A stretch of DNA of 64,000 bases from positions 1 to 64,000 of the forward strand of contig NZ_JADPKA010000066.1 of the NCBI RefSeq assembly GCF_023073715.1, written 5' to 3'. Origin of the DNA: Bradyrhizobium sp. 164. GTDB taxonomy: Bacteria > Pseudomonadota > Alphaproteobacteria > Rhizobiales > Xanthobacteraceae. Positions 1 through 64,000 of the stretch are shown here, piece by piece (positions within the stretch are counted from its first letter, which is position 1; each line of letters begins with the position of its first letter). The position numbers and the translations under genes were made by a program. Under the pieces are notes generated by a model, which worked only from the letters and a program-made list of their open reading frames with translations, did no database searches and was not told where the DNA came from.

Positions 1-97
1 CATGACTCGATGGAAGCCACTGTGGACCCTTATCCCGGGGTCCCGATTGGATGCCGATCACCCCGAAAACGGGGTCCTTATTCCATGCCGAAACACA
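1..97. mobile_element. Terminal part of an IS21-type insertion sequence (body outside window)
   Basis: Two copies of a GGGGTCCnnATTnnATGCC motif lie 34 bp apart (from about 37 and 71), and the second runs into GAAACACA. Repeated GC-rich binding-site blocks close to a terminal TGTG/CACA are the usual look of IS21-family ends in rhizobia. No transposase gene is inside the window, so the element body would lie to the left. The family call rests on the repeat pattern alone. The motif differs from the ends of the complete IS21 element at 25115-27422, so this is a different element. Confidence 0.45.
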
Positions 98-1081
98 GAC
101 CTGATCCGGTTCCGCGGCACACGCTTTGACGGATCCTGCCACGCATCGCCAAAGAAAGGTTGCAGCGGCGAACCGGAAATGGATCGGCATTCCTGCTCAT
201 AACCGACCCTACCGAGGCAATCGCGAGAGTTACGCGTCCCGACGCTTACTGGTGCCGCAGAGCCTGTGAGGCCCGAGCTCCAAAATCCCGCTGTCCTGTC
301 GGAACAACGCAAGCTCCGCGGGCAGAAAACCTCGGCCAGATCGAGCTGAGGCCCTATGTGATAGAAGTCTGGGCCAGATTGGATCGTCGCGGGGACGGAC
401 GATTCGGCGACGGACGGAGAACCGCCGAACGCTCGACCGCGGCTTGGGGCAAACCGGGGACAGCTGGTCATTATCAGAGAAGGCTTCGATTGAACCAGCC
501 GCCAAAGTTCTTCACTGGCCGAGCTTTGAAGCAGAAGGCGCGACCGGAGCCTTTCGGTGCGCACGGGCTCCTAAACAGGATGTCGAATGCAATTGGAAAC
601 AAGCCGATGGGAGCCTACGCGGCATTCTCAAGAGCGTCTGAACGTTGCGATCTGCCGGTGCATGGTGGGCCTTTATCAGCACTCTGTTCATCCGCCGTCG
701 CGCCCCCTTGCAGCCTGGTGTCGCCCCCCCTTCTCCACGCAGCTGGACCACCGCACCGCAACCGCGGTCGGTACGCGCCCTGCCCCTGCATGCTGCTAGT
801 GCACTTGCGCGCGAGGGTCTGCCAATCTCACAGTTCAGCATACACCCTGCAAACGCCTGGCACACGCCTGCCTTCAATGGGTTTCTCTTGATCTCCCGGC
901 GCAACACGCAACTTCTAAGTATTTGAAAAAAACCGAGCTCTCGTTCCTTTTCTATCATCGGCCAATCGGAAGCAAGCTCCGCCCCAAAGAGGTCGGAGCT
1001 GATCGAAGGGCCGCATTGCGCAAGAGCAGATCGAGTTTCGAAGGCCGACATCAACCTATAAGTAGCCCTTCGTATACCCCA
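98..1081. other. About 1 kb without a recognisable gene
   Basis: Open frames exist on both strands, the longest about 180-240 codons, but they overlap each other, have no recognisable domain and no convincing ribosome binding site. The stretch lies between an IS end and the 3' end of the MetE-like gene, so it is probably degenerate spacer DNA at the edge of an insertion. I see no RNA gene or clear terminator in it. Confidence 0.4.
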
Positions 1082-2125
1082 TCACCCAATCTCCTGCCGG
1101 ACCTTCGCCGCTGCATTGCACATAGCCTTTAGCTTCCCGAACGCAATCGAGCGTGGCATGTACTTCATGCCGCAGTCCGGTGCCGGAATCAGACGCTCGG
1201 CCGGCACATATTTCAGACCGTTGCGGATGCGATCGGCGACGATATCGACGCTCTCGATCGCAGGATCCGCGAGATCGAGCACGCCTAGCATGATCTTCTT
1301 TGACGAAAGATCCTTCAGTACCCCGAGGTCGAGATTTGGCTGCGCCGCCTCGATCGAGATCTGCTCGGCGATCGTGTCGTCGAGTTCGGCCAGGAAGGAA
1401 TAGCCGGCCGGCTTGTTCGAGCCGGGCACGACGGCGGCATAACCGAAACAAAGATGCACCACGGTCGGTACCGTGATGCCCTGCAGCGCGCGGTTGATCG
1501 CCTTGACGGCATAGCGCTTGGCGAGTTCCGGATTGTTGCGTACCCAGGGCTCATCGAGCTGGATCACGTCAGCGCCGGCCTTCTGCAGATCGAGCGCCTC
1601 GGCGTTGACGGCCTCCGCGAGCGCCATCGCGAGCTCTTCCTCGTCCTTGTAGAACTCGTTCTTGGCTTGCTGGCTCATCGTGAACGGGCCGGGAAGGGTG
1701 ATCTTCGCCGCACGCTCCGTGTTCTTGCGCAGGAACTGCATGTCATGCAGCTCGACCGGGCCTTTGCGCCTCACCGGGCCGACGACGCGCGGCACCGGCG
1801 TCTGGGTATTGCCGGTGCGCGCCACGATTATCGCGGGATTGTCGGCGTCGATGCCATCGAGCGCGGTCGCGAAACGATTGGAGTAGCTCTCGCGGCGGAT
1901 CTCGCCATCGGTCACGATGTCGATGCCGGCGCGCTCCATGTCGCGGATCGCGACGATGGTGGCGTCGTCCTGGGCTTCTTCCAGATGCTCCGCCGGCAAT
2001 CGCCACATGTCGTGCAGGCGGGTGCGCGGCACCACCTTCGACAGCATGGCGCGGTTCACCAGCCATTCCGGCTGCGGATAGCTGCCGACCACAGTGGTCG
2101 GCAGGATATGCGTCGGCATAGGCAT
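1082..2125 (-). CDS. Core-MetE: cobalamin-independent methionine synthase-like methyltransferase
   Basis: The 347-aa protein matches only the C-terminal catalytic barrel of MetE; the N-terminal half of full-length MetE (about 750 aa) is absent. The zinc site is kept: H224-x-C226 (HLC), E259 and C318 (in PDCG), plus D191 in QLDEP near the homocysteine/methyl site. Known short MetE proteins move methyl groups to thiols from donors other than triglutamyl-methyltetrahydrofolate. The start follows AAGGAG 7 bp upstream. It is the last gene of a minus-strand operon with a NitT-type ABC transporter and an FAH hydrolase. I infer a catabolic methyl transfer (demethylation of an imported compound) rather than methionine biosynthesis; the substrate is unknown. 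Confidence 0.85.
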   Translation of the reverse strand: MPMPTHILPTTVVGSYPQPEWLVNRAMLSKVVPRTRLHDMWRLPAEHLEEAQDDATIVAIRDMERAGIDIVTDGEIRRESYSNRFATALDGIDADNPAIIVARTGNTQTPVPRVVGPVRRKGPVELHDMQFLRKNTERAAKITLPGPFTMSQQAKNEFYKDEEELAMALAEAVNAEALDLQKAGADVIQLDEPWVRNNPELAKRYAVKAINRALQGITVPTVVHLCFGYAAVVPGSNKPAGYSFLAELDDTIAEQISIEAAQPNLDLGVLKDLSSKKIMLGVLDLADPAIESVDIVADRIRNGLKYVPAERLIPAPDCGMKYMPRSIAFGKLKAMCNAAAKVRQEIG

Positions 2126-2161
2126 GGGGTTCTCCTTCTTATTGTTGTTGGAGGCGACGGG

Positions 2162-3031
2162 TCAGGCCGCGCGCGTTGCCGCGGCCGATGCTTCCTCCTC
2201 GACGGGATTGCGCAGGATACCGATGCCGGAGATCTCGATTTCGACGACGTCGCCGCCCTTCATCCACAGCGGCGGCGTGCGATAGGCGCCGACACCACCG
2301 GTCGTGCCTGTCACGATCACGTCGCCGGGCACGAGCTCGGTGAAGGTCGAGCAATAGGCGATCAGCGCCGGCACGTCGAAGACGAGATCGGAGATCGGAG
2401 CCTTCTGCACTTCGACGCCATTGAGCCGGGTGATCAGTGTCTGCCTGGTAATATCCGTCAACTCGTCGGTCGTGACCATCCACGGCCCGAAACCGCCTGT
2501 GCCGGCAAAATTCTTGCCCGGCGCGAATTGCGAGGTGTGGCGCTGCCAGTCGCGGACGCTGCCGTCGTTGTAACAGGCATAGCCGGCGACATGGCCGAGC
2601 GCAGCTTCGCGCGAGATACGGCGGCCGGCCTTGCCGATGATGACGGCCATCTCGCCCTCATAGTCGAAACGCTCGGATTCCAGCGGCCGGATCATAGGCT
2701 GGCCATGGCCGACCTGGCTGTTGGCGAAGCGGGTGAAGATCATCGGATGCGCCGGCGTCGGATGGCCGCTCTCAGCCAGATGCGTGGCGTAGTTGACGCC
2801 GATGCAGAAGATCTTGTCGGGATCGGGGACCGTCGGCAGCAGCACGACTTCCGCAAGCGTGTAGTCGGGTGTCTCGGCGGCGAGCTTCTTCAGCTCGTCG
2901 AGCGAGCTCTTCGTCAGCAGCGCTTTCAGCGTCGGAGTGGCCTTCGTGCGCTTGCCGGCATCGATGACACCCTTGTCGGTGACGATGCCATAGCTCGCCG
3001 TGCCCGCGATCGTGAAGCTTGCAACTTTCAT
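2162..3031 (-). CDS. Fumarylacetoacetate hydrolase (FAH) family protein
   Basis: This 289-aa protein has an FAH N-terminal subdomain (about 1-65) and the catalytic fold (about 70-280). The metal-binding acidic residues are visible in FDYEGEMAVI (E125, E127) and in NDGSVRDWQ (D156). Family members hydrolyse or decarboxylate 2,4-diketo acids and 2-hydroxydienoates at the end of ring-cleavage routes. The start lies 3 bp after the stop of the deacetylase gene, so the two are translationally coupled. It probably acts on the open-chain keto acid made from the substrate of the neighbouring ABC transporter. The exact substrate cannot be read from sequence. Confidence 0.88.
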   Translation of the reverse strand: MKVASFTIAGTASYGIVTDKGVIDAGKRTKATPTLKALLTKSSLDELKKLAAETPDYTLAEVVLLPTVPDPDKIFCIGVNYATHLAESGHPTPAHPMIFTRFANSQVGHGQPMIRPLESERFDYEGEMAVIIGKAGRRISREAALGHVAGYACYNDGSVRDWQRHTSQFAPGKNFAGTGGFGPWMVTTDELTDITRQTLITRLNGVEVQKAPISDLVFDVPALIAYCSTFTELVPGDVIVTGTTGGVGAYRTPPLWMKGGDVVEIEISGIGILRNPVEEEASAAATRAA

Positions 3032-3034
3032 CGG

Positions 3035-3694
3035 TCAAACACTCTCTTCGATGGAGGAAACATAGTCGTTGATTGGAAGCGCGATCTGGCCGCCGCGAAT
3101 CGGAACGCAGGCCGGCGGGAAATCCTGGCGGAAGCGCGCGCCGGCCGCAGTGGCGCGGTCGAGGAAGCGCTCCAGGTGCGCCATCGCGCCGGTCGGCAGA
3201 TCGTGCAGCACCATCAGCGTCCAGGGCTGCCGGCTGCATTGGTCAAGTGCGCGCGCGCTCCAGCCGTCGGGGTCGTCCCAGTCGCGCGGAATGGAATTCC
3301 AGAGCACGCAGCTGTGTCTGTTGCGGGTGAGATAATCGACCACGGACGGCTTGAGCAGGCGCCGGTCCAGATTGCCGCCGCCGCCGAACGGCCGAAACCA
3401 GCGCTGTGAATGCGCGAGGTCTCCGATCGCTGCCTGCGTACGGCCGATCTCGCGCTCAGCGGTGTCCCGCCCGGCCTGCGCGCCGAGCGGAACGCTGTGC
3501 GTAAAAGTATGGTTGCCGATCCAGTGCCCTTCGTCATGGGCCACCTCCGCAAGGCGGCGCCGCTCGGAATCGGCAAGCTTCTCGCCGATGACGAAGAAGG
3601 TGGTCTTGATGCCGCGCTTGCCCAAGATGTCGAGCACGTGCGGCGTGACGGCGGGATCGGGGCCGTTGTCGAATGTCAGGGTCAGATCATACAC
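3035..3694 (-). CDS. Polysaccharide deacetylase (NodB homology) family protein with altered metal motif
   Basis: This 219-aa NodB-fold protein starts with a GTG codon 10 bp after the upstream permease gene. Motif 1 reads TFDNGP: catalytic-base D9 is present, but the second Asp, normally a metal ligand (TFDDGP), is N10. Motif 2 is intact as H62-x3-H66 (HTFTH). It has no signal peptide, so it should be cytoplasmic, unlike cell-wall deacetylases. In an operon with FAH and MetE-like genes it more likely hydrolyses a small amide or cyclic C-N bond, as the allantoinase-like PuuE branch does. The role is inferred. Confidence 0.8.
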   Translation of the reverse strand: MYDLTLTFDNGPDPAVTPHVLDILGKRGIKTTFFVIGEKLADSERRRLAEVAHDEGHWIGNHTFTHSVPLGAQAGRDTAEREIGRTQAAIGDLAHSQRWFRPFGGGGNLDRRLLKPSVVDYLTRNRHSCVLWNSIPRDWDDPDGWSARALDQCSRQPWTLMVLHDLPTGAMAHLERFLDRATAAGARFRQDFPPACVPIRGGQIALPINDYVSSIEESV

Positions 3695-3704
3695 GCGCTT
3701 GACC

Positions 3705-4514
3705 TCAGGTTGCGGGCTGCATTGCGCCCGCGGCGATGTCGTCGTTGGCCAGTCCGGCGCGGGTGCCGGTCTGCCAGATCGTCGCCTTGCGCTCGATCCA
3801 GCGGATCACGGCGTTGAAGCCGATGGCGAGGAACAGCACCAGAAGCACGCCCGCAAACACATGCGCGCTGTCGAGGATGGTGCGGTAGCGCGAAATCAGA
3901 TAGCCGATGCCGGCCGAGGAGATCAGCATCTCCGAGACGACGACGCCGACGATCACCAACGCGCCGCCGACACGCAGGCCCGACAGCACCGTCGGAATTG
4001 CCGCTGGGATGATGACGCGAACCAGCCGCTGACTCAGCGTCGCACCCATGCTGCGCGCGGCGAGCAGCAGCTGCGGGTCGATGGTCTGGATGCCGGCGGC
4101 GGTCGCGAGCATCGTCGGCAGAAAGCCGTAGATCGAGGCGAACGCGATCTTGGACTCCGAGCCGATGCCTAGCCACACGGTGAAGACGGGATAGAGGATC
4201 ACCAACGGCACCGCGTAGAGGCTCGACATCATCGGCATGATCAGGATTCGCGGGCGCGGCAGGCTGCCGACGATGGCGCCGAGCAGGATGCCGCCGCCGC
4301 AGGCGAACGCCATGGACACCACGACCTCGTACAGCGTGACCGCGAGCGCATGACCGTATTCGCCCGCATCGGTCCATCCCGCGATCAGCGTCGACGACAG
4401 CGAGGGCAGGAACAGCTCGGGAATGAGCCCGGTCCGCGGCAGCAGCTCCCACAGCGCGATCAGGCCGATCACGATCAGGTATCGCAGGGCTTTGGCACTG
4501 ATCCAGGCGCTCAT
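3705..4514 (-). CDS. ABC transporter permease, NitT/TauT type
   Basis: A 269-aa inner-membrane protein with about six hydrophobic segments and the inner-membrane coupling helix (around ARSMGATLSQRLVRVIIPAA) of SsuC/TauC/NrtB permeases. I chose the Met at 4514 because the preceding ATPase gene ends at 4522 and upstream in-frame codons are not permease-like. It is the second permease of a binding protein-permease-ATPase-permease operon and presumably forms a heterodimer with the product of 5307-6068. NitT systems import nitrate, sulfonates, thiamine precursors and aromatic acids; the substrate here is unknown. Confidence 0.88.
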   Translation of the reverse strand: MSAWISAKALRYLIVIGLIALWELLPRTGLIPELFLPSLSSTLIAGWTDAGEYGHALAVTLYEVVVSMAFACGGGILLGAIVGSLPRPRILIMPMMSSLYAVPLVILYPVFTVWLGIGSESKIAFASIYGFLPTMLATAAGIQTIDPQLLLAARSMGATLSQRLVRVIIPAAIPTVLSGLRVGGALVIVGVVVSEMLISSAGIGYLISRYRTILDSAHVFAGVLLVLFLAIGFNAVIRWIERKATIWQTGTRAGLANDDIAAGAMQPAT

Positions 4515-4521
4515 CCCCGCC

Positions 4522-5328
4522 TCACGCCGATTTGCGGATATGACGCCAGATGCGGTCGCGCAGGCTGCCGAAGGCATCGCCGCTGAGCATCTCGTAGGTC
4601 CGCGGCCGCGGCAGCTGGACCTGGAGATGGTCCACGATGCGGCCGGGCCGCGCCGACATCACGATCACCTCGTCGGCGAGATAGACCGCTTCGGTGAGGC
4701 TGTGCGTGACGAAGACGACGGTCTTGCCGGTCGCAGCCCAGATCCGCAGCAGCTCGTCGCCCATGGTCATGCGCGTCTGCTCGTCGAGTGCTGCGAAGGG
4801 TTCGTCCATCAGCAGCACCGGTGGGTCCTGTACGAGCCCGCGCGCGATCGAGACACGCTGCTTCATGCCGCCCGAGAGTTCATGCGGATGACGCCTGCCG
4901 AACCCGTCGAGCCCGACCAGTTTGAGCGCATCCTGCGCCTTGGCGCGGCGCTCGGCCTTGGGAACGCCGCGCAGTGCCAGCGGAAACTCGACATTGTCCT
5001 CGGCCGTCAGCCACGGAAACAGGCTCGCCTCCTGGAACACCACGCCGACCCGATCGGGGTCCGGCTGTAGGATCGGCGCGCCGTTGATGGTGATGGTGCC
5101 GGCTGTCTGCTGGCGCAGGCCCGCCATCATCATCAGAAGCGTGGACTTGCCGCAGCCGCTGGGGCCGACCAGCACCACGAAGCGGCCGGGCTTGATCTCG
5201 AGCGAGACGTCCTGGAGCGCGACGACGTCCTGCGACCGGGTCTTGAACACCTGACCGACATTCTTCACCTCGATCGCGCCGGCGCGCGCGGCGGGCTTGA
5301 GCGGGGTCACGTTCGCCAATGGCTGCAT
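4522..5328 (-). CDS. ABC transporter ATPase, NitT/TauT type
   Basis: A 268-aa nucleotide-binding subunit with Walker A GPSGCGKST (55-63), Q-loop FQEASLFPW, signature LSGGM (151-155), Walker B VLLMDE (171-176) and switch H209. The frame is open far upstream, but the family N-terminus fits the ATG at 5328, which overlaps the end of the upstream permease gene by 22 bp and indicates coupled translation. It energises the two flanking permeases. Typical length and motifs suggest it is functional. Confidence 0.9.
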   Translation of the reverse strand: MQPLANVTPLKPAARAGAIEVKNVGQVFKTRSQDVVALQDVSLEIKPGRFVVLVGPSGCGKSTLLMMMAGLRQQTAGTITINGAPILQPDPDRVGVVFQEASLFPWLTAEDNVEFPLALRGVPKAERRAKAQDALKLVGLDGFGRRHPHELSGGMKQRVSIARGLVQDPPVLLMDEPFAALDEQTRMTMGDELLRIWAATGKTVVFVTHSLTEAVYLADEVIVMSARPGRIVDHLQVQLPRPRTYEMLSGDAFGSLRDRIWRHIRKSA

Positions 5329-6068
5329 CGCGTTTCCACCCATCTGACAAGTTCGTTGAAGGTCACGGCGATCGCGGCGACCATCACGACGCCGGCGAGG
5401 AGCTGCTTCATCTGGAAATTCTCGCCCCAGGTCGCGATCTGGTGGCCGATGCCGTCGCGCGAGGCGTACATCTCGGCGAGGATCACGCCGGTGAGGTTGA
5501 AGATCATAGAAATCCGCAAGGCTTCCAGCAGCACCGGCAGCATGCTCGGCAGATAGACCCGCAGCGCGGTCTGCAGCGGCGTCGCGCCATAGGAGCGTGC
5601 TACCGTGAGATGCTCGACCTTGACCGATTCCACCGCCGTCGTCGTCGACATGATCACGATGAAGATGGTGGAGAAAAAGCCGAAGCCGACTTTCTGGGCA
5701 AAGCCGACGCCGAACACCAGGATGAACATCGGCAGGAAGATCGACTTCGGGATGCTGAAGGCGAAGAATAGCAGCGGCTTGGCGACATCGGCGAAGTAGC
5801 GGTTCTCCGCGAGCAGAAAGCCGATCAGCGCGCCGACGGGCACGGCCAGCGCGAACGCCGCCAGCACCTCGGTCGCGGTCACCATTAGGTCCTTCTGCAC
5901 CGCCGCGCGCTGGAGGAGATCGCCGAGCGTCGCGAACGTGTCGGACGCCGACGGCAGCAGGCGCGGATTGACGAGGCCGGTGCGCGACAGCAGCTCCCAC
6001 AGCGCCAGCACCGCGACGATGATCGCGATCCGCGCGAGGTTGATGAGAAGCGTGCTCTGCATCGCCAT
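5307..6068 (-). CDS. ABC transporter permease, NitT/TauT type
   Basis: A 253-aa membrane protein with about six transmembrane segments and the permease coupling motif around ARSYGATPLQTALRVYLPSM. Its ATG shares one base with the stop of the binding-protein gene (TAATG), so it is translationally coupled. It is paralogous to the second permease at 3705-4514; both contain the early LALWELL(S/P)RTGL block, consistent with a heterodimer that arose by duplication. Confidence 0.9.
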   Translation of the reverse strand: MAMQSTLLINLARIAIIVAVLALWELLSRTGLVNPRLLPSASDTFATLGDLLQRAAVQKDLMVTATEVLAAFALAVPVGALIGFLLAENRYFADVAKPLLFFAFSIPKSIFLPMFILVFGVGFAQKVGFGFFSTIFIVIMSTTTAVESVKVEHLTVARSYGATPLQTALRVYLPSMLPVLLEALRISMIFNLTGVILAEMYASRDGIGHQIATWGENFQMKQLLAGVVMVAAIAVTFNELVRWVETRCSHWRT

Positions 6069-7030
6069 TACTTGGTCGGCACCGGCTTGAACTTGGTCGA
6101 GATCACGTCCTCGGCCGGCACGATGTCCTTAAGCCCGCCGAGCTTGGCGAGATCGAGCGAGAGCTGCACGGCGGCCTTGACGTCAGCCGCCCCCATGTCA
6201 CCGCTGGTCTCGAGCTTCATGATGGTGTTGTCGTATTCGAGCGCCGCGATCTCCGGTGGCATCTCGTAGAGCTCGGCGATCAGCTTGACGGTGACGTCGC
6301 GGTTGGCGCGCATGAATGCAACCGCGCCGTAGAGCGCGTTCACCGCCTTCTGCACCAGCTGGGGCTTCGCCTCGGCCAATTTGTCGAGCACGATCCAACC
6401 GGCGGTGAGGTTCGGCGGCACCGCGGTCGAATAGTCGAGGATGCTCTTGGCTTCGCCGGATTTCGAGATCTGGAAGCTCAGCGGCGAATAGACCACGGCG
6501 GCCTCGACATTGCCGGCCAGCAGGTTCGGCACCAGGCCGCCACCGCCGACCGGCACACGCGTGAAGTCGATCTTCTTGTCCTGGATGGTCCACAGCGCCA
6601 GCAGGTCCGAGCCCGAGCCGGCCGCGGTGATTGCCACCTTCTTGCCGTTGAGGTCCTTGACGTCGAGCGTTGACTTGGCCGGCACCATCAACTGCCAGCC
6701 GAAATTGCCCATCGCGGCGTTGGCGACGATCCGCGACATCACGCCCTTCTTGCGTCCGGCGGAGACCAGAGACGGCGGATCGAGGATGATGTCGGCGGCG
6801 CCGGCCGCCATGCCCTCGAAGGTTTCGGCGCCGCTGCGGTAGATGGTCAGCTCGGCCTGGATGCCTTCCTTCTCGAACAGCTTTTGCCGCACAGCCGTCT
6901 CGGCGATCGTGGTCGGCCAATAAGTTTTCGTGGGCAGGCCGACGCGGATGGTCTCGGCGGCGCTCGCGGGGCCGGCAAGAAGTGCGGCGGCGGCGAGCGA
7001 TAGCAACGCGTGACGGCGATTGATCTTCAT
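6068..7030 (-). CDS. ABC transporter substrate-binding protein, NMT1/SsuA-like
   Basis: A 320-aa periplasmic protein with a Sec-type signal peptide (basic MKINRRH, hydrophobic core, cleavage probably after ASA near residue 24). The mature part is a type II two-lobed binding fold of the NMT1/SsuA/TauA class, with characteristic blocks such as GLPTKTYWPTTIAE and VTAAGSGSDLLAL-like strands. It heads the transporter part of a minus-strand operon that continues to the MetE-like gene. It lies 48 bp downstream of the broken gntR gene. The ligand is unknown; the operon enzymes suggest a small organic acid or N- or S-methylated compound. Confidence 0.88.
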   Translation of the reverse strand: MKINRRHALLSLAAAALLAGPASAAETIRVGLPTKTYWPTTIAETAVRQKLFEKEGIQAELTIYRSGAETFEGMAAGAADIILDPPSLVSAGRKKGVMSRIVANAAMGNFGWQLMVPAKSTLDVKDLNGKKVAITAAGSGSDLLALWTIQDKKIDFTRVPVGGGGLVPNLLAGNVEAAVVYSPLSFQISKSGEAKSILDYSTAVPPNLTAGWIVLDKLAEAKPQLVQKAVNALYGAVAFMRANRDVTVKLIAELYEMPPEIAALEYDNTIMKLETSGDMGAADVKAAVQLSLDLAKLGGLKDIVPAEDVISTKFKPVPTK

Positions 7031-7078
7031 TGTTGTTTCCTCCCCGGTACTTTTATGTGCCGGATTGCCTCCGGATCG

Positions 7079-7806
7079 TCAGGTCGTGCGACTCACCTCC
7101 GCGATGCGCGAGGCGGCGAGCTCGACGAACTCTTTGGTGATACCGAAATGCTTCGACAGGGCGCGAACCGCCGCGTCGGCATCGCGCTTCACCACAGCCG
7201 CGACGATTGCCTCGTGCTCGGCCTCGACGTCGCGCCGCTTGGCGCCGACCTCGCGGCGGATCGACAGACGGCGATATCGCTCGCTCTGCTCGTGCAGGAC
7301 GTCGCGGAAGCCGAGCAGCCATGGCGAGCCGCAGGCATTGACCAGCGCACGATGGAAGACGCGGTGACGGATGACCCATTCCTCATAATGCACGGTGGGA
7401 TCATCGGGGTAGCGATAGGGAACGGCTTTGAGATCGGTCCACGCCGATTTGAGCGCGGCGAACCAAGCCTCGTCGCCGCGCTCGATCGAGCGGCGCAGTG
7501 CGAGCCCCTCGATGTCGATCCTGGTTTGCGTGACGTCCGCAAGATCGGCCAGCGAGACCGGGCTCACGCGAAAGCCGCGCTGGTCGGAGGCCTGCACGAG
7601 ACCGTCAGCGACGAGACGCGACAACGCTTCACGTACGGCGGCAAGCTCACCGAGAACTGCTTGGCTAGTCCCGCGATGTGCAGCTTCTGCCCCGGCAGCA
7701 GCCGCGTCGCCAGGATGTCGGTGCGCAGGCGCTCATGCAGCGCCGACGTCAAGCTGCGCGGACCGTTGCCGGGACTTCCGGCCAACTGGAACTGAAGCGG
7801 ACCCAT
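7079..7806 (-). pseudogene. GntR/FCD-family transcriptional regulator, frameshifted in the HTH
   Basis: The N-terminal winged helix (ATG at 7806) and the C-terminal FCD effector domain are in different frames. The reading is normal up to LAKQFSVSL, then one base is missing near 7640-7643; restoring a G gives ...SLAAVREALSRLVADGLV, the exact GntR recognition-helix pattern. The FCD part keeps metal-ligand-like Asp and His residues. So this is either a recent pseudogene or a one-base sequencing error. In context it would be the local repressor of the catabolic operon around it. An intact relative sits at 21081-21797. Confidence 0.85.
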
Positions 7807-7842
7807 GCCGGAATGATTGCAAGGTAGAGCGGCGAGGTCAAC

Positions 7843-7865
7843 AAAAAATCGAAAATCGATTTTTT
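7843..7865. promoter_or_regulatory. Inverted repeat upstream of gntR, likely operator
   Basis: A perfect 9-bp inverted repeat AAAAAATCG / CGATTTTTT is separated by 5 bp and sits 37 bp upstream of the gntR start codon. AT-rich palindromes of this size are typical autoregulatory sites of FCD-type GntR proteins. It follows the lactonase gene stop by 27 bp, so a weak terminator role is the alternative, but the stem is too AT-rich to be convincing. Confidence 0.45.
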
Positions 7866-7892
7866 TGATTGTCGCATCGGATGCGGGGCGTC

Positions 7893-8702
7893 CTAAGAAT
7901 GAGGAGCTCCGGACGGCGCGACATCGAGGCGAACAGCGACCCCCTTTAGGTCGGGGCTTGGCGCCGGGTAGAGCTTCATGACCCGTGGATCATGGCCGGG
8001 GATGATGTGGTCCGCGCTGGGTGCCGCGGCGCGCAGCTTATCGAAACCCACCAGCATGTCGCCGACATGAAACGCCGTCGTGAACGGACGCTCGCTGGTC
8101 ATGTTCTCGTAGAAATGACTGACATCGGAGGCGAGCACGACGGGCCCGCGTCGCGTGGTGACGCGGACGAATTGAAGGCCGGCGGAATGCCCGCCGGCGG
8201 CATGGACCGTCAGTCCGGGCGCGATCTCGGCGTCGCCGTCGTAGAACAGCACCCGCCGCGCGTAGTTCAGCCGCACGATCCCACAGACGTCCTCGACCTC
8301 GAAGGAATGCGACAGCCTCGGATATTGCATATAGCGGCCAGTGGCGTAGGCAAGCTCGCGCTCCTGGAGATGAAACCGCGCGCTCGGAAACCGGTCGAAA
8401 TTGCCGGCATGGTCGTAGTGCAGATGCGTGAGGATCACGTCCTTGATGTCTGCAGAATCGATGTCGAACGCACCAAGGGTCTCGACCGGGCAGCGCAGAA
8501 AATCCCGCTTGCGCTGCCTGGCCACTTCCGCGTTGAATCCGGTGTCGATGACGAAGGTGCGCCCGCCTCCCCGCGCCAGCCACATGAAATAGTCCATTGG
8601 CATCGGCCCGTCATGCGGGTCGCCGCCTATGAAATGCTCGCTCCGCTGCGCATCGCGCGTCGCGTAGCGGATCGCAAACAGCTCATAGTCCAGGTCAGCC
8701 AT
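7893..8702 (-). CDS. Metallo-beta-lactamase fold hydrolase, AHL-lactonase-like
   Basis: A 269-aa cytoplasmic dinuclear metallohydrolase with H93-x-H95-x-D97-H98 (THLHYDH), H172 (GGHSAG), D193 (ASDVSH) and H237 (IIPGHDP). The spacing matches the AttM/AiiA-type N-acyl-homoserine lactonase branch of about 250-270 aa. It lies 25 bp after a CMD gene and downstream of MmgE/PrpD in one operon. In this setting hydrolysis of a catabolic lactone is more plausible than quorum quenching, though both fit the fold. Confidence 0.87.
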   Translation of the reverse strand: MADLDYELFAIRYATRDAQRSEHFIGGDPHDGPMPMDYFMWLARGGGRTFVIDTGFNAEVARQRKRDFLRCPVETLGAFDIDSADIKDVILTHLHYDHAGNFDRFPSARFHLQERELAYATGRYMQYPRLSHSFEVEDVCGIVRLNYARRVLFYDGDAEIAPGLTVHAAGGHSAGLQFVRVTTRRGPVVLASDVSHFYENMTSERPFTTAFHVGDMLVGFDKLRAAAPSADHIIPGHDPRVMKLYPAPSPDLKGVAVRLDVAPSGAPHS

Positions 8703-8727
8703 GACGTCCTCCGATCGGGATGCACGC

Positions 8728-9117
8728 TCAGGAACCTGCCGCGTCGAGCTCGTTGAAGGCCTCGCGCGCGTTGCGAAAGGCGTCGATACCTGCGGGCACG
8801 CCGCAATAGACTGCGACCTGGAGCAGGATCTCCTTGATCTCCTCCTTGGTCAGCCCGTTCTTCAGCGCGCCCTTAACGTGCAGCTTCAGCTCGTGCGGGC
8901 GGTTCAGTGCGCCGAGCATCGCCAAATTGACGATCGAGCGCGTGCGCCGGTCGACGCCAGGCCGCGTCCACAAGGCACCCCAGCAGAACTCGGTCGACCA
9001 TTCCGCCATCGTGCGCGTAAACTCGTCAGCCCCCGCAATCGATTTGTTGACGTAGTCCTCGCCGAGCACCTCTTTGCGGACCTTGAGTCCCTTTTCGAAC
9101 AGTTCGGTCTTGCTCAT
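8728..9117 (-). CDS. Carboxymuconolactone decarboxylase (CMD) family protein, copy 1
   Basis: A 129-aa all-helical CMD protein, close to PcaC length. The core LNRPHELKLHVKGALKNG and the end VYCGVPAGIDAF are standard family blocks. The ATG at 9117 follows AAGGGACG; upstream in-frame codons overlap the MmgE end and are not CMD-like. CMD proteins of this type decarboxylate gamma-carboxymuconolactone or related enol-lactones. A second, clearly related copy lies at 19129-19509 in the divergent arm. The neighbouring lactonase and MmgE genes support a lactone-forming pathway. Confidence 0.88.
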   Translation of the reverse strand: MSKTELFEKGLKVRKEVLGEDYVNKSIAGADEFTRTMAEWSTEFCWGALWTRPGVDRRTRSIVNLAMLGALNRPHELKLHVKGALKNGLTKEEIKEILLQVAVYCGVPAGIDAFRNAREAFNELDAAGS

Positions 9118-9145
9118 GATCGTCCCTTTCTGGTCTTGAGAAGGT

Positions 9146-10531
9146 CTAGTTGGAAGTTGTTTGGCGGTTCGCCGGCGGCGGACGCAGCGATTGCAGGAGC
9201 TTACCGACGTCATCGACCGCATCGAGCCGCCAGACAGCGTCGATGACGCGGTCCGCATCCCAATCGCTTCGACCAGTCCGTACGCCTTCGCGCAGCTTCT
9301 CTTCGATGTCGCGGTCAGACAGCGGCGCAGCCTGGCTGCCGCGCGGCGACGTCACGGTCTCCATGAGCACCTCACCGGACGAGAGGCGCAATGCGACGCG
9401 CGCAGCGCCGTCCGGCATCTGAGCATCGAGCTCCGCCCTGACCTTCTCCCGCATTCGCACGATATCGGGCCGAATCACGGTCTCCTGCACGAACTCGGTC
9501 ACGCCCGCCGTGCCGAGCAGCAGTCCGCAGGCGACGCAATGATGGATGCTGACGCGCGCATCACGCTCGTTCATGACGGGGCGATCGCCGCGCGCAAGCA
9601 GCAGCGCCGAGCCCTGCACCGTCACGGACTCGATCTGATCGACGTTGCGGCCGATCCGCTCACGCAACATGAGGCAGGCATCGATGACCGAATGGAACAC
9701 GATGCCGGCCGGATAGGGCTTGTAGGTGTTTTTTGCGATCTCCCAGGTCCTGCCGAGGCCATCGAGCAAACGAGCAAGATCCGGCGCGTCGCCCATGGTG
9801 CGCGCCCAGCCGAGCGGACCTTCGATGGCGCGCGGCGCGGCCTCATAGCCCTCTCGTGCTAGCAGAGCGGCGAACAACCCGTTGCGCGCCGCATTGCCGA
9901 CGCTGACATTCTTGGCGGCGCTCGGCAGGTTCTCGACATTGCCGGCCGACTGGCTCGCCGCAACTCCGATCGCGTTCGCAATAGCTTCCGCAGGCAGGCC
10001 CAACAGCTTCGCACAGGCTGCGGCAGCACCAAAGATTCCGCAGGTGGAGGTGATGTGCCAGCCGCGCGCGTAATGGTGCGGCGAGACCGAACTGCCGATG
10101 CGGCATTCCACGTCGACGCCCAGAATGAACGCGGTCAACACCGCGCGCCCCGGCTGTTTTTGCGTCTCCGCAAGCGCGAATATGGCAGCAGCCACCGGCG
10201 CTGCCGGATGAATGATCGTCTCGGGATGGGTGTCGTCGAAATCGAGCAGATTGGCCGAGATGGCGTTGAGAAACGATGCGCATAGCGCGTCCATCTGCTC
10301 GGAGTGACCGATGACCGTCGATGTCCCCGCGCCGCTGAATGGCGACAAGGCCCGCATCGCGGCGACGACCACCGGATCGCGCGCGGAGCCGAGCGCGGTC
10401 GCAAAGAAATTGAGGATCGAGCGCCTCGCCTCGACGCTCTGCACCTGCACGTCCGCCCATGACGAGGCCGCGACGAAATCGGCGAGCGTCCTGCTCACAC
10501 TCGGAATTGGATCTTGCGGCACGCGGAGCAT
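9146..10531 (-). CDS. MmgE/PrpD family protein, copy 1
   Basis: A 461-aa protein of the 2-methylcitrate dehydratase/cis-aconitate decarboxylase/itaconate superfamily, full length for the family. It shows the helical N-terminal domain (about 1-260, with DFDDTHPETIIHPAAPV) and the alpha/beta lid (about 270-420, with KPYPAGIVFHSVIDA). Members dehydrate, isomerise or decarboxylate tricarboxylic and related acids. It is the promoter-proximal gene of the leftward operon, facing the beta-hydroxyacid dehydrogenase gene. A distant paralogue occurs at 11675-13069. Substrate not determinable. Confidence 0.88.
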   Translation of the reverse strand: MLRVPQDPIPSVSRTLADFVAASSWADVQVQSVEARRSILNFFATALGSARDPVVVAAMRALSPFSGAGTSTVIGHSEQMDALCASFLNAISANLLDFDDTHPETIIHPAAPVAAAIFALAETQKQPGRAVLTAFILGVDVECRIGSSVSPHHYARGWHITSTCGIFGAAAACAKLLGLPAEAIANAIGVAASQSAGNVENLPSAAKNVSVGNAARNGLFAALLAREGYEAAPRAIEGPLGWARTMGDAPDLARLLDGLGRTWEIAKNTYKPYPAGIVFHSVIDACLMLRERIGRNVDQIESVTVQGSALLLARGDRPVMNERDARVSIHHCVACGLLLGTAGVTEFVQETVIRPDIVRMREKVRAELDAQMPDGAARVALRLSSGEVLMETVTSPRGSQAAPLSDRDIEEKLREGVRTGRSDWDADRVIDAVWRLDAVDDVGKLLQSLRPPPANRQTTSN

Positions 10532-10745
10532 CTTCCTCGTTTTGTTCGGACCTTATGCCGATCCGCGGCAAACTGTCGACCCCAAAATGTTATGCTTGAC
10601 AGCTTGTCTGACAATCATAACAATCCCGGCCGCTGGCGCGGGATCCCGCCACCACAACGACGGCCGGGTCGGCCAGCCGGCGACAACGATTTGACAACGA
10701 AATCAAGAAGGCGCGCCCGTGACGGGATCGCGCGACAGGGAGTGA
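10532..10745. promoter_or_regulatory. Divergent promoter region with GntR-type operator TTGTCTGACAA
   Basis: This 214-bp spacer separates two outward-facing catabolic operons. It holds the perfect odd-centred palindrome TTGTC-T-GACAA at 10604-10614, the form favoured by FCD-type GntR regulators, directly next to a TTGACA -35-like hexamer at 10596-10601. Two further half-sites GACAACGA occur at 10682 and 10693, exactly 11 bp apart. The arrangement suggests one regulator, probably the intact GntR at 21081-21797, controlling both directions. Promoter assignments are inference. Confidence 0.5.
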
Positions 10746-11642
10746 ATGATGGCGGGAGAAACGCTCGGCGTGATCGGCACGGGCCGCATGGGCGGCCCCA
10801 TGGCGGGACGATTGATGGACGCGGGCTATTCGCTCGTCGTCTACGACACGCAGGCCGAGGCCACCCAACCGCTGGTCAAGCGCGGCGCGCTGCTCGGCAA
10901 ATCGCCGGCGGACGTCGCCTCGCGCGCCGACATCGTGCTCGCGAGCCTGCCGACGCCCGACACCCTCAAGGCGGTCACGCTCGGCCAGGACGGCATCAGC
11001 AGCGGCAACCGCGCCAAGATCGTCGTTGATCTGTCGACCTCCGGGCCCGGCGCGGCCAAGCTCGTCGCGGAAGGCCTGAAAGCCCAGGGCATGACGCTGG
11101 TCGATGCGCCCGTGAGCGGCGGCATCAGGGGCGCGGTCAACGGCACGCTGGCCGTGATGGTCTCCTGCCCGCAGCCCACGTACGAGACCGTGCAGCCGAT
11201 CCTGAAGAATTTCGGCAAGCTGTTCTACACCGGCGACAAGCCGGGCGTGGCGCAGACGGCCAAGCTCGCCAACAATTTGATGGCGGCCGCCGCGCTCGTG
11301 ATCACCTCGGAGGCCGTCGCCATGGGCGTCAAGGGCGGCGTCAACGCAAAGGTGCTGATCGACATCATCAATGCCAGCAGCGGCCGCAACAGCGCCTCGG
11401 AAGACAAATTCCCCCGCGCAGTGCTGCCCGGCACCTTCGACTTCGGCTTCACCACCGGCCTCTCCTACAAGGACGTCCGTCTCTGCGTGGACGAGGCCGA
11501 GGCCATGGGCGTGCCGATGGTGTGCGGCGCGGTGGTGCGGCAGATGCTCGCGATCACCAACGCCAAATTTGGCGCCTCGTCCGACTTCACCTCGATCGCA
11601 AAAGTGCTCGAGGAGTGGGCCGGGGTGGAAATGCGCGGCTGA
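10746..11642 (+). CDS. NAD(P)-dependent beta-hydroxyacid dehydrogenase (3-hydroxyisobutyrate dehydrogenase-like)
   Basis: A 298-aa oxidoreductase with the Rossmann motif GVIGTGRMGGPMAGRL at the N-terminus, the substrate motif DAPVSGG (about 118-124) and the catalytic lysine in AKLANNLM. The length and two-domain layout match 3-hydroxyisobutyrate/tartronate semialdehyde reductases. Two adjacent ATGs (10746, 10749) are possible starts. It is the first gene of the rightward operon and likely oxidises a beta-hydroxy acid, or reduces a semialdehyde, made in this pathway. Confidence 0.9.
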   Translation: MMAGETLGVIGTGRMGGPMAGRLMDAGYSLVVYDTQAEATQPLVKRGALLGKSPADVASRADIVLASLPTPDTLKAVTLGQDGISSGNRAKIVVDLSTSGPGAAKLVAEGLKAQGMTLVDAPVSGGIRGAVNGTLAVMVSCPQPTYETVQPILKNFGKLFYTGDKPGVAQTAKLANNLMAAAALVITSEAVAMGVKGGVNAKVLIDIINASSGRNSASEDKFPRAVLPGTFDFGFTTGLSYKDVRLCVDEAEAMGVPMVCGAVVRQMLAITNAKFGASSDFTSIAKVLEEWAGVEMRG

Positions 11643-11674
11643 TCGCGCAAACCAGTCAGGGAGAGAAGCCCGCG

Positions 11675-13069
11675 ATGACGATCGGCCCGATGGGATCAGG
11701 CGAAGTACCGCTTGCGCGCCGGATGGCGCGGAGCGCGCTTGCCGTCGATCTCGGCGATTTCGGATCGGACGTCGTCGCCAAGGCAAAGCTCTGCCTGCTC
11801 GACTTCCTGTCCTGTGCCTTCGAGGCCGGCCAGCATCCCTGGAGCCGTCAGGCCGTTGCGATCGCGCATGGCGGCGGCGGCGCGACCATCATCGGCACCT
11901 CGCAGCTCTCCTCGCCGGCCGACGCCGCCTTCGCCAATGCCGTGATGGGGCACGGCCTGGTGCGCGAAGACATGCATGCCGCCAGCATCGCACACCACGG
12001 CGTCGTGATCTGGCCGGCCCTGCTTGCACTCTCTGAGCAGGAGCCGCTGCACGGCGCCAAGCTGCTCGCTGCTGCCATCATCGGCTACGAGACCGGCGCG
12101 CGGATCGGCCGCACGCTGCTGACCTCCGACCTCGCGCGTCTCTACCGCCCGACCGGGCTCGTGGCCCCTCTGGGTGCGGCGCTCGCGGGAAGCTTTGCGC
12201 TTGGGCTGTCCGAGGACCAGGCGACCAGCGCCATCGCGATCGCGGCCAACACGTCAGGCGGGCTCAACGAATGGCCGCATGCCGGCGGCTCGGACATGTA
12301 TTTCCATCCCGGCTTTGCCGCCAGCAACGCGATTAGGGCCATCGGCCTTGCCGCCGCCGGCGCATTCGGCTCGGAGACGATCATCGAAGGCGAAGCCGGC
12401 CTGTTCGCCGCCTACCGCCGCGAGGCCGCGCCGGACAGCATCGCGCTGTTCCCCAACGGCGCGTGCGAGATCATGGCCGTCTACAACAAGCCGGTACCCG
12501 CCTGCAATTTCGCCCAGACCGCCGCGCAAGCCGCGCTTCGCGTCTCGCACGAGCTCGCCAACCCCCAAGAGATCGACCGTGTCGTCATCCGCGCGCCCGA
12601 TGCCGCCGTTCGCTACCCCGGCTGCGATTCGATGGGGCCCTACCGCAACGCGCTGCAGGCCAAGATGAGCATTCCCTTCAGCGTCGCGGCGACGCTCGCG
12701 CGAGGCGAGATCGAGGAGGAGAATTACTCTGAGCTCGACGATGCCGAGATCATCCGTCTCGTCGCGATCACCGATCTGAAGGCCGATCCCGGATTCACTG
12801 CCGCCTTCCCCGGCAAGCAGGGCGCGGACGTGACCGTGCATCTGCGCAGCGGCCGGACGATCCGGCACGCTTTGCCCGACGTCATCGCCGCAATGCCATC
12901 GGGCATTCGCGCGCGCTTTCGCGCCGCCGCTGCCTCTGTGCTCGGCGAAGATCGCGCGCACCGGCTCGAGCAACTCATCGACGAATGCGAACAGCTCGGC
13001 GATGCCGGCGTCATCGCCGCGCACTGCCGCCTGACCGCAACGGAACGGACTTTACGATCGGCATCTTAA
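11675..13069 (+). CDS. MmgE/PrpD family protein, copy 2
   Basis: A 464-aa protein of the same superfamily as the product of 9146-10531, but divergent. The frame is open upstream into the dehydrogenase gene, yet family similarity starts at the ATG at 11675, which follows GGGAGAGA. Visible blocks include VMGHGLVREDMHAASIAHHGVV (conserved His region) and NKPVPACNFAQTAAQA in the lid domain. It probably catalyses a dehydration or isomerisation. Two MmgE/PrpD members in facing operons suggest two such steps or stereospecific variants of one. Confidence 0.87.
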   Translation: MTIGPMGSGEVPLARRMARSALAVDLGDFGSDVVAKAKLCLLDFLSCAFEAGQHPWSRQAVAIAHGGGGATIIGTSQLSSPADAAFANAVMGHGLVREDMHAASIAHHGVVIWPALLALSEQEPLHGAKLLAAAIIGYETGARIGRTLLTSDLARLYRPTGLVAPLGAALAGSFALGLSEDQATSAIAIAANTSGGLNEWPHAGGSDMYFHPGFAASNAIRAIGLAAAGAFGSETIIEGEAGLFAAYRREAAPDSIALFPNGACEIMAVYNKPVPACNFAQTAAQAALRVSHELANPQEIDRVVIRAPDAAVRYPGCDSMGPYRNALQAKMSIPFSVAATLARGEIEEENYSELDDAEIIRLVAITDLKADPGFTAAFPGKQGADVTVHLRSGRTIRHALPDVIAAMPSGIRARFRAAAASVLGEDRAHRLEQLIDECEQLGDAGVIAAHCRLTATERTLRSAS

Positions 13070-13149
13070 GAAGTGCCGGAGAGGAAGGGGGGAAACATGG
13101 TCGGCCGGGACGCCAGTCTAGCATCGTCTGCAGCGCGGAGACGTGGCTG

Positions 13150-14085
13150 ATGGAAGCATTTCTGCAAGCGCTCGCCGCGGGCCTGCTGATTGGTGCCGTC
13201 TACGGGCTGATGTGCGTCGGGCTCGGCCTGATCTTCGGCGTCATGCGCGTCATCAACTTCGCCCACGGCGATTTCATGATGCTCGGCATGTACACCGCCT
13301 TCTATCTGTTCACCGCCGCCGGCGTGCAGGCGATGTTCGGCAATACGGTCGGGCCGTTCATCTCGATCCTGTTGGCCGGACCCGTACTCGCTGTATTCGG
13401 CTATTTCGTCCATCGCACGCTGATCTCGCACGTCTCGGGGACGCGCATCGCCTCGCTGGAGGGCGAGGGCCACTACGCCCAGCTCATCCTGACGCTCGGT
13501 ATCGCGTTGATCCTGCAAAACGGCGGCCTCATTGTCTTCGGCTCGGTACTGGCTTCGATCCGCACGCCGCTATCGAGCTCGGCCTGGGAGCTCGTTCCGT
13601 TCTTCGACATCAGCATCTTCCTCAACAAGGCGCGCAGCATCGACGCGATCGTCTCGCTCGCGATCATGATCCTGCTGTCGCTGCTGATCACGCGGACCCG
13701 GATCGGCAAGTCGCTCCGCGCCGCTGCAGATAATCCGACCGCGGCGACCTATATGGGCATCGACGTCGACCGCGCGCACCGCACCGCCTTCGCGCTCGGT
13801 TGCGGCATCACCGCGATCGCCGGCGGCCTGCTCGCCACCAACTACCCGTTCCATCCCTTCGTCGGCCTCGAATACGTCATCGTCATGTATGCCGGCGTCG
13901 TGCTCGGCGGCATGGGCAGCATCATCGGCGCCTTCTGGGGCGGCATGACGATTGGTCTCGTGCAGCAGATGTCGACCCTGATCCTGCCGACGCAGTTGCA
14001 AAACGCCGCGATCTTCGCCGTCTTCCTCCTCATCATCTTCTTCCGTCCGCAAGGCTTCTTCGGGCGCATGGTCGAGAGGACGTGA
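13150..14085 (+). CDS. livH: Branched-chain-type ABC transporter permease (LivH)
   Basis: A 311-aa inner-membrane permease with about eight hydrophobic helices and the LivH hallmark INFAHGDFMMLGMY near the N-terminus. The ATG at 13150 was chosen because similarity begins there; upstream in-frame sequence is spacer. It pairs with the LivM domain of the next gene, whose start lies 2 bp after this stop. Liv systems in this group often carry aromatic or other organic acids instead of amino acids. Confidence 0.92.
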   Translation: MEAFLQALAAGLLIGAVYGLMCVGLGLIFGVMRVINFAHGDFMMLGMYTAFYLFTAAGVQAMFGNTVGPFISILLAGPVLAVFGYFVHRTLISHVSGTRIASLEGEGHYAQLILTLGIALILQNGGLIVFGSVLASIRTPLSSSAWELVPFFDISIFLNKARSIDAIVSLAIMILLSLLITRTRIGKSLRAAADNPTAATYMGIDVDRAHRTAFALGCGITAIAGGLLATNYPFHPFVGLEYVIVMYAGVVLGGMGSIIGAFWGGMTIGLVQQMSTLILPTQLQNAAIFAVFLLIIFFRPQGFFGRMVERT

Positions 14086-14087
14086 CC

Positions 14088-15846
<1,759 letters not shown>

Positions 15847-15860
<14 letters not shown>

Positions 15861-16554
15861 GGGATTGAGCGCGGGCTATTCGGCCAAGCCCGTCCTGAAC
15901 GATGTCTCGATCAATGTCGGCGCGGGCCAGTTCGTCGCGATCGTCGGACCCAACGGCGCCGGCAAGACCACGCTGTTCAAGACGATCTCCGGCATCGTCA
16001 AGCCCAGCGGCGGCGCGATCACGTTCGACGGCGTCGATCTGCTCGCGGTGCCGCCGCCGCAGCGCGCCCATCTCGGCATCGCCCACGTCCCGGAGGGACG
16101 CCAGGTCTTCCCGTCACTGACCGTGATGGAGAATCTGGAAATGGGCGCGATCACTGAAAGCGGCCGGCGGGACTGGCAAGCCAATATCGAGCGCATCTTC
16201 GAATGGCTGCCGGTGCTGAAGGAGCGCCGCGGTCAGTTCGCGGGCACGATGTCCGGCGGCCAGCAGCAGATGCTCGCGATCGGCCGCGGCCTCGCCTCCT
16301 CCCCGAAGCTGCTGATGCTGGACGAGCCCTCGATGGGGCTCGCGCCCTCGACCGCGGACTTCATCTTCGAGCGGCTGATCGAGATCCGGCGCCAGTCCGG
16401 GCTGACCATGCTGCTGGTCGAGCAGCGCGTCGCGGAAGCGCTGGAATCGGCCGACCACGGCTATGTCCTCGAAGCCGGACACGTCGTGCTCGAAGGCAAC
16501 AACGCCACGCTGCGCGCCGACGACCGCGTGCGCAAGGCCTATCTCGGCATGTGA
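15847..16554 (+). CDS. livF: Branched-chain-type ABC transporter ATPase (LivF)
   Basis: A 235-aa nucleotide-binding subunit with Walker A GPNGAGKTT (34-42), the LivF block VPEGRQVFPSLTVMENL, signature MSGGQ (135-139) and Walker B LLMLDE (155-160). Its motifs are canonical, in contrast to the degenerate signature of the fused LivG partner, so the heterodimer may have one fully active and one weaker ATP site. It is translated in overlap with the preceding gene and followed closely by two binding-protein genes. Confidence 0.92.
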
Positions 16555-16589
16555 CCAACACAAAAAACAGAGAGCAGGGAGAAAACAAA

Positions 16590-17825
16590 ATGGACAAGAC
16601 TGCAAAAGGACTAAGTCGCCGCACCGTGCTCTCCGGCGCCGCGGCCGTCGGCCTCGCCGGAGTGGCGCGCGCGCAAGCACCTGGCGAGATCAAGGTCGGA
16701 TTGATCGTGCCGCTGTCGGGCATCTACACCCGCCCCGGCCAGGTGATGAAGATGGGCGCCGAGATGGGCATCGAGCACATCAACGCGCAGGGCGGCATCA
16801 AGGCGCTCGGCGGCGCCAAGCTGAAGCTGGTCGTGATCGACTGCGGCGATACCACCGAGAAGGCCAAGAACGCGGCGCAGCGCATAGTGGCGCAGGAGCC
16901 TGATCTGGTCGCCGCCACCGGCTCCTATCTCTCCTCCTTCACGCTGGCGGTCACCGAGGTGACCGAGCGCGCCGAACTGCCGGTGCTGACGCTGTCCTAT
17001 TCGGACCTGCTGACCGACCGCGGCTTCAAGTACATTTTCCAGACCGCTGCGACCGCGAGCCGCCAGTCCGAGCTCGGTCTGCCGACGCTGATGAAGCTCG
17101 CCGAGAACGCCTCGGGCAAGAAGCCGAAGACCGTGGCGATGTTGATGGACAACACCGCAACCTCGGTCGCCACCGCCAAGGCGCTCAAGGAGAAGCTGTT
17201 CGCGCAGGAAGGCCTCCAGCTTGTGGTCGAGGAAGTCTGGACCCCGCCGCTATCGGATGCGACGCCGCTGATCCAGAAAGTGCGCTCGGCCAAGCCCGAT
17301 CTGCTGCTGTTCATGCCGAATGCGGTGTCGGACGCCAAGCTTGGTCTCGAGAAGATCAGCGAGTTCGGCCTCGGCCAGGGCAAGATCCCGACCGTGTCCT
17401 TCAGCATCACCATCGCCGAGCCCGACATGCTGCAGAGTGTCAGCCCGGAGACCGTGCAGGGCATCATGACCATCGTCGCCAATTGGGGCTCGAAGGGCCA
17501 CGAGGCGCTGATCGCCGAGCTCAAGGCCAAATACAAGGAGCCCTGGATGACGCAGAACGTCATCTCGACCTATGGCGACATGTGGCTGATGAAGGAAGCG
17601 CTGGAGAAGGCTGGCAAGGCCGATCGCAACGCGGTCGCGCAGGCCTTCCGCACCATGGATGCCGGACCCTCGAAATATTATCCGGGCGGCCAGCTCAAAT
17701 TCGACGAGAAGGGCCGCAGGGTCGACGCCGGCGTCGTGATCGTGCAGTGGCAGTCGGGCGCGCCAGTCACCGTTTATCCGCCCGAGCTCGCGCAGGCCCA
17801 GCCGTTCTGGCCGAAGAAACCGTAA
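16590..17825 (+). CDS. Liv-type ABC transporter substrate-binding protein, tandem copy 1
   Basis: A 411-aa periplasmic binding protein (type I fold, Peripla_BP_6) starting at 16590 after AGGGAGA. The N-terminus has a twin-arginine-like signal (SRRTVLSGAAAVG) with cleavage near ARA|QAPGE. The mature part begins IKVGLIVPLSGIY, the standard first strand. It is followed 34 bp later by a close paralogue. Both likely serve the LivH/LivMG/LivF transporter, perhaps with different ligand ranges. Confidence 0.9.
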   Translation: MDKTAKGLSRRTVLSGAAAVGLAGVARAQAPGEIKVGLIVPLSGIYTRPGQVMKMGAEMGIEHINAQGGIKALGGAKLKLVVIDCGDTTEKAKNAAQRIVAQEPDLVAATGSYLSSFTLAVTEVTERAELPVLTLSYSDLLTDRGFKYIFQTAATASRQSELGLPTLMKLAENASGKKPKTVAMLMDNTATSVATAKALKEKLFAQEGLQLVVEEVWTPPLSDATPLIQKVRSAKPDLLLFMPNAVSDAKLGLEKISEFGLGQGKIPTVSFSITIAEPDMLQSVSPETVQGIMTIVANWGSKGHEALIAELKAKYKEPWMTQNVISTYGDMWLMKEALEKAGKADRNAVAQAFRTMDAGPSKYYPGGQLKFDEKGRRVDAGVVIVQWQSGAPVTVYPPELAQAQPFWPKKP

Positions 17826-17859
17826 AGCATCGCGCAATTTTTCAGGAAGGAGAATTGTC

Positions 17860-19098
17860 ATGACTGCAAAGAGCAAATTCACGATATCGCGGCGAGCCCT
17901 GCTGGCCGGCGCCTCCGGCACGCTGATCGCATCCCGTGTTGCCTGGGCGCAGCAGCCTGCCGAGGTGAAGGTCGGCCTGCTGGTGCCGATCTCCGGGCTC
18001 TACGCCCGCCCGGGAACAGTGATGCGCGAGGGCGCCGAGATGGCGATCGACCACATCAACGCCCAAGGCGGCGTCAAGGCGCTCGGTGGCGCCAAGCTGA
18101 AGCTCGTGGTGCTCGATTCGGGCGACACCACCGAGAAGGCCAAGAACGCCGCGCAGCGCATGGTGGCGCAGGAGACTGATCTTGTCGCGGCCAGCGGCGC
18201 CTATCTGTCCTCGTTCACGCTCGCGGTCACCGAGGTGACCGAGCGCGCCAACCTGCCGATGCTCACCCTCTCCTACTCGGATCTCATCACCGAGCGCGGC
18301 TTCAAGTACGTGTTCCAGACCGCGGCCACCGCGGGGTCGCAGGCACGGCAAGCGTTGCCCCAGCTCATCAAGCTGGCGGAGACCGCCTCGGGCAAGCGCC
18401 CCAAGACGGTCGCCATCCTCACCGACAACACGGGCGCCTCGATCGCCTCGGCCAAGGCGATGCGCGAGGGCCTGCTGGCGGAGAACCAGCTGCAGCTGAT
18501 CGTCGACGAGACGTTCACGCCGCCGCTGGCGGATGCGACGTCGCTGGTGCAGAAGATCCGTTCGGCCAAGCCCGATCTGCTGTTCTTTCTGCCGACCGTG
18601 ATCTCGGATGCAAAACTGCTGCTCGAGAAGATGAACGAGTTCGGCCTCGGCCAGGGCAAGGTGCCGACGATCTCGTTCGGGATCGCGATCGCCGAGCCCG
18701 ACATGCTGCAGACCGTCAGCGCCGAGCTGCTCCAGGGTGTGTTGACGTGCGTCGCCAGTTGGGGCGCCAAGGGCCATGAGGCCCTCATTGCCGAGTTGAA
18801 GACCCGCTACAAGGAGCCGTGGATGACGCAGAACGCGATCTCCACCTATGGCGACATGTGGGTGATCAAGGACGCGCTGGAGAAGGCCGGCAAGGCCGAT
18901 CGCGTCGCCGTCGGCGAAGCGCTGCGCACCATGGACGGCGGCCCCTCCAAATATTACCCGCTGGGTGAGATCAAGTTCGACGAGAAAGGCCGCCGCATCG
19001 GTGCCGGCATGACCATCGTGCAATGGCAAGCCGGCGTGCCGGTGACGGTTTTCCCACCCGAACTCGCGCTGGCAAAACCGTTCTGGCCGAAGAGCTGA
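17860..19098 (+). CDS. Liv-type ABC transporter substrate-binding protein, tandem copy 2
   Basis: A 412-aa paralogue of the preceding protein, collinear over its whole length with long shared blocks such as KALGGAKLKLVV and TTEKAKNAAQR. It also has a twin-arginine-like signal (SRRALLAGASG) and follows a strong RBS (AGGAAGGAG). Differences cluster in the region after YLSSFTLAVTEVTERA and in the central lobe, where ligand contacts are expected. This looks like gene duplication followed by divergence in specificity. Confidence 0.9.
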   Translation: MTAKSKFTISRRALLAGASGTLIASRVAWAQQPAEVKVGLLVPISGLYARPGTVMREGAEMAIDHINAQGGVKALGGAKLKLVVLDSGDTTEKAKNAAQRMVAQETDLVAASGAYLSSFTLAVTEVTERANLPMLTLSYSDLITERGFKYVFQTAATAGSQARQALPQLIKLAETASGKRPKTVAILTDNTGASIASAKAMREGLLAENQLQLIVDETFTPPLADATSLVQKIRSAKPDLLFFLPTVISDAKLLLEKMNEFGLGQGKVPTISFGIAIAEPDMLQTVSAELLQGVLTCVASWGAKGHEALIAELKTRYKEPWMTQNAISTYGDMWVIKDALEKAGKADRVAVGEALRTMDGGPSKYYPLGEIKFDEKGRRIGAGMTIVQWQAGVPVTVFPPELALAKPFWPKS

Positions 19099-19128
19099 CA
19101 ACGCCTGAACAAGAAAACGGAGACCAAC

Positions 19129-19509
19129 ATGGACAAGGCGACCTACGACCGCGGCCTCGAAATCCGCAAGAGCGTGCTCGGCAACGAGTTCGTCGACAAG
19201 GCGATCGCATCCGCCGACGAGTTCAACCGCCCGATGCAGGACCTCACCACGGAATATTGCTGGGGCTACGTCTGGGGCCGCGAGGGCCTCACACGAAAGA
19301 CCCGTAGCTTCCTCAACCTCGCGATGCTGTGCGCGCTCAATCGCCCGCACGAGCTGAAGACCCATGTCCGCGGCGCGCTCGCCAACGGCGCGACCAAGGA
19401 GGAAATCCGCGAGGTCTTCATGCAGGTCGCGATCTATTGCGGGGTGCCAGCCGGCGTCGACGCCTTCCGCAACGCGAAGGAAGTCTTCGCCGAGCTCGAC
19501 AAGAAGTAA
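19129..19509 (+). CDS. Carboxymuconolactone decarboxylase (CMD) family protein, copy 2
   Basis: A 126-aa protein that is collinear with the CMD protein of the left operon (8728-9117) and shares ALNRPHELK and VAIYCGVPAG(V/I)DAFRNA(K/R)E. The length fits PcaC-like CMD enzymes. It sits between the transporter genes and two SDR genes in the rightward operon. Having one CMD in each arm suggests subunits of a hetero-oligomer or two related decarboxylation or isomerisation steps. Confidence 0.88.
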   Translation: MDKATYDRGLEIRKSVLGNEFVDKAIASADEFNRPMQDLTTEYCWGYVWGREGLTRKTRSFLNLAMLCALNRPHELKTHVRGALANGATKEEIREVFMQVAIYCGVPAGVDAFRNAKEVFAELDKK

Positions 19510-19524
19510 TCGAGTGGGATCGCA

Positions 19525-20292
19525 ATGAGCAAATGGGCACTCGTGACCGGCGCGACTGCAGGGCTCGGCCTTGCCATCGCGGAAGGCCTTGCCGGCGCGG
19601 GCGTCAACATTGTCCTGCACGACCTCCATCAACCGAATCAGGCCGCGGACGATCTGCGTGCCCGCTTCGGCGTCGAAACGATCGCAGCCGGCGTCGATCT
19701 ATGCAGCCGCGAGGCGATCGAAGTCATGATGGCCGACCTGCTCGACCGCTGCGGCGCCATCGACATCCTCGTCAACAACGCCGTCGTCAGGCATTTCGCC
19801 GCGATCGAGCAGTTTCCGCCCGACCGCTGGGACGAGGCGCTGGCCGTCAATTTGTCGGCGCCGTTCCACATCATCCGCCTGGCGTTGCCGGCAATGAAGC
19901 AGCGCGGCTGGGGCCGGATCATCAACATGGGCTCGATCTATTCGAGCCGCGCGGTCGAGAACCGCATCGACTACGTCACCACTAAGACGGCGATCGCAGG
20001 CATGACCCGCGCCGTCGCTCTGGAGACGGCGCGCAGCGGCATCACCTGCAACACACTCTGCCCCGGCACACTGCCGACGCCTGCCATCCTGAACAAGATC
20101 GCGGGCATGGCGGAGAGCAGCGGCCGTCCGGTCGCGGACGTCACGCGCGACTATCTCGGCGAGCGCCAGCCGACGCAGCGTTTCATCGAGATGGATGCGG
20201 TCGCCGCCATGGTCGTCTTCCTCTGCGGCGCCGCCGCAAACAACATCACCGGGGCCAGCCTGCCGATCGACGGCGGCTGGTCGGTGGCATGA
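19525..20292 (+). CDS. SDR-family oxidoreductase (3-hydroxybutyrate dehydrogenase-like)
   Basis: A 255-aa classical short-chain dehydrogenase with TGATAGLGLAIAEGLA (cofactor glycine motif), NNAVV, catalytic Ser in MGSIYSS and YVTTK as the Y-x3-K pair. The end ITGASLPIDGGWSVA is typical. General shape and the PTQRFIEMDAVAAMV region resemble 3-hydroxybutyrate dehydrogenases. It probably oxidises a hydroxy acid intermediate. It starts 15 bp after the CMD gene. Confidence 0.9.
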   Translation: MSKWALVTGATAGLGLAIAEGLAGAGVNIVLHDLHQPNQAADDLRARFGVETIAAGVDLCSREAIEVMMADLLDRCGAIDILVNNAVVRHFAAIEQFPPDRWDEALAVNLSAPFHIIRLALPAMKQRGWGRIINMGSIYSSRAVENRIDYVTTKTAIAGMTRAVALETARSGITCNTLCPGTLPTPAILNKIAGMAESSGRPVADVTRDYLGERQPTQRFIEMDAVAAMVVFLCGAAANNITGASLPIDGGWSVA

Positions 20293-20316
20293 GCACATAG
20301 GAATGGGAGTGTTGCG

Positions 20317-21057
20317 ATGACTGGACGATCAGGCCAGACCGCCGTTCTGACAGGCGCCGCCGGCGGCATGGGGCGCGCGATCACCAAGGCGCTGCTGGAG
20401 GGCGGCCGCCGCGTTGTGCTGGTCGACCGCGACGGCAAGGCGCTTGAAGAGCTGGCGGCGACGGCAGGCGACGCGGCGTTCCCGATCCAGCTCGACGTCA
20501 GCGATGCAAACGCCGTGGATCGCCTGCCGGATGCCATTCCTGCTCATTTCAAGCCGGTCGACATCCTCATCAACAATGCCGGCCACGACATCGGTGGCCG
20601 GACGCGCTTCGACATCGGTTCTGCCGACGACTGGTCCAATATCATCCAGACCAATCTGATCGGCCTGATGCGCGTCACGCGCGCGATCCTGCCCGAGATG
20701 GTCCAGCGCAACGCCGGCCACATCGTCAATATCAGCTCCATCAACGCGGTTCGGATCGTGCCCGACATGGCCGCCTACAGCACCAGCAAGGCCGGTGTGC
20801 ACATGTTCACCGAAACCCTCCGGGGCGAGCTCGTGGACACCGCCATCCGGGTCACCGAGCTGCAGCCTGGGCTGACCCGCACCAACATCATCCTGACCCG
20901 CTACCGAGGCGATCAGCAGAAGGAAAAGGAATATTTCGACCAGTTCAGGATGGCGCTCGACCCCGCCGATATCGCGCGGTCGATCGTGTTCGCCCTCGAC
21001 CAGCCCGCCCATGTTCAAATTGCCGAAATGATGATTCTCCCTGTAAACCGGTACTGA
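20317..21057 (+). CDS. SDR-family oxidoreductase
   Basis: A 246-aa classical SDR with TGAAGGMGRAITKALL, NNAGHD, NISSINA with catalytic Ser, and YSTSK as the Y-x3-K pair. Asp in LVDRDG after the second strand suggests a preference for NAD over NADP. It follows the first SDR gene by 24 bp, so two consecutive redox steps or two stereospecific dehydrogenases are likely. Exact substrate unknown. Confidence 0.9.
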   Translation: MTGRSGQTAVLTGAAGGMGRAITKALLEGGRRVVLVDRDGKALEELAATAGDAAFPIQLDVSDANAVDRLPDAIPAHFKPVDILINNAGHDIGGRTRFDIGSADDWSNIIQTNLIGLMRVTRAILPEMVQRNAGHIVNISSINAVRIVPDMAAYSTSKAGVHMFTETLRGELVDTAIRVTELQPGLTRTNIILTRYRGDQQKEKEYFDQFRMALDPADIARSIVFALDQPAHVQIAEMMILPVNRY

Positions 21058-21080
21058 TTTTTCCCGAACAGGACCACGAC

Positions 21081-21797
21081 ATGGAAAGACGCCGCGAATT
21101 GCAGTCGACACTCCGCATCGAGGACGTCCCGACCGTCCGGGCGATGGTGGCGCAGAAGCTGCGTGCGGCGATCATGTCGGGAACGCTGAAGCCGGGCCAG
21201 CGCCTGGTCGAGCGCGAGCTCTGCGAGATGATGGGCGTCAGCCGTCCCTCGATCCGTGAGGCGCTGCGGGCGCTCGAAGCCGACGGGCTGGTCAACACGG
21301 TCCCGCACCGCGGCCCCGTGGTGTCCACGATCAGCCTGGAAGAGGCGCGGCAGCTCTACGCCGCACGCGCGGTGCTCGAAGGTTTTGCCGGGCGCGAATG
21401 CGCGCGGCTGCACGATCCCGAGGTGGCACGCCGGATCGGCGACGCCCTGACGCGGCTGAAGGCGGCGGCCGCCAAGCAGGACCTCGTCGGATGCCTCGAG
21501 GCCAAGACCGATTTCTACGCGGCCCTGATCGGCGGCTGCCGCAATGCGTTCATCGAGCGCATGCTCAAGCCGCTGCACGACCGCATCCAGCTGCTGCGGA
21601 TCACCTCGATGTCGCAGCCGAAGCGGATCAACAAGAGCCTGCGTGAGGTCACCGCGATCTGGCGGGCGATCCAGAGCGGCGATGCAGACCTCGCCGAGCG
21701 ATGCTGCGTCGACCACATCAACGCGGCTGCGGTGGCCGCGCTCGACATGATCGAAAAATCGTCGGCGGCTAAGGAGGCGGCGCCTTCCGACGACTAG
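21081..21797 (+). CDS. GntR-family transcriptional regulator, FCD type
   Basis: A 238-aa regulator with an N-terminal winged helix (about 18-85, with GQRLVERELCEMMGVSRPSI and REALRALEADGLV) and a C-terminal FCD effector domain. The reading frame is intact, unlike the local regulator at 7079-7806. It lies within the rightward operon, just 23 bp after the second SDR. It is the best candidate to bind TTGTCTGACAA between the divergent operons; FCD proteins usually respond to small organic acids. Confidence 0.9.
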   Translation: MERRRELQSTLRIEDVPTVRAMVAQKLRAAIMSGTLKPGQRLVERELCEMMGVSRPSIREALRALEADGLVNTVPHRGPVVSTISLEEARQLYAARAVLEGFAGRECARLHDPEVARRIGDALTRLKAAAAKQDLVGCLEAKTDFYAALIGGCRNAFIERMLKPLHDRIQLLRITSMSQPKRINKSLREVTAIWRAIQSGDADLAERCCVDHINAAAVAALDMIEKSSAAKEAAPSDD

Positions 21798-21821
21798 AAC
21801 AATGCCGCCAGGGAGTGTTCG

Positions 21822-22796
21822 ATGCCGTATCTCGTACGATCGCTGATCCTGCTTGTCCTGCTAACACCCTGCGCTGCGGCCATCGCAGATGACTACCCCT
21901 CCCGCCCGGTCACGATGATCGTGCCCTTCTCCGCCGGCGGTCCCGGCGACGTCATCGCACGCATCCTCGGCAGTGCCATGAGCGCGACGCTGAAACAGTC
22001 GATCGTGATCGAAAATGTCGTGGGCGCCGGCGGCACGCTCGGCACCAACCGCGTCGCCAAGGCGGCCCCCGATGGCTACACGCTGCTGCTGATGCATGTC
22101 GGCCAGGCTACCGCACCCGCTCTTTACGCCAAGCTGCCGTTCGATCCGGTCGGCGATTTCGCCCCGATCGGGCTCGTCACCGACGTCCCGATGATCCTCG
22201 TGGCGCGGCCGAACTTTCCGGCCAAGGATCTCCGCGATCTGGTCACGACCATTCGCAACGCTGGCGACAAGATCACCTTCGGCAATGTCGGTCTCGGCTC
22301 GGCCTCGCAGCTCTGCGGCCTGATGTTCATGAGCACCACCGACACCAAGCTCACGCCGATTTACTACAAGGGCGGCGGGCCGGCATTGAACGACGTGATC
22401 GCCGGCCACATCGATGTCTATTGCGATCCTGCAACCGGACCCACTCCTTATATCCAATCGAACACAATCAAGGGCTACGCGATCACCAGCAAGAAGCGGG
22501 TTGCGACCCTCCCGGACGTGCCGACCTCGGCCGAGGCCGGTGTTCCCGAATTTGACGTGACGACCTGGTACGGTCTCTACGCGCCCCGCGGCACGCCGAA
22601 GCCCGTGATCGACCAACTCGTCGGCGCGCTGCAGACCGCGCTAAAGGATCCGACGCTGATCAGCCGATTCGCCGAGCTCAGCATGACTCCGGTCGAGCCC
22701 GAGCGTGCTACACCGGAGGCCCTCGAAGCGTTCCTGAAAGACGAGATAGGCAAATGGGGTCGGATCATCAAAGCGGCCGGAATCGACCCGCAGTAG
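21822..22796 (+). CDS. TctC/Bug-family tripartite tricarboxylate transporter receptor
   Basis: A 324-aa periplasmic solute receptor with a Sec signal peptide (cleavage near AIA|DDYPSRP). The mature N-terminus DDYPSRPVTMIVPFSAGGPGDVIAR is the standard Bug signature, and SAEAGVPEFDVTTWYG is the typical C-terminal lobe block. No TctA or TctB membrane subunits are encoded nearby, as is common for orphan Bug proteins, which bind carboxylates and may act as extracellular sensors. It ends the rightward catabolic operon. Confidence 0.9.
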   Translation: MPYLVRSLILLVLLTPCAAAIADDYPSRPVTMIVPFSAGGPGDVIARILGSAMSATLKQSIVIENVVGAGGTLGTNRVAKAAPDGYTLLLMHVGQATAPALYAKLPFDPVGDFAPIGLVTDVPMILVARPNFPAKDLRDLVTTIRNAGDKITFGNVGLGSASQLCGLMFMSTTDTKLTPIYYKGGGPALNDVIAGHIDVYCDPATGPTPYIQSNTIKGYAITSKKRVATLPDVPTSAEAGVPEFDVTTWYGLYAPRGTPKPVIDQLVGALQTALKDPTLISRFAELSMTPVEPERATPEALEAFLKDEIGKWGRIIKAAGIDPQ

Positions 22797-23108
22797 CCGC
22801 CGGTGGCGGAGAGGCGGATGCCACTCTAGATGCTGCGATAGCGCTCGTTAAAGGTCCGGCGCCAACTCCGAGCCCCGGTTCTTGACCCAGTTCAACCATG
22901 CCTTCGCTCACATCGAGAACCGGACCGCTGCGCAGCGGGTTGTGTTGGCATCGATTCCACCAAGCCATTCCCTCCGACCCCGGCGAGGAGATGCGCGGAC
23001 GCAAGCTCCGCAGAGATAGTACGGGCGACGTCTTGCCTGACTTCAGGATGGCCCGCCCCATTTCGAACTAACGGGCTGAAACAGGCCGAGCACGTCTTCG
23101 GTAAGTGT
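22797..23108. other. 312-bp spacer, nothing recognised
   Basis: The stretch lies between the TctC stop and the 3' end of the broken peroxiredoxin gene. Short frames on both strands show no domain, and no RNA gene or clear hairpin terminator is visible. It marks the border between the intact catabolic locus and a degraded region. Confidence 0.4.
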
Positions 23109-23788
23109 TCAGTCAAGCTTCAAGTGGCTTGGCCGGTGCAGTACCGGGATCATGTCTTCGGGCTCGGGACGCCGTGTGTAATCGGGATTCACTTCGGAAT
23201 ACAGAATGACGCCATCCCGGCCGACCACGTAGCGGGCCGGCATCGGCAAAGTCCAACTGGGATCGTCATTGAAGGTCGGCAGGTCGTTCTTGAGCTGCTT
23301 GTAGAGCTCGATCAGGTAGTCGGGCAGGCTAAAGCGAAGGCCAAAAGCTGCGCCAACTTGCCCCTTGACGTCCGACAATATCGGGAAGCTGAGGTTGTTC
23401 TGCCGGACGGACTTGCGGCTGTTGGGCGCGGTCTGCGGCGAGATTGCAATCAGGGACGCCCCGTATTTGTCGAACTCGGGCTTGGCCGCTTCCAAGGCTT
23501 GAAGCTCCATGTTGCAGTAGGGGCACCAGACTCCGCGGTAGAAGCTGAGCACCAACGGGCCCACGGCTCAGGATGTTCGTCGGAGCTGACAACATTGCCT
23601 TTCGGATCCTTGAGAGCGAACGAAGGAGCGGTGTCTCCGGCCTTCTTTGCGCGCTGGGCGGCTCCGGACGCGATCAGCTCCGCAGTGGCGCGGTGCATGG
23701 TCTCAATCACAGAACGAGGAACGCTGTAGGGAGGCTTGCCGGCTTCGAAATCTGCTTTGAAAGCGTCGAGCTTGGCTTGAAGTGACAT
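23109..23788 (-). pseudogene. Peroxiredoxin-like (AhpC/TSA) protein, frameshifted
   Basis: The N-terminal part (ATG at 23788, MSLQAKLDAFKADFEAG) and the thioredoxin-fold part (GPLVLSFYRGVWCPYCN, then the rest) lie in different frames. The break is at about 23555-23575, where two C runs each appear one base too long; removing one C from each restores SDEHLSRGPLVLSFYRG. The CPYC site is intact in the second half. Family members reduce peroxides using a CxxC pair. Either two real insertions inactivated it or the homopolymers are mis-sequenced. It lies in a zone with several broken genes. Confidence 0.82.
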
Positions 23789-23995
23789 GGCGATGCTCCT
23801 TTGGTATTCGCGTGGGCGATACGCGCCCTGCTCTCAAGATCACGCTCAACAAGCTAAGGAAGACCGCCGTACCGGGTAGCAGCGTCGGTCGACTAGATAA
23901 TATTCCAGATTGGAATAGCAGAGACAGCCTGAACGGCCGGAAGCGGAGAACCGCGGCCTGGTCGAACGTCAGCCGAGGCCCGCCAGTCGAGGCGG

Positions 23996-24621
23996 TTATT
24001 CGTTAAAAGTGCGCTCGAAGTAGTTTACAAAGGCGCGCGCCTTGGCCGTCGCGGTGCGCCCTGTCGGCAGCACGGCCCAAAGGTCCACCGTCGGAAGATC
24101 CCATTCGGAGAGCACCGCGCGCACGCTTCCCAATCGCAGTTCGGGGCTGAACATCCATTCCGACGCAGTGGTCAGCCCTGCATCGGCAAGGACTGCGGCC
24201 CGAACGCCTTCCGCGGCGGTCACGCGTAGGCGGCTCTGAACCCTGACGGAGACCTCTGAGCCGTCGCGTCGGAAGGACCACACACTGCCTTCTTGAAGGT
24301 AGACGATCGCCTGATGGCGACTCAGCTCGCGCGGGGCCGCTGGCCTGCCCTCGCGATCGAAATAGGCAGGTGTACCCAAGACCAGGCGCTTGCATCTGGC
24401 CACACGACGGGCAGCCAATGTCGAGTCCATCAATTTACCCATCCGGAGGGCCACATCAATTCCCTCCTGGATGAGGTCGATCTGACGGTCATCAAGAATG
24501 ACTTCGAGCTCGAGCTCCGGGTTCTGGGCTAGAAACTTCGGCAACAGGAATGAGGTGGATGCGAGCGAAGGTCACCGCGGCGCAGACGCACGAACGTCTC
24601 CATGGAAGCCAGACGATCCAT
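23996..24621 (-). pseudogene. LysR-family regulator with deleted HTH
   Basis: The ATG at 24621 opens with MDRLASMETFVR, the classic LysR start. The HTH region that should follow, about 80 codons, is missing, and sequence resumes with VTFARIHLIP in another frame, then (after a further shift) PKFLAQNPELELEV and a complete effector-binding domain to the stop at 23996. So an internal deletion plus frameshift removed DNA binding. The remaining effector domain contains normal blocks such as GIDVALRMGKL and FVNYFERTF. The gene is upstream of, and on the same strand as, the broken peroxiredoxin. Confidence 0.8.
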
Positions 24622-24742
24622 CTTATTCTCCGCAGGAATGGCCGATACTGTTCGTTCCCTTCTGCCACTTTGCAGGGCGCGCCGCCACCTCATGTCCATA
24701 CTGCTACCTTGGTTCGGGAAAGAAAGGGGGAATATCAGATCA

Positions 24743-24790
24743 CGATGAAGGCCGGCCTGCGCAAGCAGATGGAGCGCCGCTCAGCCGTTA
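24743..24790 (+). mobile_element. Scrap of an IS5-type transposase
   Basis: The frame reads KAGLRKQMERRSAV, which resembles the conserved LRRRSAVEPVIGH region near the end of IS5-family transposases. The match stops right after SAV and no other transposase sequence is adjacent. It is too short for a firm call, but it fits the debris between two broken LysR genes. Confidence 0.3.
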
Positions 24791-25016
24791 CCGAGCTGAC
24801 GTTCTCGTTCTCAGTACGCGCTCCAAGAACCATTATCGTCCACCTCGGCCCCCCAAATAAGATCATGCACCGCGTTCAGCATCGCTTCGTGCGGAGATCG
24901 GACGAGGGCAGGCGAACGGGGCCGGGCGGAACCCGTTTGCAAATGCCGCGGCTGCGCGAAGGCGGTGGAGATCGGAGACACCTCCCGCCATTGCGGCATT
25001 CATCTCTTGCCTGCTT

Positions 25017-25114
25017 TCATGACACAAGCTTCCGAACGAACTCGAGAAACACCCTCACCTTCGCGGACACAAGATTGGATGGGCGGTGGTAGGCGTACAG
25101 GGAAAAGTCTCGTC
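25017..25114 (-). pseudogene. LysR-family regulator, 3' fragment cut off by IS21 insertion
   Basis: This fragment encodes DEFSLYAYHRP-like sequence ending LVSAKVRVFLEFVRKLVS and a stop, the typical C-terminus of LysR effector domains. It abuts the left end of the IS21 element at 25115 and includes one copy of the target duplication (25109-25114). Joining it to the fragment at 27423-27765 across the element restores a continuous LysR C-terminal domain, from LLPDWSDE to FSLYAYHRP. Confidence 0.85.
25109..25114 (+). repeat. Target-site duplication, left copy (CTCGTC)
   Basis: CTCGTC directly precedes the TGTC terminus of the IS21 element and recurs exactly at 27423-27428 after the other terminus. 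IS21 elements produce short direct repeats on insertion; 6 bp is within the known range. Confidence 0.88.
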
Positions 25115-25168
25115 TGTCGCGCGCCATGGAAAACTGCCCCCTCAGCGTCACGAGGAATTGCCCCCTCC
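25115..25168 (+). repeat. IS21 left terminal repeat
   Basis: It begins TGTCGCGCGCCATGG and contains two tandem CTGCCCCC/TTGCCCCC blocks about 24 bp apart with GCGTCA between. It pairs with the reverse complement of 27369-27422. The multiple blocks are the expected IstA binding sites. Confidence 0.85.
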
Positions 25169-25191
25169 TCGGATAGCTGGGGAGAGAGTGA

Positions 25192-26502
25192 ATGAAGCAG
25201 GAACGAATCACTGAAGGCTCGTCGTGGATTGATCCACGGGGGCAGGTGATGAAGACGCCGGATGACGTGGCGGAGATGTTGCGCCTGAGGGCGTGCGGGT
25301 GGGGTCTGAAGCGGATTGCGCGACAGCTGGGCTGCAGCCATCACACGGTGAAGGGCTACGTGGTGGCGGGCGGGGTGAAGGCGTTCAAGTCGCCTGAGCG
25401 GCCGAAGCGTCTCGACGGCCTTGAGGGTTGGCTGCGCGAGAGGCTCATTCGGCATCGCGGCAATGCCGACGTGGTGCGCCAGGACCTGTTGGCCGAGAAA
25501 GGCGTAACAGTCAGCCGGCGGACGCTGCAACGCGCCGTGCAGCCCTATCGCCAGGCGCTGAAGGCGGAGGCTCTGGCGACGACGCGGTTTGAGACGCCGC
25601 CGGGCCGACAGCTGCAGATCGACTTTGGGGAGCGCCTGGTCGAGATCGGAGGAGCGAAAGTCAAGGCATTCGAGTTCGTGGCAACGCTCGGCCACTCGCG
25701 ACGGCTTCATGTGCGTGCGTTCCGGGCCGAGAGACAGGAGCATTGGTTTGCGGGGCTCGAGAGCACATTCACGACCCTCGGCGGTGTGCCCGAGGAAGTG
25801 CTGATGGACAATCCACGGGCGCTTGTGGTGCGCCACGACGCGGTGAGCCAATCGGTTCAGTTCAATGACAAGCTGATCGCCTTCGCAAAATATTGGGGCT
25901 TCCGTCCTCGCGCCTGCGCACCATATCGGGCGCGCACGAAAGGCAAGACCGAGAACGGCGTCGGCTACGTGAAGAAGAACGCAATCGCCGGTCATTCCTT
26001 CCCAAGCTGGGAAGCATTCGAGGCGCATCTCGACAGGTGGGAGCGTGAGGTTGCAAACGTTCGTATCCATGGCACGACCGGAGAGGCGCCGATCATCCGC
26101 TTCGCGCGCGACGAGATACATCGGTTGAAGCCGCTCGGCGGGCAGCCTTCGTTCGGATCCTTGCGTGAACTGACCCGCGTCGTCGGCAATGATTGCGCCG
26201 TCGAGATCGACACGAACAGCTACTCGGTACCGTGGCGCCTGATTGGCGAGCGCGTGGCGGTAACGATCGCGGCCGGCGAAGTGCGGATCCGCCATGGATT
26301 GCACCAGGTAGCAGTGCACAAGCTATCGGAGGGTCGCCGGCTGTGGATCATCGACTTTGCCCATCTCGATGGTGTTGCTGGTCGCAACGGCGCGGTCCGC
26401 CGGCCGGAGATTGCTGCGGCGACGGTACCGGGATCGTCTCCACCGCCCTCGTTGTTGCGTCCTCTTGCCGAATACGAAGCCGTGATCGGAGGAAGCTTCT
26501 GA
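25192..26502 (+). CDS. istA: IS21-family transposase IstA
   Basis: A 436-aa transposase with an N-terminal helix-turn-helix (about 22-55, LKRIARQLGCSHHTVKGYV) and an RNase H-like core with the acidic triad D144 (QIDFGE), D206 (LMDNP) and E254 (KGKTENG). It performs strand cleavage and transfer of the element. Its stop overlaps the istB start (TGATG), so translation is coupled. The gene is full length and without disruption. Confidence 0.95.
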   Translation: MKQERITEGSSWIDPRGQVMKTPDDVAEMLRLRACGWGLKRIARQLGCSHHTVKGYVVAGGVKAFKSPERPKRLDGLEGWLRERLIRHRGNADVVRQDLLAEKGVTVSRRTLQRAVQPYRQALKAEALATTRFETPPGRQLQIDFGERLVEIGGAKVKAFEFVATLGHSRRLHVRAFRAERQEHWFAGLESTFTTLGGVPEEVLMDNPRALVVRHDAVSQSVQFNDKLIAFAKYWGFRPRACAPYRARTKGKTENGVGYVKKNAIAGHSFPSWEAFEAHLDRWEREVANVRIHGTTGEAPIIRFARDEIHRLKPLGGQPSFGSLRELTRVVGNDCAVEIDTNSYSVPWRLIGERVAVTIAAGEVRIRHGLHQVAVHKLSEGRRLWIIDFAHLDGVAGRNGAVRRPEIAAATVPGSSPPPSLLRPLAEYEAVIGGSF

Positions 26503-27362
26503 TGGCACGGGCAAAGAATGTAATTGAAGCAACAACCGATCCGCTAGACGCCATGCTGGCGCGATTGCAGCTCTCCGGCATTCGCGACCAGCTCGACAGC
26601 CTGCTCGACGAGGCGGCGCGCGCGAACCTGTCGGCGCGTGAGACGCTGATCCTGCTGTGCGAGCGCGAGATCGCGCGCAAGGATCATCGCCGCATCGAGA
26701 TGGCGCTGAAGCTCGCACACTTCCCGGCCGTGAAGGAGCTTGCGGGCTTCGACTTCGAAGCGCAGCCATCGATCGACCCAAAGCAAATCCGCGACCTGGC
26801 CGCATCACGTTGGATAGCCAACGGAGAGAACGTGCTGCTGCTCGGCCCGCCAGGCGTAGGTAAGACGCACTTGTCGATCGCTCTCGGGCGAGAGGCGATC
26901 CTGGCCGGATACACCGTGCAGTTCACCACTGCGACGACGCTGGTCGCAGGCCTTGCCAAGGCGCACGGCGAGCGACGCCTGGACGAGAAACTGCTCGCGC
27001 TGTCGAAGCCAAAGCTGCTCATCGTCGACGAACTCGGCTACTTGCCGCTTGAACCTGACGCGGCGCATCTGTTCTTCCAACTGGTCAGCCGGCGCTACGA
27101 AACCGGCGCCATGCTGATCACGTCGAACCGCAGCGTTGCCGAATGGGGCACAGTGTTCGCCGATCCCGTGGTCGCCACCGCGATCCTCGACCGGCTCCTG
27201 CACCACAGCCACGTGCTGACGATCCGAGGCGACAGCCATCGGCTCCGCGCCAAGCGCAAGAGCGGCCTCATCAAGACGCTGACCGCCGGTGACGGCCCTC
27301 CGGTCGGCTCCGCCTCCCTCCGGCCCGCCACCGGCGGAAACAACCTTCAACCGAGATCATAG
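26502..27362 (+). CDS. istB: IS21-family helper ATPase IstB
   Basis: A 286-aa AAA+ protein with Walker A GPPGVGKTHLS, Walker B LLIVDELGYLPL and sensor region ITSNRSVAEWG. IstB selects the target and stimulates IstA. The frame extends 103 codons further upstream inside istA, but the ATG at 26502, overlapping the istA stop, matches the family start (MARAKNVIE...). Full length. Confidence 0.95.
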   Translation: MARAKNVIEATTDPLDAMLARLQLSGIRDQLDSLLDEAARANLSARETLILLCEREIARKDHRRIEMALKLAHFPAVKELAGFDFEAQPSIDPKQIRDLAASRWIANGENVLLLGPPGVGKTHLSIALGREAILAGYTVQFTTATTLVAGLAKAHGERRLDEKLLALSKPKLLIVDELGYLPLEPDAAHLFFQLVSRRYETGAMLITSNRSVAEWGTVFADPVVATAILDRLLHHSHVLTIRGDSHRLRAKRKSGLIKTLTAGDGPPVGSASLRPATGGNNLQPRS

Positions 27363-27368
27363 CGCGAT

Positions 27369-27422
27369 GGTGGGGGCAGTTCTTCATGACGCAAAGGGGG
27401 CAGTTCCGGATGGCGTTTGACA
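27369..27422 (-). repeat. IS21 right terminal repeat
   Basis: Read on the minus strand it begins TGTCAAACGCCATCC and then carries two CTGCCCCC blocks separated by the conserved GCGTCA segment. It aligns without gaps to the left end over about 54 bp, with mismatches grouped at positions 5-7 and 14-17. Confidence 0.85.
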
Positions 27423-27428
27423 CTCGTC
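27423..27428 (+). repeat. Target-site duplication, right copy (CTCGTC)
   Basis: Exact copy of 25109-25114, directly after the GACA terminus of the IS21 element. Together they define the insertion site in the LysR remnant. Confidence 0.88.
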
Positions 27429-27765
27429 CGACCAGTCCGGGAGCAGATGCACGAGCTTCCCTTCCGCCAGGATGGCCTTGGCGTATAGCTCCAGCAATTG
27501 CGCAACACCGATGCCGCCGAGGCAACTCCCAATGAGCGAGCCGGTGTCATAGGCCAGGAGCCGTCCGGATGCCGCAAACGGGATAACCTCTTCGCCGCGC
27601 TGAAATTCCCACTCAACGGGACGACCGGTCGCGGAAATCGCGGATGAGAACACATTGATGCTCCCTCGCCAGGTCCCGCGGATGCGTCGGTTTGCTAGGA
27701 GACGCAAGGTAGGCCGGTGACGCGCAGGTCAGCACGCGGGTCTCGAGCAGCAATTCTGTTTTCAT
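27423..27765 (-). pseudogene. LysR-family regulator, 5' fragment interrupted by IS21 insertion
   Basis: On the minus strand this reads LETRVLTCASPAYLA... to CVLIRD, then shifts frame near 27634-27637 (one extra T in a run of three) and continues ATGRPVEWEFQRG to LVHLLPDWSDE, where the IS21 element begins. These are standard LysR effector-domain blocks. No HTH is found upstream of 27765, so the gene had already lost its DNA-binding part, or that part was removed together with neighbouring sequence. The IS therefore hit a gene that was probably already dead. Confidence 0.82.
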
Positions 27766-27847
27766 CGACCGCCCATCCAAGACGATCTGGGGATGGCGAG
27801 CCCAACCGAATCGCTGGTCCTTAGGCGATCGATATTAGCAGTCTCCT

Positions 27848-29440
27848 CTAATAACCCAGCGCGCAGCCATCCTTCCGATGGTCGGAGCCGCCGACCAGCA
27901 CGCCTTGTTGCCAGTCAATCCCAATGGCCTGGGCCCCGCCTATCGGCCAGCGCGGCGGCTGCACTCTGAGACCCCGCTCGCCGAACGCCTCGACAATCGA
28001 ACCGCGAAGAACTTCCTCCGCCTCGACAATAATTCCACCGGGCAATGGAAACAGCCGCGGTTCGTCCATCGCGGACTGCAGATCGAGTCCGTACTCGTAC
28101 AGCCTGGCCAGGAAGTGGGCATGACCCATCGCCTGGTAATGCCCGCCCATCACGCCGAATACCATCGAAGGTCGGCCACCTTCATACACCATGCCGGGAA
28201 TGATCGTGTGCAGCGGACGTTTGCGGGGCCCAATACAGTTGGGATGTCCCGGATCGATCACAAAGCTCTGCGCGCGATTGTGGAACAGAACGCCGGTCGT
28301 CGGCTCCATCAAGCCGGCCCCGTATGGATGGAAAAGAGAGTTGATGAAGCTGACGGCGTTTCGGTCCTTGTCGACAGTGCAGATATAGACCGTATCGCTG
28401 TGCTCGGTGCCCGAGAACGGCGGCATTTCTTCGATCGCCTTGCCCAAGTCGATCTTTGCGGCCAGGGATGACGCGAGATCGTCGGACAGCAAATAATCCA
28501 CAGGCACGGTTGCCATCGCGGGATCCGCCAGCAACCGGTCGCGCGCCGCATACGCCAGGCGCGTCGCCTCCACCTCGATATAGAGGTTATCGACATCTCG
28601 CGGCGAGCCGGATCGGTCGAACCGGGAGAGGATCTTCATGATCATGAGAGCGATGATGCCCTGCCCGTTCGGGCCGCATTCGTAGACTGTGCGGCCGCGA
28701 TAATCGATGGAGATCGGATCGGTGTACTCCCCCTTCGCCGATGCGAAGTCGGCGCTTGTGTGGAGACCGCCCTTGTCCGCCAAGAAGCCGGCGAGCGCGG
28801 CGCCGACGTCGCCGTCGTAGAAAGCCCGCGCTCCTTCGCGGCCGATCAGCTCAAGCGTGTCAGCAAGCCTCTCCTGGCTCTGGACGGAGCCGGCTTTCGG
28901 CGCATCGCCAGATATCAGAAATGTCTCTCGACAACCGATGTCCGCGCCAAGCAAGTTGGTCTGGTTAGCGAGATCGAACGCGACGCGCGGCGTGAGAACG
29001 TAACCACGGCGAGCTATCTCCACGGCAGGGGCGAGGATCTCGCCGAACGGAAGGCGGCCATGGTTTTTTGCGAGCGTCGCCCACGCCTCTACCGCACCAG
29101 GAACCGTCACCGCGTGCGGTGTCTGCCGGTCGATGCTCCGGATACCATGCCGGACATACCACGCTGCTTCGGCCGCCGCCGGCGTTCTTCCGGAGCCGTT
29201 ATAAGACATTGGCTTTGCACTTCCTGGGAGAGAGAACAGCGCGAAACAGTCGCCGCCGATACCCGTCGATCCGGCCTCAACGACGCATTGCACCGCGCAG
29301 GCTGCGATCGCGGCGTCCATGGCGTTGCCGCCCGCCTTCATGATCTCGAGCGCCGTCAACGTCGAGACCGGATGGGACGTCGCTGCCATCCCGTCCTTCG
29401 CATAGGCCAAGGACCGTCCGGGAACTTCGAAATTTCGCAT
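27848..29440 (-). CDS. Gamma-glutamyltransferase family protein
   Basis: A 530-aa Ntn-hydrolase that self-cleaves to large and small subunits. The nucleophile is probably T350 in DTVYICTVD, in register with the TTHxSVVD motif of GGT although the flanking residues differ. N-terminal blocks ATSHPVSTLTALEIMKAGGNAMDAA and GGDCFALF are typical. I see no signal peptide, so it may act in the cytoplasm, as in acylase-like relatives. It is the last gene of the peptide-type operon and could free amino acids from gamma-glutamyl or N-acyl derivatives brought in by the Dpp transporter. Confidence 0.9.
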   Translation of the reverse strand: MRNFEVPGRSLAYAKDGMAATSHPVSTLTALEIMKAGGNAMDAAIAACAVQCVVEAGSTGIGGDCFALFSLPGSAKPMSYNGSGRTPAAAEAAWYVRHGIRSIDRQTPHAVTVPGAVEAWATLAKNHGRLPFGEILAPAVEIARRGYVLTPRVAFDLANQTNLLGADIGCRETFLISGDAPKAGSVQSQERLADTLELIGREGARAFYDGDVGAALAGFLADKGGLHTSADFASAKGEYTDPISIDYRGRTVYECGPNGQGIIALMIMKILSRFDRSGSPRDVDNLYIEVEATRLAYAARDRLLADPAMATVPVDYLLSDDLASSLAAKIDLGKAIEEMPPFSGTEHSDTVYICTVDKDRNAVSFINSLFHPYGAGLMEPTTGVLFHNRAQSFVIDPGHPNCIGPRKRPLHTIIPGMVYEGGRPSMVFGVMGGHYQAMGHAHFLARLYEYGLDLQSAMDEPRLFPLPGGIIVEAEEVLRGSIVEAFGERGLRVQPPRWPIGGAQAIGIDWQQGVLVGGSDHRKDGCALGY

Positions 29441-29521
29441 CGTTGAGATCCTTGTATGGTGAAAGCGGCAAAGGTCGGCGAGGCTGGAGCTGCTCGGGGC
29501 CCCAGCGATCGCTTTTGAAAG

Positions 29522-30913
29522 TCAGGCCGCGGCGGCAGGACGGCCCGCCTGCAGCCAGGCGTACGTCTCGTCGAGAGCAAGCCGGGCGCGGGAATACATG
29601 TCCGCGATCTCCGACTTGGTAATGATCATCGGAGGGCAGAAGTTGACGGTATCGCCGAGCGCCCGCGTGATCAGGCCATGCTTGAGGGCGCGCTCTCCCA
29701 CTTGGGCAGCGATACCCCAGGACGGATCGAACACCTCTTTCGTCTGCTTGTTGCTGACGAGCTCCAGCGCCCCGATCAGACCGATGCCCCGCGCGTTCCC
29801 GACCAGAGGATGGTCCGCAAAGGAATGCAGACCCGCCTGGAAATCGCCCATGATCGAGCGGACATAGTTCACGATGTCCCGCTCCTCATAGATTTTGAGA
29901 GTCTCAAGGGCGACCGCGGTCGCGACGGGATGGCCGCCATAGGTGAAGCCGTGACCAAAAGTGCCGATCCTGCCGCTTGCTTCGCGGATCGCCGCATAGA
30001 CCTTCTCATTGATCATCACAGCCGCGATCGGCTGGTATGCAGCCGAAAGCTGCTTCGCCATGGTGATGATATCGGGCTTCATAGCGAAGGTCTCGGACCC
30101 GAACATGTTGCCGGTACGGGCAAAGCCGCAGATGACCTCGTCGGCAATCAGCAATATCTCGTACTTGCGCAGAACCGCCTGGATCTTCTCGTAATAGGTC
30201 GGCGGCGGAACGATGCAGCCGCCGGAAGCCATCAAGGGCTCGGCGAAGAATGCCGCGATCGTATCGGGTCCTTCTTTCTGGATGAGCTGATCAAGTGCAT
30301 CGGCGCACCGCGTCGCGAAGTCTTCCGGGCTCTCTCCAGGTTCTGCATAGCGGTAGTGGAGCGGGCATTCGGTATGCAAAATGCCCTTGATCGGCAGGTC
30401 GAAATCGCGGTGGTTGTTGAGGAGGCCCGTGAGGCTTGCCGAGGCAATGGTCACGCCGTGATAAGCGCGCATCCGCGAGATGATCTTCTTCTTGCCAGGC
30501 TTTCCGATCGCGTTGTGATAGTACCAGGCCATCTTGATCGCCGTGTCATTGGCTTCCGATCCGGAGCTGGCGAAGAACACCTTGCTCATCGGCACGGGGG
30601 CGAGATCAACCAGTCGCTCAGCAAGTTCAACGGCAGTGTCGTGCGACTTGCCGCCAAAGCTGTGATAGAATGGAAGCTTCTGCATCTGTCGGTACGCCGC
30701 CTCGACAAGGCGCTGCTCACTGAAGCCGAGCGAGGCGCAGAACAGTCCGCCGAGCCCTTCTATGTACCGATTTCCTTCGTTGTCGACGACGTAGATGCCA
30801 TCGCCGCTTTCGATCATCATGGGTCCCGTCCTCTCGTGGACGACGGCGTTGGTATAAGGGTGCAACATGCGAGCGACGTCGCGCGCTTCGATCGAATTCG
30901 GACGAATGGTCAT
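29522..30913 (-). CDS. Class III (omega-amino acid) aminotransferase
   Basis: A 463-aa PLP enzyme of fold type I. The PLP lysine is K287 (TMAKQLSAAY), the pyridine-nitrogen Asp is D258 (IADEVICGF) and the SSGSEANDTAIKMAWYY phosphate-binding region is intact. Relatives transfer amino groups from omega-amino acids or polyamine-derived amines to pyruvate or 2-oxoglutarate. It lies between the ABC ATPase and gamma-glutamyltransferase genes on the same strand, pointing to transamination of the amine released by the hydrolases. Confidence 0.93.
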   Translation of the reverse strand: MTIRPNSIEARDVARMLHPYTNAVVHERTGPMMIESGDGIYVVDNEGNRYIEGLGGLFCASLGFSEQRLVEAAYRQMQKLPFYHSFGGKSHDTAVELAERLVDLAPVPMSKVFFASSGSEANDTAIKMAWYYHNAIGKPGKKKIISRMRAYHGVTIASASLTGLLNNHRDFDLPIKGILHTECPLHYRYAEPGESPEDFATRCADALDQLIQKEGPDTIAAFFAEPLMASGGCIVPPPTYYEKIQAVLRKYEILLIADEVICGFARTGNMFGSETFAMKPDIITMAKQLSAAYQPIAAVMINEKVYAAIREASGRIGTFGHGFTYGGHPVATAVALETLKIYEERDIVNYVRSIMGDFQAGLHSFADHPLVGNARGIGLIGALELVSNKQTKEVFDPSWGIAAQVGERALKHGLITRALGDTVNFCPPMIITKSEIADMYSRARLALDETYAWLQAGRPAAAA

Positions 30914-31024
30914 TCCTCGGCTCTCCTCGATGATCGGGCTGCCCGGCGACGATTCCGTTGCCGATGGTGCCGAACTGCTCGCTTCCGTGAAAGTGGTATC
31001 AATGTATGGGAGACGATATGATCT

Positions 31025-32629
31025 TCATGATGTCTCCATGGCCGAACCAACGACGCTGCCGGCTGCCAGGCCCGGCACCGAGGCGATCAACATTCGTGTG
31101 TAGGGGTGCTGCGGGTTGGACAGCAGCTCCCGTGCAGGTGCTTCCTCGACGATCTCTCCGAGCTTCATCACCGCGATGCGGTCGCAGATTTGTGCCGCAA
31201 CCCTCATGTCATGAGTGATGAACAGCATGGACAGACCGAGCTTGTCGCGAAGACCCTCGAGCAGATCGAGTATTTGCGCTTGCACCGATACGTCGAGAGC
31301 CGAGACCGGCTCATCAGCGATCAGCAGCTCTGCGTTCATGGCGAGGGCCCGGGCGATACCGATCCGCTGACGCTGCCCTCCACTGAACTCATGGGGCCAG
31401 CGGACGACTGCCGACGGATCGAGCCCGACGAGCTGCAGCTTTTCCCGAGCGATGGCCCTCGCTTCTGCTGCACTCGTTCCGTGCGCGATCGGGCCATCTG
31501 AGATGATGTCACCGACCGTGCGCCGTGGATCGAGCGACTCGAATGGGTCCTGGAACAGGAACTGGATGCGCTTGCGGAATGGCTTCCACTGCTTGCGGGA
31601 TAAGGACCGGAGGTCAGTACCCTCGAATCTGATCTCGCCGCTATCCGGAGTGACCAAGTTAACAATGGTCCTCGCGAGTGTCGACTTGCCCGAGCCGCTC
31701 TCGCCGACGAGCCCGATGGTCTCGCCCTTCCGCAGATCGAGGCTGATATCGTTGAGCGCAGCCACCTCCTTGCTGCCGCGCCAATAAGTCTTGCGCAGGC
31801 CGGACGCTTGGAGGATAGCTCTGTCGGCCCGCGGTCGCGGCGCATCCATGTTCGGTCGTGGGACGGCGGCGAGCAATTTCTTCGTGTAGTCGTGCAATGG
31901 CCGCTCGAGGACGTCGTCGGCGCTGCCGTGCTCCACCAGCTCACCGTCCTTCATGACAATCACGCGGTCGGCGATTTCCCGCACCACGCCGAAGTCGTGC
32001 GTGATGAACAGCACTCCGGTATTCCGCCTCCGCTGGATATCGCGAATGAGCTTCAGAATCTGAGCCTGCGTGGTGACGTCGAGGGCGGTTGTCGGCTCGT
32101 CCGCAATCAGCAGCGAGGGCTCGAGCGCGATCGCCATTGCAATCACAACGCGCTGCCGTTGGCCGCCAGACAGCATATGAGGATACACGCGCACCAGCAC
32201 TTCCGGGTCGGGCAGATTGACCGCCCGGAGCAGATCGGCCACCCGCTCCTGGCTGCACGCTATGCCATGGACTTGGAACACCTCCGCGATCTGATCACCA
32301 ATCCGCATCAAGGGATTGAGCGCCGCCATAGGCTCCTGGAACACCATTCCCATCCGGGAGCCGCGCAAGATTCGTAGTTGCGCCGGGGTTTGGTTCAGAA
32401 GGTCGATCCCCTGCAGCTCGATCCGTCCACCTAGGACCGGCAGCTCCTTCGAAAGCAGCCCCATGATCGAATTGGCGATCATCGACTTGCCGGAGCCACT
32501 TTCGCCGACAACGCAAAGAATCTCACCCTCTCCCAGCGAAAAGCTGACCTTGGACACAGCTTGCGCACGGTCGGCATACGCCGGAAGGCCGATCGACAGT
32601 TGTTCGACAGCCAAGAGCTTACAGGTCAT
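31025..32629 (-). CDS. Dipeptide-type ABC transporter ATPase, DppD-DppF fusion
   Basis: A 534-aa protein with two full ATPase domains, each with a Walker A of the form GESGSGKS, an LSGGQ-type signature (MLSGGQRQR; EFSGGQRQR) and a Walker B (LLIADEP). Each domain carries the oligopeptide transporter C-terminal extension. The ATG at 32629 overlaps the permease stop in ATGA, so I prefer it to the in-frame Met at 32665. Fusion of DppD and DppF is common in Rhizobiales. It powers uptake by DppB and DppC encoded upstream. Confidence 0.92.
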   Translation of the reverse strand: MTCKLLAVEQLSIGLPAYADRAQAVSKVSFSLGEGEILCVVGESGSGKSMIANSIMGLLSKELPVLGGRIELQGIDLLNQTPAQLRILRGSRMGMVFQEPMAALNPLMRIGDQIAEVFQVHGIACSQERVADLLRAVNLPDPEVLVRVYPHMLSGGQRQRVVIAMAIALEPSLLIADEPTTALDVTTQAQILKLIRDIQRRRNTGVLFITHDFGVVREIADRVIVMKDGELVEHGSADDVLERPLHDYTKKLLAAVPRPNMDAPRPRADRAILQASGLRKTYWRGSKEVAALNDISLDLRKGETIGLVGESGSGKSTLARTIVNLVTPDSGEIRFEGTDLRSLSRKQWKPFRKRIQFLFQDPFESLDPRRTVGDIISDGPIAHGTSAAEARAIAREKLQLVGLDPSAVVRWPHEFSGGQRQRIGIARALAMNAELLIADEPVSALDVSVQAQILDLLEGLRDKLGLSMLFITHDMRVAAQICDRIAVMKLGEIVEEAPARELLSNPQHPYTRMLIASVPGLAAGSVVGSAMETS

Positions 32630-33456
32630 GGCAGATCCCGCTTCGACAGGCGCGGATTCAGCCATGTCTGAAGACCTTCACCGAGGAGATTAAGACCGAG
32701 CACCGTTATGACGATAGCCACACCGGGAAGGACGCTGATCCACCAGCCGATCCGGATCACGCTACGTCCCGACCCGACCAGAAATCCCCAGGACATCCAG
32801 TTCGCATCGCCGAGCCCAAGAAAGGACAGCGCGGACTCGGTAAGAACCGCATTGGCGACCATGAGGCTGCCCAGGACGATCACGGGCGGTAGAGCGTTGG
32901 GGAGGAGCGTTTGCCAGACAATGCGGAAATGGGAAACGCCGAGGACTTCCGCCGCCTGGACGAACTCTCTCTTTCGCAACGAGAGGAATTCGGCCCGCAC
33001 AACCCGAGCGACAGGCGGCCAGGATACCAGGGCAATCGCCGTTATGATGGAGAAGATGCTCGGCCGGAATATCGCAACGAGAAGAATCGCGAGCAGGAAA
33101 CTCGGGATCGTTTGGAAAAACTCGGCGAACCGCATGACTGCATCGTCCACACGTCCGCCGACATAACCCGCAAGCGCCCCGAGGCTGATCCCGATCCCGA
33201 GCGAGGCCAGAGTTGAGACACCGCCAATCAGCAGCGACACCCAGGTCCCGTGTGCCAGCCCGGCGGCGATGTCCCGGCCGAGCGCATCGGAGCCCAGAAT
33301 GAAACCAGGGCTGCCAGGCGGCTCGAAAGGTGCTCCCCGCATCTCCCATGGAGAGAACGGGAACAGAATAGGTGCAGCGATGGCCAGGCAGATCACCGCC
33401 AGAATGATCGAGGCCCCGATGACCATTCGAGGATAGCGCCTGATAAAGGATCTCAT
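32626..33456 (-). CDS. Dipeptide-type ABC transporter permease (DppC-like)
   Basis: A 276-aa inner-membrane protein with about six helices, an early DALGRDIAAGLAHGTWVSLLIG block and the coupling region around AAEVLGVSHFRIVWQTLLPNALPP, both typical of DppC/OppC. Both ends overlap neighbours by 4 bp. It forms the channel with the DppB-like protein. Confidence 0.92.
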   Translation of the reverse strand: MRSFIRRYPRMVIGASIILAVICLAIAAPILFPFSPWEMRGAPFEPPGSPGFILGSDALGRDIAAGLAHGTWVSLLIGGVSTLASLGIGISLGALAGYVGGRVDDAVMRFAEFFQTIPSFLLAILLVAIFRPSIFSIITAIALVSWPPVARVVRAEFLSLRKREFVQAAEVLGVSHFRIVWQTLLPNALPPVIVLGSLMVANAVLTESALSFLGLGDANWMSWGFLVGSGRSVIRIGWWISVLPGVAIVITVLGLNLLGEGLQTWLNPRLSKRDLP

Positions 33457-34445
33457 AGCGCCTGAACTCGCGGGTCGAAGGCAAGGTAGACGAGGTCGGT
33501 CAGGAGATTGAAGGTCAAGACAACGACCGATGTGCAGAGAAAGATGCCGAGAAGGAGGTCATAGTCGCGCGCGAGCAGGGCCTCGAACGCAAGGCTGCCG
33601 ATCCCAGGCCAGGCGAACACTGTCTCGACAAGGATGGACCCACCGACCAGATGGCCGGCCTGGATTCCAGCCAGCGTGATCACGGGCAGCAGCGCGTTCC
33701 GGAGCATATGAACCCACCTGATCCGAGTCTCGGAGGCGCCTTTGGCGCGCGCAGTCTTAATGAAAGGATAGCTCGACACCTCCACCATAGAGGCACGCGT
33801 CAGGCGCACGTAAACAGCCGAATAGAATACGGCGAGCGTAATCACGGGGAGAACGGCGTGCCGGGCGATGTCTGTGGCGCGCGCAATGCCCTGGAGGGGC
33901 ATATCGACCGTCTCCATTCCGAACGTAGGGAGCCAATTGAGCCAGACGCCGAAGACGAGTACCAGCACGATACCGACCAGAAAGAGCGGGGTTGCATAGA
34001 AGAACAGCGAGCCGCCCATGATGAGCGTATCGGCTATGCCGCCTGGCTTACGGGCGGCCCGGACCCCGAGTGCGACGCCGCTGGCCAGCGCGATCAGGAA
34101 CGCAGTCCCGGTCAGCAGTAACGTCGCCGGCAGCCGTTCGAAGATCACGGTGAGAATCGGCCGCTGGAGACGATGCGAGACCCCGAGGTCCAACGTGAGA
34201 ACGCGTTCGATGTAGATCCAGAGCTGCAAGGGCAACGGCTTGTCGAGGCCGAATTGCTCGCGCAATTGCCGCATGAATTCGGCATCGGCCTGTCCCGACT
34301 GGCCGGCGATCGCGCTCGCCGGATCGCCTGGTGCGGCATGAATGAGCAGGAAGTTGACGACGACGATGGCCAGGACCATCGCCGCCATCTTCAGCACCCG
34401 CCATCCGATCAGGCGGGGCATTGCCTGAAGACGATTCGAACTCAT
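33453..34445 (-). CDS. Dipeptide-type ABC transporter permease (DppB-like)
   Basis: A 330-aa inner-membrane protein of typical DppB length, with the N-terminal helix and periplasmic loop (HAAPGDPASAIAG), RLTRASMVEV and the coupling segment ARAKGASETRIRWVHMLRNALLPV. It overlaps the binding-protein and DppC-like genes by 4 bp each, indicating tightly coupled expression. Confidence 0.92.
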   Translation of the reverse strand: MSSNRLQAMPRLIGWRVLKMAAMVLAIVVVNFLLIHAAPGDPASAIAGQSGQADAEFMRQLREQFGLDKPLPLQLWIYIERVLTLDLGVSHRLQRPILTVIFERLPATLLLTGTAFLIALASGVALGVRAARKPGGIADTLIMGGSLFFYATPLFLVGIVLVLVFGVWLNWLPTFGMETVDMPLQGIARATDIARHAVLPVITLAVFYSAVYVRLTRASMVEVSSYPFIKTARAKGASETRIRWVHMLRNALLPVITLAGIQAGHLVGGSILVETVFAWPGIGSLAFEALLARDYDLLLGIFLCTSVVVLTFNLLTDLVYLAFDPRVQAL

Positions 34446-36088
34446 GCGAGGAAGACGTCGTCGAAGTCATCGGCAATGCCCATCGCCGTCGTGACCGTAT
34501 TGTTGAGCCTCTTCGCGTAATAGGTCGGGAAACTCATCTGTAGCAGATAGATGTAAGGCATGTCGTCGACCGCGATGCGCTGAAATTCCGACAGTAGTTT
34601 CTGGCGTTCGACGGGATCGATGGCATACCGTGACTTGGCGAGGAGTTCGTCAACCCGCGGGTTGCTGTAACCACCGACGTTGTTGAACGCGACGTTCTTG
34701 ATGTTCTCCGAGGTGAAATACTGCTCCATGCCGATGTTGGCATCACCGACCTGGTAGATGTAATTGATCGACGTCTCATAGTCCCATTTTGCCATCCGGG
34801 CCGAGTGGCTTCCCGCGTCTGTCGTTTCCATCGTCACGTTGATGCCGATCTTCTGCATCGAGGCGCGGAAATATTCAGACAGTCGCGTCCACACTTCGCC
34901 GTAGGGAAGTGGCAAATGGCGGATCGTGAACCGGACGCCGGAAGCGTCGGGCTTATGGCCGGCCTCATCCAGCAGCTTGTTGGCGGCAGCCAGATCGAAC
35001 GGAGGCAGCTTGACCGAAGCATCGTAAAATTTGGTCGTCTCGCACAGCGGACCCGTGGCGACCTTGCCGCTGCCGAACCAGAGCTTCTGCAGGATGAAGT
35101 TGCGATCGAGCGCCATACTCATGGCGCGCCGGACGCGGGCGTCATCCAGCGGCTTGACACGCTTGTTGATGTCGATCCACGCCAGCGGGCCGTAGTACTC
35201 CCATCCCTTCAGCGTGACGGACAAATTCGGTTGTGCCTGGAATCGCGGCAGATCGAAAGGCTCAATGTCGTTGCCGCCGGCCAGCTGGACCTGGCCTGAC
35301 TGCAAAGCGAGAGCGCGGCTCTGGCTGTCGGGGACAATGCGGTAGACGATCTCGTCGAGGTACGGCTGGTTCGGCTTCCAATATTCTTCGTTCCGGCGCA
35401 GCCTGATGAAGCTGCCCCGCTGCCACTCGACGAACTTGAACGGTCCAGTACCAACCGGCTTGGCATTGTTCGGATTGTTGCGCAGGTCGGCAACGTCATA
35501 GAGATGCTTGGGGACGATCATGAAGCCCGTCCCGCCAAAACCATACAGAAATGGCGCGAACGGCTCCTTCAGGGTGAAGACTACGGTGTGCGGATCCGGT
35601 GCCTCCGCCTTCTCGATCCGGGCGAAAATGATCCGCGCCCGCAGCGAGAGCGTCATCCAGAATTTCATCGCCGAGAAGATGACGTCGTCGGCCGTCATGG
35701 GCTGACCGTCGTGGAACTTGACGTTCTCTTGGAGGTGGAAGGTATAGACCTTCTTGTCGTCCGAGATCGTCCAGCTCTTCGCCAGCACCGGTTCGAAATC
35801 GAGTGTCGGCGTATAGGTGAAAAGCGGCTGGAAGATCTTGCTGACGGCGGTCAGAGTAGGCCCCTGGGCATTGACGCCGATCATGAGGACCGGAGGCTCG
35901 GGCGTCAGAAGGCTCGTCAGGGTGCCACCCCGCTTCGGTGTGATCCCCTGAGCGATCGCCTCGTCGATGCGCATTAGAAAAGGCGCGGTCGCGGCGGCGG
36001 CAACCCCTGCCTTCAACAACGCACGCCGCGACGGGCTTCGGTAGGAACGTACGTGGGTCGAGTCTCGCATGGGATCAAAATCACTCAC
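34442..36088 (-). CDS. Dipeptide-type ABC transporter substrate-binding protein
   Basis: A 548-aa SBP family 5 protein with a twin-arginine-like signal (SRRALLKAGVAAAAT) after a longer-than-usual N-terminal extension, and the standard block YTFHLQENVKFHDGQPMTADDVIFS. Family 5 proteins bind peptides, opines, gamma-glutamyl compounds or sugars. The associated deacylase, amidase and gamma-glutamyltransferase genes suggest an N-acylated or gamma-linked amino acid derivative. Confidence 0.92.
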   Translation of the reverse strand: MSDFDPMRDSTHVRSYRSPSRRALLKAGVAAAATAPFLMRIDEAIAQGITPKRGGTLTSLLTPEPPVLMIGVNAQGPTLTAVSKIFQPLFTYTPTLDFEPVLAKSWTISDDKKVYTFHLQENVKFHDGQPMTADDVIFSAMKFWMTLSLRARIIFARIEKAEAPDPHTVVFTLKEPFAPFLYGFGGTGFMIVPKHLYDVADLRNNPNNAKPVGTGPFKFVEWQRGSFIRLRRNEEYWKPNQPYLDEIVYRIVPDSQSRALALQSGQVQLAGGNDIEPFDLPRFQAQPNLSVTLKGWEYYGPLAWIDINKRVKPLDDARVRRAMSMALDRNFILQKLWFGSGKVATGPLCETTKFYDASVKLPPFDLAAANKLLDEAGHKPDASGVRFTIRHLPLPYGEVWTRLSEYFRASMQKIGINVTMETTDAGSHSARMAKWDYETSINYIYQVGDANIGMEQYFTSENIKNVAFNNVGGYSNPRVDELLAKSRYAIDPVERQKLLSEFQRIAVDDMPYIYLLQMSFPTYYAKRLNNTVTTAMGIADDFDDVFLA

Positions 36089-36153
36089 GTCACTGCCTCC
36101 TCACCCTCTATGATCGGATATCGGCCAACCGTGGCCAACGACGAACGACCGCA

Positions 36154-37392
36154 TCAATCGCTCGGACGCTGTGCGCGCGCGAGTGCCATGTTGGCTAAAA
36201 CGTCGGCGCCCGCCTTCGCATGTTCCGGCTCGCACCATTCGAACTCGCTGTGCGATATGCCGTCCCGACAGGGCACGAAGATCAGCGAAGTCGGGCACAC
36301 GACGTGCATGTTCAGCGCATCGTGCGCAGTCCACGTTGGTAACCGCATGGACGAATAGCCAAGATCGCCGGAAATGCGCTCTGCCAGCTCCACGAGCTCT
36401 ATTGGAAAATCGAACTTGTGGCGCTGCGGGTTGCGCGAGAATGATACAGCCAGTTGGGCTTCCTTGCCCACCTTGGTGACCGCCTGCTCGATCATGTCGA
36501 GGATACGGTCGCGTCCCTCCGGCTCGGCGTGAACGGCCAAAAATTGCAACACCGCTTTGTGTGGAATGTTGATCCGGTTGTTCGGTAGGATGTCGATTAC
36601 GGTCGCGCTCGCCATACCGTGCGGCTCCTGCGCCATCCCGATCTGTTCGATTGCTTCAACGATCCTTGCGGCACCGACCAGAGCGTTGCGCCGTTTAGAC
36701 ATTCTGGTCGTCTGCGAGTGACCGTTCTCGCCGAGGATTTCGATGATGCCGCCGCCTTGGCATGACGTGTGGGTTACCGCGCCGATCGTGACATTCGAGG
36801 CTTCCAGCACGGGACCCTGTTCGATATGCACTTCGATATAGCTGTCGACCAGTCGCTGCCCGACCTCGACCTCGCCCGCATAACCGATACGTTTCAGTTC
36901 GTCGCCCATCAGAATGCCGGCGCGATCCCTGGTTTGCAGCAATGTTTCCAGCGTTGTGCGCCCCGCAAAGAGATTGGAGCCGACGACGCCGGGCGGAAAC
37001 CGCGCCCCTTCCTCATTGGTCCAGTTCACGACCTCGATCGCGCGCCGCGTCCTGATAGCGGCACGATCGAGGGTGCGCACGGCCTCGAGTCCGGCCAGCA
37101 CGCCAAGCACGCCGTCGAACCTGCCTCCGGGAGCCTGGGTGTCGAGATGGCTGCCCAGCATGACAGGTGGCAGCTTCGGATCCTGCCCTTCCCTGCGCGC
37201 GAAAATGTTGCCGATCTTGTCCACACTGACGGCCAGCCCGGCCTCCTTCGCCCAGTGGACGAAGAGGTTGCGGCCGTCGCGATCGGCGTCGGACAACGCA
37301 GTCCGGTACGAACCGCCATTGGCCGTCGCTCCGATGGCGGCCATCGTCATCAGGTCGGACCATAACCGCTCGCCGTCTATCCTAACCATCAT
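36154..37392 (-). CDS. M20-type amidase, hydantoinase/carbamoylase family
   Basis: A 412-aa dinuclear zinc hydrolase of the N-carbamoyl-L-amino acid amidohydrolase/allantoate amidohydrolase group. Visible ligands are H82 (GSHLDT), D93 (GRFDGVLG), the acidic pair in NEEGARF (E127/E128) and the C-terminal His in RDGISHSEFEW. The dimer-domain block YIEVHIEQGPVLE is present. The ATG at 37392 forms an ATGA overlap with the upstream deacylase stop. It probably hydrolyses an N-carbamoyl or N-acyl amino acid taken up by the adjacent Dpp system. Confidence 0.92.
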   Translation of the reverse strand: MMVRIDGERLWSDLMTMAAIGATANGGSYRTALSDADRDGRNLFVHWAKEAGLAVSVDKIGNIFARREGQDPKLPPVMLGSHLDTQAPGGRFDGVLGVLAGLEAVRTLDRAAIRTRRAIEVVNWTNEEGARFPPGVVGSNLFAGRTTLETLLQTRDRAGILMGDELKRIGYAGEVEVGQRLVDSYIEVHIEQGPVLEASNVTIGAVTHTSCQGGGIIEILGENGHSQTTRMSKRRNALVGAARIVEAIEQIGMAQEPHGMASATVIDILPNNRINIPHKAVLQFLAVHAEPEGRDRILDMIEQAVTKVGKEAQLAVSFSRNPQRHKFDFPIELVELAERISGDLGYSSMRLPTWTAHDALNMHVVCPTSLIFVPCRDGISHSEFEWCEPEHAKAGADVLANMALARAQRPSD

Positions 37393-38709
37393 GAGATGCT
37401 CTGCTTCCTGCTTGCCAGATTCTGCTGCGCCGGTTCGACGCCGCACCAATCAGCCACAAAGCAGGCGATCGTCTTGGTCGTCTCGCGGAGCGACTCGAGA
37501 TTCAGGCGCTCGTTGAATCCATGAATCCGCTCCCCCACGGGGCCGTAGCAAAAAGCCGGGATTCCGAAGTGACGATCGTAAAAACGCGCGTCGTTCAGCG
37601 ACGTCGCAAGTCGCCGCTCGAGAGGCCGCCTCGTCACTGCGCGGTGCGCCTCTTCCAAGACCTGCCGAACAGCGGGCTCATTGCGCATGATGTAGCCGTG
37701 CGAGAGATAGCCGGACCCCACGATCTCGGGAGGATTGTTCGCAAGGAATGGCATCTTCGACGCCGCAGCGTTGACGCAGGAGACAATCTCCCTCTGGCAG
37801 GCCTCCACGCTCCAGTCAGGCAAGAGGCCGATGCGGCAATCGACATCGCACCAGGCTGGTACACTCGATGCCCAATCGCCCCCGTGTATAATGCCGGGGT
37901 TGAAGTTCAGGGGATGGTCGACTTCTCCGTAGATGGGATGGCCGGCCGCCCGGTCGTTCCATGTTTTTTCAAGTCCCTCGAGAGCCCGCACCATTTCCAT
38001 GGCGGCCTTGATGGCATTGAAGCCCTCTCCTGCATGCGAAACGTGCGTCGGCTCGCCTGACACCCGCAAACGAAACCAGATCACGCCCAGACAAACATCG
38101 CCAAAGCGTTGGCCAGTGGGCTCTGGAAGGAGCGCGCAGTCAGCGCGGTAGCCACGCTGGAGGGCCGACAAGGCACCGACCCCGGTGCTCTCCTCCTCGA
38201 TCACAGATTGAAAGTGAATCCGCCCCTTCAGGCGAAATCCCGCCTTTCGGATCGCCTCGACCGCGTACAGGGCTGCCAGCGTGCCGCCCTTCATGTCCGC
38301 GGCTCCCCGGCCATAAAGCCACCCATCCCTGATCTCGGGCTGGAATGCGGGCGACCTCCACATCTGGGCAGGTCCTGCCGGAACGACGTCGCAATGGCCC
38401 TGGAGAATGATGGATCGGCCGGTCTCCACGTGCGGCTGAAGTGTCCCGACCACCGTCCGCGCCCGTGAAAAATCGTGGGAAATCACGCCGAGGTCCGGTA
38501 GTCCCTGCAGCTCAGCCAAATCGATCTGCCAATCATCGACGACGTAGCCTCTGGCCCGGAGCTCGCCCGCCACGAAATCCTGGGCAAGGCCACTCCGCGC
38601 CCCTTGTGCTCGGAATGGCGGCGAACGCCTTCGTTCGCTCGACCTGTTCGTCGAAGCTGCGATCGGCGGCGGCGGCAATCAATCCCCTTTGCTGATCGGC
38701 AAGCGCCAT
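37389..38709 (-). pseudogene. M20 (ArgE/DapE-type) deacylase with N-terminal frameshift
   Basis: From an ATG at 38709, preceded by GGAGGAAAG, the frame reads MALADQQRGLIAAAADRSF to STRGAE and then runs into a stop. The rest of the protein, from GLAQDFVAGELRARGY on, continues in another frame. The break is at about 38592, one base too many or two missing. The catalytic region is intact: QGHCDVVPAG, GRGAADMKGG and IEEESTG. Apart from the shift, the gene is complete (about 430 codons) and heads the peptide operon, so a sequencing error or very recent mutation is likely. Confidence 0.82.
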
Positions 38710-38736
38710 CTTTCCTCCAGTTCCTTTTCCATAATC

Positions 38737-38768
38737 TGGTCAAATGACCAAATTTAGTCAAGCGACCA
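38737..38768. promoter_or_regulatory. Two tandem operator-like palindromes between deacylase operon and tetR
   Basis: TGGTCA-aa-TGACCA at 38737-38750 is followed exactly 18 bp later by TAGTCA-ag-CGACCA at 38755-38768. Both have the same architecture, and the surrounding bases (CAAATTT / CAATTTT) also repeat. The pair lies 28 bp upstream of the deacylase ATG and 83 bp before the TetR ATG, as expected for TetR operators that control both directions. Confidence 0.65.
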
Positions 38769-38850
38769 ATTTTGGGCACAGATGCTGACATTTTGGGCGC
38801 CGATGCCTGTTGGGTTTGACAGCGTCGGGCACATCATCGACATTCGGCGC

Positions 38851-39486
38851 ATGAAAAACATGACGGCCAAAAGCGAACTTACGCGTGCTCAGATTATCCA
38901 AGGAGCGCTGCAAGCTCTGGAGAAAACAGGTGTTCTCGCGACGACAACCAGGAAGATTGCGGCGGAAGCGAACGTCAAACTTGCCACTCTGCACTATCAC
39001 TTCGAGAGCAAAAGCGCGCTCCTGGTCGCCGTACTAGAGGTGCTCATTGAAGAGATCGCAGAACGGCTGCGGGAGGACAGGGCCGGCACCGACCCCTCCT
39101 TGGACGAGCGGATAGAGATACTCATTCGCGGCACTTGGCGTTCGATCACGCAGTCACGCGCGCGACAAATTGTTCAATATGAGCTGACACTCTATGCCTT
39201 GCGAGAGGGCGCCCAATGGTTGGCCGATCAACAATACGAGGCATATCTGCGCCTCTACCGAGATCAGCTCGCAAGCAAGTCTGGAAAGCCGCAGCTGTCG
39301 CCTAGGGGATATACGACTCTTGCGCGCTTCATCTTGGCTGGGATCGATGGGCTCATTCTACAGGAGTTGGTCAAACCGAGCCGCACTCGTTCGAATATGG
39401 CAATCGAGGCACTCATCTTCGGTACAAAACAGCTCTCGCGCGAGCTTTTGTCGCCTGGAGGTACTCGTGCAACCCTGCTCCGATAA
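38851..39486 (+). CDS. TetR-family transcriptional regulator
   Basis: A 211-aa regulator from the ATG at 38851 (38860 is an alternative; the longer frame from 38782 includes promoter-like sequence). The N-terminal HTH reads TRKIAAEANVKLATLHYHFESKSALL, the standard TetR pattern. The C-terminal domain is helical with a FILAGIDGLILQELV dimer-type segment. It is divergent from the peptide/N-acyl amino acid operon and most likely represses it by binding the twin sites at 38737-38768. Confidence 0.9.
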   Translation: MKNMTAKSELTRAQIIQGALQALEKTGVLATTTRKIAAEANVKLATLHYHFESKSALLVAVLEVLIEEIAERLREDRAGTDPSLDERIEILIRGTWRSITQSRARQIVQYELTLYALREGAQWLADQQYEAYLRLYRDQLASKSGKPQLSPRGYTTLARFILAGIDGLILQELVKPSRTRSNMAIEALIFGTKQLSRELLSPGGTRATLLR

Positions 39487-39708
39487 CGTGACAGATGAAT
39501 CGATTTTAAGCGCAACCAAGGCAGTTGCCGTTGACTTCATTGACGAAGTCATAAGAACAATAACCCGAGCTCCGATCGGAGCGATGACGTCAGGATCGGT
39601 CCGCAGTCCGCAGGTTGCGCGGCATGCATGGTCGCAGCGGCCTGTCGGAACGCAATAGTTGGGCACGAGATGAACGTCTTCCACATCTCCGCCTCGTCTT
39701 CAGGACCT

Positions 39709-39983
39709 TTATCGATGCGAAACATTGAGCGCGACGAGAAAGCGTGAGACCATATTGTACGCAGCGATGGTCGCCACGACTTCCACAATCCCGCCGTCAT
39801 CGAACGTTTCCCGGAGCCTCCCAGTCGATGTCGCCAGGCCAGCCGAACCACCATCTTGGCGCGACAGCCGGGCATACGCGTCAGGCCCGCAACGACCCAT
39901 TTGCCGTCCTCGATCTCCTGATAACCGGATTCGAACGGCAGATAGCCAGGCTTTAACATGTCGTTGGCATCTTCAAATCGCAT
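39709..39983 (-). pseudogene. Chimeric remnant: DAPG-hydrolase N-terminus joined to CMD C-terminus
   Basis: From the ATG at 39983 the sequence MRFEDANDMLKPGYLPFES to LTRMPGCRAKMV matches the N-terminus of 2,4-diacetylphloroglucinol hydrolase (PhlG)-fold proteins, and FGWPGDIDW continues the same family in another frame after a small deletion near 39850. At about 39820 it switches to a CMD/AhpD-like C-terminus (VEVVATIAAYNMVSRFLVAL, stop at 39709). Two gene scraps were thus joined by deletion. Nothing suggests a functional product. The 160 bp downstream show no recognised protein. Confidence 0.68.
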
Positions 39984-40028
39984 GGTTATCCTTCTCTCTT
40001 CAAATTGTTCGTTGCTTAGCCCGAAACG

Positions 40029-40570
40029 TCAGAAGCCGACCTGGTCGCCGCCTTTCAGAGCGAGCATCTCGCGCGCCTCGGCCGGTGTTGCGATCGAATG
40101 GCCCAGTTCTTCCAGGATGCGGCGCATCTTTCCGACCTGCTCGGCGTTGCTCGTCGCCAGCTTGCCGCGGCTGATGAACAGTGAGTCCTCAAGGCCGACG
40201 CGGACATTGCCGCCCATCATCGCGGCCTGCGTCGCGAATGGAATCTGCGAGCGGCCGGCTGCAAGCACCGACCAGTGATAGTCGTCGCCGAAAAGCCGGT
40301 CGGCGGTTTCCTTCATGAACACCAAGTTGCGCATGTCGGCACCGATACCGCCGAGAATACCGAAGATGGTCTGGACGAAGAACGGCGGCTTGACGAGCTT
40401 CCGGTCCAGGAAATGAGCGAGATTATAGAGATGACCGACGTCGTAGCACTCGTGCTCGAAGCGGGTGCCGTGCTCCTCGCCGAGCATCTTCAGGATACGT
40501 TCGATGTCGCGGAAGGTATTGCGGAAGATGAAATCGTCGGTGCTGCGCAGATAGGATTTGGCTCCTTCGA
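40029..40570 (-). pseudogene. BKACE (DUF849) beta-keto acid cleavage enzyme, N-terminus missing
   Basis: This fragment encodes roughly the C-terminal 180 residues of a normal 300-aa BKACE: the substrate-binding half with FEHECYDVGHLYNLAHFLDR and PFATQAAMMGGNVRVGLEDSL. The family condenses acetyl-CoA with beta-keto acids to give acetoacetate and an acyl-CoA, as in lysine, carnitine or betaine breakdown. The first third, with part of the zinc site, is absent; the open frame extends a few codons further only as antisense of an integrase fragment. The break is at about 40555-40575. Confidence 0.78.
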
Positions 40571-40571
40571 C

Positions 40572-41086
40572 ATGTCGCACTACCGTCCTAGCGAACGGCC
40601 AAACAGCGTCAGGATCGTGCACCCAAAGAATGGAGAGGAAGCCTGGTGGCCACTGTTAGACGAAACGGGCGCCCCTCTCTTTCCTGAACTTATGGACGAG
40701 CTCGACGAGATGAAAAAGACTTCGCTCCCGGGGCTGGTATTCCGGCGTGACCATGCCCATCGTCGGTCGGTAACCCGATTCCATGGATTACGCCACGCAA
40801 GGACCTGCGCTATCTGCGCAGCGTGGTGAAAAAGATCATCGCAGCGGCCGACCTTCGCCAGGAACTTTCCTTTACTTCCTTCCGGCACGGAGGCTTCACC
40901 GAAGGTGCCGATAGCGATCTCACGGACGCAGAGTTGCGTGCCGCAGGCCGTCATAGATCAAGCCGCCAACTGCCAACCTACGCCAAGCGCACCGGCAAAC
41001 AGTTGATCACAGCCACAAAGAAGCGCCGCGAGCAGCGCAGAAGAGCGCTCCTTGTTGGACTAAACGCCGATCACTCCTCGGAATAA
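40572..41086 (+). pseudogene. Tyrosine recombinase/integrase, C-terminal fragment with frameshift
   Basis: The frame starting near 40572 reads RPSERPNSVRIVHPKNGEEA and GLVFRRDHAHRRS; a missing base near 40769 shifts it to PWITPRKDLRYLRSVV and on to TSFRHGGFTEGADSDLTDAE and TYAKRTGKQLITATKKRRE. The FRHGG and TYAKRT-type blocks are the C-terminal part of integrases common in Bradyrhizobium. The N-terminal half is absent. It probably marks the scar of a lost integrated element that also truncated the BKACE gene. Confidence 0.72.
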
Positions 41087-41134
41087 AGCTGCTTTGAAGG
41101 ACCACAGCATCCAACCGTGCCCTGACATGATCGC

Positions 41135-41917
41135 CTATTTTCCGGTCCAAGATGGCAATCGCTTCTCGCTGAACGCCTTCAATCCCTCCTTGGCGTCCTC
41201 GGTCATCGCGAGCAGCGCGATCTGGCTTTCGGTGTAGGCGATGCTCTCGTCGAAAGACATCGACGCGATGGCGCGCATGGCGTATTTGCCGCGGCGGATC
41301 GCGGTCGGCGATTTGTCGACGATGCGGCCGATCAGCCAGTCGACCTTGGCGTCGAGTTCGGCCGTAGGCACGACGTGATTGAGGAGGCCCGCGGCCTGCG
41401 CCGCCTTGACATCGAACGGCTCACCCGTGAGCGCCCATTCGTTGACAAGCCGCGGCGGCGCGATCCTCTGCAGCAGGCTCAGGACCTGCATCGGGAACAC
41501 GCCGACCTTCACCTCCGGCAGGCCGAAGATGACGTGATCGGCTGCAACCGCCATGTCGGTCATGCACAAAAGGCCCATGCCGCCGGCCATGCAGACGCCG
41601 CCAACCCGCGCAATCGCAGGCTTGGTGGCGTTCTGTGACAAACGTAGCAGATCGGCATAGTCGACATTTGGTTTGGAATGATCCATCGCGAAAGCCGCGC
41701 CGGAATTCTGCAGGTCGGCGCCCGCGCAGAACGCCTTGTCGCCCGCGCCCGTCAGCACAATGACGCGGACGTCCTTGTCGTCATGCGCGTCGCGATAGCC
41801 TTTGCTGATGCCGGCGATGACATCGCCGTTCAGCGCGTTGCGCTTCTCCGGCCGGTTGATGGTGATCCAGAGCGCCTGCCCGCGCTTCTCGGTAATGACG
41901 GCTGTGGTGTCGCTCAT
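41135..41917 (-). CDS. Enoyl-CoA hydratase/isomerase family protein
   Basis: A 260-aa crotonase-fold protein. The oxyanion-hole blocks are GDKAFCAGADL and GGVCMAGGMGLLCMTDMAVAA; the C-terminal trimerisation helices are present. At the usual catalytic Glu positions the residues differ (GMGLL and LPEVKVGVFP: a Glu in LPEV remains), so hydratase versus isomerase or thioesterase-like activity is open. The ATG at 41917 was chosen because upstream in-frame residues are not crotonase-like. It stands alone between the integrase scar and the molybdoenzyme gene. Confidence 0.88.
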   Translation of the reverse strand: MSDTTAVITEKRGQALWITINRPEKRNALNGDVIAGISKGYRDAHDDKDVRVIVLTGAGDKAFCAGADLQNSGAAFAMDHSKPNVDYADLLRLSQNATKPAIARVGGVCMAGGMGLLCMTDMAVAADHVIFGLPEVKVGVFPMQVLSLLQRIAPPRLVNEWALTGEPFDVKAAQAAGLLNHVVPTAELDAKVDWLIGRIVDKSPTAIRRGKYAMRAIASMSFDESIAYTESQIALLAMTEDAKEGLKAFSEKRLPSWTGK

Positions 41918-42053
41918 GGCACGCTCGCTTCCTTGGCCCGGTTTTGCTGTCATTTGCGGCAGCTCGGGCGCGAGGTGCAAGCGCAATCTGCGGCGAGGCG
42001 GAGCTTTAGCGCCTCGACACAAATTTAGAGAGCAATCGAAGCGACAGTGTGCT

Positions 42054-44144
42054 TCAGCCCGCGGCCGCCTTCCTGATCCAGACCTTGTTGTCGTGGAATG
42101 CCGCCCCGCCAATCGGCGCGATGGTGTCCGCGCCCGTCAGCATGTTGATGCCGCGGCCTCCGATATGGCCCTTGTTCGGGTGAACGGATTCGGCGATCAG
42201 AACGCCGCGCCGCACGCCCTCGAACAGCGTTGCGACCAGCGTGCTCTCACCACGGCCGTTGCCGAGCGTCACCGCATCGCCGCCGGCGATGCCGAGCGCG
42301 GCCGCATCCAGCGGATGGATCATCACGCTCGCCCTGCCCTCGCGCGCCTGCGAGGACGGCGTCTCGTTGAAAGTAGTGTTGAGGAAGCTGCGCGAGGGGC
42401 TGGTCGCGAGGCGGAATGGATGGGCCTGATCACTGTGCTCGATCACCGCCCAATGATCCGGCAGCGCCGGCATCTTGTCGAAATCGCCCATGGTCTGACC
42501 GAAGGGCGGATGCGCCCAATCAGCCTTGAAATGGAACTTTCCGTCGGCATGGGCGAAGCCATCGAGATAATGCGAGGTGCGGAAATCGGGTTGCAGGTCG
42601 CGCCAGATATCGGCTTCGAGGCCGGCGATGTCGCCGTGATTGCTGAGCCTCAAGGTCGCGTCGATCAGTTCGCGGGGGGTCATGTCGAAACCCGGATGCT
42701 TCGCACCAAGCCGCGGCGCCAGCCCCTGCAACACCTCGTGATTGGAGCGGCATTCGCCGGGCGGGTCGATCAGCTTGGGCCCGACCGAGATGTGCTGATG
42801 GCCACCGCCGTAATAGAGATCGTCATGCTCCATGAACATGGTCGCCGGCAGCACGATGTCGGCCATCTCGGCGGTCTCGGTCATGAACTGCTCGTGCACC
42901 GCGACGAAAAGATCCTCGCGCGCAAAGCCCTGCCGTACCAGCGCCTGCTCCGGCGCCACCGTCATCGGGTTGGTGTTCTGAATCAGCATCGCCTTGACAG
43001 GACCCTTGCCCTGCAGGGCTTCGGCATCGCCGGTGAGGATGCGGCCGATCTGCGACTGGTCGAGCGCACGCGTAGTCTTGTCGATCGCGTCGTGGCCTTC
43101 GATGATCGATTCGTTGAAATGCCAGAGCGCGTAATTGTTGAAGAAGGCGCCGCCGCCTTCATATTGCCAGGCGCCGGTCACGGCGGGAATGCAGAGCGCC
43201 GCATGCATCTGCGTCGCGCCGTTGCGCGAGCGGGTGAAGCCGTAACCGAGACGCAGGAAGGTCCGCTTGGTCTCGCCGACCGCTTTGGCAAAGGCCTCGA
43301 TCTCGGCCACCGGCACGCCTGAGATGGCCGAGGCCCATTCGGGTGTGCGCGTCTTCAGATGCGCCTCGAGCTCACGAGGGCAATCGGTATATTTGTCCAT
43401 GTAGGCGCGGTCGGCATAGCCGTCGCGGAACAGGACATGCATCACGCCGCAGGCAAACGCGCCGTCGGTGCCGGGCCGCAGGAGGATCTTGATGTCGGCC
43501 TGCTTCATGGTCTCGTTGTCGTAGATGTCGACCGCAGCGATTCTGGCGCCGCGCTCCTTGCGCGCGCGCGAGGCGTGCGTCATCACGTTGACCTGGGTGT
43601 TGACGGGATTTGTGCCCCAGATCACGACGAGGTCTGACAGCGCCATCTCGCGCGGATCAACGCCGGCGATCTTGCCGGTGCCGATCGCGAACCCGATGCG
43701 CGCGACATTGGCGCAGATTGTCTGATAGAAGCGCGAATATTTCTTCACATGGGTGAGGCGATTGAGACCGTCGCGCATCACGAGGCCCATGGTGCCGGCG
43801 TAGTAATAGGGCCAGATCGATTCCGCGCCGAACTCGCGCTCGGCTTGATTGAAGCGATCGGCAATCTCATCCAGCGCCTCGTCCCAGGAGATCCGCGCAA
43901 ACTGCCCAGAACCCTTCGGCCCAATGCGGCGCATCGGAAACGTCACCCGCTCGGGGTGATGAATGCGCTCGGCGTAGCGGGCGACCTTGGCGCAGACGAC
44001 GCCGGCCGTATAGGTTTGCTGCTTCGAACCGCGGACGCGGCCGATGCTGCGGCCCTCGACCACCTCGACATCGAGGGCACAGGCCGAGGGACAATCATGC
44101 GGGCAGGTCGAATGGCGGATTTCGATCTTGGCGTGCTGGTTCAT
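42054..44144 (-). CDS. Molybdopterin oxidoreductase, DMSO-reductase/formate dehydrogenase family
   Basis: A 696-aa catalytic subunit with an N-terminal [4Fe-4S] motif C14-x3-C18-x3-C22-x28-C51 (CPHDCPSAC, then GVVCAK), molybdopterin-binding domains and a C-terminal dinucleotide-binding barrel (VMIHPLDAAALGIAGGDAV). There is no twin-arginine signal, so it is cytoplasmic. No electron-transfer or membrane subunits are adjacent. It may act as a soluble dehydrogenase or reductase with free partners. It is divergent from a TctC gene and a second, different molybdoenzyme. Confidence 0.9.
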   Translation of the reverse strand: MNQHAKIEIRHSTCPHDCPSACALDVEVVEGRSIGRVRGSKQQTYTAGVVCAKVARYAERIHHPERVTFPMRRIGPKGSGQFARISWDEALDEIADRFNQAEREFGAESIWPYYYAGTMGLVMRDGLNRLTHVKKYSRFYQTICANVARIGFAIGTGKIAGVDPREMALSDLVVIWGTNPVNTQVNVMTHASRARKERGARIAAVDIYDNETMKQADIKILLRPGTDGAFACGVMHVLFRDGYADRAYMDKYTDCPRELEAHLKTRTPEWASAISGVPVAEIEAFAKAVGETKRTFLRLGYGFTRSRNGATQMHAALCIPAVTGAWQYEGGGAFFNNYALWHFNESIIEGHDAIDKTTRALDQSQIGRILTGDAEALQGKGPVKAMLIQNTNPMTVAPEQALVRQGFAREDLFVAVHEQFMTETAEMADIVLPATMFMEHDDLYYGGGHQHISVGPKLIDPPGECRSNHEVLQGLAPRLGAKHPGFDMTPRELIDATLRLSNHGDIAGLEADIWRDLQPDFRTSHYLDGFAHADGKFHFKADWAHPPFGQTMGDFDKMPALPDHWAVIEHSDQAHPFRLATSPSRSFLNTTFNETPSSQAREGRASVMIHPLDAAALGIAGGDAVTLGNGRGESTLVATLFEGVRRGVLIAESVHPNKGHIGGRGINMLTGADTIAPIGGAAFHDNKVWIRKAAAG

Positions 44145-44378
44145 GTTCCAGTTCGTAACACCAAAATACCCGTCAGCCGAGGGCATTTATCCGGCAATGC
44201 CCATGCGATTTGCTCAGATCACGTGCGCTTCCGGTTCCTGCCGCGACTGCGAAGAGCGGCGCGGCCACACCGATACGGTCGCAATATTCCCGGCACGAGC
44301 GGCTTTGTGAGCCGTCGACAGTCCACATCCCCTGCCGCTACAGTGTCGGCCAACAAGAACGACATCAGGGAGGTGGGC

Positions 44379-45353
44379 ATGAAAGCCCGAAGATCCATGC
44401 TGGCTCTGGCAGCCGGCGTGCTCGCCGCGTTCTCCGCGGCCTCCTCCTTGGCACAGGATTATCCCACCCGCTCGGTCCGCATCATCGTGCCCTTTGGCGC
44501 CGGCGGGCCTGCGGACGTCGCGGCCCGGCTGATCGGCAACGTGCTCCAGGAAAGCCTTGGCCAACCCTTCGTGATCGAGAACCGCACCGGCGCGGGCGGC
44601 GTCATCGGCACGGTCGAAGCGGCAAAGGCGGCCGCCGACGGCTACACGCTGTTGATGATGTCCAATACCCAGACCGCGAACGAATCCCTGCTGACGCCGG
44701 ACAAGCGCAAATACGAGCTGATGCGCGATCTCGCGCCGATCGCGCCGGTGAACTCTTCCGATCTCGTCATCGTGGTGAATCCGCAAGTCGCAGCAAGGAC
44801 GTTGCAGGAATTTATCGCGCTCGCCAGGGCGCAGCCAGGCAAACTGAACTACGCCTCCTCCGGCCAGGGCACGCCCTATCACATGGCCGGCGAGCTGTTC
44901 AAAGTCATGGCCGGCGTCGATATCGTCCATGTGCCTTATCGCAACAGTGGCGAGGCGCGCAGCGGCGTGATCGGCGGACAAGTGCAGATGATGATCGACG
45001 CCGTGCCGGCAATGGCGCCGAACATCGGTGAGAACCAAGTCCGCGCGCTCGCCACCACCGGCAAACAGCGCTCGGCCGTGCTGGCGAACGTGCCGACCGC
45101 GATCGAGGCCGGGGTGCCTGGCTACGAGGCGACGATCTGGCTCGGCCTGATGGCGCCGGCGGGGACGCCGAAGCCTGTCATCGACAAGCTCAATGCGGCC
45201 GTCAACGCAATGGTAAAGCGGCCCGACATCATCAGGCTCTGGACAGAACAAGGTGCCGTGCCCATGTCGATGACGTCGGAACAATTCGAAAAATTCCTGC
45301 GCGGCGACATCGAGAAATGGGCCGACATCGTCAAGAAGTTCGACAAGTCGTGA
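44379..45353 (+). CDS. TctC/Bug-family solute receptor
   Basis: A 324-aa periplasmic protein from the ATG at 44379 after AGGGAGG. A Sec signal peptide is followed by QDYPTRSVRIIVPFGAGGPADVAARL, the Bug N-terminal signature, and AIEAGVPGYEATIWLGLMAPAGTP near the C-terminus. It is 15 bp upstream of the molybdenum hydroxylase small subunit gene, so its ligand is probably the substrate of that enzyme. No TctAB genes are near. Confidence 0.9.
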   Translation: MKARRSMLALAAGVLAAFSAASSLAQDYPTRSVRIIVPFGAGGPADVAARLIGNVLQESLGQPFVIENRTGAGGVIGTVEAAKAAADGYTLLMMSNTQTANESLLTPDKRKYELMRDLAPIAPVNSSDLVIVVNPQVAARTLQEFIALARAQPGKLNYASSGQGTPYHMAGELFKVMAGVDIVHVPYRNSGEARSGVIGGQVQMMIDAVPAMAPNIGENQVRALATTGKQRSAVLANVPTAIEAGVPGYEATIWLGLMAPAGTPKPVIDKLNAAVNAMVKRPDIIRLWTEQGAVPMSMTSEQFEKFLRGDIEKWADIVKKFDKS

Positions 45354-45368
45354 GGCCTTAGCGCGAGA

Positions 45369-45839
45369 ATGCCTACCATTCAATTCCAGCTCAACGGCGC
45401 AGCGATGGCCGTGGATGTCGATCCTGACCAGATCCTGCTCGACGTGCTGCGCAGCCGGCTCGGTGTCAACAGTGCGCATTTCGGCTGCGGCGCCGGTGAG
45501 TGCGGCGCCTGTTACGTCATGGTCGACGGCCGCGCGATGGCTTCATGCGACATGCCGATCTGGTCGGTCGCGGGCAAGGACGTCGTCACGGTGGAAGGCC
45601 TTGGCACCGCGGAGAAGCCCCACCCGCTGCAACGCGCCTTCATCTGCGGACAGGCGATGCAATGCGGCTATTGCGTATCGGGGATTCTGATCAGCGCTGC
45701 GGCGCTGCTGAAGCGCAATCCGTCACCGACGGACGCCGAGGTTAAAGCCGCGCTGGACTGCAATCTGTGCCGCTGCGGATCGCACAACCGCATGGTCCGC
45801 GCCGTGCTGCGGGCAGCATCGGAGATGGCGACGTCATGA
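45369..45839 (+). CDS. Molybdenum hydroxylase [2Fe-2S] subunit (IorA/CoxS-like)
   Basis: A 156-aa iron-sulfur protein with two clusters: the plant-type ferredoxin set C40, C45, C48, C60 and the alpha-helical set C99, C102, C134, C136. The layout equals IorA of isoquinoline 1-oxidoreductase and the small subunit of nicotinate dehydrogenase. It passes electrons from the molybdenum site to an acceptor. No FAD subunit is encoded nearby, so a cytochrome or other external acceptor is likely. Its stop overlaps the large subunit start (ATGA). Confidence 0.93.
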   Translation: MPTIQFQLNGAAMAVDVDPDQILLDVLRSRLGVNSAHFGCGAGECGACYVMVDGRAMASCDMPIWSVAGKDVVTVEGLGTAEKPHPLQRAFICGQAMQCGYCVSGILISAAALLKRNPSPTDAEVKAALDCNLCRCGSHNRMVRAVLRAASEMATS

Positions 45840-47968
45840 ATGTGTCGTCTCCTGCCCCGAAGCTGTCGGCCAGCCTCGCAGCCAATCCAAGACTATCGTC
45901 CTGGGTGCGGTTCACCGCCGATGGCCGGGTAGCGATCTCGCCCGGCAAAGTGGAAATCGGCCAGGGCATTGTCACGGCGCTGGCGCAAATTGCGGCGGAC
46001 GAGCTCGATCTCGATATCATCAGGATCGAGATGATCCGCGCCTCGACGGCAATGAGCCCGAACGAAGGCGTCACCTCGGGCAGCCTGTCGATCCAGCAAT
46101 CCGGCCGCGCACTGCGCCACGCCTGCGCCGAGGTGCGCCAGCGCTTCCTCACTGCTGCATCGGAGCGCTTCGGCGTCGATGCGGCGCTGCTGCGTATCGA
46201 TGACGGCACGATCTCGGGACCGGGCAATGTCAGCACCAGCTATTGGGAGCTGGCTGGCGAGGTCTCGCTGGACCACGACGTCACCGCGGGCGCGACAGCG
46301 AAAAGCGCCACCGAGCGTCTCGTCGCCGGACATTCCGTCCAGCGCCTCGACATTCCCGACAAGGTGTTCGCGCGGCCGCGCTTCATCCACGACTGGGCAC
46401 TGCCGGGCCTGCTGCACGGACGCGTGCTGCGGCCGGAGGTTTCAGGGGCCAGATTGACTGCGCTCAATGAGGAGGCTGCGCGCGCTGTCCCCGCTCTCGT
46501 CACGATCGTTCGCGACGGCGGCTTTGCCGGCGTGGTTGCTGACAGCGAGGCAGCGGCGGAAGCCGCTCTGAAAGCCTTACGCAAGGGCGCGACTTGGTCG
46601 GCCGGCGATGCGCTGCCCGATGAAGATGATTTGACGGGCTTCCTAAGAAGCCAGCCGGTCGAGACCACCATCATCGAGATCAGGACCGCAGCGGCGACGA
46701 ACAAGCCGGCCCAAACCCTGCGCCGCCAATACACCCGCCCCTACATCGCACACGGCTCGATCGCGCCGTCCTGCGCCATGGCGCAATGGGATGGCGATCG
46801 CGTCCATGTCTGGACCCACAGCCAGGGCGTCTATCTGCTGCGCGCCGATCTCGCGATCGTGCTGAAGCTGCCGGCCGGGAACATCGTCGTCGAGCACATG
46901 GAGGGCGCCGGCTGCTACGGACACAACGCGGCCGACGACGTCGCGCTCGACGCCGTGCTGCTGGCAAAGGCTGCCGTCGGCCATCCGGTGCGGGTGCAAT
47001 GGTCGCGCCATGACGAGATGTCCCATGCGCCGTTCGGTGCGGCCATGGCTATCGAGATCGAGGCCGATGTCGACGCCGACAACGAGATCGTCGGCTGGCG
47101 TCACACCATCTGGAGCAACGGCCACGCGGCGCGGCCGGGGCGCGCGGCGCAGCCGGCGCTGCTTGCCGCGACTGAGATCGCAAACCCGTACCCGCGCATG
47201 ATCTCGTCCAACCCGCCGGTCGCCAATGGCGGCGGCGCTGATCGCAACTCCGTTCCACTCTATGACCTCCCGGCCTGGACGATCACGAGCCACCGATTGC
47301 TGACGATGCCGGTACGCACCTCGGCGCTGCGGACCCTCGGCGCACAAGGCAATGTGTTCGCCATCGAATCCCTGCTCGACGAGATCGCCGCCCTGCGCGG
47401 CGAGGACCCGATCGCATTCCGTTTGCGCCATCTGCGCGACGAGCGCGCCAAGGACGTCATCCGCGCCGCTGCGCAACGCGCGGCGTGGAAACCGCAGAAG
47501 CGAACCGGCATCGGTCACGGCGTCGGCTTTGCGCGCTATAAGAACATGGGAGCCTACTGCGCCGCGATTGCCGAAATCGAAGGCACCGACGACATCCGCG
47601 TGAAGCGGCTGACGCTTGCCGTCGACGTTGGCGAAGCCATCAATCCGGACGGCGTCATCAACCAGATCGAGGGCGGCGCGATCCAGGCAACGAGCTGGGT
47701 GCTGAAGGAGCGTGTCCGCTTCGAGCGGGCGCGAATTACATCGACGTCCTGGACCGACTATCCGATCCTGAGATTCAGCGAAGTGCCGGCAGTGGATGTC
47801 GAGCTCATCCAGCGGCCGGAGACCGAGCCAGTTGGCGCCGGTGAGGCCGCGCACGGCCCGGTGACGGCCGCGATCGCCAATGCGGTCTACGACTGCCTCG
47901 GCGTGCGTGTGCGCGACCTGCCAATCACGCGCGACAGGATCATTGCAGCTGCGGAGCTTGCATCGTGA
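45836..47968 (+). CDS. Molybdenum hydroxylase large subunit (xanthine dehydrogenase family, IorB-like)
   Basis: A 710-aa protein of the one-polypeptide large-subunit type found in isoquinoline 1-oxidoreductase and nicotinate dehydrogenase. It has split molybdopterin-binding repeats, an EGAGCYGHNAADD cofactor block and the active-site glutamate in GAGEAAHGP near the C-terminus. There is no signal peptide. Such enzymes hydroxylate N-heteroaromatic rings or aldehydes with water as oxygen source. With the TctC gene upstream and a ModA-like gene downstream it forms a four-gene operon. Substrate unknown. Confidence 0.92.
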   Translation: MNVSSPAPKLSASLAANPRLSSWVRFTADGRVAISPGKVEIGQGIVTALAQIAADELDLDIIRIEMIRASTAMSPNEGVTSGSLSIQQSGRALRHACAEVRQRFLTAASERFGVDAALLRIDDGTISGPGNVSTSYWELAGEVSLDHDVTAGATAKSATERLVAGHSVQRLDIPDKVFARPRFIHDWALPGLLHGRVLRPEVSGARLTALNEEAARAVPALVTIVRDGGFAGVVADSEAAAEAALKALRKGATWSAGDALPDEDDLTGFLRSQPVETTIIEIRTAAATNKPAQTLRRQYTRPYIAHGSIAPSCAMAQWDGDRVHVWTHSQGVYLLRADLAIVLKLPAGNIVVEHMEGAGCYGHNAADDVALDAVLLAKAAVGHPVRVQWSRHDEMSHAPFGAAMAIEIEADVDADNEIVGWRHTIWSNGHAARPGRAAQPALLAATEIANPYPRMISSNPPVANGGGADRNSVPLYDLPAWTITSHRLLTMPVRTSALRTLGAQGNVFAIESLLDEIAALRGEDPIAFRLRHLRDERAKDVIRAAAQRAAWKPQKRTGIGHGVGFARYKNMGAYCAAIAEIEGTDDIRVKRLTLAVDVGEAINPDGVINQIEGGAIQATSWVLKERVRFERARITSTSWTDYPILRFSEVPAVDVELIQRPETEPVGAGEAAHGPVTAAIANAVYDCLGVRVRDLPITRDRIIAAAELAS

Positions 47969-48663
47969 CGACAGTGAACATTTTGAGCGGCGGCGCAGCG
48001 CAAGGGCTGGTGCGCGGCCTCACCGACGCCTTTAAGGCGCAGACCGGCTTCGGCATTGACGGCGAATTTGGCGCGGTCGGTATCATGGCCGACAAGTTGC
48101 GCGCGGGAAAACCTGCGGACCTCGTGATCCTGACGCAAGCCCTTCTTGCAAAGCTCACCGGGGAAAAGCTTGTCACGGCCTCCTCGATCGCTGATATCGG
48201 CCAAGTCGAGACTGCACTGGCGGTCCGCAACCGAGATCCCGGGGTGACGGTGAGGACCGAATCCGATCTGCGTCAAGTCTTACGCAGCGCCGATGCGATC
48301 TACGTCCCCGATACCAAGGCTTCGACGGCGGGACAGCATGTCGCCAAGGTGCTGGATCAGCTCGGCATTGCCTATGAGGTCGCGTCACGCCTCATGATCT
48401 TTCCGAACGGAGCGACTGCGATGCGGGAGCTCGCGGCGTCCACCGCGCAAAGGCCGATCGGCTGCACGCAAGCGACCGAGATCATCGCAACCGACGGCAT
48501 CGCGCTATCGGGATCGCTGCCGCCGGGCTGCGAGCTCGTGACGATGTACACGGCCGGCGCGACAGCGCGGGCCGCGTATCCAAAGGAGGCGGCCGCGCTG
48601 ATCGCCCTGCTGACTGGCGAAGAGCAGAAGGAGCTGCGCCGACGCGTGGGCTTTACCGGCTAG
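47965..48663 (+). CDS. ModA-like substrate-binding-domain protein without signal peptide
   Basis: A 232-aa protein with a type II periplasmic binding fold of the molybdate-binding (ModA) class: VNILSGGAAQGLVRGLTDAF, then LRAGKPADLVILTQALL and IGCTQATEIIA. It begins with GTG, overlapping the large subunit stop (GTGA), and mature-type sequence starts at residue 3, so no signal peptide exists. No ModB or ModC genes are adjacent. Coupling to a molybdoenzyme suggests a cytoplasmic role such as cofactor handling or ligand sensing, but this is inference. Confidence 0.82.
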   Translation: MTTVNILSGGAAQGLVRGLTDAFKAQTGFGIDGEFGAVGIMADKLRAGKPADLVILTQALLAKLTGEKLVTASSIADIGQVETALAVRNRDPGVTVRTESDLRQVLRSADAIYVPDTKASTAGQHVAKVLDQLGIAYEVASRLMIFPNGATAMRELAASTAQRPIGCTQATEIIATDGIALSGSLPPGCELVTMYTAGATARAAYPKEAAALIALLTGEEQKELRRRVGFTG

Positions 48664-48677
48664 ATGCAGATGGCCGC

Positions 48678-49484
48678 CTATTTGTGTAGCTGGGTAAGGC
48701 CTGTCGGTGGGCCGTCCACGGCCGTCCAGCCGCCGTCGATGAACATCGTGCTGCCGCTGACATAACTCGCGGCGTCCGAGGCGAGATAGGCCACCGCGGT
48801 GGCGACCTCGTCGGCGCTGCTCCAGCGGTTGAACACGGTGTGGCCGGCGTAGAGATTGTAGATGTCAGGCCGCTGCTTGAACGGGCCGGTCAACGCGGTC
48901 TCGGCGATGCTCGGCGCGATCGCATTGACGCGCACGCCGGCATGCCCGACCTCGGAGGCAAAGCCCTTCACCAGAAGGCCGATCGCCGCCTTGGTCGAGC
49001 CATAGACGCCGAGGCCCGGCTCGATCGTGACTGCGCGCACCGAGGAGCAGGCGATGATGCTGCCGCCCTTCTGCTCGACCATGATGCGGCCAAAGGCCTG
49101 GAAGAACCAGACCGTGCCTTTGACGTTGAGGTTCAGGACGCGATCGAGATCCTCCTCGGTATAGTTAAGGATGGTCTTGCGGATATTGAGCCCGGGCGTC
49201 GTCACGGCGATGTCGAGCCGCGGAAACTTCTGCATCACGGTTTTGGCCAGCGCCTTGACGTCCGCGGCGCTTGCGGCGTCGCAGCTAGCTGCTTCCGCCC
49301 AGCCGCCCTTGTCGCGAATGCCGGCGGCGGTCGCTTCCGCCGCATCAAACGCGCGATCGGCGCAAACGACGCGGGCACCGAGCCCGGCCAGCGCCTCGGC
49401 CGACGACTTGCCGATGCCGGATGCGGCGCCGAGAACGACTGCGGTCTTGCCGGTGAGATCGAAAAGCTTGCGATAGTCCGTCAC
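48678..49484 (-). CDS. SDR-family oxidoreductase
   Basis: A 268-aa classical SDR with GAASGIGKSSAEALAG, catalytic Ser in ACSSVRA and YGSTK as the Y-x3-K pair, ending SGSTMFIDGGWTAVDG. Asp in VCADRAF points to NAD preference. It ends 14 bp from the ModA-like gene (convergent) and starts 22 bp downstream of the TRAP large permease stop, so it belongs to the TRAP operon. It likely oxidises the imported hydroxy acid or alcohol. Confidence 0.9.
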   Translation of the reverse strand: MTDYRKLFDLTGKTAVVLGAASGIGKSSAEALAGLGARVVCADRAFDAAEATAAGIRDKGGWAEAASCDAASAADVKALAKTVMQKFPRLDIAVTTPGLNIRKTILNYTEEDLDRVLNLNVKGTVWFFQAFGRIMVEQKGGSIIACSSVRAVTIEPGLGVYGSTKAAIGLLVKGFASEVGHAGVRVNAIAPSIAETALTGPFKQRPDIYNLYAGHTVFNRWSSADEVATAVAYLASDAASYVSGSTMFIDGGWTAVDGPPTGLTQLHK

Positions 49485-49506
49485 TGATAGCTTCTCCCTG
49501 ATGCTG

Positions 49507-50799
49507 CTATCCCTTGTAGCCCATCAGCAGGCGGGGCAGCCACAGCGAGAACGCAGGGACGTAGGTCACGAACATCAGTGCTGCGATCAGGGCGGCATAG
49601 AACGGCAGGATGGTGCGCATCACCGCGCCGACCGAGATGCCGCCGATGGCGCAGCCCACGAACTGCGTCGTTCCGACCGGTGGCGTGTTCAGCCCCAGCG
49701 CGCAATTGATCAGCATCAGCATGCCGAACTGCACCGGATCCATGCCCGCCTTCATCGCGATCGGCAGGAAGATCGGGGTGCAGATCAGGATGGTCGCGGC
49801 CATGTCCATGAACGTGCCGAGCACGAACAGGATGACGTTGATGAGCAGGAAGATGACCCAGGGTTGGGTCGAGACCTTGCTCATCATCGCGCCGGCGAGA
49901 TCGGCGACTTCATATAGCCCCATCAGATACTGGAACATGGTGGAGACGCCGATCAGCAACAGCACCACGCCGGTCGTCTTCACCGCCTTGGCGGCGGCAC
50001 GCAGGAAGTTGCCCCAGGTCATGGTGCGGTAGATGAAGAACGTCAGCAGGATCGTGTAGGTGACCGCGACGGCTGCCGATTCAGTGGCCGTGAAGACGCC
50101 GGATAAGATGCCCGCCAGGATGATGCCGACGATCAGAAGGCCAGGCAGCGCGGCGGCGAGCGAGCGGAAGACCTCGGCCCAGCCCGGAAACTTGCCGGCC
50201 GGATAGCCGCGCTTCACCGCGACTGCGTAGGCGGCAACCAGCATGCACACCATCAGCACGAGCGCCGGCAGCAGGCCGGCGGCGATCAGCGCGCCGATCG
50301 AGACCTTGCCGCCGGCGGCGAGGGCATAGATGATCATGTTGTGGCTGGTCGGCATCAAGGCTCCGACCAGCGAGGCATGGGTGGTGACGTTGACGGCGTA
50401 GCCGGTGTCGAAACCCTCCTTCTTCATCATCGGGATCATCACCGCGCCCATCGCCGACACGTCGGCCACTGGCGAGCCGGAGACGCCGCCGAACAGCGTG
50501 CAGGCGACAACGTTGGACATGCCGAGCCCGCCGCGAATGTGCCCGACGAGATTCTTGGCGAGCTGCACGATCTTGTCGGCGACGCCGCCATGCAGCATCA
50601 GCTCACCGCTGAAGACGAAGAACGGAATGGCGAGGAACGAGAAGATGTTCATCCCCGACATCATCTGCTGGAAGATGACGGCAACCGGCAGACCTTCGTA
50701 CAAGATGGTGCAGATCGCCGAGAGGCCAATCGCGAAGGCGACGGGGACGCCGAGGATCAGGAAGCCGAAGAACGTGGCGCCGAGGATGATCAGTTCCAT
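49507..50799 (-). CDS. dctM: TRAP transporter large permease (DctM)
   Basis: A 430-aa inner-membrane protein with about twelve hydrophobic segments and the typical GGVSGSPVADVSAMGAVMIP and LGLNTPPVGTTQF blocks of DctM. It couples Na+ or H+ entry to uptake of the ligand delivered by the periplasmic receptor. It overlaps the small permease gene by 10 bp. Confidence 0.93.
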   Translation of the reverse strand: MELIILGATFFGFLILGVPVAFAIGLSAICTILYEGLPVAVIFQQMMSGMNIFSFLAIPFFVFSGELMLHGGVADKIVQLAKNLVGHIRGGLGMSNVVACTLFGGVSGSPVADVSAMGAVMIPMMKKEGFDTGYAVNVTTHASLVGALMPTSHNMIIYALAAGGKVSIGALIAAGLLPALVLMVCMLVAAYAVAVKRGYPAGKFPGWAEVFRSLAAALPGLLIVGIILAGILSGVFTATESAAVAVTYTILLTFFIYRTMTWGNFLRAAAKAVKTTGVVLLLIGVSTMFQYLMGLYEVADLAGAMMSKVSTQPWVIFLLINVILFVLGTFMDMAATILICTPIFLPIAMKAGMDPVQFGMLMLINCALGLNTPPVGTTQFVGCAIGGISVGAVMRTILPFYAALIAALMFVTYVPAFSLWLPRLLMGYKG

Positions 50800-51341
50800 G
50801 AGGGGACGACCTCTTCGCCGCGCAGGAGAGCAACGATGTGCTCGATTGAAAAGGAGACGATCAGGACACCGGAGGCGATCAGCGGCACGTAACGGATCAC
50901 CTCGGGCAGGCCGAGATTGGGGATCTTCACCGTTCCAACCGACGCCCCCAGGATCCAGCCGTTATAGGCCATCGCAATGCCGAACACGGCCACCAGGACG
51001 TGGATCACGAGCTCGATCTTTTCCCGGATGTAATCCGGAAGCATCACAAGCAGACTGTCCATGCCGATGTGTCCGGCATCGCGCACACCGACGGCGGCGC
51101 CGATCAACGTGACATACAGGATCAGAACCAGCGCGAGGTTCTCCGTCCAGGTCGGGCTCGAATTGAGCACGTAACGCCCGAACACCTGGTAGAACACGAT
51201 GATGACGATGCCGAGCAGGCCGGTCACGGACAGATACATGCCCGCGCGCGCGACGGGAGCATTGATCCGCGACAGCAAGCCGGTAGACGGGCGTCCGGCG
51301 ACCGCCACGTGCTCGTGGCTTGCGACGTGTGGATCTGTCAT
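50790..51341 (-). CDS. dctQ: TRAP transporter small permease (DctQ)
   Basis: A 183-aa membrane protein with four helices and the DctQ core VFYQVFGRYVLNSSPTWTENLALVL. The in-frame Met at 51341 gives the normal N-terminus; the longer frame to 51398 adds sequence without similarity. It lies between dctM and the receptor gene. Confidence 0.9.
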   Translation of the reverse strand: MTDPHVASHEHVAVAGRPSTGLLSRINAPVARAGMYLSVTGLLGIVIIVFYQVFGRYVLNSSPTWTENLALVLILYVTLIGAAVGVRDAGHIGMDSLLVMLPDYIREKIELVIHVLVAVFGIAMAYNGWILGASVGTVKIPNLGLPEVIRYVPLIASGVLIVSFSIEHIVALLRGEEVVPSWN

Positions 51342-51406
51342 CCCGTGCCTCCCCGCGAGGGTCCGGCATCGCACGCTAGGCGACTCCGGACCCGACACCG
51401 CTGTGC

Positions 51407-52378
51407 TTACTTCGTGTCCTGGATGCGCTTGACGAGGCGCTGGAGCTTCTCGTCACCGGCGAACTTCGTATACACCGGCTTCATCGCATCGACGAATTCC
51501 GCCTTGTTGGCGATGGTCACGACCTGAACGCCGGCCGCCTCGACCGTCTTGCGGGAGGCCTGCTCGCGCTCGTCCCAGAGCTTGCGCATGACAGGCACCG
51601 ATTCCTTGGCCGCCTTGCGGACCATCGCCTGATCTTCCTTGCTCAGCGTGTCCCAGACCTTCTTCGACATCACGAGAACTTCCGGCGCCAGCGAGTGCTC
51701 GGTGACATTGTAGAACTTGGCGGCCTCGAAATGGCGCGAGGACTCATAGGACGGCCAGTTGTTCTCGGCAGCGTCCACGAGGCCGGTCTTGAGAGCGGTA
51801 TAGACCTCGCCGTAGGGCATCGGCGTCGGGTTGGCCCCGAGGCTCTGGATCATGCCGACCCACAGATCGGATTGCTGGACGCGGATCTTCAGGCCCTTGA
51901 GGTCGGCGAGCGACTTGACCGGTGCCTTGACGGTGTAGATGGACCGGGCCCCGCTATCGTAATAGGCAAGTCCGACCAGTCCCGCCGGCTCCATCGCCGC
52001 CAGGATCTCATCGCCGATGGGACCGTCAAGGACGGTGCGCATGTGCTGCGTGTCGCGGAAGACGAAAGGCAGGCACAACGCGATGGTTTCCGGCACGAAA
52101 TTGTTCAGCGGCGATGCGTTGATCCGCATCATGTCGAGAGCGCCGATCTTGAGCTGCTCGATGGTATCCTTCTCGGAGCCCAGGGCTCCGTTGGGAAACA
52201 CCTTCACGCCGAGCTTGCCGCCGCTCGCCGCCGCGAGCTGCTTGCCCATGAACTTGACGGCCTCGACGGTCGGATAATCGACGGGGTGGATGTCGGCGGA
52301 GCGGAAATCGCGTGCGGTCGCCAGGGGCGCTGAGACCGCTAAGGCAACGGCTGTGATGATACCGGTGAGCGTCTTCAT
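51407..52378 (-). CDS. dctP: TRAP transporter solute receptor (DctP)
   Basis: A 323-aa periplasmic receptor with a Sec signal (cleavage near ATA|RDFRSAD). The ligand-anchoring arginine is expected in KGLKIRVQQSD, and GEVYTALKTGLVDAAENNWPSY is the DctP signature. It heads the operon receptor-DctQ-DctM-SDR. Family ligands are C4-dicarboxylates, sugar acids, keto acids or aromatic acids. The promoter would lie in 52379-52676 with a strong palindrome. Confidence 0.92.
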   Translation of the reverse strand: MKTLTGIITAVALAVSAPLATARDFRSADIHPVDYPTVEAVKFMGKQLAAASGGKLGVKVFPNGALGSEKDTIEQLKIGALDMMRINASPLNNFVPETIALCLPFVFRDTQHMRTVLDGPIGDEILAAMEPAGLVGLAYYDSGARSIYTVKAPVKSLADLKGLKIRVQQSDLWVGMIQSLGANPTPMPYGEVYTALKTGLVDAAENNWPSYESSRHFEAAKFYNVTEHSLAPEVLVMSKKVWDTLSKEDQAMVRKAAKESVPVMRKLWDEREQASRKTVEAAGVQVVTIANKAEFVDAMKPVYTKFAGDEKLQRLVKRIQDTK

Positions 52379-52525
52379 CTGGGCTTTCCTCCTGGTCGAT
52401 TGAGTTGATTATGTCGTTGTCGGCCGGCTGCGGGCCGCCTTGGGTCGCTCCACTTCAGGTGTGAAGTCAAGCGCCAATGTCGTCCGTAGGGCGGGCGGCA
52501 TTCTGAGTCCAAGCCAAATCCAGCA

Positions 52526-52554
52526 TTGATCAATGCAAGACTTGCATCGATCAA
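52526..52554. promoter_or_regulatory. 29-bp near-perfect palindrome in the TRAP/cyclase divergent promoter region
   Basis: Arms TTGATCAATGCAAG and CTTGCATCGATCAA flank a single central A and match at 13 of 14 positions. The site lies 148 bp upstream of dctP and 123 bp upstream of the cyclase gene. Odd-centred palindromes like this are typical regulator operators. No regulator gene specific to this locus is adjacent; the Crp/Fnr gene at 53461 is near but its family prefers different sequences. Confidence 0.6.
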
Positions 52555-52676
52555 TTTCTGGCGCAATTCGCATTATGGTGGGCACGGTGGGCTGGCTCGA
52601 CGTCGCCGGCACGTGACTTGACGCCGCCTACCGAGCCCCCTCAACATGTTCGAAACAGCGGACCATATCGAGGAAA

Positions 52677-53456
52677 ATGCCCATGCCGCGGAAGCTGATC
52701 GTGCCGCTCCGAAACGACGTGACTGCCGATCCGCCAGGCAACCATCCGACGATCCAGTACATCGATCACCAACAAGGGCTGCCGCGCATGCTGCAGTTCT
52801 TCGATGGCCTCAAGGCGGAAGACCTTCCGGATGGCCAGGGCTGGGCCGTCGAGCAGGTCGCGCTGTCGACCCATAACGGGACGCATCTCGATGCGCCCTG
52901 GCACTTCCATCCGACCATGAACCGCGGCGAACGGTCGTGGACGATCGACGAAGTGCCGCTGGAATGGTGCTTTCAACCCGGCGTGAAGCTCGACTTCCGG
53001 CATCTGCCCGATGGCTATGCGGCGAGCGCCGACGATGTCGAGAAGGAGCTGAAACGGATCGGACACACGCTGTCGCCGCTGGAGATCGTGGTCGTCAACA
53101 CCAGCGCCGGCGCGAAATTCGGCCAAGCCGATTACGTCAATTCCGGCTGCGGCATGGGCTATGAGGCCACGATGTACCTGCTCGAACGCGGCGTCCGCCT
53201 GACCGGCACCGATGGCTGGAGCTGGGACGCGCCGTTCGTCTACACCGCGAAGAAATATGCCGAAACAAGGGATGCCGGCCTGATCTGGGAAGGCCACAAG
53301 GCAGGGCGGCACATCGGCTATTGCCATCTCGAGAAGCTGCACAACCTCGATCAATTGCCCTCGACCGGCTTCACGGTCTCATGCTTCCCGGTCAAGATCG
53401 AACGCGCCTCCGCCGGTTGGACCCGCGCGGTCGCCATCCTCGACGATCAGGTCTGA
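52677..53456 (+). CDS. Cyclase family protein (kynurenine formamidase-like metal hydrolase)
   Basis: A 259-aa protein with the metal-binding motif H66-N-G-T-H70-L-D72-A-P-W-H76, the HxGTHxDxPxH signature of the cyclase/KynB family. These enzymes hydrolyse N-formylkynurenine, isatin or other cyclic amides and lactones. Length is a little above the KynB norm (about 210 aa). It follows GAGGAAA and faces the TRAP operon across the palindrome at 52526-52554, so ring opening of the TRAP substrate is plausible. Confidence 0.9.
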   Translation: MPMPRKLIVPLRNDVTADPPGNHPTIQYIDHQQGLPRMLQFFDGLKAEDLPDGQGWAVEQVALSTHNGTHLDAPWHFHPTMNRGERSWTIDEVPLEWCFQPGVKLDFRHLPDGYAASADDVEKELKRIGHTLSPLEIVVVNTSAGAKFGQADYVNSGCGMGYEATMYLLERGVRLTGTDGWSWDAPFVYTAKKYAETRDAGLIWEGHKAGRHIGYCHLEKLHNLDQLPSTGFTVSCFPVKIERASAGWTRAVAILDDQV

Positions 53457-53460
53457 GATA

Positions 53461-54189
53461 TCACTCGCCGGAGAGGCCGCTCTCCGCGAGTTCGCGCAGC
53501 GCATCGATATCCAGCACGACGATGGCGCCGTGCTCGAGACGAACCCAATTACGGCCGGCCCAGGCGCGCAATTGCTTGTTGATGCTCTCGCGCGTCATGC
53601 CCACCATCTCGCTGATCTCCTGCTGGGTGATCGCGAGTGTGCCGCTGCCGGAGTCGAACTTGCGCTCCTCGGTGAGACCGATCAGCGCGCTGGCAAGCCG
53701 GCCCGGCAGGTTCTGCAGGATCACCTGCTCGACCTGCTGGCTGGTCCAGCGCAGGCGCGCGCAGAGCAGCTCGATGAATTTCATCGCCAGCGCCGGCTGG
53801 CTCTTCACGAATGGCAGGAAATCCCGGCGATCGATGATGTAGAGCTCGCAATTGGTGTTCGCGGTCGCATCGGCCGACCTCGGCGCGCCGTCGAGCACCG
53901 CGATCTCGCCGAAGATCTCTCCGGGACCGATCAGATTGAGAATGGCATTCCGCCCATCCGGCGACGAAGAGGAGATCTTCACCGTTCCCGAAATCACCGC
54001 GAACAGATTGTTGCCGGGATCGCCCTTGGCGGCGATCGTCGCACCGCGCTTCACGGTTGTGTGCTTGGCATAGCGGCAGAGCTGATCGAGCGCCTCCGGC
54101 TCCAGATCCGCGAAGATCGGGTGCTTGCGCAGAACCGATAGCTTGTTGCCCGCTGACTGTCGGGGGTCGCCGGTCTTGTCCTGAGGCAC
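53461..54189 (-). CDS. Crp/Fnr-family transcriptional regulator
   Basis: A 242-aa regulator with an N-terminal cyclic-nucleotide-type sensor domain (about 20-140, GPGEIFGEIAVLDGAPRSADATA) and a C-terminal Crp HTH with ITQQEISEMVGMTRESINKQL. There are no N-terminal cysteine clusters, so it is not an oxygen-sensing Fnr. The sensor resembles CRP in the FGEIAVLDG-x-PRSA phosphate cassette, so cAMP or another nucleotide could bind. It converges with the cyclase gene (4 bp apart). Confidence 0.92.
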   Translation of the reverse strand: MPQDKTGDPRQSAGNKLSVLRKHPIFADLEPEALDQLCRYAKHTTVKRGATIAAKGDPGNNLFAVISGTVKISSSSPDGRNAILNLIGPGEIFGEIAVLDGAPRSADATANTNCELYIIDRRDFLPFVKSQPALAMKFIELLCARLRWTSQQVEQVILQNLPGRLASALIGLTEERKFDSGSGTLAITQQEISEMVGMTRESINKQLRAWAGRNWVRLEHGAIVVLDIDALRELAESGLSGE

Positions 54190-54353
54190 GCCACGGGGCT
54201 CCTAAGACTGCGAGGCATCGAGGTTCCTGCGTAGTCAACGTTATCAGGCTTTTCAACCGGAAAGCATGGGCGCGGTTTTAGGCAAATGCCGCGAAAATGC
54301 CCCGGCTAGGCGAAAGGGCAGCAACCGAAGGATGCGTCCATGCATTTAGATCG

Positions 54354-54367
54354 CTGCAAAATTGCAG
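54354..54367. promoter_or_regulatory. Small palindrome between the Crp/Fnr and Pat-like genes
   Basis: CTGCAA-AA-TTGCAG is a perfect 6-bp inverted repeat with a 2-bp centre, 165 bp upstream of the Crp/Fnr start. The remainder of 54190-54481 holds no gene. It may be an operator for the Crp/Fnr gene; a chance palindrome is not excluded. Confidence 0.3.
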
Positions 54368-54481
54368 GCAGTGCAAGTCGCGATTGCGTTGAGGCGCTGC
54401 CGAACGCCCGATACCGGTCGGGCATCGGTTGGCCAACGGGTCTGTCACATCTCGGGCTGAAGCCCCTCCTAGCGGGTAAGC

Positions 54482-57175
54482 TCAGAGCTTCAGCCTGACT
54501 TCGCAGATATCAGGTTCGGTCGGATCCGGCTTGACCGCGAAGCCGAGCTGGCGGCACATCTCGAGCATCACGATGTTCTCTTGGAGCACGTCGCCCGATA
54601 TGGTCTTGAGCCCTTCCGACTTCGCGTAGTCGATGATCAGCTGCATCAGGGCCCATCCTAATCCCCTGCCCTTGAGGTCGGACCGCAGCAGGATGGCATA
54701 TTCGCCGCTTTCGTAGATCGAGTCCGAGTGGAGCCGGACGACGCCGACCATCTCACCGGTCTCCTCGGCGAATGCGATGAAGGCCATCGCACGCGCATAG
54801 TCGAGCTGCGTCAGGCGCGCGATGAACTCGTGGGTGAACTCCTTCATCGGCGCGAAGAAGCGCAGGCGGAGGTCGTGCGGCGTGACGTGACGCAGGAATT
54901 CGTGGATGGTCGGCTCGTCCTCGGGGCGCAAGGGCCGCACGAAGATACGCCAGCCGTCCTTCAGTACCAGGCGGCGCTCCCATTGCGATGGATAGGCCCG
55001 AACGGCGAAATTGGCCGGGCCGGAGCCGGCGAACTTCCGCTGCGGCGGCGCCACGGCGACGCGAGCATCGACCGCAGTGACACCGGTTTCGTCCGCGAGT
55101 AGCGGGTTGATGTCGAATTCGCGGATTTCGGGAATGTCAGCGGCCATCTGCGCCAGCTTGACCAGCACCATGGCGACGGCATCCGGCTTCACTGCCGGTA
55201 CGTCTCGGTAGGCGCGAAGCAGCCGCGACACGCGCGTGCGATCGATCAGGTCGCGGGCGAGTTGCAGGTCCAGCGGCGGAAGCGCAAGCGCCTTGTCGTT
55301 GATGATCTCCACAGCCGTCCCGCCCCGGCCGAAGACGACGACGGTGCCGAAGGTGGGGTCATCGGCAAGACCGAGGATCAGCTCGCGCGCCTTCGCCTTG
55401 ACCACCATCGCTTGCACGATGACGCCGCCGATGCGGGCTTCGGGACGCAGTTTTCTGGCCCGGTCGAGAATATCGGTGGCAGCCGCGCGCACCGCATCCG
55501 GCGTGGTCAGATTGAGAACGACGCCGCCGACATCCGATTTGTGGACGATGTCACGCGACATGATTTTCAGCACGACAGTCAGGCCTTGCGCGAACATGTC
55601 GCTCGCATAGGCCACCGCCTGCTCGACATTGGTCGCAGCATAGGTCGGCACCATCGCGATGTCGTAGGTTTCGAGCAGGTGCTTGATCTCGACCGGCTCG
55701 AGCCATTTGCGGCCGTCGGCGATCGCAGCAGTGACGATCCGCTTCGCGGCCGGCGCGTCCGGCACGAACGTATCGGGCATCGCCGGCGGAACCTGGCTCA
55801 GCTCCTCCACCACCTCGCGGTGCCGGACCAGATGCATGAAGCCGCGCACGGCATCGTCCTCGGTCGGGTAGTTCGGAATGCCCCCGCCGGAGAGCGTCCG
55901 AATGATGTCTTGATCGGCTCCGACCCAGGCGGCAAGGACGGGCTTTGCCCACTGGCGGTGCTGCTCGCGGTATTTTCCGACGAGCTCCGTCACGGTCGTG
56001 GCGATGTCGGCCGCTGAGGCGATCGCCGTCTGCACGTTGAGGACGAGCACGGCATCATTGTCGGGATCGGCGAGCAGCACCTCCAGCGCCGCCGCGTAGC
56101 GCGAGGCGTCGGCGTCGCCCACGATGTCGACGGGATTTGCACCGGACCAGGTCGGCGGCAGCACGTCATCGAGCTTCTTGCGAGCGTCCGCCGAGATCGA
56201 CGCCGGGATTCCGCCAAGCTCGACCAATCGATCGATGGCAAGCACGCCGATGCCACCGCCATTGGTCAGGATAGCAAGGCGCTTGCCCGTCGGGGATTCA
56301 ACGCGGCCGAGCGTCTCGGCGCAATCGAACAGCTCGCGCAGATCGGAGACCCGCAGCACGCCCGCGCGGCGGAACGCCGCGTCATAGACGGCGTCGGCGC
56401 CGGCGAGCGCGCCGGTATGCGTGGCCGCGGCCTTCGCCCCCTGCGCCATCCGGCCGGACTTCACCAGGACGACCGGTTTCACGCGCGCGGCGGCGCGCGC
56501 CGCCGACATGAACTTGCGAGCGTCCTTGATAGCTTCGATATAGAGCAGGATTGCGCGGGTCTTGTGATCCATCGCGAAATAGTCCAGCAAATCGGCAAGG
56601 TCGACATCGATCTGATCGCCGATCGAGACAATGCCGGAGAAACCCACGCCACGCTGCGCCGCCCAATCGACCATGCCGGCCGCGATCGCCCCCGATTGCG
56701 AGATCAGCGCGAGACTTCCCGCGCCTGGCATGTGTGCTGCGAAGCTGGCATTGAGGCTCACTCCAGGCATCATGATGCCGAGACAATTTGGACCAATCAG
56801 CCGCATGCCGTATTTGCGGGCAGCAGTGATAGCAGCCTCGTGGAGGGATCCCGGTCCGTGGCCGAGCCCGGCCGAGACGATCAGCGCGCCCGCCGACCCG
56901 CGGCGTCCGGCCTGGTCGATGATGCCGGGAACTTCCCGCGCCGGCGCAGTAATGATCACGAGCTCGGGGACGAAGTCCAACCTGTCCAGATTCTTCACCG
57001 CGGCTATGCCGCCGATCTCGGCGTGACGTGGATTGACCAGGCCGAATTCCCCTTTGAATTCTGCGCAGCGGATGTTCTCCAGGACGGCGCGTCCCACGGA
57101 GACTGGGCGGGGACTCGCGCCGACCAGCGCGAGGGAACGCGGCGACAGCAGATTCTTGAGGCGGTAGGTCGACAT
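54482..57175 (-). CDS. ADP-forming acyl-CoA synthetase-like/GNAT fusion (Pat-type protein acetyltransferase)
   Basis: An 897-aa protein. Residues about 8-130 form a CoA-binding Rossmann domain, about 150-300 a succinyl-CoA-ligase-like domain with H253 in THTGALAG (the phosphohistidine position), about 480-700 an ATP-grasp domain, and about 740-897 a GNAT domain with the acetyl-CoA loop KGRGLGWALM (835-844). This layout equals Pat lysine acetyltransferases that inactivate acyl-CoA synthetases. It is divergent from the kinase-fusion gene, with two FNR/FixK boxes between. An aryl-CoA ligase, a classical Pat target, is encoded at 60731-62422. Confidence 0.92.
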   Translation of the reverse strand: MSTYRLKNLLSPRSLALVGASPRPVSVGRAVLENIRCAEFKGEFGLVNPRHAEIGGIAAVKNLDRLDFVPELVIITAPAREVPGIIDQAGRRGSAGALIVSAGLGHGPGSLHEAAITAARKYGMRLIGPNCLGIMMPGVSLNASFAAHMPGAGSLALISQSGAIAAGMVDWAAQRGVGFSGIVSIGDQIDVDLADLLDYFAMDHKTRAILLYIEAIKDARKFMSAARAAARVKPVVLVKSGRMAQGAKAAATHTGALAGADAVYDAAFRRAGVLRVSDLRELFDCAETLGRVESPTGKRLAILTNGGGIGVLAIDRLVELGGIPASISADARKKLDDVLPPTWSGANPVDIVGDADASRYAAALEVLLADPDNDAVLVLNVQTAIASAADIATTVTELVGKYREQHRQWAKPVLAAWVGADQDIIRTLSGGGIPNYPTEDDAVRGFMHLVRHREVVEELSQVPPAMPDTFVPDAPAAKRIVTAAIADGRKWLEPVEIKHLLETYDIAMVPTYAATNVEQAVAYASDMFAQGLTVVLKIMSRDIVHKSDVGGVVLNLTTPDAVRAAATDILDRARKLRPEARIGGVIVQAMVVKAKARELILGLADDPTFGTVVVFGRGGTAVEIINDKALALPPLDLQLARDLIDRTRVSRLLRAYRDVPAVKPDAVAMVLVKLAQMAADIPEIREFDINPLLADETGVTAVDARVAVAPPQRKFAGSGPANFAVRAYPSQWERRLVLKDGWRIFVRPLRPEDEPTIHEFLRHVTPHDLRLRFFAPMKEFTHEFIARLTQLDYARAMAFIAFAEETGEMVGVVRLHSDSIYESGEYAILLRSDLKGRGLGWALMQLIIDYAKSEGLKTISGDVLQENIVMLEMCRQLGFAVKPDPTEPDICEVRLKL

Positions 57176-57381
57176 GAAAGCAAATGCGCCCGGTCGCTGG
57201 CGGTTCCGATGGTGGAAGATCGGGCCGCAAACTGTTCAGCTTAGTGCGAGATCATAACCCAGCAGGGTGGCTGGCCAATGACGGCCTTTATCACACCGCC
57301 CCTAACGATCTCGTTCAGACGCGAATGATGACAGATCGCTTTTCCTTGACCGCCAGAGTAGTCCGGCTTTCGTCGCGACGC

Positions 57382-57395
57382 TTGATCTCCGTCAA
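57382..57395. promoter_or_regulatory. FNR/FixK-type box 1
   Basis: TTGATCTCCGTCAA fits the TTGA-N6-TCAA consensus perfectly, and its inner bases (T...G) are close to the rhizobial FixK2 consensus TTGATCTGGGTCAA. Confidence 0.7.
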
Positions 57396-57422
57396 GCGCG
57401 GTACCGGCAGCTTGGAGGGATG

Positions 57423-57436
57423 TTGACCAAAGTCAA
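57423..57436. promoter_or_regulatory. FNR/FixK-type box 2
   Basis: TTGACCAAAGTCAA also fits TTGA-N6-TCAA perfectly. Its centre is 41 bp from box 1 (about four helical turns), so two dimers would bind on the same face of the DNA. Confidence 0.7.
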
Positions 57437-57517
57437 GGACTGGCCACCATCTCGTTCCAGAGGGTAACCTGATTGCGGCCGGACTGCCGTCCGACGCATC
57501 TGGATGTGCCAGCAGGA

Positions 57518-59050
57518 ATGACAGACGAGTCCGCGACCCAGGACCGGATCTTTGCGGCTCTCACCAATTCCGCCACGCATCCGGGTGTGAGGCGGATCGA
57601 TACGCACGCAGCTTCGGTGTTTCTCGACGGCGACCGCGCGCTGAAGATCAAGCGGGCCGTGCAGTTTCCGTTCCTCGACTATTCGACTCTCGACAAGCGC
57701 AAGGCGGCCTGCGAGGAGGAGATCAGGATCAACCGGCCGCTGGCGCCGCAGATCTATCATCGCGTCGTGGCGATCACGCAGGACCCGGATGGGTCGGTGC
57801 AGATCGGCGGCCCCGGCCGGCCGATCGAGTATGCGGTCGACATGTCGCGCTTCGACGAAAGCCAAACGCTGGATCATCTGGCCAAGGCCGGCCCGCTGGA
57901 CAACGATCTAGCCTCGGCCGCCGCCGACGCGATCGTGGCTTCGCATGCGGCGGCAGGCCACTCCGATGGCAGGGCGTGGATTTCCTCCATCCCTGGTCTG
58001 ATCGATGGCAACAGCAATGGCCTGGGAAAAGATAATCGTTTTGACGCCGAAGAAATCGCGCAGCTCGGCAGAGCCTCGCACGCGATGTTCCTGCGCCTCC
58101 GCACCTTGCTTGAAGCGCGCAGCCACCGCGGCTTCGTGCGGCGTTGCCACGGCGACCTGCATCTTGCGAACATCGTCTTGATCGGCGAACAGCCGGTCCT
58201 GTTCGACGCCATCGAGTTCGATGCGCAGATGGCAACAGTCGACGTGCTCTACGATCTCGCATTCACGCTGATGGACCTGTTGCACCATGATCAAGCACGC
58301 GCGGCCAACGTTGTCTTGAACCGATATCTCGCTGCGACGCCAAACGACAATCTCGACGCGCTCTCCGTCTTGCCGCTGTTCATGTCGATCCGGGCGGCGA
58401 TCCGCGCTCAGGTGGCGCTGGCACGGCTGAAGCTGCCGCGTTCTGATGATGCCGGCATCCTTGACGATGCACGGCGCTATTTCGGCCTCGCCCGGGCGGT
58501 GATCCACCCCCCAGCTCCGCGGCTGATTGCCGTCGGGGGACTGTCCGGCACCGGAAAGACGGTTATGGCGCGCGCGCTCGCACCGGTCGTCGCGCCACAG
58601 CCGGGGGCGATCGTGCTGCGCAGCGACATCGTCCGCAAGCAGATGTTCGGAGTCAAGGACACGCAGCGACTGCCACCATTCGCATACACGCCAGAGGTCA
58701 CGGCCCGCGTCTACGACACCTTGGCTCAGTACGCCCGGCGCGTGCTGGCGCAAGGCCATTCGGCGATCATCGACGGCGTATTCGCCGCCGAGGGCGAACG
58801 AGACGCGATCGCCGCACTGGCGCGCGAGCGCAACGTGCCGCTGAACGGTTTTTTCCTCGTCGCCGACCTCGCGACCCGGCAGGCGCGCATCGGAAGCCGC
58901 CGGGGAGATGCATCCGACGCCACGCAAGAGGTTGCCGCGCAGCAAGAGCGCTATAATATCGGTCATGTCGGTTGGGCAACCATCGATGCATCCGGTACAC
59001 AGGAGCAAACGCTCCAGAGCTGCCGGGACGCAATCGCTGAGGGCAAATAA
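57518..59050 (+). CDS. APH-like kinase/P-loop kinase fusion protein
   Basis: A 510-aa fusion. The N-terminal part (about 1-320) is an aminoglycoside phosphotransferase-like kinase with HGDLHLAN (211-218, catalytic Asp 213) and the metal motif FDAIEFD (229-235). The C-terminal part (about 330-510) is an AAA/zeta-toxin-like P-loop kinase with GLSGTGKT (341-348). The ATG at 57518 follows AGCAGGA and was preferred over the upstream frame. Both substrates are unknown. Two FNR/FixK boxes lie upstream, and a CHAD gene follows after 11 bp. Confidence 0.9.
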   Translation: MTDESATQDRIFAALTNSATHPGVRRIDTHAASVFLDGDRALKIKRAVQFPFLDYSTLDKRKAACEEEIRINRPLAPQIYHRVVAITQDPDGSVQIGGPGRPIEYAVDMSRFDESQTLDHLAKAGPLDNDLASAAADAIVASHAAAGHSDGRAWISSIPGLIDGNSNGLGKDNRFDAEEIAQLGRASHAMFLRLRTLLEARSHRGFVRRCHGDLHLANIVLIGEQPVLFDAIEFDAQMATVDVLYDLAFTLMDLLHHDQARAANVVLNRYLAATPNDNLDALSVLPLFMSIRAAIRAQVALARLKLPRSDDAGILDDARRYFGLARAVIHPPAPRLIAVGGLSGTGKTVMARALAPVVAPQPGAIVLRSDIVRKQMFGVKDTQRLPPFAYTPEVTARVYDTLAQYARRVLAQGHSAIIDGVFAAEGERDAIAALARERNVPLNGFFLVADLATRQARIGSRRGDASDATQEVAAQQERYNIGHVGWATIDASGTQEQTLQSCRDAIAEGK

Positions 59051-59061
59051 AGGCAATCTGA

Positions 59062-60048
59062 TTGACGCGGGCAAGGATGGCGCGACCCAGCACGACCTCG
59101 ACGGCCGCCCGCGCAATGCCGGCAACACGGCGCAATGCCCTGCCCGGCCGCCTCAGCTCCGGCATGGCCTGCGACACGGCGTTTCGGATCATCGCACGCC
59201 GTCACCTTGATGCCGTCCTCGCCCAGCACGACGGCACCTGCCGCGGCGATCCTGATGCCCTGCACCAGATCCGGATCGCGCTGACACATCTGCGCACCGC
59301 CATCCGCTTCTTCTCGCCGATGCTCGACGACGCGCTGCGGCCGACTGTCTGGGCCGAGCTGAAATGGCTCAACAGGCAGCTCGGCATGGTGCGTGACCTC
59401 GACGTGGCGATCGAGCGGGTCGTCGCCGAAAGTGGCGACGAGCTCGCCGTGATCGCCGAGCTCCAGCACTGGGACGAGAAGCGCGCCGAGAGCCACCGCC
59501 TGCTGGCGCGCGCGCTGCAATCCGCACGCTATCGCCGCCTGGTCGAGCAGACCTCGGCCTGGATCGAGAGCGGCCCGTGGTCGACGCGGCGCAGCAAGGA
59601 AGCCATCAGATTGCGTCGCTGCTCGCTCGCCGACCATGCGACAGCGCGATTGACCGAGTGGGAGACGACGCTGCTCAAGAAAGCGCGAAAGCTGGGCAAG
59701 CTCGACGTCGAGAAGCGGCACAAGCTGCGGCTGCTCAATAAGCGGATGACCTATTCGGTCGAATCGCTGGCGGATCTGTTCACCGACGGGGCGGCGACGA
59801 AGCAGAAGTCCATCCTCAAGCAATTGCGCAAGGCGCAAAGATCTCTCGGGCAACTGAATGATGATGCGCGAGGGCAAACGCTGGCGGCGTCGCTGAATGA
59901 TGTCGGCTTCGAGGCCGGCACTCGCTTCCTCGACCGCAAACGGGAAAAGAAGCTGTTGCGAACCGCCGCGGCGGCCTACCGCAAACTGGACAGAGCCAAG
60001 CCCTTCCGCTCCTCCGACCTCGCGCCGAACGCAGAGCCTGAGAATTAG
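59062..60048 (+). CDS. CHAD-domain protein
   Basis: A 328-aa helical protein with the CHAD signature LHQIRIALTHLRTAIRFF near residue 70 and many conserved Lys, Arg and His residues. CHAD domains bind inorganic polyphosphate. The frame begins with TTG at 59062 after AAAGG; ATG at 59077 is an alternative, and the first about 35 residues have no similarity. It is probably co-transcribed with the kinase fusion under FixK/FNR control, which suggests a link to polyphosphate in low oxygen. Confidence 0.88.
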   Translation: MTRARMARPSTTSTAARAMPATRRNALPGRLSSGMACDTAFRIIARRHLDAVLAQHDGTCRGDPDALHQIRIALTHLRTAIRFFSPMLDDALRPTVWAELKWLNRQLGMVRDLDVAIERVVAESGDELAVIAELQHWDEKRAESHRLLARALQSARYRRLVEQTSAWIESGPWSTRRSKEAIRLRRCSLADHATARLTEWETTLLKKARKLGKLDVEKRHKLRLLNKRMTYSVESLADLFTDGAATKQKSILKQLRKAQRSLGQLNDDARGQTLAASLNDVGFEAGTRFLDRKREKKLLRTAAAAYRKLDRAKPFRSSDLAPNAEPEN

Positions 60049-60050
60049 GT

Positions 60051-60240
60051 GTGACGCAGTCGGTCATCTCGGTTACCCCCAAGATCAGCATCGTCGAGAC
60101 CGCGAACATCATGCTGAAGCGGCATGTCAGCGGCCTTATGGTCGTCGTCGATACCGGCAAGCTGGTCGGCGTCGTCTCGGAAGGAGATTTTCATCCGTCG
60201 TAGCGAAATCAGCACCGGACGCAGGCGCGGGCGCCGCCGG
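60051..60240 (+). pseudogene. CBS-domain protein fragment, frameshifted
   Basis: Starting directly after the CHAD stop, the frame reads VISVTPKISIVETANIMLKRHVSG and LVGVVSEGDF, a clean N-terminal CBS motif, then a shift near 60190 breaks it; the other frame continues IRRSEISTGRRRGR, as in rhizobial CBS proteins. The remainder of the protein (second CBS motif, BON domain) is missing. Intact relatives are small adenosyl-ligand sensors. This is a remnant, truncated at the RidA gene. Confidence 0.72.
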
Positions 60241-60250
60241 ACGGCCGAGC

Positions 60251-60715
60251 TCAGCGAGGAACGACGGCGGTGGCCTCAATTTCGACGCGCGCCGCCTTCT
60301 CGACGAGACGGACCACCTGAACCAGGGCCATCGCAGGATAGTGCGCTCCGAAGACGTCGCGGTAGGCCCTGCCCAACTCCTTCAGATTGGCCAGGTATTC
60401 GTCCATATCGACGACATACCAGGTCAGGCGCACGAGGTGCTCGGGCCGTGCTCCGGCTTCGGCCAGGATCGCAGCGATGTTGCTCAGGGTCTGGCGCACC
60501 TGCGCGACGAAGCCGTCCGCGAGACGCTCTTCGGCATCCCAGCCGATCACCCCGCCGGTGACGACGATGCGTCCCTCGGCAGCCATGCCGTTGGCATACC
60601 CCTTCGGCATTGGCCAGCCAGACGGCTGAAGGATCTGCGCCCGGGAACGGATTTCCTGCTCGGCTGCTGTCGGCAGCACCGCGAGCTGCGGGCCTTTTGG
60701 CGTCGTCACGGACAA
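60251..60715 (-). CDS. RidA family protein
   Basis: A 154-aa trimeric-type RidA/YjgF protein, slightly longer than the canonical 128 aa because of an N-terminal extension. Core blocks are NGMAAEGRIVVTGGVIGWD and ALVQVVRLVEKAARVEIEATA (conserved Glu before ATA). The start is TTG at 60715 or GTG at 60709, both after AAGGA. It lies 15 bp downstream of the aryl-CoA ligase gene. RidA proteins hydrolyse reactive enamines/imines; here it may clear an imine formed from 2-aminobenzoyl-CoA breakdown. Confidence 0.9.
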   Translation of the reverse strand: MSVTTPKGPQLAVLPTAAEQEIRSRAQILQPSGWPMPKGYANGMAAEGRIVVTGGVIGWDAEERLADGFVAQVRQTLSNIAAILAEAGARPEHLVRLTWYVVDMDEYLANLKELGRAYRDVFGAHYPAMALVQVVRLVEKAARVEIEATAVVPR

Positions 60716-60730
60716 TTCTCTATCCTTCTC

Positions 60731-62422
60731 TCATTCCGCAGCGACGCCGGAGGACGTCGCTGCAGCCTGCGCCAGCTGACGCAGGGCAAAGCGCTTCAAC
60801 TTGCCGGTCTCGGTTTTTGGCAGTTGCGCAACGAATTCGATCGCGCGCGGATACTTATATGGCGCGATCTCGCGTTTGACATGCTCCTGCAATTCGGTCA
60901 CGAGCTGCGCGTCCGGCGTCACGCCCGGCGCGACGACGACATAGGCTTTCACGATCATGCCGCGCGCCTCGTCCGGCGCGCCGACCACCCCGCATTCGGC
61001 GACCGCCGGATGCGTGAGCAGCGCCGCCTCGACATCGGTTCCTGCGATGTTGTAGCCCGCCGACACGATCATGTCGTCGGAGCGCGACTGGTACCAGAAA
61101 TAACCGTCGCCATCCATCACATAGGTATCGCCGGTGATGTTCCAGCCATTCTGGACGTATTTCCGTTGTCGCTCATCGGCAAGATAGCGACAGCCGGTCG
61201 GGCCACGCACGGCGAGACGACCCATCGTCCCCGGCGGCACGTCACGGCCTTCATCGTCGACGATCTTGGCCTCATAGCCCGGCACCGGCTTGCCGGTCGC
61301 GCCTGGGCGAATCTCGTCCTCGGTCGCGCTGATGAAGATGTGCAGCAATTCCGTCGAACCGATGCCGTCCATCAGCTTGATGCCGGTGGCCTTCAGCCAG
61401 GCTTCGAATGTTGGCTTGGGCAGCGTCTCGCCCGCGGAGACGCATTTGCGAAGCGAGGAGATGTCACGGCCCGCGAGCTTGCCGAGCATGGCCCGATATG
61501 CGGTCGGCGCAGTGAAGCAGACCGTGATCTTGTACTGCTCGATCGCATTCAGAATGTCGTCCGGCGTCGTCTTCTCCAGCACCACGAAGGAGGCGCCAAT
61601 ATGCATCGGAAACAACACGCCGCCGAAGCCGAAGGTGAAGGCGAGCGGTGCCGAGCCGACGAAGCGATCCTTCTGCTCGGCGCGCAAGATGTTGCGCGCA
61701 TAGCCGTCGCAGACCGCGAGCATGTCCCGGTGGAAATGCATGGTGCCCTTGGGATCGCCTGTCGTGCCCGAGGTGAAGGCGATCAGGCAGACGTCGTCGG
61801 ACGAGGTATCGACAGCCCTGAACTCGGGGCTCGCATCCGCGATCAGCGCTTCGAGCGAATCGGCCGCGCCATTGCCCCAATAGACCACGTGCTTGAGGCC
61901 GGGCGCCGCGGCCTTCGCCTTCTCCATCTCCTCGGAGAGCTTTCCGTCACATAGCGCGAGCCCGATCTCCGCCTTCTGGATCGGATATGACAGCTCCTTG
62001 GCCCGCAAGAGCGGCATGGTCGCCACGACGACGCCGCCGGCCTTGATGACCGCGAGATAGGTCGCGACCATCATCGGATTGTTGGCCGAGCGCAGCAGCA
62101 CGCGTCCGCCGGTCACGAGACCCAGCTTGCCGACCAGCACATTGGCGATGCGGTTCACGAGCGCTTGCAGCTCGCGATAGGTGTAGCTGACCGCAGGACT
62201 GATGACGCAAGGCGCATCGCCGTGGCCTTGCTCGACCCAGCGATCGAGGAAATAGCTGACGCAGTTCAATCGCGCGGGATAGCGCAGCTCCGGTCGCGTG
62301 AAGATGAATTCGGGCCAGAGCTCGCGCGGCGGCAGATGTTGCCGCGCGAACGTATCGACATGGGCCGTCGCAGCATTGCCGTCACACGAACCCGACACTT
62401 GAACCTTGGCAGCGTTGGCCAT
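60731..62422 (-). CDS. Aryl-CoA ligase (benzoate/2-aminobenzoate-CoA ligase family)
   Basis: A 563-aa AMP-forming ligase with the phosphate loop TSGTTGDPKG, the aromatic-binding region YGSTE-like GIGSTELLHIF, the hinge YQSRSDDMIVSAGYNI and the catalytic lysine in KTETGKLKR. Overall it follows benzoate-CoA ligases, and the RidA-ligase-MarR-Liv context matches aerobic 2-aminobenzoate (anthranilate) gene clusters. It activates the acid to its CoA thioester in the cytoplasm. It is a likely target of the Pat-like acetyltransferase at the KTETGK lysine. Substrate identity is not proven. Confidence 0.9.
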   Translation of the reverse strand: MANAAKVQVSGSCDGNAATAHVDTFARQHLPPRELWPEFIFTRPELRYPARLNCVSYFLDRWVEQGHGDAPCVISPAVSYTYRELQALVNRIANVLVGKLGLVTGGRVLLRSANNPMMVATYLAVIKAGGVVVATMPLLRAKELSYPIQKAEIGLALCDGKLSEEMEKAKAAAPGLKHVVYWGNGAADSLEALIADASPEFRAVDTSSDDVCLIAFTSGTTGDPKGTMHFHRDMLAVCDGYARNILRAEQKDRFVGSAPLAFTFGFGGVLFPMHIGASFVVLEKTTPDDILNAIEQYKITVCFTAPTAYRAMLGKLAGRDISSLRKCVSAGETLPKPTFEAWLKATGIKLMDGIGSTELLHIFISATEDEIRPGATGKPVPGYEAKIVDDEGRDVPPGTMGRLAVRGPTGCRYLADERQRKYVQNGWNITGDTYVMDGDGYFWYQSRSDDMIVSAGYNIAGTDVEAALLTHPAVAECGVVGAPDEARGMIVKAYVVVAPGVTPDAQLVTELQEHVKREIAPYKYPRAIEFVAQLPKTETGKLKRFALRQLAQAAATSSGVAAE

Positions 62423-62473
62423 CGCACGCTCCTTTCAGCATGGATTGCACCCGGCAGCACGATCTGGAAAACA

Positions 62474-62490
62474 TTTTAGGCTTAAAACAA
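62474..62490. promoter_or_regulatory. MarR operator-like site A (ligase promoter)
   Basis: TTTTAGGCTTAAAACAA lies 52 bp upstream of the ligase ATG. Its arms TTTTA/TAAAA are palindromic. It shares the core (A/G)GCTTnAAA with sites B and C upstream of marR, so a common regulator is likely. Confidence 0.6.
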
Positions 62491-62569
62491 TTTGGTGCAA
62501 TAGCGGATTTTGCGCATTCCTTGCTTTTTCCTGCGGCAAATAGGGTCTGCGTCCCGTCCCGCCGCCTAC

Positions 62570-63100
62570 TTACGGCCGGCTGCGCGCGGCCGATTTCTGC
62601 GCCGACGCCTTGGTCTTGGCCAGGAGCCGCATCAATTCCCGCACATCCTTCGGCGTCAGATCGGCGAAGAGGTCGGCGATCCAGGCTTCGTGTTCCGCAG
62701 CCATCCTGCGAAACTCGGCGCGCCCGAGTTTTGTGAGGCGGATCACTTGGACGCGGCGGTCCGTCTCCGAGGTACGCCGATCGAGGTGACCGGACTCAAC
62801 CAGACGCTCGACAAGGCCGGTGACGTTGCCGTTCGACACCATCATGCGCTTGGAGACGTCGGACAGCGTCATGCCGTCCGGCGCCTTGTCGAGCTGCGCC
62901 ATAAGGTCAAACCGAGGCAGCGTGACGTCGAACCGCTGCCGCAACCGGCCGCGGACTTCCCCTTCGATCAGGGTCGTGCAGGTCAAGAGCCGCAGCCACA
63001 GCCGAAGCTCTTCGGCATGGTCCTCCGGCGTTTCCACGGCCTTGGTTTCGGAATCGAGCATGTTGATGCAGTCACTCACGGCCGGCATTGGCGCCGGCAC
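62570..63100 (-). CDS. MarR-family transcriptional regulator
   Basis: A 176-aa winged-helix regulator with MTLSDVSKRMMVSNGNVTGLVERLVESG as recognition region and a wing with RRTSETDRRVQVIRLT. The extended N-terminus fits the group that controls aromatic acid degradation (badR-like) and responds to aryl-CoA. It sits between the ligase gene and the divergent Liv binding-protein gene, flanked by three similar operator-like sites. Confidence 0.92.
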   Translation of the reverse strand: MPAPMPAVSDCINMLDSETKAVETPEDHAEELRLWLRLLTCTTLIEGEVRGRLRQRFDVTLPRFDLMAQLDKAPDGMTLSDVSKRMMVSNGNVTGLVERLVESGHLDRRTSETDRRVQVIRLTKLGRAEFRRMAAEHEAWIADLFADLTPKDVRELMRLLAKTKASAQKSAARSRP

Positions 63101-63113
63101 AGATTCCCCAACG

Positions 63114-63130
63114 TTTTGAGCTTCAAATAA
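63114..63130. promoter_or_regulatory. MarR operator-like site B
   Basis: TTTTGAGCTTCAAATAA contains the perfect palindrome TTTGA-GCT-TCAAA. It lies 14 bp upstream of the marR start codon, a position suited to autorepression. Confidence 0.62.
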
Positions 63131-63183
63131 ATCGGAGCCGGCCGCAAGTCCAAAGCTGCAACAATCGACCGCAGGTCAATTTC

Positions 63184-63199
63184 TTTAGGCTTCAAATAA
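63184..63199. promoter_or_regulatory. MarR operator-like site C
   Basis: TTTAGGCTTCAAATAA is a hybrid of sites A and B and lies 70 bp from site B. It is 140 bp before the binding-protein gene and could control the transporter promoter. Confidence 0.6.
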
Positions 63200-63338
63200 C
63201 TGGCGCGCCGCTTGCATGCGCTGCTGCCCGCAGGATGCGAAGTCTTGAGCTCGGCTTGCCGCGGCGGCCATCATCGGCATAAGCTTGGATTGGAGTACGC
63301 GGCTTGCAGCGCAAGCCGATGGTCATGAAGGACAGATC

Positions 63339-64000
63339 ATGAAGACGCAAATGACCTTGGCCGCAGCCGCCATGCTGCTCGGCACCGCGATGAGCCCTGC
63401 CCTCGCCCAGGAGAAAATCAAGCTCGGCGTGGTCGTAACTCTGTCGGGACCTGCCGCTGCGCTGGGCCAGCAAGTCCGTGACGGCTTTGCGCTCGCGATC
63501 AAGGATCTCGGCGGCAAGATGGGCGGCCGCGATGTCGAGGTGATCGTCGCAGACGACGAATTGAAGCCGGATGCGGCGGTGACCAAGGTGAAAGGCCTGC
63601 TCGAGCGCGACAAGGTCGACTTTGTGGTCGGCCCGATCTTCTCCAACATCCTCCAGGCGATCCACCGGCCCATTACAGAATCGAAAACCTTCCTGATCAG
63701 CCCCAATGCCGGTCCGTCGACGTTTGCCGGCAAGGACTGCAATCCGTTCTTCTATGTGACGTCCTATCAGAACGATCAGGTCCACGAGATCCTTGGCAAG
63801 GTCGCGCAGGATCGCGGCTATAAGCGCATGTACCTGATGGTCCCGAACTATCAGGCCGGCAAGGATTCGGTGGCGGGCTTCAAGCTCGATTACAAGGGCG
63901 AGATCGTCGAGGAATCCTACATGCCGCTGAACACGCTGGACTTTCAGCCGGAGCTTTCCAAGATTTCCTCGCACAAGCCCGACGCGCTGTTCACGTTCAT
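63339..64000 (+). CDS. Liv-type ABC transporter substrate-binding protein (partial, runs off the window)
   Basis: From the ATG at 63339, preceded by AAGGA, 220 codons are visible and the frame is open at the window edge. A Sec signal peptide (cleavage near ALA|QEKI) is followed by KLGVVVTLSGPAAALGQQVRDG, the standard Peripla_BP_6 start. It is divergent from marR and likely delivers the aromatic acid activated by the ligase. The permease and ATPase genes presumably follow outside. Confidence 0.9.
   Translation, partial: MKTQMTLAAAAMLLGTAMSPALAQEKIKLGVVVTLSGPAAALGQQVRDGFALAIKDLGGKMGGRDVEVIVADDELKPDAAVTKVKGLLERDKVDFVVGPIFSNILQAIHRPITESKTFLISPNAGPSTFAGKDCNPFFYVTSYQNDQVHEILGKVAQDRGYKRMYLMVPNYQAGKDSVAGFKLDYKGEIVEESYMPLNTLDFQPELSKISSHKPDALFTF

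Follow-up and report, generated by a model that had tools for sequence, protein, structure and literature searches.

A candidate MarR operator shared by anthraniloyl-CoA and kynurenine-pathway genes in Bradyrhizobium

We propose that a MarR-family protein encoded near the end of a 64-kb stretch of Bradyrhizobium DNA (the window) is an autoregulated repressor of the catabolic route from tryptophan through anthranilate to anthraniloyl-CoA, and that it would be released from its operators by anthraniloyl-CoA, a scheme that we regard as likely from the sequence comparisons described below. The regulon is well supported computationally; its operator and its extension to the kynurenine genes appear to be new, and the kind of system is known.

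Results

The initial annotation had read three copies of one motif as operators of a MarR regulon around an aryl-CoA ligase gene. A direct check of the 64-kb window located all three, at 62474, 63114 and 63184, preceding the ligase gene, marR and the divergent binding-protein gene in the order that had been described:

60251..60715, minus strand: RidA-like protein (PF01042, 75.9 bits), 15 bp after the ligase gene
60731..62422, minus strand: benzoate-CoA ligase family protein, probable 2-aminobenzoate-CoA ligase (TIGR02262, 394.3; cut-off 375.25)
62474..62490, plus strand: operator 1, ligase promoter (position, shuffles, matrix)
62570..63100, minus strand: MarR-family regulator, 176 aa from the longest start (Pfam MarR_2, 47.0 bits; cut-off 27)
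63114..63130, plus strand: operator 2, marR promoter (matrix score of at least 15 in 71 of 73 GTDB loci)
63184..63199, plus strand: operator 3, upstream of the binding-protein gene, divergent from marR (at least 15 in 73 of 74 GTDB loci)
63339..64000, plus strand: periplasmic binding protein of an ABC transporter (PF13458, 150.8 bits); the gene continues past the window end

Operator 1 is separated by 51 bp from the ligase ATG (62422) and operator 3 by 139 bp from the binding-protein ATG (63339). Operator 2 lies 13 bp from the longest marR start (GTG 63100) or 52 bp from the ATG at 63061, close to where conservation starts in protein alignments. All three are imperfect dyads, with 7/11, 6/11 and 6/11 pairs at the best centre. 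When one mismatch is allowed, TTTNNGCTTNAAANAA occurs in the window at these three places only, each of them exact, against a mean chance expectation of 0.03 per window; three occurrences were never reached in 100 dinucleotide shuffles. A hold-out matrix was trained on 24 distinct exact-pattern sites from the marR loci of other genomes, with every kynurenine and monooxygenase/fusion-gene promoter site left out. It scored the three operators at 42.1, 37.6 and 36.0; the runner-up in the 64 kb scored 7.5, and the top score across 40 first-order Markov versions of the window was 14.2. Chance repeats as the origin of the copies are ruled out by the shuffles, the matrix scores, and the backward control and genome-wide rarity reported below. 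A separate 17-nt inverted repeat (62568-62584 / 63133-63149, 88% complementary) flanks marR and is probably due to chance.

The marR product carries a winged helix-turn-helix domain (PF12802, 47.0 bits, cut-off 27; PF01047, 39, cut-off 24.6), and reaches no curated NCBIfam MarR-subfamily cut-off, the best being BilQ at 50.1 against 125. Its AlphaFold model is weak overall (pLDDT 63.7), with a block at residues 61-140 of pLDDT 70-93. In the presumed recognition helix, NGNVTGLV, N92 and T94 are invariant and G91 nearly so among 15 aligned MarR proteins of 42-88% identity, five of which keep the whole octamer. The nearest solved chain, PDB 3boq (9e-21), is named just as a MarR-family regulator and shares NGNVsGLV.

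Beyond the window edge, the same contig continues with genes for a cupin, an FAD monooxygenase, a 783-aa fusion protein of the flavin monooxygenase/old-yellow-enzyme type, an enoyl-CoA hydratase and an SDR, and beyond the SDR lies a divergent operon encoding a hydrolase, an acyl-CoA dehydrogenase, a second ligase and dehydrogenases (the cupin and one dehydrogenase were named by eye). The locus thus combines a ligase, a flavin monooxygenase/OYE fusion and beta-oxidation-type enzymes, which is the anatomy of a 2-aminobenzoate-CoA cluster; as outlined in PMC4539516, the aerobic 2-aminobenzoyl-CoA pathway is built around a ligase and a monooxygenase/reductase. From these neighbours, 2-aminobenzoate is the probable substrate of the ligase. 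NCBIfam instead names the fusion enzyme a salicylyl-CoA 5-hydroxylase/oxidoreductase (1132.9; cut-off 1078), and linkage to kynurenine genes, described below, speaks for 2-aminobenzoate.

Searches of the whole genome (7.4 Mb, 115 contigs) found TTTNNGCTTNAAANAA exactly at four places, three in the window and one before a kynurenine operon, and the backward control had no match. A refined word, TTTNRGCYTNAAANAA, matches exactly at five positions genome-wide, every one within the proposed regulon; the fifth stands before the fusion gene of 2-aminobenzoyl-CoA monooxygenase/reductase type, a further 5.5 kb along. At one mismatch TTTNRGCYTNAAANAA gave ten further rows, one being the fusion-gene site on the opposite strand and nine lying elsewhere with matrix scores never above 14.6; the control gave 4 matches. 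The kynurenine-operon site, which differs from the others in its right flank, maps to a different contig (C76:340549), where an alpha/beta hydrolase gene starts 75 bp downstream of it and is followed by genes for tryptophan 2,3-dioxygenase (TIGR03036, 432.3; cut-off 390.7) and kynureninase (TIGR01814, 275.1; cut-off 246.4). Kynurenine-pathway operons of this kind turn tryptophan into anthranilate. HaHSL is the one family model matched by the first gene, which is assigned as kynB/arylformamidase by position alone. A MocR/GntR-type regulator gene and a pyridoxamine-oxidase-like gene, named by eye from their translations, adjoin the operon (L006:1763-4028).

A first matrix, trained on 33 distinct exact sites, gave a high score to one site upstream of the fusion gene and lower scores to two in the SDR/hydrolase intergenic region. 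With the hold-out matrix the fusion/monooxygenase promoter scored 38.3, the SDR/hydrolase intergenic region 24.8 and 19.0 (next in 20 kb, 6.6), and the kynurenine-operon site 23.9 (next in 11 kb, -0.1). Sites thus precede the CoA ligase gene and later pathway steps (monooxygenase/reductase, SDR), as in regulons of the CouR/BadR type. A MarR regulon around the ligase is upheld by position, genome-wide rarity and conservation; the scope first given to it was too narrow, since sites also lie before the monooxygenase/reductase gene, in the SDR/hydrolase intergenic region and before the unlinked kynurenine operon.

In 36 genomes of the same genus the exact pattern has 90 matches, against 11 for the backward control. 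Forty-two lie within 1.2 kb of a marR orthologue and 22 within 250 bp of kynB; a further 5 are within 9 kb of marR and 1 within 6 kb of kynB. Eleven more are near a MarR paralogue, at distances of up to 21 kb (up to 283 bp for three of these), and 9 lie elsewhere. With 70 of the 90 at the regulon, the motif is not equally frequent in unrelated intergenic DNA, the outcome that would have counted against the original proposal. Eight of the 36 genomes have no exact match; in four of them (L079, L080, L081, L086) the marR locus carries degenerate sites. One genome (G016) has the kynurenine site and no marR orthologue match; its cluster is broken over contig ends, and it is not a clear counter-example. 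A strong copy outside the regulon (36.0; L095:9182-9205, G021:C1:4169185) is flanked by a further ABC binding-protein gene and by an acyl-CoA-dehydrogenase-like gene, identified by eye.

Scored upstream of individual genes, with loci lacking the gene or its full upstream left out, sites of at least 15 were counted. In 22 same-genus 20-kb loci they precede the ligase gene in 22/22, marR in 20/22, the binding-protein gene in 22/22, the fusion gene in 13/13 and the SDR gene in 17/17. Corresponding figures for the GTDB loci are 70/70, 71/73, 73/74, 74/78 and 67/73; this set consists of 80 named loci, the best 80 of at least 591 retrieved by the fusion enzyme, and is mostly Bradyrhizobium, with loci that are closely related to one another and partly from the same genomes as the training set, so that the counts are not independent. 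Across 1638 kb of GTDB loci, 384 of 391 sites are no more than 330 bp upstream of a reference-set gene. A kynB-like gene was matched in 54 of 60 genomes, and 30 of their loci were sampled: the exact word is present in 22/30 upstreams, and the matrix reaches 15 in 25/30, where dinucleotide shuffles predict 0.02. The misses are L056, which is cut by a contig edge, L063 (6.4), and L064-L066, whose kynB-like genes are 38-42% identical and follow marR.

The kynurenine and ligase genes are themselves joined in a sister lineage. In L083, L084, L085 and L100 a single cluster holds kynB, kynU and the genes for tryptophan dioxygenase, RidA, the ligase and MarR, together with those for the binding protein, cupin, FAD monooxygenase and fusion enzyme (the fusion gene being cut by the stretch end in L083-L085), and sites occupy the divergent kynB/kynU promoter and the ligase promoter. 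In L078-L082 and L086 the gene immediately after marR is kynB-like. Since the two gene sets are joined in relatives, the motif marks the same set of genes whether these are linked or unlinked. In the joint-cluster lineage a conserved variant, ATATTATAGGCTTCAAATAATGCG, precedes a second cupin-type gene (L083:14706, L084:6540, L085:5651, L100:10045).

Across the phylum, 71 of 398 genomes encode the fusion enzyme (E≤1e-100). We hand-picked 25 loci outside the genus, 20 of them from 19 of the 71 fusion-bearing genomes, and counted 23, two being without the gene or its upstream. Within 200 bp of the fusion gene, 16/23 have a site of at least 15 and 11/23 one of at least 20 (shuffles, 0.10 and 0.015); L189 has a near-perfect dyad, ATATTTTAAGCTTAAAATAATTCG. 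The seven misses are L102, L192, L195, L197, L201, L202 and L203, of which L102 and L195 have good sites elsewhere within the same locus despite the miss. No site of at least 15 was found before the fusion or SDR gene in L192, L197, L201, L202, L203 or L106, and L219 and L106 combine marR, ligase and SDR genes without a good site (L219 best, 13.2). Kynurenine genes also adjoin the fusion gene in L197 and L201, and the tryptophan dioxygenase gene adjoins the ligase gene in L106. One exact match, in G045 (L218), stands apart from recognised cluster genes.

At two promoters the sites have a promoter-like geometry. On the minus strand the ligase promoter reads TTGCAC-16-TAAAAT (-35-like and -10-like hexamers), with operator 1 filling the spacer and overlapping TAAAAT; the fusion-gene promoter reads TTGCGC-16-TAAAAT, where the operator likewise occupies the spacer and extends into the second hexamer. 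TTGCNN-16-TAAAAT surrounds the site in 92/92 related ligase upstreams, and an alignment of 12 of these conserves both hexamer blocks. The looser TTGNNN-15..18-TANNNT occurs in 85/92 fusion-gene upstreams (most commonly TTGCNN, a spacing of 16 or 17, and TAAAAT) and in 0.52% of 5000 random 150-mers of the window (about 26). The geometry was read by hand and then counted, and as the -10-like hexamer lies within the operator the two are not independent. Scans with the strict sigma-70 consensus found no promoter at the window sites or the kynurenine site.

Discussion

Because the operator covers the spacer and the -10-like hexamer, a bound protein would block polymerase, which argues for repression; the site before marR argues for autoregulation. 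In the scheme we infer, a MarR dimer would recognise the imperfect dyad TTnTTTnRGCYTnAAAnAA and so occupy the promoters of ligase-RidA, marR, binding protein-cupin, monooxygenase/reductase and the unlinked kynurenine operon, as well as weaker predicted sites at the SDR gene and at the divergent hydrolase operon. Lying over the spacer and the -10 region, it would exclude RNA polymerase. Once anthranilate appears, basal ligase would convert it to anthraniloyl-CoA (2-aminobenzoyl-CoA), which would bind MarR and cause it to leave the operator, jointly switching on the supply of anthranilate from tryptophan, its uptake, its activation and the attack on its ring. One switch probably controls the whole tryptophan-to-anthraniloyl-CoA route. 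In its fullest form, the proposal is that a repressor reading anthraniloyl-CoA governs the complete path from tryptophan through kynurenine and anthranilate to anthraniloyl-CoA at two unlinked loci, that the CoA ester controls the operon supplying its own precursor, and that the operator has accompanied the kynurenine genes while they split off from the cluster (or became joined to it) and was kept beyond the genus and partly beyond the class; this we offer tentatively, as slightly less likely than not.

Anthraniloyl-CoA is probably the ligand by analogy with CouR (PMC4737184) and BadR (PMC10458429), on which CoA esters act according to these accounts, CouR and BadR being other proteins than this MarR. 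The same repressor and regulon might instead respond to free anthranilate or kynurenine, which we consider possible and distinctly less probable. The kynurenine operon acts before the ligase does, several genomes have a kynB-like gene immediately after marR, and IadR of auxin loci, as described in PMC11630574, is a MarR protein that binds a free aromatic acid and is released by IAA. Against a free acid, the ligase is itself a predicted target, which fits induction by its product.

It is rather improbable that MarR binds these sites as an activator, or activates some promoters and represses others. BadR is listed as a repressor/activator in PMC10458429, and operator 3, at 139 bp before the binding-protein gene, would suit such a role; at the ligase and monooxygenase promoters activation is unlikely, given a site that covers the spacer and the -10-like hexamer.

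Another reading has a different regulator bind the motif, such as the MocR/GntR-type protein encoded beside the kynurenine operon or a MarR paralogue. For the MocR/GntR-type gene no counterpart turned up in L083-L085 or L100, where the two gene sets are joined. Elsewhere, in L087 and L089, a paralogue 48-55% identical to this MarR is accompanied by a similar site next to its gene. Among the MarR matches listed for this genome (three of 14, the rest ranking lower), the best after this MarR is 31% identical. MarR is present in 12 of the 16 site-bearing stretches from outside the genus and was not found in the retrieved stretch of the other four (L194, L200, L205, L206), which would fit a different regulator; the motif nonetheless precedes marR itself in 71 of 73 GTDB loci, and we judge this explanation very unlikely. 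In four genomes carrying a paralogue of 48-53% identity (G022, G011, G017, G007; loci L069, L071, L076, L077), the fusion gene was not found between the enoyl-CoA hydratase and FAD monooxygenase genes; G004 and G009 also carry such a paralogue, and G009 keeps the fusion gene. In G011 the genes for the paralogue and for a second fusion enzyme are neighbours separated by the same motif (L087), and this second enzyme scores higher on the salicylyl-CoA model (1344.8). That the repeats are merely conserved AT-rich promoter elements, as the included TAAAAT hexamer might suggest, is scarcely credible with five exact places genome-wide and dinucleotide shuffles reaching 15 in a mean of 0.10 of 23 and 0.02 of 30 upstreams.

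A regulator that had so far been just a neighbour gene now has a defined candidate operator and a target list, and claims about gene function can be put to the test: 'salicylyl-CoA' for the fusion enzyme and 'hormone-sensitive lipase' for the first kynurenine gene may be misleading names here. Among the literature matches listed, whose scope did not extend to Schuhle 2001 or the original BadR paper, we found no description of the operator or of a link between MarR and kynurenine genes. One close parallel is CouR of Rhodococcus jostii (PMC4737184) and Rhodopseudomonas palustris (PMC10458429), which these sources describe as a MarR repressor that controls several aryl-CoA pathway promoters through a single inverted repeat and is released by the CoA ester. 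Its operator, cATTGA-5-TCAATg, differs from TTTnRGCYTnAAA here, as do the substrates, and the ligand proposed here is inferred. BadR of R. palustris is, like the protein studied here, an alphaproteobacterial MarR, and the signal listed for it in PMC10458429 is an alicyclic CoA ester, 2-ketocyclohexane-1-carboxyl-CoA; its targets, unlike those here, are benzoate degradation genes. IadR and IacR are described as MarR repressors of an aromatic (auxin) pathway, the iad route ending in anthranilate (PMC9613470, PMC11630574), and IadR senses IAA, unlike our proposal. The solved Variovorax IadR chain matches this MarR weakly (7kfo, 4.6e-06).

TyrR, the regulator of the Shewanella tdo-kyn genes, belongs to a different protein family from MarR. 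By the account in PMC5343134 it couples kynurenine genes to wider amino-acid catabolism, as proposed here, with a different set of targets. The present regulon would tie control of the bacterial kynurenine pathway to the CoA-dependent anthranilate route in Bradyrhizobium, a genus of plant symbionts in which tryptophan, anthranilate and auxin metabolism matter. A further close counterpart is the cluster of Azoarcus (Aromatoleum) evansii studied by Schuhle et al. in 2001, which reportedly encodes a two-flavoprotein fusion, a binding protein, a RidA-like protein and a MarR-like regulator. The 2-aminobenzoate-CoA pathway, as outlined in PMC4539516, comprises a ligase, a monooxygenase/reductase and further beta-oxidation functions, as here. 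Unlike the A. evansii cluster, the Bradyrhizobium system is given a proposed operator, and its predicted regulon reaches an unlinked kynurenine operon.
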